Origin: Sipunculus nudus
Taxonomy: Eukaryota; Annelida; Sipuncula; Golfingiida; Sipunculidae
NCBI GenBank assembly: GCA_026874595.1
Contig: CM049319.1
Coordinates: forward strand, 3,502,601-3,566,600
Length of the DNA: 64,000 nt
Reading direction: 5' to 3'
Part shown: positions 1 through 64,000 of the stretch, one piece after another
How the letters are laid out: every line of letters begins with the position of its first letter
Position numbering within the stretch: the first letter of the stretch is position 1
The notes under the pieces: generated by a model
What the model was told of the DNA's origin: nothing
Database searches by the model: none
Seen by the model: the letters and a program-made list of their open reading frames with translations, nothing else
Position numbers and translations under genes: made by a program

Positions 1-513
1 GGTACCTATGTACATTCCAGAAATTATGTCAATATTGTGTAATATGTAGACATAGTGGGCATCACAATAATGTACCTTGTCAAGACTAAAGAGATATTGT
101 GTCATACAGTCACAAATTCATAAATCACTTCATCAGCATAGTTAATCATAACATCATATCTGTCAAATTGAAAGCTTGCAGACTACCATACACTTTAGAT
201 CCTTCAACAAATAGCCTTATCATCATTCTAATACTGCTTATTACTGCTCTCATTGCATTCATATTTGCTCAAATATATCACAATTTTCAACCCCTCCTAA
301 ATAAATAAAAAATAAACCACTATATTTGACTCTATTAATCCATCAGTCAAGTAATTTCATTTATCATTTACTCACATATTACATTACATTCCTTAATAGC
401 CCAACATGTCCATGATATTCATAAGCTTTATCAACTCGATATAGTATCACAGTGGAGAAACATTTATAGTCCAATCACAATCAGCTGAGCGCCGTGACCC
501 ATGGGTCCCTTGT
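1..513 (+). mobile_element. 3' end of a rolling-circle-like non-autonomous element (copy A)
   Basis: The segment ends in TCAGCTGAGC (481-490) followed by the 12-bp palindrome GACCCATGGGTC (496-507) and CCTTGTTTTT. The same sequence lies inverted at 24,318-24,522 plus 26,422-26,727, where it is split by a Helitron-like insertion. A 69-codon open frame at 99-308 is shared by both copies. It has one hydrophobic stretch but resembles no transposase, so it is treated as repeat sequence. The 5' part of this copy lies outside the window. Calling it Helentron/HINE-like rests on the subterminal inverted repeats plus a 3' hairpin, which is inference. Confidence 0.7.
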
Positions 514-1378
514 TTTTATCTGCCACTAACATTAATCCTGAACATCATAACATCCGTCCGTATACACTCAAAGTCATAACCTAGTCGACACAGTACGTGA
601 CTGATCCTACAGTCACTCTGAAGCCAGTTTTCTATGGTTTCTCCTAAGTCCTTAATAACATATTTCCCATAGAAGGCTGGTACTGGGGAGTGTCTCTGTA
701 TACATAAAATGAACAAGGCCATAGGGCTGCCACGTCGTTTACACAAACAGGAAAAACGAAACATCGCCGTTTAAACGCTAGTAATCTATATATTTGGTAG
801 ATAATGTTGAACCCCCCCCCCCCCCAAACAGCTCTTTAATTTACGTTTTCTGGCAAGTGATGATTAACTGAATATGCTATCAGTATCCGTGTCTTCATAT
901 AATATTTGCTAATATTTCGGTATTACAGATTTTTCAAGGATGTAAAGCCGACAGAATATATCAATGCATTTTGTGTAAACGGTCTGTTTTTCTGTAAACG
1001 TTTACAGAAATTAATCCAAATGGTTTCGTTTAAATGTGTAAACATGGCAGCCCTACAAGGCCAGGTACCTAACCTTATCTGGCCCAGACTAGGGCGCGCC
1101 TGTTTCAACTGCTTTATTTTAACTGATATTCCGCAAAACAGAACAAAAATCCATGTTTGACACAAAGAGCAGTACCTTATTTTCCTGATGACACCACAAA
1201 TGTTTTTTCAAGGCACGTCGCAAGTACATTTAATCGGCTTGCATTTTCACAAAATCAAACGAACGACATGATTTCCTTCCAATCCTGAGAGATCACACTT
1301 CCTGTACATGTGTAGCAGAAGGGACTTTAAAAAAATCTGAGAATCTGCTGAGGGCTGGAGGATGACCAGAGAGTTTTT
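514..1378. other. Intergenic; imperfect inverted repeat and poly-C tract
   Basis: No supported gene. A run of 14 C lies at 812-825. About 45 bp around 716-760 (GGGCTGCCA, GTTTACACA, AAACGAAAC) recur in inverted order at about 1,020-1,066, so the stretch can fold back over roughly 350 bp. Overlapping open frames on both strands at 906-1,165 are a by-product of this structure. It could be a degraded MITE or a promoter-proximal palindrome; nothing visible decides between them. Confidence 0.4.
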
Positions 1379-3892
1379 AGCTCAGCTGACTATAAGTCAT
1401 CTGAGCTATAGTCGTGGTCCATTGTCCGTCGTCCGTCCGTCCGTATGTAGATGTGGCACGTTTTGAAACCGTAAGACCTAGGATTCCAAAATTAGGCATA
1501 ATGTTAAATGTCCCCAAGATCTCCTACCAAACCGAAAACTGGGTCTTTGCGACTTCGTTCCTTTGAGAAATTAAGGAAAAACCTCAATTTTTTATTAAAA
1601 ACCTATTTTCACACTTCAGGATAGTCTAATATCAAAACCACTCATCCTTTTTTCCTCATATTTACCATAAATATTCCTCTATATAGTTCCTATGTCCAGG
1701 CCAGAAATTATGTCTGTATTTTATAATTTAAAAAAGTTATGGGCCCAAACATATTGCATTTTGTAAAAAATCAGGAAAGATATTTTATCACTTAACACAA
1801 AGCTTGTTAAAGCTATGGACTTTTTTTCCAGTAATATAACTTTAATTAATCAAAATTAAATTGTATACCCAAAATTAGATCAATATCTTTTAATTATTTT
1901 AAAATATTAACAAAAATAAAAAATTGGTACCTTAAATTTTGCCCAACTTTGACCATGGCACGTTTTTTTCCAGTAAGTACTGTGGATTTAATTTTCACAG
2001 CATGTTTTTGTTAGCATTTTGTCTGTTAACACCAAAAATTTGAAACCAGTTGATCAAAAACTGTAGATTTTATTCAAGTTTTCAAGCACCATGTAACATA
2101 TTGTTTACATCAAGCTAGTGTTATGCAGTTTGCAAGAGCTCAGCTCCCCAGCTTCAGCTCTCAGTTCCTAAAATTTGGCAAACAATTAGATGTCTCCAAA
2201 ATCCCCTACCATGCCAAGAATTTGGTCACTAGGACTTAATACATTCAAGATATTAATGAAAAACTTCATTTTTCCATTAAAAACGCATTGTTACACTTCA
2301 AGACTGCCTAATATCAAAACCACTGATCTGACTTTCTGATCTGATCATATATAATATATATATTTTTCTATACATTCTCTATGCACATGCCAGCAATTAT
2401 GTCAGTATTGCCTAATTGTTTTAAGTTATGGGCCCAAACATAATGCACTTTGTAAAAAATCAAGAAATATATTTACTCCCTTAACAAGAGGATTGCTGAA
2501 GCTAGAGATTCTTTTTCAGGGATGTAACATTATTTCATCAAGATTCCATTGAATACCCAAAATTAGTTCTGAATTTTTCAAATTTTACAAATTATTAGTA
2601 TAAATATAAAATTAGTACCCTAAATTTCGCTCAACTTTGACCATGGCACGTTTGTTTTCTGTGAGCACTATTGATATAATTTTCATATCATACACACATA
2701 AGGATTTCAGCTTTTTAGTTTAGAAAGCTGAAAGAAATTGGCCAAAAATTGTAGCTTTTGTTAATGTTTTTATGAGACCATGTCAGACCTTGGCTCTCTC
2801 CAGCCCCTCTTGAGTCACCTGTATGTTGACCTTGTTGAAATTTCAGCAAATTATGCATGCTTGAGGCGAGGCATTCACTTGGGCAGCCAGGCAGCTTATG
2901 GCCAGCCACAGTTGATCCAGGTGTCCAACCCAACTCATCTAGTAGTTTTAACCAACAAAATAACAATAAACAATAAATTAATAAATTTTTATTGGTTTTT
3001 AATAACAAATTAAAAAAAATAGAAAAGGAATTTGTTAGTTTATAATAACAGGAAATTAACTTGCAGTTACTGATGATATAAGAATCTTGTATCAATGGAT
3101 AGAATGTCACATATTCCAAATAACACCATGCAGTATTTTTCAGTTCAATTTTTATGATAAAAAAGTAAATCATATTAGTCATAACTAATCATTAGGGATC
3201 ATATGAAGGAAATTAATGATAGACAAAGATGCAGTTGATAATATTAATCTAGATTCCTACTGTGTCTAGTGTGTACATTCATGTGAAATTAGTCCAAAAT
3301 GAATTTATTACATTTATTTTTTTTAATATAAATATAATATAAAAAATATAAATATAAATAAAAGCCACAAAACCAGGTGCTTATGATCATTATTTAAATG
3401 TGAGAATTTTGTATACTGGTATTCTGGATTTTCAACATCATTGTTTGGTGAAAACTATATAAATACCAGACATGGTGCGAATACTTTGCAATTGTATTAA
3501 AATACGAATATGAATATGTACTGCATTATAAAATTTCTTGCATAAAGAATGGGAATTCAGGTAAAAATGATAGTATATGAATACCAGTGCAAATACTTTC
3601 AAAATGTATTCATGAATGCATTCATGAACATATTCTTTAATATTATTTTAATAATCATTTCAGTTATATTTCATTTTAAAAAATCATACAATTCTCTTAT
3701 TATTTTTGGGACAATATTTGTAATTTTTTTTTAATAAATAGTTAAACTCTTATATTATATGTTCTGCTTATAAGTTATATGGCCAAGTCAAAATCTGTGT
3801 GACAATAGTTCTCAATTTGTTAATCATTTCTAAATCATATTTTTTTATCATATATAACAGCTGAGGGCCGTGACCCATAGGTCCCTTGTTTT
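1379..3892 (+). mobile_element. Complete non-autonomous element with 680-bp tandem core
   Basis: It starts at GCTCAGCTGA (1,380-1,389), followed by a 'gtccgtccgtc' leader. It ends with CAGCTGAGGGCC, a decayed copy of the GACCCATGGGTC hairpin, and a CCTTGTTTTG tail near 3,892. Inside, a segment beginning near 1,490 is repeated near 2,170 in diverged form (unit about 680 bp; both copies carry the 'atgtccccaagatctcctacca'-like stretch and the 'tttgaccatggcacgtt' stretch). Both units recur inverted at 27.8-29.1 kb. The segment at 2,780-2,960 is more GC-rich and may be captured sequence. No transposase frame is present. Confidence 0.65.
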
Positions 3893-4364
3893 GTTTAGGG
3901 TTTAAACTTGGAATAGAGAAAAACTAGAGCATGGCCAGCTTGACTCCAGCAGAAAGTTTAGTGTCTTGCACGTGATTAGACACAAACAAAGGCACAGTCG
4001 ACAAAATGATACGTCTTAGTTCATGAGGTCATCTGGTATTCTCCAAAAATACTCTCCAGTCCTTTTTACTAATGATCTTTATGGATCCGTTTATAAGGCA
4101 TCACTATTTTATTTTCTGATAACAGCACATACCCTATACTGTGCTGAAGACAATGCAGAGGAGATTAAGATTATTTTGGAATATAAAACTAGGATCTCCA
4201 TGCCATCCTCAAAGCAACAAATCCATCTTGAAGATTATATAGTCTATAAAATATATTGGTGATTATAGCCTTCATATATGATTATAAGAATTGAATTGTT
4301 AAAAAAACCCTCATGGATTTGGAGTGGAAAAATATTTTTTATGCCCATGGTGTACCTCGACTCA

Positions 4365-4805
4365 GTTTACAACAGAGTCACAGGCCGCTGCCTTCATTTA
4401 TCTAGCGGACAGGAACTCATGCATCTGTTAGATGATGCACCTATTTTGAGTACATCTGATCTTGAGTGTGGTGAGCCAGGGTGATTGTTTCAGCCAGCAG
4501 TGTACAGTGCACTTGTTGCATCATCACTGCTGTGAGTGTACTTGTAGCTGGCAACACATGACCACTGGCTACACTAGTTGTTACCAGGGTAACACACTGG
4601 ATTGTTTCAGCTTGTTACCAGGGTTACACATCGGATTGTTTCAGCCAGCCAGGTGCATGTATCACATTTCAGCTGGGTGGGCCAGTGAGTTAGCAGTGAT
4701 GATGTAACACGTGCACTGCACATTGCTGGCTAAAACTTCCCCCCCCCCCAGGCTCACCTTCCGCTAGATAAATAAAACAGCGGCCTGTGATTCTGTGTTT
4801 ACAAC
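4365..4805. repeat. Foldback element with ~38-bp inverted arms
   Basis: The left arm (4,372-4,409) and right arm (4,760-4,796) are inverted copies of each other with few mismatches; both contain CACAGGCCGCTG and TTATCTAGCGGA. Between them, a motif around TTACCAGGGT(A/T)ACACA plus GGATTGTTTCAGC is repeated at about 4,577-4,650. The structure resembles a MITE. No flanking target duplication was identified. Confidence 0.55.
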
Positions 4806-5399
4806 AGAGCCACAACTGGGTCTATGTTGTACTCTGCCTTACATCAGGTGTAACAGAATTTTGGTGATATATAATAATGTAAATATATGTAATTCTTGTG
4901 TTACTTGATTGAGTGTACATTTTAACCAGTTATATATCATGCTTCAGCCTGTAAAGCTAAACTAAGTTACTGTATTTGATACAATTAACTTAGACTTCTG
5001 TTTAGTTTTGAGTCTTAATGTCCAGATTATAAAACTTCAGAGAATTTATAAACCATTCAATTCAGTTAGTACTGTCAGCTGGACAGGACTATCTGAAGGT
5101 TACACACTAAGAGACCTGAAGGTCACAGCCTGTCCTTGATGAACGTGACTGTAGCCTGAGATGATAATTTTCACATTGATGAGAACTGTCAGTGAAGATG
5201 ACAAACACCCGGGTCAGGGTCACAGATGTGACAGCACTTTCAGGTAATTTGATTACTATTGGAGGACTGATCTTAACCCAAGTGGCCACACCAGGCAAAC
5301 AGGTGTTTAGGGTCCACACAAACTGCAACATGGCTGACACAGGCACATGTGGGATATAACTCTTCCAACCCCCCCCCCCCCCCCGTGCATCTTATTCTT

Positions 5400-6200
5400 T
5401 TCAGCTGTGGTGCAGCGTAGTCCATCCACTGTCGTCATATGTCTGTACGTCTGTACATTAACATATCTCAAAATAGGCAAACTAATGGCCACAAAACAAA
5501 CTCTCAAAAAATGGCAGGAGCCAGCATTACCAAATTTTATGCAAAAAATCGGTCATCTAAAAAACTGTTGGATTTTGCTTATTATTTACTATCTGCATCT
5601 ACACAGATTTTATCAGGGAAAGCTAAAAAAAACCTTTAAAATCTTCTTCTCCAAAACTGTCCAGCCAAATTGTACAATATTGCACAGAAATATTTCCTGA
5701 ATTAGTCTCTCTCAAGTTTGTTTGAATGATTATAGATCGGTGATTTTTCTCAGAGTAACAGGAAGCTGTCATTACCACATTTTATGCAAATCATGTTACA
5801 TTTTATGGGAAAGCTTGATAACCTATAAAATCTTCTTCTCTCAAATCAAACAGCCAAATTGTTCAATATTTAATAGAAATTATTCCAGAGACAAGCTCTC
5901 TCAGGTTTGTTCAAATGGTTTGGGTTCAATGAATTATGGCTGCATTATTACATGCATTTGAAATTTGTCATTTGGGCAAGTTAGCATACTAAAATAACAG
6001 TTTCAGAAATACAGGACCTAGCATTCACCAAGTTTTGTGCACATGTTGGTCACATGACTCATATTTGAAATTTCAGTTTTTGTGGAGCCACCTTCTGTAG
6101 AGTCATAGAAAGCTGAAGTTTGTTTTGTGGCCATTAGTTCGCCTATTTCAAACTGAGGGCTACAATTGCTTCTTCTGCAAAACTGTTGCTTCAAATTCTG
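5400..6200. repeat. Diverged tandem repeat (~240-bp unit) with inverted terminus
   Basis: Two diverged units (about 5,510-5,710 and 5,760-5,930) share the blocks 'atcttcttctc', 'cagccaaattgt' and 'agaaat.attcc'. The block around AATGGCCACAAAACAAACT (about 5,473-5,502) recurs inverted at about 6,112-6,147. No coding region was recognised. The tandem-core architecture resembles the other repeat elements in this window. Confidence 0.5.
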
Positions 6201-6739
6201 TAACATTGCACAATGATTCTTAAATGGCTTTTTTCCAATTTCACTTAAATGATTTTTTTGCAGAATTATTGGAACTTTAACAATAAAAAGACTACATCTT
6301 TTTTATTTTAAACATTTTTATAAAAAAAAAAACCTATGGATATGGTAGCTTGAAAAGAAGCATTGAAGCCAAAATCTTTCAGTTTGTAAATAGATTTACC
6401 AACAGCCCAAGATTGTGTCTGTATCTAATAAAAGCTTTTCAGACTGCCAACTATTTAAGATTTGGCAACAGGCCAAAGGTCAGTCTGGATCTATTTATAG
6501 CTTTGGCAGACTGCTAACTGTATCAGGTTAGGCAACAGGTTAAGAGTTTACTCAGTTCAGCCAGGTATAGGTGAAGAGTTCACTCAGTGCAGTAGCTGCA
6601 GTTGGCAATTTGTTCCAGTTCACTTGGGGCAAAGTGCCTTCCTCACTTGAGCTTGGGCAGCCTAATGCACCTGACTCAAGAGAGGTTTGATGTATTGACC
6701 TGAAATTTTGATCTTTTCATTCATGTTTAATGGCTTTCC

Positions 6740-7025
6740 CTCACACAAGACATGTTGCGCCACCTACAATAATTTTTGCACAGTATATGTCCCTGCTTAT
6801 TTCTCAGGAATTATTTTTAATATCAGCCTGAAATTATGCATGTTGATAAATCTCAGATAGTTTTGTTGTATACATGACTTGTGGTGCCACCTACAATTGT
6901 TTCATGCATCTGTACACATAGCCAAGAGTGTTTGGAAGTATCTGCTGAAATTTAGCATGTCCATACATCATTGATTGCTTTCTTATACACAAGACTGATG
7001 GCGCCACCTACTAGCATTTTGTGTT
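6740..7025. repeat. Three-copy ~123-bp tandem repeat with GGCGCCACC-like box
   Basis: Three diverged units each end in a motif of the form 'acac-aagac-tg-tgGCGCCACCTAC', at about 6,746, 6,870 and 6,990. A similar box marks the units of the tandem arrays at 52.5-53.9 kb and 59.4-60.1 kb, so this is probably another tandem core of the same broad class. It lies 470 bp upstream of the first coding exon of the zinc-finger gene. Confidence 0.5.
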
Positions 7026-7493
7026 GTGTGCACCCATGCCAGTATTTCAGCAGTAACATTTGTGTAATTGGTGCTTGGACTTGGGTTCAAAAGTTTTATT
7101 GTACATATACATGTCACACATGTACTTGAAAAGTAACAGTCCTGCCTGGAAGCATTATACCAGATGTATATCCCATTGCACAGGTTCACATTATGCCTGT
7201 AGGCCTTGTTACATGTTTACATTTACAAAACATTTAAATTTGTCAGGCCAAGTTGAAGAACTGTCAATTTTGAACGAAGAACTGTCAATTTTGAAAGAAT
7301 GCTATCAGCTATATACACTACCATAGGACATATATGACATATATCCAAGATCTTGAGTTTCAAATAAGAGTCCTTAAGAGAATTTATTTATAATTTCATA
7401 GTCATTTTACGTGATATTTGTTTCTTCTTGTGTTGAAATGACTTGGGTCTTCTCTATCATGTTAATAATAATGTTCCACTTTGGCTTTTACAG

Positions 7494-10400
7494 ATAGTTA
7501 CTGCTAGTGAATGAGACAAAATGTTGAATGAGGTTCCACTCAGCTGCTTGCAGCAGGGCATTCTGGGAGCTTTGGACACGTTGCAGAGCCAAGGTCAACT
7601 CTGTGACCTTACCCTAATATCAAAGGACAACATTCCATTCTCCATTCATGCGTCGATTGCAGCCGCATCCAGCAAAGTTTTCCATACCTACTTTGTTACT
7701 GGACAGATACTGGCAGGCCCCCTGGTGACCATTTGTGAAAATAACAATATAGTCCTTTCTGATGTCAGCTCGGATATATTGAGTATGGCTGTGGACTTCA
7801 TGTATGGTAAGCTGCCAGAAACATACAAAAACTTTATTCAAATGGAAGATTTCGCAAATACTTACAAGCTATATCACTATGAAAAAGTCAGGGCAAAATT
7901 TCAGGAGGCTGAACTTTCTACTTACACCAGTGAGCAAGCTGCCATTGACAATCTTATCGAACTTGTGAGTTCTAGAACTAAGAAAACTATCGACCAAAAT
8001 ATTCAAACGATAGAAAATAGTGATGACAATGTAACATTGTTACTAAATCAGGATACATTAGTATACCATGAAACTCCACACCCAGAAATGGTGGCCAGTT
8101 TTTCATCTCCGGAGCCTGAGTCACCAAATGCAAAATCAGTAGAAGCATGTAATGTACAAAATAATGAAGCCAGGGTTCAACAAGACCATGTATCTGGTGT
8201 CAAGAGAAAAAGCAAATCCTCAGAGGGGAAAAAATCACATAAAACATCAAAAGTTACTGGGAAACTCAGCAATTTGAAAGGAAAAGTGAAAACTGCAGGT
8301 AAAAGTTCAAAAAAGAGAAACAGGACATCACAGACAAGTGACATTAACATGAACATATGTGATGATGAATGCGCTGATATGGTACAAGAGTTCAGCACAG
8401 GAAATATAGATGCTGCCGGGTCAGAAGATGTGACTGCTTTTCTGGTTAGCTTATGTCCTGACAAAAATGGACAGCTTGAGGACACCGAAAACAAAAGTTT
8501 TGAGATACAAGAAAAGAAAATTTCTAAGACTAAAAGGATTAATCATGCATGTGAAGTGACGGGATGCGAATACAGCAATTACCGTAAAGACATGGTAGAG
8601 TCACACATGTACTTGCGGCATGGGATGGGTGAGCCCACACACAGCTGTGACCTTTGTGGACAAAAATATTTCTCTCAGATGTAAGTACATTTAAACTTAA
8701 AATATTTTATATAAAAATGTGAAATACAGGCTGCTTTATTCTTGCAAATTTGACAAGAATTCAGGAAAATCAATCTGGTTTGTATTTAAACTTGGCTTGT
8801 AATCATATTATTCATATAGCACTTTGTTAATGGCAGTTTAAAATGCTACAGATACCATTCATAATTTTGTTACTCATGAATGTATATTTCATCTTACTTC
8901 AGGGTAACTATGTTTCACTAAATGACTGTTAGATGGCACTGATGGACAGTTGAGGAACTACTTCATATAGACATGAATATCATTTTATAGATCTTTATCA
9001 CAGGCAATTGACACAGTTGGGGGGGGGGGTATATGTAATAAGCACTGGCACACACCTTCCCCACCAGTATTTTAAGCATATCTTATCTTTTATCAAACTG
9101 GTTTTCCTTATCCACACATTTTTTAGCATCCCACCTCCAATTGTACTCATTGAAAGAGATGGTACAATACAAACTTGTACCAGTGGAAGTGGGATGTTAC
9201 ATAATGATTGGAAACTTATATTAAAGCAATTTTGAATCTTATAATGGTATATTTTCCATAAATAGGCACTCAAATTAAGGAAATTTGGTTTGATTAAAGA
9301 TAACGGAGGGTTCTATCAGTGCTTATTATATCAAACTGCACACCCCTCAGTTGTGTCTTTATTAATCTGACACAGCATGGACATCATTACACATATCATT
9401 AAATTACACAGGCAGCTGAGAGTTCACCAACAGAGAAAGCACAGCACTCCTCCATCCAGTATGACTGAATACGGCAACAGTCAGAACATCCCCTGTCCAG
9501 ACTGTGGCGCCACCTTCACTACACCAAACTACCTGGAAAGTCATAAGCTGAAAGTGCACGGCAGAGGCAAGCTTTATGCATGTGATGATTGTGAATTTAA
9601 ATCCCCACGCAAGAAAGACCTTCAAGGTATGTCATTATTACCAAATTTAAAACTAAATTTCTTTGACTTTATAGCCACATATAAGTCCATTACCTCAGTT
9701 TGTTTTCTGTCATGTCTCCCATTGTGTTGCACAACTTGGTTATCTAACTAGAAGTGACTATTACAGTAGTTATCAGTCACAAAACTGTTCTGTTCAAAGT
9801 GTAATAAATATGTTCAAATAACTTACTCTATAATTAATTATTCATGAAATAACGATAAAATTTCATTAAAAAAATTAGTTTTCTGATGATAGATTACCAA
9901 TAAATTCCCTAATATGCATATGAATACAATAATTATTTGATGTTGAATGTAAACATTGAATGTTTTTGACTTGAGAGTAGTCAACAGATGTTGCAAAAAT
10001 TATCTTTATTATCTTAATTTTAAAGCTATTTAATATTATAACAGGTCATTTGCTTGCAAAACATGGAAAGGCTCCACCAGGGGTTCAGTACTACCAGTGT
10101 CCATACTGTAGTTACCGTACAGTATGGAAAAAGCGAATGGAAGAACATGAGGTCAGGCATACAGGTACTGTATGGTAATTTAAACTAAAAATCTGAAAAT
10201 ATATTAGTTACATTTTCTTCTGAGTTAACAAGGGTGTACTGAAAACATTTTAACTCAATACTATTCAGATTAACTTTTGTTGTTTAGGGCTACTGATGAT
10301 TGTTAATTATTTATCAATTAACAGACCAAGTTTTGTGGTTTTGATAATTTTACAGTTGAGTATCCACAGAAAAATGTTAATGTACAAAATCAATATTAGA

Positions 10401-11947
10401 TGGATCTTTTTATGATGAAATTTATCTAAAAACACTGTAATTAATATTTTCTTATGATTAATGTGTCCATTTTCTTTGATGACAGGTGTCCTTATGATTG
10501 AGAGGGTTCTGTTTATGATTGAGATGTGTCTGTTTATGATTGGCTAGTGTCTGTTGATGATTGACAGGTGAGGAGAAGTTCCTCTGTATGCTGTGTGGTA
10601 AATGTTACACAACACGTCGAGGACTAAACACTCATCTCCAGTACCACAGCAGTGAGCGTCCGTACGGATGTCCATTCTGCTCTGCTACTTTCAAAACCAG
10701 CAACCGTCTCAGGGACCATAAGAAATTAGTACACCTTGAAAAGGTAAAGACAGTTGTTTTATGGTAATGGTTGGAGTACAGATTTTTTTTCTAAACAATC
10801 AAAGGGGAGTGGGGCAGGCCCAGTGAAAATACTGAAACTGCAAATGGTTCAAGAAATGTTCAGGACTAGTTTCTTCATATGTTGCAGTACTGGCTTCTAA
10901 ACAAAACACCAGTAGAGGTCACCACCTATGTTCACCAACTATTTTGAACCAGAGTGATAGTTTCCACTACACTATGTATTTTTTCCAGTGTCATAGACTG
11001 ATCCAATTCTCATGTAATCCTGCTGTTGTCACTTGTTGTCCCCCCACTTTCTTGGAATGAGGGACTTTGATTTGGGTTTGTCTGTCCATCAGGTTTTCTT
11101 TTCCGTGCAATCACTTTCCAAAATGTTATCTGATTTCATTAAAATTAGGGTCAGTGATTGCTTTCATGCATACCTTGGATGGGATTGGTTTTAGTGTGTC
11201 TGTCTGATAAGATAATAATACAATAGCATCTTTCATTATTGATATGATGAATCAGCACATTTAGTGTTACTTATCACCAACAGGTTAAAACTAATTGCAT
11301 TTATATACCACAGACTTAATAATCATCCCTGACTTGAAGGCGGAAGCATGGGACATAAATTCCTAGAATTTGATTGTTAGTTTATTAACTGAAAACTTCA
11401 CAACATTACATCAAAATGTAACCTAAAAATAACAGTACTTTTCTGTATATTCCAGGGTGTTAAACCTTTCAAATGTGGTTACTGTGACCACTGTGCCTCA
11501 CAAAGAGGAAACTGTAAGCAGCACATCAAGAAATACCATCCTGGTCTTCCTGTCATTGTTATCGACACCCTGGCTGGGCCAAAAAGAGGCCAGAAAGATT
11601 ATTTGTATGCAGGACTGAAAGGGGAAAACATCAAAGAGAGCAACGATGCGCAAGCAGCACCATTTGCATCTGTGGGAAATGCCCCCACAGGACTCAGTCT
11701 GAGCACACCAGCTGATAATATAACCCACAATGCACTGGGAGGAGATGATGACATCATCAGTGGTCATGTGACACCTGAAGGTCATGTGACCAGTATGGAT
11801 CATGTGATAGAGTTGACCCATGCTAGTATGATGCAGGGTGGGAGCAGCCATGTTGACTTGATGTCTGTCCAGCCAAGCCACATCATGAGCAGTCAGCAGT
11901 CATTGAGCGCTGCTATTGAAGATTACATTAACATTCCTGGTCACTGA
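7494..11947 (+). CDS. BTB/POZ domain C2H2 zinc-finger protein (8 fingers), 5 coding exons
   Basis: Exons by splice signals and frame: 7,494-8,680 (ATG at 7,521), 9,412-9,626, 10,045-10,164, 10,568-10,743 and 11,456-11,947 (TGA). All junctions are GT-AG, and the joined CDS is 2,163 nt (720 residues). Residues ~10-125 form a BTB/POZ domain (CDLTLI at 28-33). A lysine-rich nuclear-localisation-like stretch covers 228-266. Eight C2H2 fingers follow, starting at C344, C376, C415, C444, C477, C505, C533 and C564. Fingers 2 and 4 are each completed across a splice junction, which confirms the exon model. The tail (586-720) is low-complexity, with a repeated GHVT motif. BTB-ZF proteins are nuclear, DNA-binding transcriptional regulators that dimerise through BTB and usually recruit corepressors. 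The exact orthologue and target sites cannot be named. Confidence 0.93.
7511..7531 (+). promoter_or_regulatory. uORF overlapping the BTB-ZF start codon
   Basis: An ATG at 7,511 opens a six-codon frame that ends in TGA at 7,529-7,531, overlapping the main ATG at 7,521 in another frame. The uORF start has a weak context (T at -3), while the main start has A at -3. Ribosomes could therefore reach the main start by leaky scanning, with the uORF damping translation. This is inference from sequence context only. Confidence 0.45.
9010..9357. mobile_element. MITE-like element in intron 1 of the BTB-ZF gene
   Basis: The left end reads GACACAGTTGGGG and the right end, inverted, GACACAACTGAGGGG. The inverted similarity continues inward for about 45 bp to 'ataataagcactg' on each side. 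Length is about 350 bp with no coding capacity. The left arm contains a G11-type homopolymer (from about 9,019). A target duplication was not resolved. Confidence 0.6.
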
Positions 11948-13300
11948 GCACATCAAAACCAACCCTATTTGGTGTCAGTCTGTGCTACCAGCACACTCCT
12001 ATTGCAGTGGTTAGATCACACTGTTTACACTTCCTGCTTGCAAAGGCCACACTTGATGTATACAGTTGCCAGGGGCATTGTTCATGATTTTGCACCCTTT
12101 CAAACTTTAATAAGTTTGACTTTCCTAGAACAGTCCAGTGAGTGATGCCTTTTACAAACTGAGAATGGCACTTGATTAAAAAGGCTGCTGTGTTGATAAA
12201 AAGAGTTGTATCATTAACATCCAATGGGAGAGAATAAGAAGAAATAAAGCAGAAACCTGCAATGCCTTGCTCTCATTGATTGGGACAATTTCGGACCTAT
12301 GCCAGCACACTGGCAGTTTTGTTATCAAAGGTGACCTTTGCAAGCAGTGATTAAGTAGAGAGAGTTCAAACAGATGTAGGCGACCTGTATTTAGGGGAGT
12401 GTAGGTCTGAGCTTAAAATCGGGCCCTTAAATGTGTATAGATCTTTTTGACAGTTACAGTCTTAGACTCATTATTTCTCTGAACTTGTGTTTGTTTACCC
12501 GACTCTAGATACCAGCTGAGCTCTAGCAATCACCTAGAGAGGGCCATAACATGCACAGCTTTATCATTGGTGGCATTTACTGGCAATATACTCGTACCAG
12601 TCCATTGATACATTTTAAGTGGTTTTGGTACAAAACATTTATATTAAACTTGAAAATAACCAGAACATTTTATCAGCAGGCATGCAGTTATTTAATTGTA
12701 GTTAAATCTACAAAATCCATTGTTATGACTATTGTAATTGTTTTATGAACCATATCTCATAACATACAGGTAATTCTTATAAATACATAACAATATGTGA
12801 CATTTGTCAGTTGACACTTATAAAACATACAAACAAGTAATATGTTATTCAAAATAAATATTTTTGATAGGTTAATTTAATCTTACATTGATAGAGCAAT
12901 AAATGTATCAAAAAGCAGCTGTTATTTTAATGTGATATATCATAACTGACAGGGAAGTACAATTTGAAAGTGATAAAACATACTGACAAGCAATTTTTTA
13001 TTGAAGTGGTAAAACACTATATTATTTGTTATTTTTAATTGTTATTTGATTGTAATTTAACAAGTTCTTTTTATTTTTCAATTTAAACTGACCAGTTTGT
13101 ATTCCTATAGGATTATATAATATCTCAGGATTATTCAGGGTATTGTCTGTATTTAATATGAACAAGTCAGGTGTTGTTTTATCTGTACCATTCATTGCAT
13201 ATATTTTTTAAACCTCATATCGCATGGAACTTAAATTTGGGAGCCCATCTACTCTTCAACTACTGAGCTTCATTGGTTACAAAAATAGCTCCCTTGTTTA
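11948..13300 (+). other. 3' UTR/flank of the BTB-ZF gene
   Basis: No further coding region is seen. The first AATAAA hexamer after the stop is at 12,243-12,248, and others occur near 12,860 and 12,899. The real polyadenylation site cannot be chosen from sequence alone. Sequence to 13,300 is AT-rich and looks unique. Confidence 0.4.
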
Positions 13301-13429
13301 TCAGCCAATGAGAGTGATGACCTGTGGGTTATTTGTTTATACAGTTGGTTTAACATATTATGATTCTGTCGTCAAACATATTTAATGCTTTTCACACGAC
13401 AGCTGCAAAATGGTTTCAAATTTGGAAAG

Positions 13430-13565
13430 TGTTTTAGAGGGTTCACACAGTAATCCAAAGTATTTTCAAAATGTTTTGGCCAAATCATTATGGTGCAAGC
13501 TGAGGAGGTGGTTTCAAATCCTTTTATCTGCTTTGCTAAAGTGTTGTGTGAACGCCCTAGAACAG
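13430..13565. repeat. Short MITE-like inverted repeat
   Basis: Left 'TTTAGAGGGTTCACACA' and the inverted right end 'TTCTAGGGCGTTCACACA' bracket about 100 bp. The GTTCACAC/GTGTGAAC ends resemble small hAT-type MITEs. No target duplication was identified, so this is only a likely call. Confidence 0.4.
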
Positions 13566-14578
13566 TTAGGACCCAGTTTTCAAGCAGCAACTCCGTGAAT
13601 GCTTGTGTCAGCATGTTGTCACATTCTTCCACATGTGAAAAGACACCACACGCATTGGTGCTCGATGCCCGTGTGAATACACCAAACCAATATGGCCGAA
13701 CTGCTTAGCCCCAAATCAGTTTGAAAATGTTTGCGACGTGAAAACAGTATTTGAGTTGACCAAAAGAAACATTGAATATTCAGATACATTAGGTATTGAA
13801 AATACCTTAGTCTTAAAGAAAGCTGGATGCAACAAGTCTTGTCTATCATCAGGAGGGATTTGTTTTCTAGCACTGTATATGTATATTATACCAGTATGTA
13901 GTGCATATAATAAGATAAAAAGTACTGCAGTTAACCTATCTTATACCAAAGTTTGGGCCTTGGTGAACATGTGCAACTATTTTCCTGTTCTTTATGTAGT
14001 ACTATTTACAAATGTGAAAAAGTGGCATTTATTTTTTTACAAATAAGAAAAAAGGGCATTTATTTTTTTAAATCTGGGTGTATTTTAATATGGTTATTTT
14101 GTGTGTCTGGCACTTACAATGGTACTTTAATGTTGATAGTGAATAAATTATATGAATTTGATGAAGATGATGGTGATGATGCTTGTCATTATTTAGAACT
14201 ACTGCTTATGCCTGAACGTTATGTAGTATTTAGAAGTTTTAAAAATGTTTATAATTTCATGTCTATGCTATGTAATTCAAATTATGCAGGAAAAAAAAGA
14301 TATCTTGTTGCCATATGTGAACCTTTCAGACATACCTGAGCTTTCATGGTTTATTTTCTGATTGTTGTGATTTTCTCACTTGTTAATTTATGTACATAAT
14401 ATTTTGTTATAATTTACATATGTAATTTTGATTTGCTATCAATTGAGATGCTAACGCTAATTTTAAAAGTTAGCATTGTACAATTTGCAGCATTATCTGT
14501 AAGATAATGTTGATATTTGGTGACAAACAGTTTACAGTTGATAATGCACCATACAATACAACACAATTATATTCTTAT

Positions 14579-14604
14579 AATATATATATATATATATATA
14601 TATA
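14579..14604. repeat. (TA)n microsatellite
   Basis: About 12-13 uninterrupted TA dinucleotides. Likely polymorphic. Confidence 0.9.
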
Positions 14605-15949
14605 AAATTTTATATACCAATATTAATTATTACTTGCTGTGGACCAACAAATCAGACCTGTAATGTATTGGAGGGGATGAATTATTTTTAAATTGCTATA
14701 TTTTTGTTCAAGCAAATGTAAGAAGTAAAGTATGCAGGTACATAATGTTTCAAAGCATGTTAATAAAACATTTTGTAATTACATTTTCTGGTGTTTTATG
14801 AATTTGTGTAACTATGACTGGTTATTTAACAGGGGTACCACCAGGTTCATGAAACCAATATTCCCCAAGTTAAACTTAACTTAAAGCCATCTATTCTCCT
14901 GGCTAACTCTTCCTATATATTAATGAACTGTAGGTAATTCCTGTTAAGAAAAGTTCTTCAAAAGACTTCAATAACACCTCTATGAAGGATGTATGAGTTT
15001 TAGGGGGAAACAGTACAACAAGCAATTTTTTGCCACAGGGGGGAGGGGGTGCTTTAAACCAACATCCACCTGATTTGCCCATGTTGGCATCCATTCACTC
15101 ACTGAATTAACAACAGATTACTCTTTATACACTCTTCATGTGACTATTTTATTAAGATTTATGTACATTCAATGGCCAAGCTTTCACTCCTTGAATTAAG
15201 GTTGCGTTATCATCCCTTCACAAACTGATTGAAGAAGATGAGATCATAACGCATCGAGATGAAATCCCTCCCTGATAATATGAAATAAGATATTTAATCC
15301 ACAAGTGAATTAATGTCACTTGCCACTCACTCACTGCACTTACATGCATATCAAAGGATCAAGTCATTAGTAACATTAGGGTGCAACCATTATGGATTTG
15401 CTCCCTGAATGAACTCGGACAAGATTATTATGAATTGACTTGGGTCTGGAGAAAATCACAAGTTGCATTTACTCAATGAACCATGACAAATCAACAAGAT
15501 CTATTCATTTCTGGTGCTCCCACATCAAATCTTGATAAAAAAGCTTGTATGACTTACAAGATTTTATTCAGTAAATATATATCCTTATATACAAATACTT
15601 GACAGGTATATACAGATCTGCAGCCACAGAAGCTGAAAGTAAGCTAAAAGTCTTACACTGGTGCTCCAAAATGCAATGTTCCAATCTCATTTTGTCATTT
15701 TCACTTCACCTGCATAATTACACTTCTGTATGGAATGTTTGTGAATTTTAATATCATAAAATAATTTCGAATACCAGATACATATATATAATACAATATA
15801 TAAGTAAATATATAATAGAATTATGTAACATGCACATGAATATATATATAAATACAGTAATACATGCTTTTACTAATATACCTTTGTAAATTTTTTTATG
15901 CAAACATGTATAAATGTTTTGGTTAGAGGTTGGAGTAGGTTCTTTTTTC

Positions 15950-15993
15950 ATAATCGATCATCGGTTTTGGCAAACCGATCGATGATCGATTAT
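15950..15993. repeat. Perfect-arm hairpin rich in ATCGAT
   Basis: ATAATCGATCATCG (15,950-15,963) is exactly inverted at 15,980-15,993. An alternative inner stem ATCGGTTT/AAACCGAT closes on a TGGC loop, so two registers compete. It is followed by another AATCGGTTC. It may be a terminal piece of a DNA transposon or a cruciform. Confidence 0.6.
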
Positions 15994-17087
15994 TAATCGG
16001 TTCAGACAGTAAAAAGAAATATGCAATTATCTGTGAAACTGTACTCTCTTAACCCAGCCCGTATGTCTTAGTAATTCTACCTTATGAAGTCTGCCTTTTT
16101 TATATTTTCCTATTATTAAGTTATGCTTTTCAAAATTTCATTTTAATGAATTATAATAATCAATAATTAAACCACAGTCCAAGACATCTACTTGCTGGCC
16201 CCCATGAATATTCCTGCGTATCATTTTAACTTCACCACAAGCAAGGACTTTCATTTTATAACAATTTTGGCGACTGCCGACATGCATACTGGTTTCACAA
16301 CCCCGCCAGGAAAATTACAGGCCTATATAATTTTTTATAAAAATTTTTAAAAAAGTAATTGAAAGCTAAAAATATAATTATATAGCGCTAACGTCACCTG
16401 GCATCAGTTGAAGAGATTATTTCTAAGAGAATCTCGCAAAATTGGCAAAGACCTGAAGAATTTTGGAGCATTTTAACGCCATATCGCCCATATTTTGCAA
16501 CGAACATCTCGTTAGAAAACACTCCGCTAATTCTCCCAACTCCCTGCCAGTTCACAGTGACAGGGGTTTAATTTGTCCTCCGTTCTCTCATCTACCTTGT
16601 CATACTCAGATACGGTGGTTATTTGGGAACACAGACACATTATATGAAGCGCGGAATGTTGTAAAAATTGGAAGAATAATTTTTGCCTATAACATAAAGA
16701 CATTCTGGGAAAAAATCATGAGTATGATGTAATCGATAGTTGCCTTTGGTAATGGAGCGCTTGAAAGTGGCAGCAAACCGACTGACTTTCGAAAAAATTT
16801 GATGATTGGCCCACCACTAGTTTTGGTCTATGTGCGCAATTCCCTATACATGTATAAATGGTCAAGTGATGATGCATTTAAAAGTGGGGCTCAAGCCCCC
16901 CCCCCCCCCAAAGATTCAAACAAACTGAGCATAATGAGTCTGCCATCAGAAGTTAAAAATAAAATTCAGAGACCCCTCTACTGAGCGTACTGTGCTGGTC
17001 ATTTTGTCATTCGAAATTGGAGATAAAATAACTTGGCTGGTTTTGATATCTGTTTAAAGTATGTCTCTACAGCGGAAGCTTTTGCTT

Positions 17088-17235
17088 AAAGACCACCTGT
17101 CTAATAAGACCACCTGTCTTTCAAGACCACCTGTCTAATAAGATCACCTGTCTATTAAGACCACCTGTCTAATAAGACCACCTGTCTATGTAGACCACCT
17201 GTCTAATAAGATCACCTGTCTAATAAGATCACCCT
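17088..17235. repeat. 17-bp minisatellite (AGACCACCTGTCTAATA)
   Basis: About nine tandem units of AGACCACCTGTCTAATA with minor changes (AGATCACC, CTATTAAG, CTTTCAAG). The same motif reappears singly at about 17,287 and 17,309, then inverted as 'GGTGGTCTTATAACACAGG' at about 17,327. The whole to about 17,360 looks like one small element ending in 'tttcactgta'. Confidence 0.85.
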
Positions 17236-17359
17236 TGCCTGAAATGGACACATTCACATTAGTTATCAGAAAATCTGATATATCCATAAGACCACCTCTG
17301 AATTAGACCACTTTTGGTCAGTCTCAAAGGTGGTCTTATAACACAGGTTTCACTGTATA

Positions 17360-20300
17360 ATATAAATAGGCATTGTTAAAGTGGTTCACAAGAAGTTGTA
17401 ATACTGAGCAAGGGGAGGTTTGCCTTCATTAACATCTACCTTACCAGTAATATCCTAGTGGAATTTTATTATATATAAAAATATAACAAAAGTTATAATC
17501 TGATAAATTAATAATCATGAAAAAAAATATCACAGTGACTATTTAAAAAACACATCCTGGCATAATCTCCTTGCATACATGATACTCATGTCTGTGTGAT
17601 AATGTGAGATGTTAGTAATATATATATATTTATATGTATGATGGATCCCCAAATAAGGCCCATGTGACTAATATTTCTCTACCTGATTATGATATGTAAA
17701 TGTATTCCTAACAGAGCTCTACAAATGAACAGAGTATCCAATACCCATGCCTTCTAATTATACAATGCATACGTACTTGAATATTTTTGTAGTTACCAAG
17801 AGGTTAAAGATCCCCCCTATATAATATTGTGAGTACAGCTCATCTGACTATATCAATACCTGTGAGTTACATTTTTCAGGTTATTATATTAATATATGGG
17901 GATCCTTAACGGATAAACAATAAATGTCCCATGAGTCATGATGCTCCATTATAATGGCACAAGCTGACTATATGTCTGAATATCCACAAATGTCTGCCTT
18001 GTCTGGCCACACTAACTAGAAAAATATTAAGTCAAATAGGGTAGACTTGTAGAGCATAAGTTAGTGTAACATGAAAGTAAATATCTGTGCAGTAATCAGT
18101 GGCATTTTTATATGTATATATACAATATTTAAGTAAACAGAAATCTTGAAATACCACATAATCTCCATAGGCATATTATGAAAAGACTGGTGCACTAATT
18201 GTTGAGAAGCAAATTCATTTTCATGCCTGTATTGTTAAGAATCATTGAGAAGTTTACATTATTTGTCAGTACATGTATAGGCCTAACCATTATAAAAGAA
18301 TTCACTGTACATTTTACCTGTATTTACAAAACATATTTCCTCATTATGTGTAGACTGGTGCAAGACAACAATTGTATAATATGTATTTCTACAGCATATA
18401 CATAAAATGTTTCAGCATCCTCCACTGAAGTATATACTTATTACCTGACATCACTTTCAAAGGATATTAAATACGAACAGTTATGTATTGATGCATTCTA
18501 TTGATCCAGAAGATGGAGGGGTCCAATATATATCCGAGTCCCTAGACACCCTGTTTCCCGTCCTACAATACTGATGGGAATGTGCAAAGTAAAAGGTAAA
18601 GAAAAACATATAAATATAGTATATTTATGCTATATATGAGCATCTTAATGAGTTAAAAGAAGGTAAAACAACTAGTTAGTTTTGGGTCCTCCATACCAAG
18701 TAAGAGATTCACCTGTATTTAATCCAAATATTAAGTATATATATAATACTTATCTAAAAGGTACAGGGTTTATACTGAAATATCTATATCTGACTAAACT
18801 TTTGAAGCTTGGTATCCTCTCCCCACTGACAGCATGCCCAAAGAAGGTGTATGTTACACAGGACCTGTCACTTATAATCACCCTGGGTTGTGAGGGGTGG
18901 TGAAGACCTCTAAAAGTGGTTTCCTAAAAGCTTGCAGTTATAAATCTAATGCCTCACACACTTTATCACTAAGTTTCACCTTATATTACACATCCCACCT
19001 TATTATCAACAACAGGATCTCAGTGATGCTGAACTAAATCTAAAGTGTAATGTTGAAAAAGTAGACCAGCCACAAAATGGCAATTTTGCCAAAAAATAGC
19101 AATTTTGCTGCAATTTTTTTACTGTGACCATGGAGTAACATACAGTCAATGATGATGCACTAGGGGTTTGAGTTTGAGTCTGACATGAGATATTTTTAAA
19201 TTAGTTCATATTGGACACCATTCCTGAGCATTAGTATAAACATGAATGTGCTATATATCACCAAATTTTTACAAATGCCCAGTAATAACATGAAAGACTG
19301 AACATTAAGCAAGTCAATTTGTGATTTGTTGTTGTGTGACCATTCAAGTTAGCTTGTACTAAACACCAGATCATCTCAAACATTCACTGGCCTGATACAC
19401 CCTGTTTTTACCTCTTTGTGTGATCATTCAACAATAGCTCATACTATAAACCACTAACTGCCCTATTTAAAAGGATAATCTGGAAGTTAAAAAGAACCAG
19501 CGGCTGACACCACCTTTTTTTTCAAATATAATTTTGGAGAGTATCTTGGGCATAAATGCAAGTGTACATTTTCATATATTATCACAAATTTCATGAAAAA
19601 GGTATGCTCACAATGATTTTTTGTTCTACAGTACAAGAGTATCATCACATCAAGAGTGGACCAGTATTTTACCATGAGACATGTAAATAAAATATATTGA
19701 CATGTATAATATATGGTTCATATGAAAAGCAAAAGTATAAACACACCAACTCTATTTACCAGAACAAGTAAGTTCACTGTGAGTGCATTGCAGTACTAAT
19801 TATCATGATTTTTAGGTACTTTTAGTACACAAGATATTGTCTGCTCTAGGCTGGACACAAAGTGTTATGGAAATTCAGTCCAGCTGAAGATTCATTTCAT
19901 ATTAGGTACACTGAGAATTGCTCAAAAACATTGGGTTGGGTCAAATACTAGTAAGCTGCTACAGTTAATTATGAATTATAACCCTTTCTCAATGTTTACA
20001 ATATTAAAGATGTCACATTTTGTGCAGAACAGAACACAGAATTACAGACTTGGAGTAAAGGTACATCAAACATTAAACTGTTATGTAATCCTGGAGATAT
20101 AACATGGAATTATGTACATGTACTTGTTACTATAAAACAAATCCTTCAATGTCCTTTTTTCTTTAAATAAATTGTAACTATGTTTTACAGTTACTATGTT
20201 TTACAGGTGAATTAATCTGTAAAAAATAATTAAATCTTAAATACTGCCACTTGGAGCAACATATTTACTGAAGCAATTAATGTAACAGGCAATACAAATA

Positions 20301-20700
20301 CATAACAAATCAAATAACTTACAAAGAGAAACTAAGTATACCTTGCCTATTGCATGTTTGAAACTAAATCAAGTTGAAAAATAGATGTTTGCTTTACTCG
20401 GAAAACAAATTTAAAATCCCTTGAAAAAAAAATTCCTAACAATCTGCCTGAAAATAAATTGAACAAATTCACAACCAAAATGGCATGCAGCACGCAACAT
20501 CCATTTCCTTCATGCACTTAAAATTTCATGCAAACATTTTTTTTTTTGGCTTTAGGAAGTAGGAACAAAAGTTGGCAAATGGTCTATTTACATATTTATG
20601 TACCTGCATTGACAGCTATGAGCTTCAAATCAATATTTAAACACTGAACACATGACACAAATCAAGAAAAAAGTTCCCTTGAAAGAGAACATCCCTTGTG
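17360..20700. other. Intergenic, nothing recognised
   Basis: AT-rich, no open frame with recognisable protein features on either strand, and no RNA gene seen. The only structure is short AT-microsatellite-like sequence near 17,615-17,635 and 18,110-18,125. Confidence 0.5.
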
Positions 20701-20707
20701 GCTGTGC

Positions 20708-20875
20708 ATTTTATGCACCAGTTTTGGTATAAAATATTTTCCCATTAATCTTGAGAATTTTGACATTTATGTCAGTTTTGGTATAAAATATTTCCCATAA
20801 ATCTTGAGAAATTTGACATAAATGCCAGTTTGGTATAAAATATTTTCCAATTTATCTTGAGAAATTTGGCATTAA
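20708..20875. repeat. 54-bp minisatellite, three copies
   Basis: Units begin with CAGTTTTGGTATAAAATATT at about 20,719, 20,773 and 20,826 (third copy one T short) and continue with an 'atcttgagaa-tttgaca' block. Spacing is 54 and 53 bp. Copies differ at several positions. Confidence 0.8.
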
Positions 20876-20879
20876 TTCA

Positions 20880-23560
20880 TGAAGGGGCTATCACAGCACC
20901 ATCTATCAGAAACTATGCATATCCCATATCAAGCAGGTGAGCCACTAATCATCTGGATGTTGCAAGTTGGATGTCAGAATTCTGAATGATTAGGCCAATA
21001 TTCAAATATTTCAATGCAACTTATATCTTGTCAATACACCACTCTTATTATTTTGCAAAAAAATAATGGCCTGACTTGAGTAGTCAGATAACAATATATC
21101 ACATATCGGTCATGCTTGTACAAGGTGGACAGTTATGAAAACAAAAACTAAAGTACACTTCAGGGGTCCCTGAACATGAGGGTATCTTAATGGTATATCA
21201 AAGAGAGGGAGATAAATTACGAACATGAATGACAGCAGAAAACCTCAGTAAAACTTTGTAAAACTTTGCAATTACATCTGAGCAACTGAGAGTTGGGAAA
21301 AATAATGCCACCAATAAATTACCATCTAGACTCAAACAGATGCCATACCATATTTAAAAGTTGATAAATCCAAATGTTCAATAGTGAATTAATCATTTCA
21401 ATCTCAATATAAAATACTTCAAAATGGGTTTAATATTCCTCAGGCAAATTGGAACTGTGGCAACTGGATACTGACATTCTGCTCATGGCCATAAAGCATA
21501 TGACCAATGGTCTCATCCATTGCTACTTATAGTTCAATTTTAGGTTATGTCATTGCCTGAAGGTGTCACTGTATGTCTGATGAGGATGATGGTAACTACA
21601 TGATAAGAGCAGTACAGAGAGATATAACATGAATACACAGAGAAGTTAGATCACTCTGCATTTATACATCTCTCAATAAAAGCAGTTTGTTAGCTATTAA
21701 GCCTTCTTGATCTCAGTTCTTATACACACAGAACGAGGAATAAACCACGTCACAAACAAACACTGAAACATTTTAGCAAATCAATGGTCTACAAAGATTT
21801 TGTTATTTTGTAATAGCTTGTCTTAATCCCAGCACCTCTGTGGCAATGCCCAAAGCCTTTACCATCAGTTATTAAAGCAGCTGCACTTGCTATATTACCT
21901 TGGTGTTTCAAGCCTTGAGAAAAACATTTTGGAGCTTTCACACTAAATATCCCAAATAAGGTTTGACAAATTTTTTGCTTACAAAACTTGTCCTTTTTTG
22001 CAAGAAAAAGTATAATTCAAATTGGTTTGGCAGATTTGCACTTTGAACACTAGATTTCGAAAGGAATACTTAATAGGATTGTAGAAGGGTGCAAATATAG
22101 GAACCTGATAAGTGTACTATTGCTAAGATAACATTTAAAGTCAAGAAGGTACGTGATCTGGCATGCCATTCAATCAGCTTGGTTTTGCAGCACTGATGTT
22201 ACTGTAGTCTGGTGTCTGCCCCAGTACTGTTTGTGCTCCGAAATAATTGTAGGAAACACTGGATGTCACTGGATAACTGCCAGATATGACTGACAGAGAC
22301 ACCTTGCCATTCTGTCGCCCTTTACCTTAAATAACAAAACATCTTTATTTAGCGAGAAATTTAAAATTAACTGCCTTATATGAACAATAAAAAGTTTTGA
22401 GCCTGCATGACAGTAACCAGGTTGAAAACAAAAGATTATCTGTTGTGTGACATAATCCAGGTATTAAATTCAGGAGCACATTATTGAACCATATACCAAA
22501 GTTACAACACATGATACCAGAAACACATGAATTATTCCTAACATGTATGATGTAACATATAAACATCAGGATTACATAAACACTCAAGCTGATATAATAA
22601 CTCACCTGACTTTTATGTTTAAAGCTGCTTGCAAAAAATTTAATAGCATGTAAGACTTCTGGAAAATTAAGTTACCTTACGATGTCTTGAGGTTAAGTAT
22701 TAATATACAATACTGAACATCCAGACATTATCATTAAGCTTGGCCACGATGGATGTAGGTATGATACACTTAAAGTAATTGACTTTTTAAAAGCTGAAAT
22801 GTGCAGGTAATACAGGATAATATCGATTTTTCCCTGCAATTTATTGTGAATATCCAACTTTCCATAAACTTCACAAAGTGTTTACAATTACTTTCATGTA
22901 GGTTTAAATTAAGGAATTTTGGGGCAAAGTGAACTTGTTTCAAGGCATAAGTGAACTAAATCTATTTGTAAATTATAGGAAATAAATAGAAGTGTATATT
23001 AATTCTGCTAGACTAAAAAATAAATCATAAATCTCAGTGCAATTAGCAAAAGATAATCAAAATAGGAAGATAGGTAGAAAGGTTCACCTCACATCAAAGT
23101 AATCTTTAGAAAGTATGTTGTTCTCATAGAAATCAAACAAATATATGTACAAAAATCCTTGAATAGATTATACAGGGATCAGTCTTACACACACATGCAC
23201 ATATATTAAAATCATTTCATTTACAATAAATTTAAAAATGTCTATCCTAATCTTTCATGTCTAAATTTGCAGATTAAACTGATAAACTTGCGTACTCAAA
23301 TGTCAGGTATTACCTAAAACCTCATCATAACCTAACCTGCTTGCCTATGTACCACATATATGTATACTCAAACAAGTTTTTTTTCCCAAAACAACTAAAA
23401 TAAAAGGCAGAATTACATCTTATCTAATTTGATTATCCTTATTATAATATGAAACTAGATTGAAGCTGTTATTGCAATGCAAAAACAGAATATGTCTCCC
23501 CTCCCTATGGGCCTACACTCCCCAAATTTAAGGAAAAATATACTGACTACTTCAAAAGTC
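20880..23560. other. Intergenic, nothing recognised
   Basis: AT-rich, with frequent stops in all frames. No conserved domain, RNA gene or clear repeat unit was seen. Confidence 0.45.
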
Positions 23561-24070
23561 ACAGCATTCACAAATAATTTTCATTCCAGCTGACTTAACT
23601 TTGAAGATGAAGGTCAAGATCACCTTTTTTTGAACATTTCAGAGATTTTGATAGAACCATTTCAGGAGTTGAATTTCATGAAAATATACCAAGTGGTACA
23701 AAAGTAATAGTGTTCACAAATAATTTCTATTTTTCCTGGCTGATTTGACCTTGAAGTTCCACGTCACGGTCACAACTTTTTGCACTCTTCAAAGAATGTG
23801 GTTGAAACAATTAATGTTTTAAATTTGAGGGGTAAATATGCAATACTTCAAAAGTTATGGGGTTCACAAAAAAACTCTATAAATTTCAACATATTTGACC
23901 TTGATGATGAAGGTCAAGGTCAATGGTTTTTCAAACTCTTCCAAGATATTGGTAGAAACACTTTAAATTTCAAGTTTCATGAAAAAATGTTGAGTCATTT
24001 AAATGCATTTGAAATACTCAGCCAGAAATTTCTAATAATTTCTGAACAAAATGCCACCTGGTGGTAAACT
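23560..24070. repeat. Three diverged ~146-bp tandem units
   Basis: Blocks 'gttcacaaataatttc', 'tgaccttgaagatgaaggtcaagg' (split across variants) and 'tttcatgaaaa' recur at about 23,567, 23,709 and 23,858. The 95-codon open frame at 23,780-24,067 runs through the repeat and has no domain. This probably is the tandem core of a decayed element adjoining the element at 24,318. Confidence 0.6.
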
Positions 24071-24522
24071 GGCCTACTAAAAAAACTTCTGTTGTTTCTT
24101 TTACCTATTTAATTGATCAGTTTTTATCTATTTTTATTAGCCTTTTTATATTCATCTAATGCAAAACATTTAAACAATTTTTCACCAAATCCCCTGCAAT
24201 CAGCAGGATACTGAACAGAAGGATCATAATCAGAAGTAATATGTAAGCAAGAGAGACAGACTGACAACAAAACTGATTACACAGCGACAGTCTGATCTGG
24301 GCTACCAGACAGATCAGAACAAGGGACCCATGGGTCACGGCGCTCAGCTGATCATGATTGGACTATAAATGTTCCTCCACTGTGATACTATATTGAGTCG
24401 AGAAAGCTTATGAATATCATGGACATGTTGGGCTATAATAAAGGAATGTAATGTAATATGTGAGTTAATGATAAATGAAATTACCTGACTGATGGATTAA
24501 CAGAGTAAAATATAGTGGTTTA

Positions 24523-26421
24523 TTATGCCCCCGCAACAAAGTGGCCGGGGCATATAGTTTTACCCATGTCCGTCATTCCGTCATTCCGTCATTCCAAAAT
24601 GAAACAGTTGTACGGACTTTTTTCGCAATGCCTGCAGATATTAGCCTGATTTTTGGTGTGTGGGCAGATATAGACCAGTTACAGATCGAGTTCGCGTTTC
24701 GTCCCGGTTGCCCTACTTTTGACCGTTTTACGGCTCCTAAACTTAGAAAATTTCATGAAAAATAGAAATATTCATGACAGATACACATGTACGGACTTTT
24801 TTTCGCAATGCCTGCAGATATTGGCAGGATTTTTGGTGTGTGAGCAGATATAGACCAGTTACAGATCGAGTTCGCGTTTCCTCCTGGTTGACCTACTTTT
24901 GACCGTTTTACGGCTCCTAAACTTAGAAAATTTCATGAAAAATAGAAATATTCATGACAGATACACATGTACGGACTTTTTTTCGCAATGCCTGCAGATA
25001 TTGGCCTGATTTTTGGTGTGTGAGCAGATATAGACCAGTTACAGATCGAGTTCGTGTTTCGTCCTGGTTGACCTACTTTTGACCATTTTACGGCTCCTAA
25101 ACTTAGAAAATTTCATGAAAAATAGAAATATTCATGACAGATACACATGTACGGACTTTTTTTCGCAATGCCTGCAGATATTGGCCTGATTTATGGTGTG
25201 TGAGCAGATATAGACCAGTTACAGATCGAGTTCGCATTTCGTCCTGCTTGACCTACTTTTGACGGTTTTACGGCTCCTGAACATAGAAAATTTCATGAAA
25301 AATATGAAATTTCATGACAAATACACATGTACGTTTTTTTTTCTCAGTGCCTGCAGATATTGGCCTGATTTTTGGTGTTGACAGATATAGACCAGTTACA
25401 GATCGAGTTCGCGTTTCGTCCTGGTTGACCTACTTTTGACCGTTTTACGGCTCCTAAACTTAGAAATTTTCATGAAAAATAGAAATATTCATGACAGATA
25501 CACATGTACGGACTTTTTTTCGCAATGCCTGCAGATATTGGCCTAATTTTTGGTGTGTGGGCAGATATAGACCAGTTACAGATCGAGTTTGCGTTTCATC
25601 CCGGTTGACTTACTTTTGACCGTTTTACGGCTCCTGAACATAGAAAATTTCATGAAAAATATGAAATTTCATGACAAATACACATGTACAGACGTTTTTT
25701 CGCAATGCCTGCAGATATTGGCCTGAATTTTGGTGTGTCGGCAGATATTGACCAGATACAGGTGGAGTTCACGTTTTGTCCCAGTTGACCTATTTTTGAC
25801 CGTTTGACGGTGCTCTAACATAGAAAATTTCATAAAAAAGGTGCACATGTATGGACTTTTTTTCGCAGTGCCTGCAGATATGGGCCTGATTTTTGGTGTG
25901 TACGCAGATAATGACCAGTTACAGATCGAGTTCTTGTTTTGTCTCAGTTGACCTACTTTTGACCATTTGACTGCTCCTGAACATAGAAAGTTTCATGAAA
26001 AATATAAATTTTCATAACAAATGCATATGTACTGACTTTTTTTCCTCAATGCCTGCAGATACCACCCTGATTTTTTTTTGTGTGGGCAGATAATGACAGT
26101 TACAGATCGAGTTTGCGTTTCATCCTGGTTGACCTACTTTTGATTGTTTTACAGATCCTAAACATAGAAAATTTCATGAAAGACAGAAATTTTTATGGAA
26201 AATGCACATGTATGGACTTTTTTTCACAATGCCTGCATATACTGGCATGATTTTTGGTGTGTTGCTTGATAATGACCCGTTACAAATCGAGTTTGCATTT
26301 TGCCCTTGTTGACCTACTTTTGACCATACGACACCTCCTGAACCTAAAAAATTTTCAAAATTTTACAAGTGTTTCTAATTTGCCCAAGGCGGGGGCATTT
26401 GTGTCGTTCCGACACATCTAG
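24523..26421 (+). mobile_element. Helitron-like non-autonomous element with 180-bp tandem core
   Basis: The left end is TTATGCCCCCGC (from 24,523) and the right end contains GCGGGGGCAT (26,389-26,398), giving a 10-bp inverted repeat. The 3' end has a 6-bp stem GTGTCG/CGACAC (26,401-26,406 and 26,410-26,415) with a 3-nt loop, then AT and CTAG (26,418-26,421). This matches the hairpin-plus-CTRR 3' end of Helitrons. It carries no Rep/helicase frame, so it must be mobilised in trans. It lies inside copy B, whose uninterrupted counterpart is at about 303-330. Confidence 0.8.
24611..26380 (+). repeat. ~10 x 180-bp tandem array inside the Helitron-like element
   Basis: Units start at the TACGGAC box at about 24,611, 24,790, 24,970, 25,150, 25,330, 25,507, 25,687, 25,850, 26,030 and 26,211. 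Spacing is 179-181 bp, with 177 and 163 as exceptions. Shared landmarks are GCAATGCCTGCAGATA, CAGTTACAGATCGAGTT and GACCTACTTTTGACC. Units 2-4 are almost identical, whereas the last four are clearly diverged. No coding frame spans the units. Confidence 0.9.
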
Positions 26422-26727
26422 TTTATTTAGGAGGGGTTGAAAATTGTGATATATTTGAGCAAATATGAATGCAATGACAGCAGTAATAAGCAGTAGTAGA
26501 ATGATGATAAGGCTATTTGTTGAAGGATCTAAAGTGTATGGTAGTCTGCAAGCTTTCAATTTGACAGATATGATGTTATGATTAACTATGCTGATGAAGT
26601 GATTTACGAATTTGTGACTGTATGACACAATATCTCTTTAGTCTTGACAAGGTACATTATTGTGATGCCCACTATGTCTACATATTACACAATATTGACA
26701 TAATTTCTGGCATGTACATAGGTACCT

Positions 26728-27780
26728 ATGGATGAATAGTTATACAAAATATTAAAGTATGAATATATCTGATTCATCTTGTTCTTGCTTACTGAGGCTG
26801 ACTTTGGGATGTGGTTTGGAGAAGGGAAAAGTGAGGGCAGCACGAAGGTAGATGTAGAAATATTCTATTGTAATGTTTTTCATTTATATAAGAATATGAA
26901 AAGCTAAGAGGAAAGGGGCCCTCCCACTTGGTTATAGTAAAGTTCTAAATATACGACTGCAAACTAATACTCTGACAAGACTGTCATGAAGAAAAACAGT
27001 AAAGTTTTGAAAAGCTGTGATGCATATGAAAATTTACAGATGGACAGGCAAGTGGACAGAATGGATATCCAGAGTGTAGCTCATATTGGGTCATATTATG
27101 CATACACATATATTTTATTATTTTTAAATCATAAATGTTTAAACTGAATTTAAAAGAAAATAATGCCACAACATGGCATCTACAAGAATATTCCTTGAAT
27201 CACTATTAAAAATTTTTGTACACTGGAGTTTTCAGTACATGCTTAATTTTATTCACCAAAATAAAATAAAAGATTCAGTAAATTTGATAAATAAAACATC
27301 TTTTCAAATAAAGTATACATACTGTTGGTGAATGAGGGACAAACAATATCATTGTGCTAATTACTATCCCAGTTTTAATTTATTACTGGAATTAATAGTC
27401 AATGTCACACCTGGTGAAGTTTTTACTCTTCTGAAGTAAGGAATTACTTATCTGATGAACATCCACACTTTCATAGCAATACACCACTTAGTGGACACAA
27501 TTAAATGTACACTTTAATCACTGTAACCCTGGTGGTACAATACAAAATCTAAAATGTAGCATAGCCTAGAATAAGAATGAATCAAATACAGAAAAAAATA
27601 ACATTCATCTAGTTTATGCACCATCGGGGGGGGGGGGGGTGCAGGGCAGAGGGGAAGCCTGCTGGTAGTGGCCAAGCTTAGCCAAGGCAAGCTGCCTGGG
27701 GTGTGTTACATAATGCAAGTGAAGGCTGTACTACTAGGTGGGCTAGATGTAAACAACACTTGACATGGTGTATGAAAACG
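26728..27780. other. AT-rich segment between repeat arms; G-run
   Basis: No gene is seen. A run of about 14 G lies at about 27,627-27,640 next to a GC-rich patch to 27,760. It may be sequence captured by copy B, or host DNA separating two elements. Confidence 0.35.
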
Positions 27781-29155
27781 TGAATAAAAGCTATTCTTTC
27801 CAATCAATTTCTTTGAAATTTCAGATTTTAACAGATTAAATCCTTATGTATATATGCTGTGAAAATTAAATCAACAGTGCCAAAGTTAGACAAATTTTAA
27901 GGTATTGATTTTTTATTAATGCAAATAACTTGAAAAATTTGCAAAATTCATATCTAATTTTGGGTAAACGATTGAATCTTGATTAAATAAAGTTATATTC
28001 CTGAAAAAAAGTCTCTAGGTTCAGCAATTCTCATGTTAGGTGAGTAAATAAATTTCCTGATTTTTTTAAATGTTGCATTATATTTTGGCCCATAACTTCA
28101 AAATAATACCCAATATTGACCTAATTTTTGGTATGTTCATAGAAAGTGTGTGAAAGAATGTGAATACTAAATATGATCAAAAACAGATCAGTGGTTTTGA
28201 TATTAGGCGGCCTTGAAGTGTAACAATGGCTTTTTTATGGAAAACGGAGGTTTTTCCTTAATATCTCAAAGGAACAAAGTCCTAATGATCTAATTTTTGG
28301 TTTGGTAGGGATTTTGGGGACATCTAAAATTATGCCAACAGCCTGGGGAGCATAGAGATGTGCACTGAATGACCTGCAGTCATCAAAGTGGACTGCTTGT
28401 CAATGTAAGGGTATACAACAAGAGCCTTTAAAAAAATTCAATAACTAGCCTAATTTTGCAGCTTTTATTTTCAAATTTCAGATTTTAACAGATTAAATCC
28501 TTATATGTACATGCTGTGAAAATTAAATCCAAAGTACTTACAAGAAAAAAACGTGCCGTGGCCAAAGTTGGGCAAAATTTAAGGTACCAATTTTATATTT
28601 TTGCCAATATTTAAAAAAAATTAACAGATTTTCATCTAATTTTTGGTATACAATTAAATTTTGATTAATTAAAGTTGTATTACTGAAAAAAAGTCCCTAC
28701 CTTTAACACTTTTGGTCTTGAGTGACCAAATATCTTCCTGATTTTTTTACAAACTCCATTATGTTTGGGCCCATAACTTTTTTAAAATAAACAATACTGA
28801 CTTAATTTCTGGCATGTATATAGGAACTATATAGAGGAATATTTATGGTAAATATGAAGAAAACCAGATGAGTGGTTTTGATATTAGGCAGTCCTGAAGA
28901 GTAAAAATAGATTTCTAATAAAAAATTGAGGTTTTTCTTTAATATTTCGAAGGAACGTAGTCCTATTGACCCAATTTTCGGCATGGTAGGAGATTTTGGG
29001 GACATGTAACTGTATGCCGAATTCGTAGGTCCAACGGTGTCGAAACGTGCCAGTCTTACGGACGGACATCCAGATGGACGGACAGCCAGACAGACGGACG
29101 GACGACGGACAATGGACCACGACTATAGCTCAGATGACTTATAGTCAGCTGAGCT

Positions 29156-32100
29156 AAAAAAGCACTGGCCCAGCATAGAGATTTTGTGGCAATTAAAATC
29201 TGATCACATGATCTACAATAGCATCAAAGAGCCAAGACGCTTTTATCTCCTTAAGATGGCCATTTACCCATACAGTGGAACCACATTTATGTCAAAATCT
29301 TAAGGACATATGTCAAAATCTTGGGGAAGTTCTTTTTCAATACTAAAGGAATTCCATATATAGATATATATCTTCTTTTGAGTATTTGTACATTTTGTTA
29401 AATGTAGTTGACATACCAGTACTTTTATATTAAATCAACAATATAATTTTTTTTTTCATTTCCAGACTCTAAATATCCCTGACTGATTTTTGTCATGAAT
29501 AAATTGTTTCTAGTCCGGTTAAGTTTTACTTTATGGCATGTAATAAAAAGTCTGAGACTGAGGAACAAATGAACAGGATTGATGAAATGTTTTGATTGAC
29601 AGAAAATATAAATTGGGAGAGGTATGCAGAACAGGTATGCATCAAAATGCAATTTCTGCACAAAGTATAAAGGATAATTCTCAAAACTATCTGTGCTGAT
29701 AAGCCTTAATGGATACAATTTCATTAAATAAAATTTTGGCCTTACCAAAGAACTGACTATGATGGCTTCCACTGTAAGGTTCATGGTATTTCATACAGAC
29801 AATTCTGATGACACAAGAAGATTTGATATTAGTCCGAAAAGTCTCTACTACTATACAGAAAGTACAGGAAAATACTGATAGCTTTGAACCTTACCTGTGT
29901 CCATGTGTGGCCCAGAATATTTAGCTATCAGAAAAAGAGTTCAACTGATTAAACAAAAGATATGACAAACAAAGTCACATGAAAGTTAGAACACAAGAGC
30001 ACTGTATGATTCCTGCTGAAGCTTGCATAAAAGATAACATAAATGACCACCAGTGTGAAACTACTTGTATTTATATTTCTATTGTGATTAAGGGTTTTTA
30101 ATGGTAAACACATTTATGTTTAGATGGAAACCATATATGCACAAACAGATTATAAAGGTAAAAAATATCAACTAATACAACAAAAGATATAAACATTTGA
30201 TATAAAGGGGCAGAGGGCGGTGGAGGAGGAGGGAGGGGGCTGATATAGGAGTATTAGGAAATGGAAGAGTTAGTCAAATTCTAGAGGGGCCGGCCAGTTT
30301 GAGTTTAAAATGACAAAGGTTTTGACCTTGGTGGAAGATTCCTAGGAAAAATACATCATTCTGCTGTGCTCAAATATAGAATATAAAAATACTTATCTAT
30401 ACACCTGCAGTGCTTCCAATGACATTTTATGAACACTGTAACATCAGGCTTATATATATGTATATAATCTTCCTATATAAGATCATATATTATCCTTTAA
30501 AAAAACAAGTAAACATTTGTCATTTTGTTGTGAAAGTGAGTAGGACTGTTGCACAGACAGAACTTTTAAGTTTAAAATTATAATTTTTCATTTGGTAAAT
30601 ACAAGTAACTGGTAAAAATGGTTAAACCAAACAGATGCTGGCATAAGAAAATATCATGCATTTTTTTACTGTATGCAGTATTTACAAATAATAAGATACT
30701 GTATGGGCAATATAAAAAATGGAAAAGGAGAATTATACCATAATAAATATTACCCCCCATGATAAACACTGAGTTTCAGATAATGATACAAAAGAGGCAT
30801 CATGAGATGGAGTGCTATACCAGTCGTTAGTAAGTGTCAACTGTTAATCATTGATACTTATGACTCTTCTATTTAATTTAATATATATGTATATAGTTTC
30901 CGTTTCCTGAATAAATACATTAATAAATACATACCAATGAATCTGACATCAATTTACCATTAAGATATTAATAAGAACATCATAAGAAAAGTGCCAAATT
31001 TTGAAAATTCAATATCACATTTTATAAGGTTGCAAACTAATGATGATGTGGTAAAGAATACCTCTCCCTACAGCCACCTCTTAAATACAGACACCTCTCT
31101 AATACAGGCACCTCTGTATTGTAGACACTTCAGGAAGTATGATAAGAAGTACCCTTGTGAGCTAAGTTAGCTTGACAAGGGGACCTGTCATGGACACATC
31201 TCAATACAGGATATCGGTAATGAAGCTTCTCCTGTAGATGGAGAAGAAAAACGACTGGCTGGCGCAGCAGGAAGCTTGTTGGTGCAGGCAAGCGTGATTC
31301 AGCCGGACACTTATAAACACGGACGAAACTGACAGTCCCCACTTTGTGAGCTTATATGCGCCATGGAATCTCTTTAATTAATATGAATAAATATGAGGTT
31401 ACAATTGTTTCGTACCATAATGCATCATAACATAAGGAAACTTGCAAATATAACATTGATCAATGACTAAAGACCCTGTGTATGATACCTTAATATTAGC
31501 CTTATATCATCCAATACAAGGCAGTTGATTCAAGATCAAATTCTAATGCAAACCAGGCCGAATGCAGAATTTATTATGTCTTTTCGTGTTTTGTAATATG
31601 GTTTAATGAGACAAAATGAATATGATGAATTATAAGTATCAGGATGATCGGCAATTAAAAACACTATGTCAAGTGCCTGCACTGCTGTGTTGAATGAATG
31701 GGCCGGTCAGGCTGGACGCTAGATGGCACTAGTTGTTTGCCTGCAGTTTTTCAAGCAGGCAGTCATTTACTGCCTCCACACACGAGAATATAGGTAATAG
31801 CAATATCCTGTATTACAGACACATCTTTGTTACAGGACCTCTGTATTGCAGATAAAAATCCAAAGCCCCATCAGTGTTTGTAACATGGAGTTTCCACTCA
31901 ATTTAGGTGTACAAGCAGGAGTACTGCATCTATTTATCACAGTCAGATGAAATACACATGAATTTGATCATATAGCAACTAAGGAAGTTATTATTACAAA
32001 GCCATCAATCATTTCAATCATGAATTTGATCATATCATCATTTGATGAGGGTATAACTATAGAATAAGCCATTTATCACTTCAATCAAGAAGTAAATTCT

Positions 32101-32966
32101 TGCTGAGATCAAGCCATGAACATTTATCCACTGATTGCAAGTTTAATTCAACATATGATATATGTTGTTTATGATCATTAATTAATATTATTTTACTAGT
32201 ACTGCCTAGTGCCCTAAAATTTTAGAAAATAAGTGTAGTAATATAATTGCTCATCAAGAGTCATCTAGTGGTCAACATATGAAACAGTATTTCTAAAAGT
32301 GTAAGTTAATTGTGATTTATCCCTGTGTACATAATCATTAAAACATATAAAAATACAAAGGTAGATTGCATCAGCATTGCATCAGTAACTGATAAGAAAT
32401 TATGACAAAAACATGTTTCAAAGAAAGACACTAAATATTTTTGATAAAGCAATTTTGATATAACAGGAATTTATAACTGATATGTTGTAATATTATAGTA
32501 AAATTTAACAGGAATGATACTGAGGTGCTAATGGAAATAAGAACTTCCAAGTTTGAGATACATTGACCAAAATGATATTGAGCTATTATTATAAATTGTA
32601 AATACAAAATACATGTATATATTACTATACCTCATAACTACCCTGATACTCAAGTTTTATTATAATTCTTTTATGACAACCATGATACCTAGCTATTACC
32701 AAAATTCAAAGAAGAAAATTGTCGTTGCAATTTATGATTGAAGTGGTCCATTAGTGAACACTTAAAGTAGTTTTGGGATTCAAACGAGACATCATGAAAT
32801 GCTCAGTCAAATTTGAGTGCACAGAGAGTACTTCAGGATGGTACATGCAAAAAAAATATATATAATCAAAATCCATTAAGAGGTTAAGAATCGATTACAA
32901 TTTAATCGAGGGATTGCAATTCAATGCACTGATTCTTCGATGCATTGTTAAACCCCCGATAAGATT
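29156..32966. other. Intergenic and 3' flank of the Dispatched-like gene
   Basis: No supported coding region. Minor structure: a tandem-like 'acacctctctaatacaggc' motif at about 31,070-31,130 and again near 31,810-31,860, and an ATCGATT/AATCGA patch at 32,888-32,945. On the minus strand the first AATAAA after the Dispatched-like stop is at 32,661-32,656, about 306 nt downstream, and is a candidate poly(A) signal. Confidence 0.4.
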
Positions 32967-35900
32967 TTACGGAATCAACATCTCAACATCGGAGTAGAGA
33001 TACATACTCCCACCGTTGGTGACTGGCTCCATGGAAACTTCACCTTCTCTTCTCTTCCTTCTGCATAGCTGCAACGGTGACGGCACTTGGCAAAAATTTC
33101 CGTTTGGACCAAAGACACAGCATAACGACTGGAAGAAGAACGTTGCATAGACCCAACTGTATGACATCACCAGCATGAGGAAAATCCCAAGCTTGATGTA
33201 CGCCAAGATGTGGCTAGGCATGACTGCAGCACCGGCCAGGAATGTCGTCAACGCTGCCACCGCTACTGCAAATCCTACCCGCCAGAAGGCTTCTCGGACT
33301 CGGTTTTTGCGACCCGTTTCCTTGGATATTCGGTAAGCAACGCCATAGTGAATAGTAAAATCTATCGACAGACCTACAGAGAGTGAAACCGCAATAGACT
33401 CCATGATGTTGAGTTCCCATCCTAGGAGTACTATAGTGCCAACAGTCACTGCTATAGCAAGCATGATAGTAACAATAGCGTAGAGTGTCACAAGAAAGTT
33501 GCGGGAAGTTAGCAGCATTATTGCACCCGCGACACCCAGGGACAAGCCAATTGACTGGAATGTTCCTTGTGAAAGTGCCCTCTGAAGATCATAAAATCGG
33601 AACTCGTAGCCATTTCCTGAAAAACACATTCCTTTAAGTTCTTTTGGCATGGACACTTTTTGTTGTTCCACAAAACCGTTTATTTCCTTGTAAATTTTGT
33701 CCATTTCTTCAAAAGAAGCTGTAAACCTGTACTTGGTTTGGAAACTTGTCATAAAAGCTTTAATCATGTTCTCTCTGTCAAAAATTGGGAAAATTAACGC
33801 AAACGACAAAAGTTGTCCTCCAGATTGGGCTAGACGTGGAATCAAGCATTCCTTGATCTGTTTTTCATCGAACGGCACGGTAAGCCGTGTACAACACACC
33901 TCCTTCACTGCTGGATCTGTACTACTGCTGCCACAGACATATTTAACAAATAACTCAATACCTTCGAACAAACACATATGCTTTTTATAACTATCATTGA
34001 TGAATGTTTGATTTTTCAGGTTGTTGCAAAACTTTTCCAGAGCAAGTTGAGCTGCAGGAGTGTACGGATTAAAGTTAGGATCAAAGACGAGCGTTCCATG
34101 ACTGTCAGGGTCTAACCAGTTTCCATTATCACTTCCTTTTATTCCCCACGTAATCATGGCATTGAGGTCACCTTTCTTCTTTTCTTCGGCATCAATGCTA
34201 GCTTGAAAGTGGTATTTCAACACACGATCCCATCGCTCCATTGGATTACTGTTCGGGAACAGTTGGAAATCTGCTTCTTTTGGCAGTGACAGGCCAGGTT
34301 TATAGAACACAATGATAAATCCTCCGATGCCAATGCCCAGCAAAAAAAAGATCCAGATGAAACGTCCTTTCTCGATTACAGCTGGGACCCAGCTTCCAAA
34401 TATTCTACCTGATGCTAATGTGAATTTTGCTCCTAAATTTTTTACCTTCCCACGAAAAACTGGACATTTTTTCAGGAAGATTTCCGTAATTTTTTCAACC
34501 AGTACAATCACAGCTGGGGTCCATGTTATCATCAAAAGTAAGTTTGCCATTATAGCAACACCAGCAAATAGTCCAAAACACTTTATTGCCGTTATCGATG
34601 AGACCATGTTGGAGAAAAAAGCAGCTCCAGTGGTCAAACTGGTCACTAAAATAGACAGTGCAGCATGATGAAAAGTCTGGGCTATCCAATGTTCATAACT
34701 CCATGTTGGGTTTTCATTTTTTGCTTGCTGCCAAGAATCGTAAAAAATAAAAACATCATCAGCACCTACTGCAATTAGCAGCAACATGGCAAGGATGTTC
34801 ATGAACGGGAAAAATGTCATCCTCAAGACGAAGAAGTAAAGGAAGTAAGCGATCATAAATGAAAATCCAACATTCAGAACAGTCGCAACCATTAGCGCAA
34901 AAGATCGAAGATAAAACAGCATCACCAATAATACAAGTCCCATTGCCAAAATAAAAAATTTGATATCACTTATGAGGTAATCACTAAAAAGAGTAAATCG
35001 TAAGCCATCTCCGAAAGAGACCCCAGCCAATTTCACCTGACCACTTGGCAATGTTTCCAGCACATCAGTAAAATACTCTTTTCTACTGATATGCAAAGAC
35101 TGAGTAAGGGCAATGGCTGCATATTTCAAGTAAGGTTTGCCATCTCTCACACTTTTAACAAAGTCTGCATCTGCAAAAACGTAAAATATTTGGTGCGCTG
35201 GTCCTCCATCATGACAATTGTCCGACAAATCACACGGAATGCTGCCATTGGTGCAGTTCATGTGTTCACCGTCGTATTTTGTCGAACATTCCCGAAGTAT
35301 TTTTGTCACCTTGTCCAACTGATGTTGGTTAATATCAGCACAGTTTATCAACAGCATGTAGCTTATGTAGTTTGCTATGTGTGGCATGGGGCACTTCTCT
35401 CTCAGGTAAGACGTGATATAATTTTTCTCAAAATTGCAAATTGAGCGAAGTCCTTCCACTGTGAACATATTGCTGTCAGTTCCTGATTGTAGAATGATAC
35501 GATCACCAGACTGAACTGCAAAAACAAGAAAAGTTGTATGCTGAAACATCCACTTATTTATACACACACTCTGAACAGAATTGAAACATCCACTTAGTTG
35601 TACACACAAACTGTGAACAGAATTAAAACATCCACTTATTTATAAACACACACTGTGAACAGAATTAAAACATCCATTTAACTAGAAATATGCATTCTAA
35701 GGAATGAAGGCCTCTGTCATGGGGGTGGTCAGATGCAATGGGTGTCCATTCCACACAGGATGTTCCTGTTCACAGCTATAATCCTTAAAGTGACCATCAA
35801 CATTTCATGTGGACAGCTGTCAATCAAGGGAGACATTGATCCCTGCAGGCAAAAATGCAAATACATGCAAGAGGATTTACCACCAAGCTTTATTATATGG

Positions 35901-37647
35901 GACTCTTTTTTAAACATATAAACTATATATACAATAATCTATATAACTAATTCGTAGATTTTCATGGCACGTTTTGGATATGACTAGTACTGCCACTCTA
36001 ACTGGCCAGCAGACTCTTCAATAGACGGAGGGTCAGAAATGTTACTGCTGAGAAGCTGAGGATTGCCACCACATGTATCCATACTTACCACTATAAATAC
36101 TGTCAATATAATGACAGCTGTATTCTGAATATGTTGAGCGTTTAGTTCTATTCCGTATTTCTTGGTTTGGAGGTGGTCCATCTGGTATCAGGGGGTTAAA
36201 TTTTACAGGAATCAGGGACAATTGGTTGTTAATAGCCCGTTTGAGCTTTTCATGAGCTGAACTACAAGCCATTATAGGAGTACCTCTGGTCTCAAAGCCC
36301 TGTCAGATAAAACAAAAACATACACTAGTCACTGTAGGGGTAATTCTGGTCTCAAAGCAGAAAATTAAAGGTCATTTTACAGTTTACCTACATAAAAAGT
36401 ACATGTGAGGTTGAATACAGTAATTCCTCTCGGACTAAGAACCTTATGTGGAATTATATTAAAAGATATATAACTGGAGAACACAGCAAGATGGTATTGT
36501 ACTGTAAACACTGTTTTAATTTATCAGCTGGTAAAACTTTACATTGAAGGGAGAACATTAAAACTGCTGTGACACTAAGTTTCACAAATACCATTACCGG
36601 CAGTACCCTGATAAGGAATATTCTCTTAGGTTTATTATTATTCAACTTCCTTAAAATGAATAAATTCAAGGTTAAACCTTTATAAAAAGTACGGCAAAAC
36701 ATTTAAATTCCATGATTTACCATATCATTTTTGAGTCAACATAGTGAATATATATGAACAATTAATGCCTTACCTTGACAGGTTGGCTAAAGTCTGGCGG
36801 AGGATAAAACTTGTAGCAGACCCCAACAATAGCCCCCATGATGGCCACAACCAGGATTGGAATGATGTATGGGAAGCGGGCCAGGAACCGTGCATAGCTG
36901 TCAGCCAGCAAAATACCAAATGATAATGAATAACAGTACACCATTTTAAATATACATACGTGGCCATGATTGTGCAGAGCAGATGCAGCTGAGAAGGGCA
37001 TGCATATTCATATATCTATATTTTAATTGATGGTGGTGACACTAAATCATTATCATGCAACTCCTCTGTGGGCAACTGTGGCCAAACCATGGAAATGCCT
37101 GTTTTTGGCCAAAGTGATAATGATGAATGATGCCTTAATAATGAATCAATTAAGACAGTGACTTTTGAATATATGACCAATACGTGATTAAAATCTGCTG
37201 CTGATAGCTCAGCCAACTGAGATATCAAAACACAAAATATTGTGAATGTAACTACAAAATATATTCAAATTACAGGATCTACAGACTGATGTTCCTATAA
37301 AATATAATTTGAAAAAAAAAAGATTAAATGTAAATCTGCCAATGAAACAGCCAAAATCTACACCTACTTTCAAAATTCATGAAGTTATTTAAATTAATTT
37401 TACAAATTCTCTCATCACAAATTAAGGATTGAAATTAATATAAACATTTCCTATGACAACCAACTTGAGCTTAAAAGTTATAGATGCTTATCATCAGACA
37501 TGTCTGTACCAGTTGGCTCTGGGTGGTTCTTGCGGGGCTTCTTGTATGTCAAGGTCAACGTCATTATCAGCAGGGTGAGGGTACAGCACTGGACTACACA
37601 TCTCGTCTGCGAGGGTGTTGATGTTCCGTTCTTGGATGTGTCCATAG
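32967..37647 (-). CDS. DISP: Dispatched-family 12-TM RND protein, four exons, 5' end missing
   Basis: Minus-strand exons: 37,647-37,510, 36,897-36,774, 36,299-36,089 and 35,515-32,967 (stop). Phases 2, 0 and 1 are consistent and give about 1,006 residues so far. Exon 2 has TM1, then PDFSQPVK|GFETRGT across a junction; GFExRGT follows TM1 in Dispatched proteins. The last exon holds an ectodomain, a sterol-sensing-like TM bundle with GADD in TM4 (~408-411) followed by HAALSILVTSLTTGAAF, a second ectodomain, and GLSIDFTIHYGVAYR (~872-886) in the second bundle. These blocks match Dispatched better than Patched. Family members release lipid-modified Hedgehog using ion gradients; this paralogue's substrate is unknown. 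The first exon's donor (CTG|GTACAG) is weak, and the start codon and N-terminus were not found. Confidence 0.88.
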
Positions 37648-38178
37648 CTGAAGGAGAATGTACACACTGTCAACCTGTTTGATAATTAAGGAATCAGAGT
37701 TTAAATGTGTATCAGATTTAGGACCAGGGCACTTGTATTTTTATGGATTTGAGTCCTGGTTGTTCTCTCTCCAGGACCCATTATAAAAACTAATGAGTAA
37801 TGCATGTGTTTAAATCTAATAAGAGGTACCATTTAACACCACTCTTTATGGTATTAGATTACATTTAACTGATTATATGTATTTCCTTCAAAAAGAGTGA
37901 AGTCTTTTCTTTCATACATACTCTACATGGTTGAACATTAGTAAGTATGTAGATCACAGTTTGTAAGTTTCTGAAGGTAAAGCAGATCTGTGTTTTTTCA
38001 CATCTATGCAAACTTTTAATGCTACACCAAATACATGGAAAGCAATCACCTTTGTGCTGTTTCTTTAATTCTGTCCACGGTCTGAGTGATACAACTATGT
38101 GAAAACAAATTTATTTTGAGTGTAATTAAATGCTTTTAAACCTGTTTTTTCACCAGGGTAACTTTGGCCCACTAACCT
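37648..38178. other. Intron/5' flank of the Dispatched-like gene
   Basis: No coding exon recognised. The exon at 37,647 begins with a split codon (phase 2), so at least one further upstream coding exon must exist, here or beyond. Confidence 0.4.
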
Positions 38179-40655
38179 GGGGTTACTTTGGCCCAATTTA
38201 AATTACTTCTATTTTAGGTATATATTCAATTTTAATTGATACAAAATGTAAGGTTTGTATCTGGTACATTCAGACAAGCAGAACTATGACATAAAATGTA
38301 AAAAGTATATAGTAAAAAAACAAAACAAAAAGACTTTTAGAAATCCCTATACATAACAGTTTTAGTTTTATCAGATCTTAGTGTTCTGGCAATCTCTTAT
38401 CTAGTAGCCCTGCCAGGGCTTTAGTATTTGCGTTTACTAATAAAATGCTTACAATAAAATGTGATTCCATGTACCAATAGACTTAACACAGTGCCAGCTC
38501 TTATCACTAAAGCCCTGTAAAGTCTGTATGGTGAATCACTGATATTTGCATATCAAGGCGTCACAAGGCTCTTTGAGGACCTGACAATTCCCCCGTATTT
38601 GCATATCAGGCTGTCATGCCTCATGTGAGTGGCATCGTTGCTATGAGAACGCCAACAGCGGTCCCACAGCTCAACCTGTTTGGTAACATTTGCACTGAAA
38701 TCATGTGTTCAGGTAGTTCACACATTAATCTTCGTGTTCTATGATATATCTCTGCCATGGGCCAAATGTAAGTGCATATTGTAGACACTATCACAACAAT
38801 TTTGTACCGACAGGTCCAGTAAAATTCCTTCTGCCGAGATGACAAGAGCAGCTGGCAGCATTTGTCTGAACCCGTGTATTAACTGTCGAATTGCGACTCG
38901 CGAATCGTGATCGTTTCAGTTAGCCGGTACATTTTGACTGCACTCGTCACATGGTGCACCTGAATATCTCACGCTGATTGGCTGAGCCAGAGTTTGGCCT
39001 ACATTATGTTTAAACAGGCCAACTTTCAAGACTGCTGGTCCGATAAACGTTAACACTGAGGCTGTGGGGTTATAGTGTTTTATAAAGTCTCACCGAACTC
39101 AATTTAAGCGACGGCCTAAAATTATTAAGACAAATTAAATGATGAATATTTGTAACCAATTAGAAGCCCGGAATAGGCTATTACTGAATGAACCATGTTG
39201 GTTTTGAAAAAGATTCTTGGAAAGACCACTGCTGATGTCACTGGAAAAGACCTTAGTTCAGCGAGGCAGTGATTTGTGGCGCTGACCGTCCGGGAACCGG
39301 CAAGATTACCAGTCCATGAAATCAGAGGGTCAGATAGTGGCAAATTAGTTATATGAGTTGCCGCAAGATGGCGGTACCAATATTAAATGGGACAAAACGC
39401 ATGAACGTTTGATTTCTCTGTCAGAAGCAACAATTTAGTCAGAACTATTTCATGGACTGGGCCAGTCTACTTATCTAGATGATCAAATGTTTCTTATTTT
39501 CAAAGCTGTGATTTTTTAATATGGGATTCATTGTAGATTTGCATTTGCTATTAAAGGTTTCAATTAAACCAGTATTTTTTTATTTATTTTGGAGGCAACC
39601 ACTTCTATTGTTTTTATATGACAGCTTAACTTTTATGTGTATACATGCTGGCTTCTCTCCATTTCAGTTCTGGACTATGTGACAGGGAAGTAGCTCAGGG
39701 TTATCCTTGTGTCAGCCAGAATCGGTTTATCCTGAATCCAGTATGAGCTCAGTAATCAAGCTCCACCTGGAAGTAGGCTTAACATCCTCTGGATTCTGGG
39801 TGTGTATCATCCTCACTGCTGGGTCATAGCACAAGAAACTCTGAAAGGCACACCCTTTGTGAGTGAAAAATGCTGCAGGGCACAGCTATACCATTACACC
39901 TACAGAATGCTAACTCCTGGAAACTCTTGGGATACTTTGGCTGAGATATGATATCCCCTTCTTTTGAGTCCTGTCCTCTAGCCCTAGAATATGAAGCCAG
40001 TACCGGTAATTACACTGGTAGTTTAGATGTTAACTTTTAAGCAGTATGGTATCCTATATGAAATTTTTTTAAAAATTTGTTGTTTCTACATGTAGATATA
40101 AGGAATTCTATAAAGGATGCATCAGCTAATCTCGTTTTTAATAGTTTTATCTTGCTGCTTTTTATATATAAATTAGTTATATTTACTGTCTGAACTATTT
40201 CTATTATTGCTTGGACACTGAAAGTGAAAATTTGGTTAAAAGTAAGAAAAATGTCCAAATCTTGGTATTTGGTACCAAAGAGCTGTGTGGTCTTGTGTGC
40301 TCAAGATATATTTTACCTTCTTCACTTTTTAATATTTTATTGAAATATACTCTTGGTTACTTGATGAGAATGATAATATTTATATATATACTCCTGGGAT
40401 TTAAAATTTGAGTTTTATTTTTTAAAACACCTCCCTGGGCCAAAGTAACCCTGGAGCCTGGGGTTACTTTGACCCACACATATTTTTTTAAAAAGTCAAA
40501 ATAGGTTTGGACCATGAATAAACCACATTGGACATCATAAAAAATATGTTCAAGTCCAGGTAATAATGCCTTATTAGGAAGTCTACCTGTAGGCTTTTAA
40601 TAGTGGTTCTTTGAAACAATACTAAAACATGACCATTTTGGGCCAAAGTAACCCC
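38179..40655. repeat. Segment bounded by perfect 18-bp inverted repeats GGGGTTACTTTGGCCCAA
   Basis: GGGGTTACTTTGGCCCAA (38,179-38,196) is exactly inverted at 40,638-40,655. Weaker copies of the same box sit at about 38,155-38,169 (direct) and 40,437-40,476 (a back-to-back pair). This looks like the ends of one or two nested transposons around the putative promoter segment. No transposase frame is present. Confidence 0.55.
38395..39380. promoter_or_regulatory. Putative promoter/5' region, copy 1 of a tandem duplication
   Basis: Compared with its surroundings it is richer in CpG (for example 38,885-38,935 and 39,270-39,300). It contains GATTGG (inverted CCAAT) near 38,976 and an AAGATGGCGG box, the YY1-type motif of many animal start sites, at 39,365-39,374 on the plus strand. 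It lies upstream of the Dispatched-like exons. A diverged copy starts at about 41,385. No CDS is supported inside; the 74-codon minus frame at 38,621-38,845 is not preserved in copy 2. Confidence 0.4.
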
Positions 40656-41559
40656 GTTTTACGGTACTGATTAGGTTTGTCCTTACATCTTTATCATTAT
40701 CTCTGAAGATTGTTTCCAGCTTTTTTTCAATCAGAGTCGATTGTCTTATCTAGTATTTCCTAAGGTATCACAATGGGTTCATTCCACTTCAAGTTATTTT
40801 GTTAAGTACCTCAATGTTTCAAAGCAGGATTCTTGTTGAACCAAAAATATTAAGTTAAGTCAAACTGACCTCTCAGGTAGAACTGATGGTCACATTATAA
40901 GACATGAAAATTTAGCAGAGCTGCCAATTTGATGTTATTAAATAAATATATATAGTCACTTATTTCTAGAGCGCAAGTCCATGTATTATTTGATGCATTG
41001 TTAAAGCCCTAAGTTATAGTATTTATAAGTTAGAAATATGCAGTAAAAATAAGCGACACTTCTTGAATTATTTTCTGGATGTGCTACGCCATATCATTGA
41101 CAGAGTTACCAAAAATGGGTTCACTTTGCACACAATAAATGTAGGTTCACAGGCAGAAATGTGGGAATTCTTAAAGTATAAATTTGGGTTGACCAGTTGA
41201 GTGTCTATTTTGCATTGAACCTACATTTTTTGCATAAATATGAAAGTTCACTAGCTGTTTAAGCCGCCTGAGGTTCAGCCCCATGTAAAGCTATGTTTCC
41301 ATAAGCGGGAACGCAAGAGTGAATGCCAAGGCGAATGCGATTAGGAGTCACGAACCATTCTCAGGGCAAATTTCCATATAAGCATAGCCCTGCCTGGGCT
41401 TTAGTGCAAGTTATATATTCTCACACCTCCTGAGAATGGCATTGTTACTATGAGGACGCTAACAGCAGCCTCCACGGCAATATACAGCTCAACCAACTTG
41501 ATAACATTGGCACTGAAATCATGTATTCAGAAAGTCCATACATGGACGGTAATGGACCT

Positions 41560-42183
41560 GATTACGGTCTTAATAAGCGGGGTCTGAATGGGCGTGCTGC
41601 TTTTGAGCGTGAGTCTAATGCGCGTGGTCTGGATGGGCGCGTGACCTAATTAGGTCTTGATGGGCGTGGGCCGTCTGGCCGTGTTGCACTATGTGAATGG
41701 AGAGGAATGCTGGTATCTTTGATATTCTTTCACTTATATCAATAAACAATTCTGAAAATAACAAAGGAGTATGACTGGCCGTGTACGACCATGTATATAG
41801 AGATTATCGTCGGTATTTTTTTACGAAACCGTCAGTGATATCGTTTAACAATCATGGAAAACAACAAAGCAGTACCGGTCGCCGTGCCTGTCCATGTGAA
41901 TTTTGAAAAGCGTCAGTATTTTTAAAAAACTTTTAGTCATATCTTTAACAAATCGTGAAAATAACAAAGCAGCAGTTTTTAAGGTGCTACGTACTTAACA
42001 CTGGATACGATCGGCCATTGACTTACGGCCAACCGCTTGGCATGACACGCATGACGGGTGACCTACTTTCCATCAAAAGGAATGGCCGGGAAGATTGCTG
42101 CAAAATCTAATATTTTAAATAATGCCCCCACCCCCTTCAGATATTAAGGAACCCTGTATATTTTCCTCATTAAGACTGACACC
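41560..42183. mobile_element. 624-bp non-autonomous DNA element with 9-bp target duplication
   Basis: It is flanked by perfect AATGGACCT at 41,551-41,559 and 42,184-42,192. Ends GATTACGGTCTTAAT and (inverted) GGTGTCAGTCTTAAT match at 11 of 15 positions. Inside are GC-rich 'gggcgtg' repeats (41,577-41,680) and three diverged ~101-bp units carrying 'gaaaataacaaagcag'. Copy 1 of the host duplication lacks the insertion. A 9-bp duplication would fit Mutator-like elements, but the superfamily cannot be assigned. Confidence 0.7.
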
Positions 42184-43199
42184 AATGGACCTTTGTGTCC
42201 TATGCTATATCTTTGCTGTTCAGACATTATGATCCATAGGCCAAATGTTAATGCATTGTTGACACTGTCATATTGATTTTGTACTGTGTATTTGTTAGTG
42301 TTCAAAGTACACTTGAAAGTCTTGCCAGTGTTAAGTTGCCAACACCCTGATCGTTGTGATCATTTCAGCAAGCTGGTACACGAATTACCGTAAAATCTCC
42401 ACTAAAAACCGCACTTCCGATTAAAACCGCACCCAGACTTTGCCTAAATCCCAGGTGAGACACCGCGAGGGGCTCAAATACTAAGAACCCCCCTTTAAAA
42501 CCGCACCAACTTTCGCTACGGAATGATCTCACATAAGGCGTAAAAAAAGTCTTTGTTTCCGGTTACCCGACCGACCCTAGATTTACTGTGCGACTCTTAA
42601 ATTTTTAATTAGATTCTGATTGCAAAACCAGTAAAAGTCGAGGTTTGCGCGTGGAATTTTGAGGTGAAGTACGACTTAATGTCGACAACGTTAATCTTTC
42701 ATACAGATACAAATTACGATGTTCTGAGATCGTCACTGACAGTTCAAATATACCCGCAAAAACGGCGTGTGGATGGTCATATTCATAAGCGGGTTCGTCA
42801 GTTTATATATAATTAGAACGTAGTTCTGCGCAACAATTTTTTTTAATCTATAGGAAGCAGATAAATATCAAAAGTGTTCCACTGGAGAAATAAGCAGCTT
42901 CTTTCAAGCTATGAACGTGGCCTCCTCCGCAAATGTCTGATAGCCGTGACCCGTCTGAGAACTGACTTGAGATCGTTCAAATTTGCCCTAAGCCCCAAAA
43001 TTTGCATCTTCCGTAAGGCCTCATTAATGGCACGCTTGTATGCAGGGTCGCTCATCGGCAATATTCGGAAGTGAGTGCAATCTTTGGCTATGCAAATGAG
43101 TTGAAATGAACCAATGACATGACATTTCGTCACTGCATGTAACCGTGGTTACCTATTTGGGTACATATGTACCTGTATTTGTTCTGTCAATTATCACCT

Positions 43200-43760
43200 G
43201 AACCTGCGCTCGGGCGCTGGCAGGAGTAAAAACGAACGATCTAATGAACGATGGCCGGTCATTTAACGAAAAATTAAACGCAAATTTGGCGGTTACACGT
43301 GGTGATTCAAGCCACTGTATATTTTTTTATGCTAAAGGTATTATTTTGAAATTTTAATCTGTGATGAAAATTCCATTTTCTTAAATTACTCGGTAGATTC
43401 GAATCATTTTCATACCGGTTACTTCGGTATTAACATCGTCACATCATACGTTGACATCGCTCCTTGTCACAATTTGCTGGTGCGTTTGAAAACATCGCTA
43501 GTCAACTTAGCTAAATATCAAAATAACTGAAGTTACCTTGTTGAGAAACGCATGTATTTTCCTAGGAAACACGAGTGTGAAAACTAGTGATTTTAAAGTA
43601 AAATTAAAGTGGCTAGTCGTGGGAAGCAAGTTGTTTCCTGAATAAAGATTCCGTTTGGGTTGCCATCTTGTCAAGGCAGCGTTTGCGCAAGGCACGCTGG
43701 GACGGAATAGGTGGCTGTTCTGTTTACCACCCACCGCCTGAAGCCGTTCAAAATATTCTT
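43200..43760 (-). other. CpG-rich segment with promoter/exon-like signals
   Basis: On the minus strand an ACAAGATGGC start-like context (ATG at 43,666-43,664) opens a 17-codon frame, and a strong splice donor AACAAG|GTAACT lies at 43,537/43,536. Another frame stays open from 43,734 to the donor. This could be an untranslated first exon of the downstream Dispatched-like gene or transposon sequence. No protein family is recognised. Confidence 0.25.
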
Positions 43761-43929
43761 AGCAGAATACCGGGGCATTTCAGCACATGGTGGCACTCAA
43801 ACTTGATTTTAAAACGATCGTCACCCATTGTGTGACCCTTTACGATGTCAGCTTTTTATTCATTTTACGTTTTTAACAAATAATCGTTGGTAAATAATGC
43901 CGCAAATGGGTTTAAAGCAGGTATTAATT

Positions 43930-44157
43930 CAAAAATTAAACGAAACTTACCAAGTTGAAGTTTGATTGGAATTCTGTCGATCCTTGAGTCTGCAGAGATC
44001 ACGTGAGATTGCAAGTCCGGAGCTCCCATGAGGCAAGTTTCAGAGGACTACACATGATCGGGCTGGGTGTAACAGGGTGGGCACGTGATCTCTGCAGACT
44101 CAAGGATCGACAGAATTCCAATCAAACTTCAACTTGGTAAGTTTCGTTTAATTTTTG
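43930..44157. repeat. Perfect 76-bp inverted repeat with 76-bp spacer, abutting the DIRS end
   Basis: Arms 43,930-44,005 and 44,082-44,157 are exact inverse copies; the spacer is 44,006-44,081. Each arm contains ATTCTGTC...GAGATCACGTG, a variant of the DIRS terminal repeat. The first arm continues into the spacer (to about 44,034) with sequence matching the inner 5' end of the DIRS element (about 48,615-48,646 inverted). The right arm stops one base before the DIRS terminal repeat. Confidence 0.85.
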
Positions 44158-44158
44158 G

Positions 44159-44198
44159 ATTCTGTCTCACCTCTCGTCTTACGAGATCACGTGAGATT
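44159..44198. repeat. DIRS left inverted terminal repeat (40 bp)
   Basis: Exact inverse of 48,647-48,686. It contains an internal GAGATCACGTGAGATT stretch. Confidence 0.9.
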
Positions 44199-44221
44199 TT
44201 TAGAGTTCATGTGTCGTCAGA

Positions 44222-45328
44222 CTATTGTGAGGCTTGTGTTAAGTTCTGAGTACCAATAACCGGTTTATTGTAATATTTAGTGAAGGTGGACTCTGCTGTC
44301 CAGCCTGCTGTTTTCAATATAGTGTCAATAGGGAGATTACCTCGTACTGCGGCAGATGTTGCTGCAGCTCTGGTGTTATGCGTTGTAAAGATTGACATAT
44401 CAATTCCTGCCTCTTTCAGTGTTGATTTAAGCCACCTGGATTTTGTGTCCCTAGATACCACTCTGTGTGGCTTTTGCAGGGTTAGGAAGAGCCTATTTTC
44501 ATCTTGTCTGTAACTACTTGTTCTTTTTATGTACTCTGATAACACAGTAACCACACATAAACGGCGATCTGGAACATATGCTTTCAAAGTTATTTCCTGT
44601 TGGTGCCTATTTGGAGCTGATTATTTAACTAGATCACCTACTCTGAGTTTAATCTTTGAAGTGGTCAATGTAATATTGTCTACACGTAATAAATGCAGAA
44701 ACTGTCCTCTTTGCCCTGTAAGCAGGGCTAGGAGTGTTAGCAGTTTATAGGATAAGAATATTGTTGACAAGTCTCTTACTGGTGAGAGTGTTCTTAAATA
44801 TTGTAACACTGTGTCTGTGTCCCATGTTACACAAGTTTTAGGGATGGCCGGCCAAATATTAAATACCCCTTTTAAAAACCTGGTGACAAGCGGATGACTA
44901 CCAAAAGTGCAACCTTCAAATGGCTTGATGATTGTAGACAAAGCTGATCTGACTGTGTTTATTGCACTGTAACTGAGTCCTGATTTTACTAGTGTGCTCA
45001 TAAACTCTAAAGCTTGTCCCAGAGATTGTGAAAAGGGATCCACTGACCTTTCACTACAGTACCTATTCCATTGGGAGAGGTAAGTTTGGTACTGTTTTTG
45101 TGTATTTTTCCTCCATGAACAGAGGATAACGGTTGCTGCTGCTGAAGGAATTTCTTGTTTTCTGAGGGCTTGCCTGACAAGAGGCAAGCCAGCAGAGTCA
45201 TTTTCGTGAGTCTGTGAGTTTCCTGTGGTTTCTGTGGTAGTTGTAACGTTGTTTGGCTGTGCGGTAGTATGCGGGGGTGATCTGTCAGTAGCTGCATTGC
45301 TTTCGGGAACCACGGTTGTGTTGTCCAA
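44222..45328 (-). pseudogene. DIRS tyrosine recombinase, one in-frame stop
   Basis: One reading frame runs through the span and is broken only by a TAA at 44,623-44,621. Before the stop are the core-binding-like helical domain (WRKNTQKQYQTYLSQW region) and the first catalytic arginine in TGQRGQ. After it come the HNTR box (H-x-x-R) and the terminal tyrosine in FTKYY. All four R-H-R-Y catalytic positions are thus present, but on opposite sides of the stop. The open frame begins at a TTG, with no ATG near its start, so the true initiation, possibly via the overlapping RT frame, is unknown. The enzyme would integrate the circular cDNA; this copy needs readthrough or help from another copy. Confidence 0.85.
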
Positions 45329-46965
45329 AATGGTAAAATTACAATTCCTGTTGCCTGTTCTAGTATTATTTTCTTGATTACTTGTGCAAGGATGCTGAAA
45401 GGAGGAAAAGCATAAAAGTAATATATAGACCAGTCTATGGAAAAAGCATCTACAGCGAGAGCATGTGGATCAGGTTTCCAGGCAACATAAGGTGTTACCT
45501 GATTGTTCAGCCTGGATGCAAAGAGGTCTATTTCAATAGTACCCCACAGGCTTGTCAACTGTTTAAACAGTTTAGGATTTAGCTGCCATTCTGCATCATG
45601 ATTTACCTCGCTTGATAATTTATCCGCCTCTACATTCTCCCTTCCAGGTAGATGTGCTGCCGACAGCCAAATGTTTCTCTCAACGCACCAGTCCCAAATT
45701 TTCCTAGCAAGAGCATACAGTTGAGGTTTTGTACCTCCTTGCTTGTTTATATAGGTTACAGCGGTGACATTGTCCATAAGTAGCCTGATATGTGTGTTGC
45801 TAAGACTATTGCAGAGAGATTGTAATGCTAAGAAAGCTGCCAGCAATTCTAAATAGTTAATGTGATGTTTAGATTCACAACTATTCCAATTGCCACCTGT
45901 TTTTTGATTTTCTAGCACTCCTCCCCATCCTGTGCCACTAGCATCTGTTGACAATGTGATGTCCGGCTTTCCCCTTCTCATGGGTTTTTCTACAGAATGT
46001 GCATTTCTAATCCACCATTTCAAGTCAGTAACTGCTTTATTAGAGAGCACCATTTTATGTTCATAGTCACCCTTACTCATTCTAACTGCCTCAGATTTAT
46101 CTAGCTCAATGCATTTTGTCCTAAGCGGTCCCAGCGAGACTCCTGGACAGCTTGATACGAGTATACCTAATACCTCTGCTACCTGCCTGATAGTTGGACG
46201 GGGATATGCATTAAGCCTCTTGCAACACGATACTATGTTGTCTGCCTTCTCTTGTGTTAATGATACAGTCATTGTTTTTGAATTTAGAATGAATCCTAAG
46301 AATTTTATCTCTTGAGAAGGAGTTAGGACTGATTTCTCATTGTGGACTAAAAACCCCAATCTAGTAAACAGTGAAACTGTATCTGTTACATTTTTTGCAC
46401 ACTCTTCAAAATCATCACCAATCAAAAGGGAGTCATCAATATAAGCTACATTTACATGCCCCTGTTGTCTTAGTGAGGAATAAACTGGTTTAAGCAGTTT
46501 AGTGAACAAGCGAGGAGCAGGCGACAGTCCGTTAGGCATGCAGGTAAATTTGAAAAACTTTCCCTTCCATGCAAAGCAGAGATATTTCTGAAAATCCCTG
46601 TGCACAGGCACCTTGTAGTAGGCGTCCTTTAAGTCCACTGATGCTAAATAACAGCCTGGTGTGATTAAGTTGATTGCATGATCCAGTGACTCCATTTTAA
46701 AGTGGTGGTATTCTATATACTCATTTAGGGCCTTCAAGTTCAGTATTACACGGTATTTCCCATTCTTTTTTGCTCTGAGAAATATGTTTGAAAAAACACT
46801 GCCCGGCTCAAAGCTTGTTCGCTCAATAACCTGTTTGTTCAATAAGTTCTCAATTTCTATTTGAATAATTTTCTCCTCTGCCGTGTTTAGTTTTAAAGGT
46901 TTTGGAATGAAGTTCCTTACAGGGGGATAATTTGAGGTAAAGTTTAGTTTAACACCCATTACCAT
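45007..46965 (-). CDS. DIRS reverse transcriptase-RNase H polyprotein
   Basis: Uninterrupted frame of about 652 residues from the first ATG (46,965); the open frame extends slightly upstream. The RT palm has SVDLKDAYYKVPV (~109-121) and the catalytic YIDD (~175-178). RNase H follows with the acidic residues of LSTDASG (~D341), YLELLAAF (~E373), LLMDNVTAV (~D398) and LPGRENVEAD (~D448). Then comes an IDLFASRLNNQ block and a C-terminal region typical of animal DIRS elements. All RT and RNase H catalytic positions look intact. The 3' end overlaps the recombinase frame by about 320 nt. Confidence 0.92.
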   Translation of the reverse strand: MVMGVKLNFTSNYPPVRNFIPKPLKLNTAEEKIIQIEIENLLNKQVIERTSFEPGSVFSNIFLRAKKNGKYRVILNLKALNEYIEYHHFKMESLDHAINLITPGCYLASVDLKDAYYKVPVHRDFQKYLCFAWKGKFFKFTCMPNGLSPAPRLFTKLLKPVYSSLRQQGHVNVAYIDDSLLIGDDFEECAKNVTDTVSLFTRLGFLVHNEKSVLTPSQEIKFLGFILNSKTMTVSLTQEKADNIVSCCKRLNAYPRPTIRQVAEVLGILVSSCPGVSLGPLRTKCIELDKSEAVRMSKGDYEHKMVLSNKAVTDLKWWIRNAHSVEKPMRRGKPDITLSTDASGTGWGGVLENQKTGGNWNSCESKHHINYLELLAAFLALQSLCNSLSNTHIRLLMDNVTAVTYINKQGGTKPQLYALARKIWDWCVERNIWLSAAHLPGRENVEADKLSSEVNHDAEWQLNPKLFKQLTSLWGTIEIDLFASRLNNQVTPYVAWKPDPHALAVDAFSIDWSIYYFYAFPPFSILAQVIKKIILEQATGIVILPFWTTQPWFPKAMQLLTDHPRILPHSQTTLQLPQKPQETHRLTKMTLLACLLSGKPSENKKFLQQQQPLSSVHGGKIHKNSTKLTSPNGIGTVVKGQWIPFHNLWDKL

Positions 46966-47250
46966 GTCCAAAATAAAATCATCTTCTGTTATTGTTTTAC
47001 TCTTGATAATGTGATTTTATTTTTCCACCTACTGCCTCACATGGTTTACCACGCATTGATCTATCACTAGACATATGTAATGAATTGTCACTTGCCTGGG
47101 CTATACTTGGTGATGTTCCTTCCGTTTTGTTTATCTCCAGCGCGGCCTTGTTTTGTGTTGTTTGTGCCTCTTTTGCCTGTATGACTGTCCTTTCATCCCT
47201 AAAAAAGGCTTTGTTACTGGTGCTTTGCCCTTTGTGCTTGTGTGTGTTTG
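46966..47250 (-). other. DIRS spacer between gag-like and RT frames
   Basis: No open frame joins the two genes, and stops are present in the RT frame upstream of its ATG. The RT may be translated by reinitiation or from a spliced mRNA; nothing visible decides. Confidence 0.4.
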
Positions 47251-48252
47251 CTACTTGTAGTGACTGTTGTTACTCCTGTAGTTTCCTTGGTGTACTAGAC
47301 GCTGAGACAGGGCATTTGAATCCTGGATTCTTTGCATAGATTGCTGCAGATTATCACCAAACAACAAGTCTGTTACTGGCACATCTGCTTTACAGAGTTC
47401 TTTGAATTGGCCCTGCAGGTCCCCCTTTAACAGCTCCCTCCTGCGCAAATTAAGTTCATGATTGGCATGGCTGATGATAGCAGTACCATCCATCAGTTGT
47501 CTTATCATGCCGTCCAGATTAACATCATTAATGGACTTCGTGCCCATTTTTAGCTGCAACAGCGTATCACCTACTTGGATAGATGGGGTAACCCCTTTCA
47601 AGATGGCTGCTTGGACCCGCTGAAGTCTATTGTCTCTTAGCTTTGTATCCTGCCTAAGCTTACTCCAGACTTCTTTGTTAACTCTTGTGCCCTTGAGTTT
47701 TGTCAGATTTGCAGGGGTCAGTACAGAGTCTATCTTCTCCTTTACAGTATCACTAGGATTACTTGTAATGATTTTGTCCACTAACTCTGCGAGTTTAGGG
47801 TTAATTTCAGGGCCAAGATCTTCTCGCTTTTCAAATGACAAAGCTATCTGATCTAAAAATTCAGACTCACCATTGCTGTTAGCTTGAGAAGCAGGTACAG
47901 AGTCCAAGAGCTGGTTAAGTTCAGTGTCTTGATCGTAAGCCTCTGTGTCCTCCTCATCACTGTCAACATGAGGAGTGTTCCCGGTGAGCGCATGGCCGCC
48001 ATCTTGACTTGGAGTGGCACTGGCTCCACTGGTCCCCGGGGTTTGGTCTGAACTGTTGTATCCCTGGTTTTGCTTAAGTTGTCTAATTTCCTGTTGCATG
48101 CCTTGTATAGTGTTGGCTAATGCGGCGTGATTTGCCTCAGAGCTTTCCTTAAAGTCTCTGAAAGCGGCCAGCAGGGCGAGCATCTGGGAATCCCCCTTCT
48201 CAGGGCTAGCATCTCGGCAACTTGACTCCAGCTCACTGGGTCTGTCTGCCAT
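47251..48252 (-). CDS. DIRS gag-like protein (333 aa)
   Basis: Intact frame from an ATG at 48,252. It begins with an acidic/polar N-terminus, then a likely coiled coil around residues 38-62, a Ser/Gly/Asp-rich linker, and a more structured C-terminal half rich in Lys/Leu/Asp. No zinc knuckle (CCHC) is seen, as is usual for DIRS gag. Assignment rests on position, first frame of the element on the same strand, rather than on sequence similarity I can verify. It would package the element RNA. Confidence 0.7.
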   Translation of the reverse strand: MADRPSELESSCRDASPEKGDSQMLALLAAFRDFKESSEANHAALANTIQGMQQEIRQLKQNQGYNSSDQTPGTSGASATPSQDGGHALTGNTPHVDSDEEDTEAYDQDTELNQLLDSVPASQANSNGESEFLDQIALSFEKREDLGPEINPKLAELVDKIITSNPSDTVKEKIDSVLTPANLTKLKGTRVNKEVWSKLRQDTKLRDNRLQRVQAAILKGVTPSIQVGDTLLQLKMGTKSINDVNLDGMIRQLMDGTAIISHANHELNLRRRELLKGDLQGQFKELCKADVPVTDLLFGDNLQQSMQRIQDSNALSQRLVHQGNYRSNNSHYK

Positions 48253-48646
48253 TGCTTCCTAGGGTCCCGATTCTTGGATTTTCCTTAACTTAGGCTGAAC
48301 ATGGCTGCTCCTAGAGCTAGCTGAAGGCCGCTTGTCCTTGTTATCCATCCTTCAATGTTTGTTTACAAACAGTTCTTTTCGGTCCCACAAGCGCGTGAGC
48401 GTGGAATCAGTAGTCCGTTCACAACTAACAGCTAAACTAAACTCTGAACGTCTAAATAACCTAAAACAACTATGGAACTAATGAAAAACTGATTCTACAA
48501 TACAGCCACGATCAGTAGAGCAAGAGTACACTTCTGTACGGTCGAAACCTCAGCCAGAATATGATATTAAATGACCCGCTAGTAACTTACCTTACAAGCC
48601 TCACGGGAACCGGAAGTGCATTGCCTCATGGGAGCTCTGGACTTGC
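48253..48646 (-). other. DIRS 5' leader
   Basis: Untranslated leader between the 5' terminal repeat and the gag-like ATG. A consensus-like splice donor (AAGGTAAGTTAC, minus strand, about 48,595-48,584) lies 60 nt inside the terminal repeat, suggesting spliced element transcripts. Inference only. Confidence 0.35.
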
Positions 48647-48686
48647 AATCTCACGTGATCTCGTAAGACGAGAGGTGAGACAGAAT
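48647..48686. repeat. DIRS right inverted terminal repeat (40 bp)
   Basis: Exact inverse of 44,159-44,198. On the minus strand this is the 5' end of the element. Confidence 0.9.
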
Positions 48687-49601
48687 TTCAGTTTTGCTTG
48701 ACCATGCCCAACGAAGTGGGCCCCTGTGTGTTACAGCAGGGGTGTTATAAACGTATTATTTGGTGTTAATTACCAAGATTTTTATAACACGAGAGATAAT
48801 CAGCAATATTTAATTAACAAATAAAACATAATCATAAATAATACATTTACACAAGGCTCCCATGCATGGGAGACTGCTGCTAATGGCGGCCTTGGAAAGT
48901 CGCTATATTACCGCCCACTCAACGGCCAAAAAACGATGTCTGCCAGGAAGATATATATGAAACCCTTCTAATATAAACCGCACAGTGCTTTCAGGAAAAC
49001 AACATGATTTCAAGATTTTGAATTTCTTGATTAAACCGCGGTTTTAAGTGGAGATTTTACGGTACAGTTTGATTGTGTTCGTCACGTGCGGACCTGAATA
49101 TCTCACACTGTTTTGCTGAGCTTGAGAAACATTTTTTAAACTGGCCTGCTCTGAAAAGCAATGGTCTTAAAAACGGCAGACATGCCAAGTCTCATACACT
49201 GGGTGTGAGACTCATGCATTTACCCTCGTCTCACACTGTCATGCCAAGGGACATAAATCTCACTCATTCTGTTACATGGCCCGTTCATCCCAAGCTTTCA
49301 AGTTAAAACTTAACGTCTTAAGCCTCGTGTCCACTTGTACTGATGCGGTGTGTGTGCAGATCTATACATATGCAGATATTTTGTGGGTTTGTGTCCATTT
49401 GATACATTTGTCAGTGCATTTTTAGGTCCTCCACCTCTAAAAAATGGTACATTTCCGCATGCGTTTCTGTACCTGCGGCTATGTGGTCCGGTTGGCAAAA
49501 AAACGTAAAAAAAAATTCTGGGAAAGACCATTATAATTCTCCTTATGTCACTGGGAAAGACCTTAGTTCAGAGAGGCGGTGATGTGTGGGAAAAATAAGG
49601 G

Positions 49602-50764
49602 TTGGCCAAAAGCCAGCTTTTACTCATATTGTCTGAGCAGGTGGCTATAGGCGGCTTTAGCTGGCTAATACTGGCTGTTTCTGGTCAATATCAGTTAATG
49701 TTCTGATCTGACAAATCATTCATACAATATTCTTTATTACTCAGGCTCCTAAGTAGTTGCAGTTATATACTGGTCATCTGACAAACCATTCATAATGTGC
49801 ACTTTTTTAAATGGGCTTTAAAGTAGTGGCTGTTATATAAGTTTAACAACACAAAGGCTAACTCTGGACTAGTGCAGTGAACCATGTGGTTACTAGATAG
49901 ACAGGAGGAAGTGAGACAGTTATGCGACCAAACTTAAATTAGTCTTCATATGATCTTGAGGACAAAACTGGATCCACTGTATGGCTCCTTGATAATCACT
50001 GTTTGTTTTCCAATACTGACTTGCATCATTAAAGGATGTTTAGTTGTTAACCCAGAGGCTATGGGGATGGAGATAAATTAAGTGAGCAAGATCGGAGTCA
50101 GTTTTGAGTAAATTTCAGTCTTGCCTGGACTTAAACTCCATTCTAGCTTATTATTGCTGTATGTTTGATCTTAACTTTTGATTATCAAAGACTTTCTGGT
50201 ACAAAGCTTTGATAATGGGCCTTGGTGTTGGACATGAACTGTAACATTTAGTGATAAGCCACCATGCTGGATCATGGATGGCCTTCTTAGCTTCTATCAT
50301 GCACAGAGAGATTCTCAGTGAAGCACCCTATTTGTGACATTTATCATTGAACCTTTGTCATTTGACAAGTCAAACATTTGTACCAACTGTAAATCTTAAG
50401 AGTTATAAGCATGCATATTACTGCTCTAAGTTAACCTTGGTTCCCCCTGCAGTATCATTACTACTTTGCTAAATAGGTATATTTGTTTTATTTGTGTCAT
50501 AATCCTTGACTTTGTGTCATATTAAATAATTGACTGTAGTATTTCCTGGCACAATGGTAAACGAACAAGCTTGTATAATAGAATAAAAACATTTTAAAAA
50601 TAATTCTGTTGTTGTTTATAAGGTTTTGGGCATTTTTTTAATTCATTTTGAGGAGTATGAGCCAGTAATAGCCATTATTGGCCACTTCTGAAGTACTGAG
50701 TGGGTCGGCTTTAGCCAGCGATTAAAGGCCGGGGCTGGCTCTTACCAGCCAGCCCTGGGCACAG
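49602..50764. mobile_element. ~1.16-kb insertion with GGCTGGC-rich ends and TAAGGG duplication
   Basis: It starts TTGGCCAAAAGCCAGC and ends in GGCTGGCTCTTACCAGCCAGCCC. TAAGGG flanks both sides (49,596-49,601 and 50,765-50,770). It interrupts copy 2 of the segmental duplication, whose copy 1 is continuous at about 39,275. Clustered 'ggctttagc(t/c)ggc' motifs lie near both ends. No coding capacity. The superfamily is unknown, and the duplication is short enough to be partly chance. Confidence 0.5.
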
Positions 50765-50860
50765 TAAGGGGCTGACTGTCCACGGCAGGAGCCACGGCAC
50801 GAGTCAATCAGGAGATGCCCTGAATGACTTGGCCCAAAAAATGTTATAGATGTTCCCGCT

Positions 50861-52384
50861 GGCTGAAATATTGCATGTTTTGGCTCACAGGAGTTGTTTT
50901 TGTAAACAGACACACATGGACTGTTTACCAACATGCAGAGCCATAATAGCTAGTATGGTGATAAGCAGCCGTATGCGAGGTATTGAGACTGTGTGCTGGG
51001 ATGGTTTTGCTTGGAAACTTTTGTATTAAGCAAAAACTGAACTGATAATGTGAAAGAATAGGCAAAGTGTTGCTCCTAAATCCTGATTATGCCCCTTTAA
51101 AGTAAAATACTTTCCCTTTATATAAATGTCCCAGATTTTTAAATTTCACACTTATTAATAATTTAAACGTTATTGTGAGAGAGAGGAGGCATTGTATAAA
51201 CAGTAATGTGCCTTTCATTATGATCTGTCCACATCATCATCAATGAACATTGTCAAGGTGCTGATCTAAGATTTTTTGCAGGGAGGGGTCAATGGGTGTC
51301 ATGCATAAAAATTGTCTAAAAAAGGTCTTTGGTTAAGAGGGGGGGGGATCTCCCTACCCGGCACGATTCAGAAATTCATGCTCGCGTTCGCTCTCGCTGA
51401 CACACATATGGAAATGCTCTAGTGATATTATGATAGAAGCTATTTTACTGTGTGTGCATTCACTCTCATGCTTATGGAAACACTGCTTAATGCACTTATA
51501 CCAACTTTTTTAATATTTAAATTGTAAGATTGTATCACAACTATAGTATAAATTATATCTAAATGATACACGTACTTTTTTTGGGTGGGTTTCCAACTTA
51601 CCTGTCACAAGGAACTGCCATTGATAATGCCATGTTTGACTGGTTCAATAGCAGACAGGGGGATAGGTGGTCTTCATGTAGAATTCAGAACGATTTTATC
51701 CTGGATTTGGTAAACAGCAAGTGCACGTCACCCATTCCAGACACTTGTTGCAATGTTGGCTACACACCGTTTGACACCGGCCTCCCTTATGTTTCCCTTA
51801 TAATATGATGGTCAATCGCATTTTTCTAAAGATTTTTAGGTACATTAAAAGTCATTCTTCATTGATGATTTGCTTTTGGTCGCCTCTGGACCAGGAAGTT
51901 TCTGAAATAAGTGACTTGGTAGATCTCGTCTCACAGGGGTTGTTTATCACCGCCGTGTGACGTCACACGCTGTGTGACAGCGATAAGACAGCAGAGGTCC
52001 AACCTATGGGTGTCTTTTTATGTTTCTCAGTCTAATCTAATTTTCACCATGTCAACGGTATTTATTAACATAAAAGTAATTTTATTTTCTGATTTGTCTC
52101 ACGTGAAAAACAAGTGATCCTTTGGACACGGCACTCAGCTGAATTTCTGTATAAATGTAAATTTGTAAAAATATAACTTGTAAACGATAAAGGTTTTTGT
52201 TCTCGAGGTATATATATATTCTTTCAAGTACATGTAGGCCTATATTAATTAACATTTGAAAATTTCAGAGAAAATGACAATGGGATTTGGTAGTTTGGTC
52301 AATAGATTGTTGAACTAACACTCGAGCATGACTGTTCAATCTGTATAACTCTAAAATGATCATTAATATAGCAAAAAAAAAAAA
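50861..52384. other. Intergenic; CRE-type palindrome and G-run
   Basis: No gene recognised. A G-run (about 51,340-51,348) lies beside a TTTCCATA/TATGGAAA-bearing patch (51,370-51,490) that resembles 41,290-41,400 inverted. An open frame at 51,563-51,808 (82 codons) has no recognisable domain. The palindrome at 51,954-51,969 is listed separately. Confidence 0.4.
51954..51969. promoter_or_regulatory. 16-bp palindrome with full CRE core (TGACGTCA)
   Basis: CGTGTGACGTCACACG is a perfect palindrome centred on the CREB/ATF consensus TGACGTCA (51,958-51,965). Full CRE sites near animal promoters bind CREB/ATF dimers. No transcription unit is recognised beside it, so function is inferred from the motif alone. 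Confidence 0.45.
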
Positions 52385-53980
52385 GTGTCCCATGGGTCAT
52401 GACGCTCAGCTGACTGGGAAGAGATTCGCAAAAGGAAATTTTATCATCTGAATGGTAGTATATATACCCATTCAACTGAAACATCAAACAGATTGACCAA
52501 CAGGCCAAGATTGTGTCTGTATTTATATTTCTCAAAAATAGAGAAAAATGCGTAAAAATTAAAAAAAAGAGGTGGCGCACCCATTCTGCAGAAACTGACG
52601 GAACACCTCATGATCAATATGTATGAAAAAAATCATGACCATCAGTGTTGTAGTTATTGAGATACTACAGTTTTTGTATCAAATTTTTCAATATTCTTGG
52701 GGGTATTTTGTAGCCATACAGCTTAAAGGATATGGGTAACAGAGACCTAATTTCTGGTTTCCACAGACACTTTTCATGGGCCTCCTTGCATGACCAGAAT
52801 GAAGATTCTAGGTCCAGTTGTTACGATTTGTACCCTGTTGTCAGATGACCACATCTTTAAAAGTGTCAAAAATAGAGAAAATAATTCGTAAAAAAAAACC
52901 CGAACAAATACAGGTGGTGCCACCCGTCTGCAAAAACTGATGAAACAGCCCATGATCAATATCCATGCAAACAAGTATGGTGATCTCTGCATTAGTTGTT
53001 CAGATACTTCAGCTTTTGTATCAAATTTTCCATTATTCTGAGCTGTACTTTGGAGTGCCATTGCGCTAAGGATATGGGTAACAGAGACCTAATTTCAGGT
53101 TTTCATGGAGACTTTTCATGGGTTTCCCTGTGTGTCAAGAATGAAGATTCTAGGTCCCGTCGTTACTATTTGTACCTTGTTGACAGATAACTACATCCTT
53201 AAAGGTCTCAAAAATAGAGAAAAAAAAATTGTAAAAATTTGAAAAAATACAGGTGGTGCCACCAGTCTACAGGAACTGGTGGAACACCTCTTGATCAATA
53301 TGTATGCCAAAAATCATGACCATCAGTGTTGCAGTTATTGAGATGTTGCAGTTTGTTTTTATGAAATTTTCCATTATTCTGGGGGGTAATTTGGAGCCCC
53401 TCAGCTCAAAGGATATTGGTAACAGAGACCTTATTTCAGGTTTCCATGGAGATTTTTCATAGGTCTCTCACTGTGTCAAGAATGAAGATTCTAGGTCCAG
53501 TCTTTACGATTTGTGCCCTGTTAACAGATGTTCACATTTTTAAAGGTCTCAAAAATAGAGAAAACTATTCATAAAAAAATCGAAAAATACAGCTGGCGCC
53601 ACCAGTCTGCAGAAACTGATGAAACATCTCATGATCAATATGAATGCCAAAAATCATGACCATCAGTGATGGGGTTAATGAGATATTGAAGTTTTTGTAT
53701 GAAATTTTTGACTATTTCGGGGGGTACTTTGGGGCCCCATAGCTCAAAGAATATGGGTAACAGAGACCTAATTTCTGGTTTCCAAGGAAATTTTCATGGA
53801 CCTCTCAGAATGCCAAGTTACAAGATTCTAGGTCCAGCGGTTACGATTTGTGCCTGGTTAACGGACGGACAGACGGACAGACGGACAGCTAGACGGCACG
53901 ACGGACGACGGACAAAGAGTGATCGCTATAGCTCAGATGACTTTGTCAACAAACCAATGGGCCACTCTGCTCAGCTGAAG
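52385..53980 (-). mobile_element. Element of the GCTCAGCTGA class with 340-bp tandem core
   Basis: The left (3') end has GTCCCATGGGTCATGACGCTCAGCTGAC, shown here only as the hairpin remnant CCCATGGG at about 52,389-52,396 followed by GCTCAGCTGA. The right (5') end has the 'ggacggacagacggac' leader and a 'tatagctcagatgact' box (about 53,928-53,943). Between them are four tandem units. The ends match copies A and B, but the core is unrelated to theirs. The exact right boundary is uncertain. Confidence 0.6.
52571..53860 (-). repeat. Four tandem ~340-bp units
   Basis: Units start at a G(G/C)TGG(C/T)G(C)C box at 52,571, 52,913, 53,252 and 53,592; the last is truncated. Shared landmarks are 'atcatgaccatcagtg', 'ggatatgggtaacagagacct' (in parts) and 'aagattctaggtcc'. 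Unit identity is high enough to align by eye throughout. Open frames crossing the units differ from one unit to the next, so it is not coding. Confidence 0.9.
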
Positions 53981-55700
53981 TTGCCGGACCTTGAAGGTAA
54001 AAATCTAAAATACTAGTAATATCAAACGGAGATAAAGTCAGAGAAGAAAAGGTTATATAGGCCATGGTTGGTTGATATGCATGGGTGTATGCAAGGGGGG
54101 GGGGGGGGTCGTGAGGGTCGTACGCCCCCCCCCCCCCCCCCCCAAAAAAAATTTTTTTTTTCAAAAGGTCGATAATTTTCCAGTGACCTTTCAACCAGGA
54201 CCTGTTCACAATGACATAAATGAAAAAGCATTGATCAGGTACCAGCAATGAGTCCAAAGACCTTGCATATTGCATGACGTAAATCTATCCCAAGTGTAGC
54301 AATTCTGAAACTGAGCCATCCGCTTCAGGCTGGGGGCACTCATTGTGAAAACAGGTGCAACAGCCACTCCCCACCCCCCTAAATCGGTTCAACAAATTTT
54401 TACTTTTTAGGGCCACCCAATTTCGTACATTGTCAGGGTGCCAAGACCTTTTGCAAAATAAGCTCATCCAGTCGTATTTGTAAGGCGCAGGCCCTAGTTA
54501 AAACTGTTACAATTAATTACTAGTATAGGATGACACTCTTTAGTAGCTATGTTGGACAAACAAAAGCCTCATTGGAAGTTGCTGCTCACGCATAGGTCAT
54601 GTCGTGTTTTGCATGGGGCAAGACAGTCCTGATGGTTAGACATTATATACCTTTTCTGTCATTACTAGTTCAGGTAACGTTAGTGTGTGGTGTTGAATTT
54701 CGCCGACGTTTATAACTTAAGTCACATTCAGAACGTCAACATATTATCTCCAGAAAACTGAATAAAATATATCCTTTCTATACTTAAGCATCACTGATTT
54801 TAAATGAATCTTAATAATTTGACCGAATAGACACATTACCAACAGGCGCGGATCCAGGAATAAGCCACCCCCCCCCCCCCCCCCCCCGGGATCCTCACCT
54901 GACCCATCGTCAATGATTCTCACCCCTGAGGCAAAGTAGTTCTAACTCTATGCATAGGCAAAACAAGGAGAAACTGAGGCTTTGTATTTTTATCAACAAT
55001 ATCGGACCTGTGACCTAGGTTAGCTTGCTTTTGCCTTCTTGATCAAAAGTTTAAGCCACTTTTCATGCACATCTATTGAACACAATACAGAACAGCATGA
55101 GAACAGCTCTGGCAAACTATTGGTCACAAGTAGCTTACCTAGTTTTTTGCGTCTGTGTTCAGCCTGTATATATATGTATTGATTATGCTACGGAACATAA
55201 TAACAACAGATCACGTAGTCGTGACGAGCATAAATTTTGTTACGGAGATAAATAAAAATCAGATTCTGTAACACTAGGCAGAATGAAATGTCTAAGGGAA
55301 TGAATAAAGAAGTCAGATTTTTTTTGTTAACAAATAATTAAAATTTATTCTTAAAACAATCCTAACATTACAATACACTAAATCAATACAATCACACAGT
55401 AAAATAATAGAAATGTACAGTACCATTCAATCATCTAGAACAAAGAACGCTGTGTTTCTACACTTCAGACCCCACACGCGGGCCGGCCCGGCTGGCGCGT
55501 CTCCCTTGGCAACGGACTATGCTTGCCTAATAGACACATGCAACACTCCTGCGCACAATAAACCAGGTCCTGCCTTACACGAATCAGAATGTCAACGGCG
55601 CACAATAAAAGAGACACTTGTAACAATTGAGAAAAAATTGCCATGGGAATCTATATTGAGCGACCTACAGGCCGAAGACATGCATGATTTAAAACCATAA
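53981..55700. other. Intergenic; extreme G/C homopolymers
   Basis: No gene supported. Runs of G14 (54,095-54,108), C19 (54,125-54,143) and C20 (54,868-54,887) occur; the last sits in a 'gcGGATCCagga...GGGATCCtc' context. The frame at 55,413-55,700 (95 codons, plus strand) runs through a CpG-rich patch at 55,470-55,520 but matches no domain I know. Confidence 0.45.
54095..54161. repeat. G14-C19 hairpin followed by A8-T10 hairpin
   Basis: G14 at 54,095-54,108 can pair with C19 at 54,125-54,143 across a 16-nt spacer. It is followed at once by A8 (54,144-54,151) and T10 (54,152-54,161), a second self-complementary run. It is also a G-quadruplex/i-motif candidate. Run lengths should be treated as approximate in any assembly. 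Confidence 0.8.
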
Positions 55701-55739
55701 GACGGGGCACTGATTGTATCCGTTGGGCTAAGAATCTTC

Positions 55740-56240
55740 TTATGTAATATTAACGGAGGTCCTGGGTAAATGTCCGTAGAAACATGGAATAAGCTTTAGG
55801 GAAACGATCACCTATATGAGATAGGGAAAAGACATGTTTTGAGCATTTTGGTACAAATGTTAGCAGTTGGACATAGAAACTTCTGTTTTAATGAAGATCC
55901 AGGGAAAGCCCTGTTAAACCTTCTTAGAAACCCTAATTAAGGTCACTGTGACCCATATTCTGTGAGCATATAGCACCCTATAAGCTAGAAATGTGCAAAT
56001 CGTAGCAATCTACATAGAACTTCGCATTTAGGGAGTTCTTGGTAAAATCGTCTTGGAAACCTTAATAAGGTCACTGTATCATATTTCTAAGGCCATTGGG
56101 CAAAACGCCTGATTCTGAGCACTCTGGAAGTCATTCTATCTTTAACAAATATATATCATAACATTAATACAATAATAATTAATACATGCATCACCTATTA
56201 GTCAAATTCAGCTAAGCGTCATGGACCATGGGCCAGTTGA
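55740..56240 (+). mobile_element. Partial element of the GCTCAGCTGA class, 3' end
   Basis: TCAGCTAAGCGTCATGGACCATGGGCC (in parts: TCAGCTAAGC then the degenerate hairpin GGACCATGGGCC, about 56,207-56,234) is a decayed copy of the family 3' end. Upstream, two diverged ~150-bp units share 'aaggtcactgt' and 'cttggaaacc/cttagaaacc'. The 5' end is not recognised. Confidence 0.45.
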
Positions 56241-57690
56241 TTATTATTATTATTTGGATACAATATGTGTGGAAATGTGCATTCTTATCAGGACAAATAC
56301 AAAATTCGATTCAATTCAATGTATGGTGCATGTAATCTACACAAAAGTAGTCATTTTTCACTACCTTTAAGATTTCTTTTTAAATAAATCAAAGCAAGAA
56401 AGCAAATTAGAAACAAGCCTCATCTGCCACCAAAAAAAAAACACAAAAATGGAGCGGCGAATCAGCTGAACATCAGTTGAATTTGTTGGCGCACTTTCTG
56501 TTCGAGGCAAAGTCCACAGCCTAACAAGCTCAGGTACGAGCCGCAGCAGGTCTTTTCATATGACAATGTCATATTCAATCGAGCGTGGTTATTGCAAGAC
56601 ATTGCATATTACTTATACGCAGTTATATACAAGCTGGTCATCGCGGATGTCACCCCCGTTATGACATCGACTTGTCAAGGAGTAACATCAGCTTGGAAAC
56701 ATCGGGGCATATCGGGGTGATATCTAGATATTTTTTAAAATTTTCAAAAATGTTTAGTGTCGGGGTCACTCCGGAACATATCGGGGCTACATCGGCTTGG
56801 CATCGGGAATATATCGGTACAGCCTACTGGGACACATCGCGGTAAGCCAGTAAGCCAGTCGATGTGTAAGCCAGTCTTAAAGCGGGAAAGTTAGTATTAA
56901 TATGAGTTGGTAGGTTAACGAAAATATCAGAACTAAAAGTACCCAGAAACACAACCCAAAGGCAACCGCTCAAGACAATATTTATGATAGAACAACCTGC
57001 AAACATTTAAACACAGAATATATATATAAACCAAAAATATATCTTAACAAGCGCACTCGGACAAGTAATATGGCCTAAATATAAATTCCATTTTTCCCTT
57101 TCTCTGTATATAAAATCCTCTAAAATCAGACTACCATCACACCAGTTAAGTTAGCAGACTTGTTCAGTGAGCTGGACTTTTCATCAGTCACTATTAATAG
57201 AGCTATTAATCTCCATTTTTAACTGAAACGTTTGACTTTATGATTTGGCTAAGGATTTTTATATCTATTTATTGCAAAATTATCCTCAAATGAAATGTAA
57301 AAAAAAAAGATATTTTCCTTCCAAAGAATAACATGACAACACATGAGTATGTCATCAACAAAAACTGCGGGTGGTTGGCAAACCGTTGTGTCTGCTAACT
57401 TACTTGTTATTTTACTAAAAGAAAATTAAAGTCAAATAAAATAATGTTGTGCATATACGATCGAAGTGATATTCAGTTTAAACCCTCGCGTATACTGATA
57501 TTATGTATTTGAGCTACAAGCAACAAAAGATTTTATTATTTATTGATCTTTAGCAATTCGACTTTTAAATCTACGGGGGTGGCCGCATGGATAACATTTA
57601 TATAAATGCCAATCTGGCTACATGAAAAATTTTCATGAGAAAATAAGTAATATATAAGACATGTATCGATGTAATTAACAAGATTTTCAG
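56241..57690. other. Intergenic; short ATCGGGG-motif cluster
   Basis: No gene recognised. Between about 56,700 and 56,830 the motif CATATCGGGG or close variants occurs six or so times at irregular spacing. The rest is AT-rich. Confidence 0.4.
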
Positions 57691-57692
57691 CA

Positions 57693-58188
57693 GCTAACTC
57701 TCAGGCTGACAAAATTCCCTGAGTTTTCCCTGACTATTCCCTGACCTTCAGTTGATTTTCAAGTGTAAATCATCACAACATTTTTTAATTTGGTTTCAAA
57801 ACGTCATTTTACAGCCATTTTACAAAGCTTCAATGGAAAAATGTATGGAAAATCAGAATCATACATTAGATCCTGCATTCTTTATATTACTGCTCATGAA
57901 CAGAACTGGTCCATCATTAATTGTTGGTGTTATATGTTGTGTATCTATGCTCTGCATCATCAAACTTAGAATTCTATACAAATATTTAAAGAAAACAAGA
58001 GTAAATCCCTTCAAACTAACCATAATTTTTATCAGAGATGCCAATCTCTTTCAACATGATAACAAAATATACGAACACCCCAGCCATTAAAAATTCCCTG
58101 ACCTTTGGCTTCCCAAAATATCAAATAATTCCCTAACTTTTCACTGACCTTGAAAAAATAATTTTTACCCTGACTGCTGGCAACCCTG
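57693..58188. mobile_element. Small DNA-transposon-like repeat with ATTCCCTGA motifs
   Basis: AAATTCCCTGAGTTTTCCCT at about 57,712 and related TAATTCCCTAACTTTTCACT at about 58,125 bracket about 400 bp, and the right end reads 'gactgctggcaaccctg'. The composition resembles hAT-like non-autonomous elements, but matching terminal repeats and a target duplication were not established. Confidence 0.35.
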
Positions 58189-59400
58189 ATTAACATTGAT
58201 CTTAAACTTGTCCAAAGATAAAGCAATTTTTTCTGGTACTTCTCGCATTTACATGTGAGCTCCACCTCCCCACTTTGGTCAAAATCATGCGCTTGCCCTC
58301 GGAAAAGGTCCAAAATATTATGATCACGACCCACCCAGAAAAAATCCTGGATACACCCCTGGATATGGGAGGGGGGGGTTACAACACACTTGCATATACA
58401 TACAGGATATGAAATTTAATTCAACAGTGCTTACATGAAACAATTTTATTCATTATAATAATTTATAAAAAAAAAACAGGAGATGGAAAAAAAAGTACAT
58501 CACTTCGATTCCCATTCTACTGAGGCAGGGAAAAAATGAACAAATGTTTGCATTAGATCCTCATTTTTGTATTACATCATTTGTTTTTCTCAAGTTTATA
58601 TATTTTTCTATACATTTACAATATAACATATATACCTAAATATTTAAGTTGATTCACTGACAATTCTAAATCCTATCATCATTTATAGCTCAATTGGTCA
58701 TGTAACATCACATTATGCACTCACATGTATTTACTTTTTTTAATAAAATATATTTTCACTTTTTTAATAATTGTACGCCTGTGACAGCAGGGGTGCTCGA
58801 CCAGTGTTGCATCACTAATAAGGTTACCCAGGCAGGGCTGTCGTGACCAGAAGTTGGCGACCTGGAGCTTGACAATGCAATTGAATACAACTTTTTCTGA
58901 AAAAACCTCAATAACTAGCCTAGTATTTGCGCTTTTATTTTTAAATTACAGAATTAACAGATTAAATCAGTATGTGTATTGCAGTGAAAACTAACTCAAA
59001 TGTACTTACAGGGAAAAAAAGTGCCATGGTCAAAGTTGAGCAAAATTCAAGGTACTGATTTTATTTTTATGCTAATTACTTAGAAAATTTACCAATTCAG
59101 ATCTAATTTTGGGTATACAATTGAATCTTGATTAAATAAAGTTATATCCCTAAAAAAGGCTCTAGCTATAACAAATATCATGTTAAGTGAGTAAATATCA
59201 TTCCTGATGTTTTACAAAGTGCATTAAGTTTCGGCCCATAACTTTTAAAAACTAGAATACGGGTAGTCGATAAGCGACTACGTGTTTCCGCCAAAATCAG
59301 AGTGGAACGGATGAAGTGAGGCATGGTTTGAGTGGCAAGGGGAAATAGAGTGAGGCGTGTTGCATATTAGCATGGATGTCTGCAGCCGAAATGTGTATGT

Positions 59401-60120
59401 AGGTTGCGTCACCTACCACAAAATCCAGAAAGCTGTCCAAGATGTATAAACATGCAAAATATTAGGCAGATAAGTCAAACCACTACAGAGATATGAGTGA
59501 TTTTAGCCCACGGCAGACAAACAGAAGGACTTGTGCAAAAATGGTTACAGATGGCACCACTAGTTTTGTGTGTGATAAAGAGCTATGTGAGATCTATAGA
59601 CATGCAAAATTTTGGCCCAATCGGTCAAACGGTTCCCGAGATATGAGCTGGGATGTCTTCAGCGTAAACTAGAATGTAGGTGGCGCCACCTGTCATAAAA
59701 TCAAGAAAGCTGTCCAGGATGTAAAAAACCTGCATAATGTTAGGCAGATATGTCAAACCACTGCCGAGATTTGAGTAATTTTATCCCACGGCAGACAAAC
59801 ATACGGACGCTGTGCAAAAATGGTTGCAGATAGAACACCAGTTTTGCCTATGATAAAGAGCTATGTGAGATCTATACACATGCAAATTTTCATGCAGATA
59901 CGTCAAACCAGTCCGGAGATATAAGAATGGATGTCTGCAGCGGGAATTGAATGTAGGTGGCACCACCTGTCATAAAATTAAGAAAGCTATCCAGGATGTA
60001 TACGCATGCCGAATTTCAGGTGAATTAGTCACATCACTGCAGAGATATGAGTGATTTTAACCGAAGGCAGATGAACAGATGGACACTGTGCAAACACGGT
60101 TGCAGGTGGCGCCAACATTT
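59401..60120 (-). repeat. Three ~277-bp tandem units with GGTGGCGCCACCTG box
   Basis: Units start at AGG(T)TGGCGCCACCT-like boxes at 59,401, 59,678 and 59,955, spaced 277 bp. Shared landmarks are 'aagaaagct.tccaggatg', 'cagataagtcaaaccact' and 'cagacaaaca'. The GGTGGCGCCACC box is itself palindromic. Not coding. Confidence 0.85.
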
Positions 60121-60286
60121 TTTGTGTCTGTTATAAAGCTATCCAAGGGCTACATTTGTACATTTTTCTTCCTGATCTATCAAACGGTTCCCGAGATATG
60201 TGGGTTTGCGTTTGGAAACAGACGCACAAATGGACGCTGGGCAGAGAAGGAAAGGTCAGAGGTCAACGCCGATTGGTTAGGCACCA

Positions 60287-60784
60287 GTTCACATGAGACC
60301 CGATAATTGGTGTAAGTTTCGGAAAAATCCGTCCAGTAGTCTCAGAGGAGTTCTCCGGAAACGAACGCGGCGGCGGCGGCGGAACACAGTCAAAAACATA
60401 GAATCCGCAAAACTTCGTTTTGGGATACAATTACGTAATACTGACCTTATTTCTGGCATGTACATAGGAACTATATATGGTAATATTTATGGTAAATATG
60501 AAGAAAGGACAGATGAGTGGTTTTGATATTAGACAGTTCACATGAGACCCGATAATTGGTGTAAGTTTCGGAAAAATCCGTCCAGTAGTCTCAGAGGAGT
60601 TCTCCGGAAACGAACGCGGCGGCGGCGGCGGAACACAGTCAAAAACATAGTATCCGCAAAACTTCGTTTTGGGATACAATTACGTAATACTGACCTTATT
60701 TCTGGCATGTACATAGGAACTATATATGGTAATATTTATGGTAAATATGAAGAAAGGACAGATGATTGGTTTTGATATTAGACA
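60287..60784. repeat. Two near-identical 249-bp tandem copies
   Basis: Copies 60,287-60,535 and 60,536-60,784 differ at about two positions (60,401 versus 60,650, and 60,515 versus 60,764). Each holds a (CGG)-rich GGCGGCGGCGGCGG run at about 60,370 and 60,619. The parallel 77-codon open frames in each copy are repeat translations, not genes. Confidence 0.92.
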
Positions 60785-61025
60785 GTCTAGAAGAGCGATA
60801 ATAGGTTTTAATTGAAAATTGAGGCTTTTCCTTAATTTCTCGAAGAAAAGTCGTAGTGACCAAGTTTTCGGTTTTTGAGGAGATCTTGGGGACTTCTAAC
60901 AGTATGCCAGTTTTTGGATTCGTAGGTCTCACGGTTTCAAAGCGTGCCAGTCTAACGGACGGACAGACGGACGGTATAACGGACGGACGTTATAGCACAG
61001 ATGACTTTTAGTCAGATGAGCTAAA

Positions 61026-62100
61026 ATGTTATAATCACAATTCAAGTTTATCCATTTTAAAAAGCGTATACTCTTAAAAGTATTGTCAGAAGTCGTTATA
61101 TATTATAAAGTAATTAAACCATTATACAAACAAGGATTTCTGGATAAATCTGTAATACTTCATATTTTTCAGTCTGTCAGTGCCGGTAAATGACGAGCAT
61201 GGGTGATAACCCCGATATTAAACCAATTTATAAAGACGTTTTATCGGATGGGTAAAACAAGCTGAATTATAATGATTTTCTCGTTTTAACATACATCAAC
61301 AATAAATGACTCACAAGAAATGGATTGTCATTTTTTTTTTTACAAAAATAACGTTTATCAACTGGATTGGTCAATGAAGGAAAACATTACTGGAAAACAA
61401 GAGGATTTCCAGTTTGAACAAATGTTAAATTTTATTAAATGGAATAAAAGAACCTTTAACAATGTGTCAGAAATCCTCTTTCAAATCAGTTGAAAGGTGA
61501 AATTAATTATATGAATATGCTAATAATAAAGATTTCCCAAATTTTATTTTTTTTACTGAAATTAATATTCAATTTATCACATCTTGAAAAAGAACACACA
61601 AAATGTTCTCCTCTTCTGTAGTACAGGAATCTCTGCTACTCGAGAATTCCTCACTTCATCAACAATTTACATTTATAATGTAACATATCACTTTGTGGAC
61701 AAATTATAAACTCTCTTATTATGGTTAAACAAAAATACAATAGCATATATCAGTCTGAAAAAAGTATGAGGTAAAAATAGAAAATTGTACTCCATCTGAC
61801 AGGACAAATAACTTAATGGAGATTGTTTTATTCAAGGGTACATTCCTCTCTTTTCCAGTGCATGTTAGAATATATAAATACTTGACATTTTAAATATTAT
61901 TAACGTTTTATTTAAATCCAATCTCAACCCCAGGAGAAAAATACAATGGACGGTAAATTAACCTGTTTTTTTTAACCCTGGCTGTAACCATAGAACATTG
62001 ACTTAGTTATTGTATTGCATGTTCTAGTAGGGTATAACAAGATGATTGTTTTCATAATTTATTGTACATTTATATGGAGTATCATGTTTAGATATTAGCG
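61026..62100. other. Intergenic, nothing recognised
   Basis: AT-rich sequence with no open frame of note, no repeat unit and no RNA gene seen. Confidence 0.45.
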
Positions 62101-64000
62101 TGAGAGCTTTGTAAGAGACTACACGTGTCTCGTTTGATGTTAATTTCAGGACTATTTAATTCCGTCGGAGCCGTCTCTGTTTGGCAGTCTCTGTAGTAAC
62201 GAGTGTTTGGTGTAGATTTCAAAAGATTAACACCTGTTTAGTTTAGTTTTCTCAGGGTTTTATTTCTGGAAGCGTCTCCATATTAAGATTCATGTAATAA
62301 TTGACACTCTGCATAATAGGGAGTGGTGATTGGCCAGAGGACTTTCAGAACTTGTGATGTCGTGATGAAGGGGATGTTCGACACAAGTGCCCGGTCACCG
62401 TACCCGTTTCGGTGTATAGCCTGACGATGTGTACAGACCAGGGGTAGGTCTGCGTGCACCAGAGTCGTATCATGCAGCTGAGAGATGATGTCTATAAGCA
62501 AAGAAAGTCGATGTCTGGGGAAGACCACGGTCATTTTTCTCTGTAACGAGCTTCAGAGCGAAAATCGCACATTGCAGACGGACTGGTAATCTGGCGATTA
62601 AACCTGTTGTGAGAGCTTCCAGGAAAAGACCGAGAACTTTATTTAAACGTATAATTGAGAGGTACTGGATATCGTTGTGTGGAAGCATATTCTGCTACCT
62701 AGAGCTGTTTGATTCCATGAGACATCAGCTGTGAAAGATTTTGACTCTAAATCAAGACAGAATCGTCTGTGCACTAATTAGTGAGTACTGCGTGAACTGT
62801 GCATTGAGAGTTTAACCAGTACGCTAGCGAAGGACTGTTGGTGTTCGGAGCTCCGTGTTTCTAAAAGCGGACTGATTGTCCTGTGAAAACAGCGCGTACA
62901 AACGGTGAACCGGGCAGCGCAAAATTCCGATGTTACGTGTGTCATGTGATCAGGAGAAGTGTAGACAAAGGGGCTGATCTGTGCAGCGTGTCTAGCGGAC
63001 TTAATGCTTATTTCTGTGTTGATTATCGGTCGTTAGTAATCATCAGTGCTTGTACATATGGAAGGCTCTCCAGAGAATGTATCTTCTTTCTTTAATATAT
63101 TAATTTGTTGTTTTTTTTTAACTTATGTCTTCTTCAGTTTTTTCAGTGTACGTATGTGAGTGTTTCAGCCAGTTGGTTTGACTTTTAAAATAACCTGGTC
63201 GATCGCATCCCTAATGGTGTGACACTGGCAGGTTTTAGCATTCTTTGAGTCGAACCTTGTTGCAGAAAAAAAACCTGATACATATGTTGACGTAGAGCAG
63301 CAGAGCGAATCGGAATAAAGCGTCTTGGAAAGAGACGGATTCAGATCATGCCTTTTTAATACAAACTGACGGAGGATGTTGTTGTGACTTTGTTTTTCAT
63401 GTAATACAAAACGAGCAACTTCAGACTTTCAAGTCTCTTGTAGCAATGCTTTCACAGGATTAAGCGGGTTGCTTTGCGTCTATTCATGAATCGTGAAAAG
63501 GCAATAGAAACCAATCAAATGACTCGCTTACACTTGTTCTACATGCAGCTGCCGGAGCACTTCTGGTGCTTATTCTTCTATTATAAACAAACATTTTGAC
63601 AAACCAAATTAAGCCATACACTCCTGTCCTGTTTCTTGTGCAGTCTGTCTCCGTTAGATATGTTAACACTGTACTGTTAACATTTTGATAGTTGAATTTG
63701 ATATGAAAGTGTGATTTCGGCCAGATCAATTGTAGGCTTGCTCATTATTCACGAAATAGACGCCAGAGCGGCTCATTGAAACTAGGTCTGCGAAAGCGTA
63801 TAGTTGCCACAGCCATGCATTTCATCAAGATGACATGAAAACCCGAAACTCCTACCGAACGCTTTCTATTTCGACAGAAGGGAAAGGCTTGTCAGTGGTT
63901 TTCCATGTTATATTGTTACACATCGCTTCAGTTGGAATGAATAAAATCTGTTCAGTCTCTATCTTCAAGCATCTTTCTTACAAACGAGAAATTTTCCGTC
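62100..64000. other. CpG-richer, unrepetitive end segment; possible promoter/5' UTR
   Basis: From about 62,150 the sequence has more CpG and no similarity to repeats elsewhere in the window. All frames are stop-interrupted; short open frames at 62,283-62,534 and 62,470-62,688 (minus) and 62,883-63,095 (plus) overlap each other and show no domain. It may be the untranslated first exon or promoter of a gene outside the window. A small CGTCTTGGAAAGAGACG hairpin lies at about 63,320-63,336. Confidence 0.3.

Follow-up and report, generated by a model that had tools for sequence, protein, structure and literature searches.

Introduction

The window analyzed here, a stretch of 64,000 nucleotides from Sipunculus nudus (contig CM049319.1), contains a foldback of two inverted arms lying next to a 40-nt repeat that had been taken for the end of a DIRS1-like retrotransposon. 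This raises the question whether the foldback is a structure of independent origin that came to lie beside the element, or a part of the element itself. Our analysis favors the latter: the foldback is almost certainly the 3′ terminal apparatus of the DIRS1-like retrotransposon, in which an internal complementary region (ICR) lies beside the true right terminus. What was found is ordinary DIRS1-like architecture; the misreading arose from treating the ICR as the element's end.

Results

The foldback is exact, as initially described: positions 43930-44005 and 44082-44157 are perfect reverse complements of 76 nt each, around a spacer (44006-44081) that is also 76 nt long. Lengthened to 80 nt (43926-44005 and 44082-44161), the arms pair at 79 of 80 positions, the lone mismatch being T at 43929 against G at 44158. 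When the window was scanned for inverted 20-mers less than 600 bp apart, this foldback was the only long-armed pair; the remaining five rows were near-coincident self-palindromes of 20-21 nt. Chance pairing can be dismissed, because at least 65 scored matches to the 80-nt arm occur across the 1.43 Gb of the genome, mainly as inverted pairs. The starts of the paired arms lie ~150-200 nt apart (1.7 kb in one pair); since the spacing differs in other pairs, the 76-76-76 equality looks like a coincidence of the subfamily of the window copy. The 40-nt repeat at 44159-44198 recurs exactly, in inverted orientation, at 48647-48686, and the inner 5′ end of the element (48621-48690) is 84% identical over 70 nt to arm and spacer sequence at 43967-44036, in agreement with the first description of arm and spacer as continuing with inner 5′ DIRS sequence.

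The trinucleotide ATT is present at both ends of the segment 43926-48686. The flanks of this segment were joined with one ATT between them and compared with the genome; among 1265 candidates, all 40 scored matches spanned the junction, and the best seven empty-site loci were 97-99% identical over 222-223 of 223 nt, with unchanged length. The host sequence around the element (43816-43925 and 48687-48796) is a very common repeat, with 1265 candidates for the joined flanks. For a second copy (L007), the joined flanks gave 39 spanning matches among the matches listed, at 81-87%, and for a third (L012) one match of 98% over query positions 43-223 and another of 91% over positions 1-223 with small indels; for L016 the joined flanks found only remote relatives, the best at about 75%. 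The empty sites contain neither the foldback nor the DIRS sequence; the two therefore arrived together, and the element extends from 43926 to 48686 (Table 1). These limits and the empty site are direct observations, and they revise the initial annotation. Its interval of 43930-44198 enclosed a real foldback and omitted the terminal bases 43926-43929, which are part of the element; its DIRS end at 44159, with the foldback abutting, was placed 233 bp short of the boundary, and the foldback lies inside the element.

The empty site carries one ATT, in keeping with integration at a 3-bp match without target site duplication. Among 24 copies, ATT was read at 19 of the 5′ ends, the other five differing, and the preceding host base was A in 16, G in 5, T in 2 and C in 1. 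A 4-bp AATT junction was considered, as AATT stands at both ends of the window copy, and was rejected because the preceding base varies; the shared core is therefore ATT, often with an A before it.

Table 1. Predicted features of the DIRS1-like element in the window.
Feature	Position	Strand	Remarks
Whole DIRS1-like element, 4761 bp	43926-48686	minus	Flanks joined over a single ATT align across the junction at other loci
Right extension (rE), 45 nt, extreme 3′ end	43926-43970	minus	Complements right ICR; absent from left end
GGTAAGT within rE	43945-43951	minus	
Right ITR, 66 nt	43971-44036	minus	56/66 to left ITR
Spacer between arms, 76 nt	44006-44081	minus	Overlaps inner right ITR
Right ICR, 80 nt	44082-44161	minus	Complementary to right terminus at 79/80
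Left ICR, 40 nt	44159-44198	minus	Exact complement of left terminus; the "DIRS terminal repeat" of the initial annotation
Tyrosine recombinase (YR) frame, 3′ end of coding region	44222-45328	minus	Phage_integrase, 1.2e-8
pol ORF: RT, RNase H, probable Dam-type methyltransferase	45007-46971	minus	Pfam
ORF in gag position, 333 aa	47251-48252	minus	By placement alone
Left ITR, 66 nt, 5′ end	48621-48686	minus	

The two inverted terminal repeats (ITRs) are alike at only 15 of their outer 24 positions, against 41 of the inner 42. When the two element ends are joined over ATT to give the circle junction, the reverse complement of that sequence agrees with the stretch 44082-44198 at 116 of 117 positions. 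The left and right parts of this stretch overlap on the 3-bp circular junction (44159-44161), and each half fits its own end although the ITRs diverge over the outer 24 nt. On the basis of these alignments, 44159-44198 and 44082-44161 are together assigned as the ICR of a DIRS1-like retrotransposon, and the outer arm (43926-44005) as its true right terminus, consisting of right ITR and rE. The earlier proposal that the foldback consists of DIRS terminal sequence and is linked to the circle junction is borne out by the near-complete match.

In the coding region of the window copy, the YR frame is broken by one in-frame stop (44621-44623); its start codon is a mechanical choice, and its SAM-like domain scores 7.5e-4, under the Pfam cut-off. 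The pol ORF matches RVT_1 at 2.8e-21 and RT_RNaseH at 2.2e-5 (25.0 bits, against a cut-off of 24.8). The probable methyltransferase that follows RNase H corresponds to a Dam match of 2e-4, with 21.5 bits under the cut-off of 28.1. No Pfam family was matched by the ORF in the gag position.

Across the genome, 38 3′ loci chosen by the arms or by the DIRS 3′ body were read, the window copy included. Both arms are intact in 28, and the ten loci without an intact second arm (L011, L014, L020, L042, L043, L056, L057, L058, L059, and L060; arm missing or truncated) were omitted from the arm statistics. All 28 two-arm loci have the same order of left ICR half, right ICR half, spacer, and right terminus, followed by copy-specific host sequence; L010 carries about 1.5 kb extra between its arms. 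Whether such foldbacks occur alone or beside DIRS elements, a question already raised by the initial annotation, could be answered for these loci: all 28 have DIRS coding sequence on their ICR side (the window copy, 24 of the 27 others in short flanks, and L051, L052, and L054 in the adjoining stretches L061-L063).

This association bears on the possibility that a separate short foldback or MITE-like family inserts beside DIRS ends. Two coding-free short remnants could be cited for such a family, namely an isolated 69-nt terminus/ICR piece flanked by two similar host stretches (L014, 830-898), around which a search 3 kb to either side found no DIRS match, and a 91-bp remnant (L059, 428-518) that consists solely of 55 nt from the right and 35 nt from the left terminus, arranged as in an integrated element. 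Against this stand the invariable DIRS neighbor of the two-arm foldbacks, the empty site that lacks foldback and DIRS together, and the identity of the inner arm plus adjoining repeat with the complement of the DIRS circle junction, so that we regard a separate family as exceedingly improbable. A hairpin artefact of the assembly, to which near-perfect palindromes are prone, is just as improbable, as both arms are found at 27 further loci of the same assembly in different host flanks, joining the flanks restores a clean empty site, and published elements share the layout.

If the ICR reading is correct, ends and ICR should correspond within copies. Among the 28 two-arm copies, the mean fit of the right terminus to its own right ICR is 0.952, against 0.859 for the right ICRs of other copies; 20,000 permutations gave a mean of 0.862 and a highest value of 0.902. 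The left end, compared in 20 copies, fits its own left ICR at a mean of 0.947, those of other copies at 0.900, and the right ITR of the same copy at just 0.67-0.81. In 17 of the 28 copies the right ICR of another copy is closer than the copy's own, and the same holds for the left ICR in 11 of 20; the permutation signal is therefore largely one between subfamilies, and the 17 closer foreign right ICRs count against an event-by-event reading of the fit.

A comparison between families is a sharper test of the ICR reading than the fit within a family, and this genome offers a natural test of the ICR model in DIRS families whose two ends and ICR vary in concert. Eleven loci (L068-L078, with some close pairs, such as L068/L078 and L069/L075) were selected by the rE core. 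All eleven match DIRS proteins; ten contain RT pieces 38-50% identical to that of the window, and L076 matched the recombinase alone in the stretch examined. Arms of 75-86 nt with 96-100% identity are present in nine of the eleven, despite ITRs near-unrelated to those of the window, and the remaining two (L069 and L077) retain 38 and 30 nt of arm. In all eight core-chosen loci with examined 5′ ends the left end aligns with the left ICR, with internal differences in L077; seven of these ends start with ATT, and that of L068 with GTT.

A further 20 loci were hand-picked from 108 RT matches, mostly long ones that were not among the core matches listed; they include close pairs (L126/L133 and L128/L136), and the independent families are fewer than the loci. 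A two-arm foldback is found in 9 of the 12 loci with an RT 46-52% identical to that of the window. Among the eight with 30-37% identity, two from a distant lineage (L140 and L144, 32-33%) have foldbacks of 70 and 68 nt of unrelated sequence, L141 has a 40-nt inverted pair that is wider apart, and in five a comparable foldback was not seen in the stretch examined. Thus the anatomy, the match between each ICR half and the corresponding end, and the recurrence of this layout across families are all seen directly.

These lineages also bear on the suggestion that the foldback is a by-product left at a single insertion when the circle or its junction was replicated. Such an origin would account for a foldback that equals the circle-junction complement; however, the structure occurs at 28 two-arm loci and in other DIRS lineages with a different ITR sequence. 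As it recurs in this way, the foldback is an inherited part, and a by-product is very unlikely. Hence neither a by-product, a minimal derivative with two ITRs, a second family nor an assembly artefact, all raised at first, replaces the reading of an encoded ICR together with the element's own true right terminus.

The rE, which had served to select loci, was itself found to be conserved. With at most one mismatch allowed, its core (GGTAAGTNTCGTTTAATT) occurs at 304 genomic places, and the reversed control at 28. The first measure of conservation was made mostly on core-chosen loci and is biased; among seven family representatives, five of them core-chosen, the mean pairwise identity is 0.828 for the rE, 0.571 for the next 40 nt inward, and 0.503 for shuffled rE, while RT identity among 13 loci has a median of 44.6% (52 comparisons, some of them intra-family). 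The measure was repeated on the 20 RT-chosen loci. With at most three mismatches, the core is present in element sense in 10 of the 12 loci with an RT 46-52% identical to that of the window; of the other two, L127 has it on the opposite strand only, as in an ICR, and L134 on neither strand. None of the eight loci with 30-37% identity has the core in element sense, and one (L142) has a single opposite-strand match. The rE is conserved, then, in one DIRS clade of this genome. The core also occurs in viral and prokaryotic collections, in 9 and 30 stretches, respectively; none matches the DIRS proteins of the window, and these occurrences were taken as chance.

Two blocks within the rE stand out in the ten RT-chosen loci. 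The nine bases around GT read CAGGTAAGG in four loci, CAGGTAAGT in two, and CAGGCAAGT, AAGGTAGGT, GAGGTAAGT, and CAGGTAAGC in one each, whereas TTTAATT, nearer the junction, is identical in 10 of 10. We take the nine-base block to resemble the consensus 5′ splice site. It is conceivable, though we think it rather unlikely, that the rE contains a functional 5′ splice site (mostly MAG|GTRAGN), maintained by selection at the extreme 3′ tip of the elements throughout a DIRS clade. In addition to any part played by the rE in recombinase binding, this site would be used by transcripts that run across the circle or tandem junction or extend beyond the element. Such a site would, for example, allow the left ITR to be spliced out, or U1 binding to block early polyadenylation. 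If true, this would explain why the rE is ~83% alike among families with near-unrelated ITRs and RTs that are mostly ~45% identical. The TTTAATT block could equally be a recombinase-binding arm. We found no report of a splice signal in DIRS right extensions in the open-licence papers searched. A second GGTAAGT (AAGGTAAGT) is located at 48585-48591 on the minus strand, ~95 nt inward from the element's 5′ end; in eight other families, AGGTRAG is absent from the first 700 nt of the 5′ ends.

Discussion

Read in element sense, the window copy runs from the left ITR through gag/pol/YR, left ICR, right ICR, spacer, and right ITR to the rE. According to the published DIRS model (PMC5633606; PMC3266345), the ICR templates the ends, a circle is formed, and the YR exchanges a trinucleotide. 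In the window element, the ICR encodes the reverse complement of the two element ends joined over ATT; under the model, end sequence missing from the transcript would be restored on the ICR as template, and both ends would be brought together for circularization. The YR would then recombine the junction trinucleotide with the same three host bases, leaving no target site duplication. The anatomy of the window element fits each of these steps, although templating, circle formation, and recombination are themselves inferred from the published models. The integrated copy shows a foldback because the right ICR adjoins the right terminus that it complements.

The layout lITR-lICR-rICR-rITR-rE has been described by Piednoel et al. 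(2011; PMC3266345). In that paper, LgDIRS1 and LgDIRS3 from Lottia gigantea and AcaDIRS1 and AcaDIRS2 from Aplysia californica have this same order and, like the window element, ATT ends and an AAT circular junction. The sizes are also close: LgDIRS1 has ITRs of 66 nt (35+31), an ICR of 39-86, and a length of 4680 bp, compared to 66 nt, 40-80, and 4761 bp in the window, and the rE is 48-49 nt in the Lottia and Aplysia elements (48 in LgDIRS1) and 45 nt here; Table 3 of the same paper gives rE lengths of 46-50 nt for DIRS from molluscs, cnidarians, and crustaceans. In contrast, Mollusca DIRS are described there as lacking a long ORF overlap, whereas the mechanically delimited pol and YR ORFs of the window share 322 nt. 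The likeness to the mollusc elements is a lead rather than an identification.

Similarities extend to DIRS-1 of Dictyostelium discoideum, which is described (PMC5633606) as having inverted terminal repeats, an ICR complementary to both outer ends, and three ORFs with RT/RH/MT and YR; the window element shares the repeats, the ICR, RT/RH, and YR, and has a probable MT, the match to which is below the cut-off, and an ORF in the gag position. DIRS1-2 differs in its dimensions, with an ITR of 316 nt and an rE of 24 (PMC3266345, Table 3), against 66 and 45 in the window element. PAT and Ngaro (PMC4157794; PMC9210276) are likewise YR retrotransposons in which internal repeats pair with terminal ones; their repeats are split direct. 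The terminal repeats of the window element are inverted, and membership in PAT/Ngaro was rejected on this ground.

For annotation, the consequence is that limits drawn from the 40-nt inverted repeats would lose the true 3′ end of such elements and mislabel it as a separate foldback; at this locus, the element limits have been corrected.

Other repeats in the window comprise tandem arrays with units of about 180 bp (24478-26378) and 17 bp (17055-17258), and a 305-nt inverted pair (1-305 and 26422-26726) of 99% identity, about 26 kb apart.
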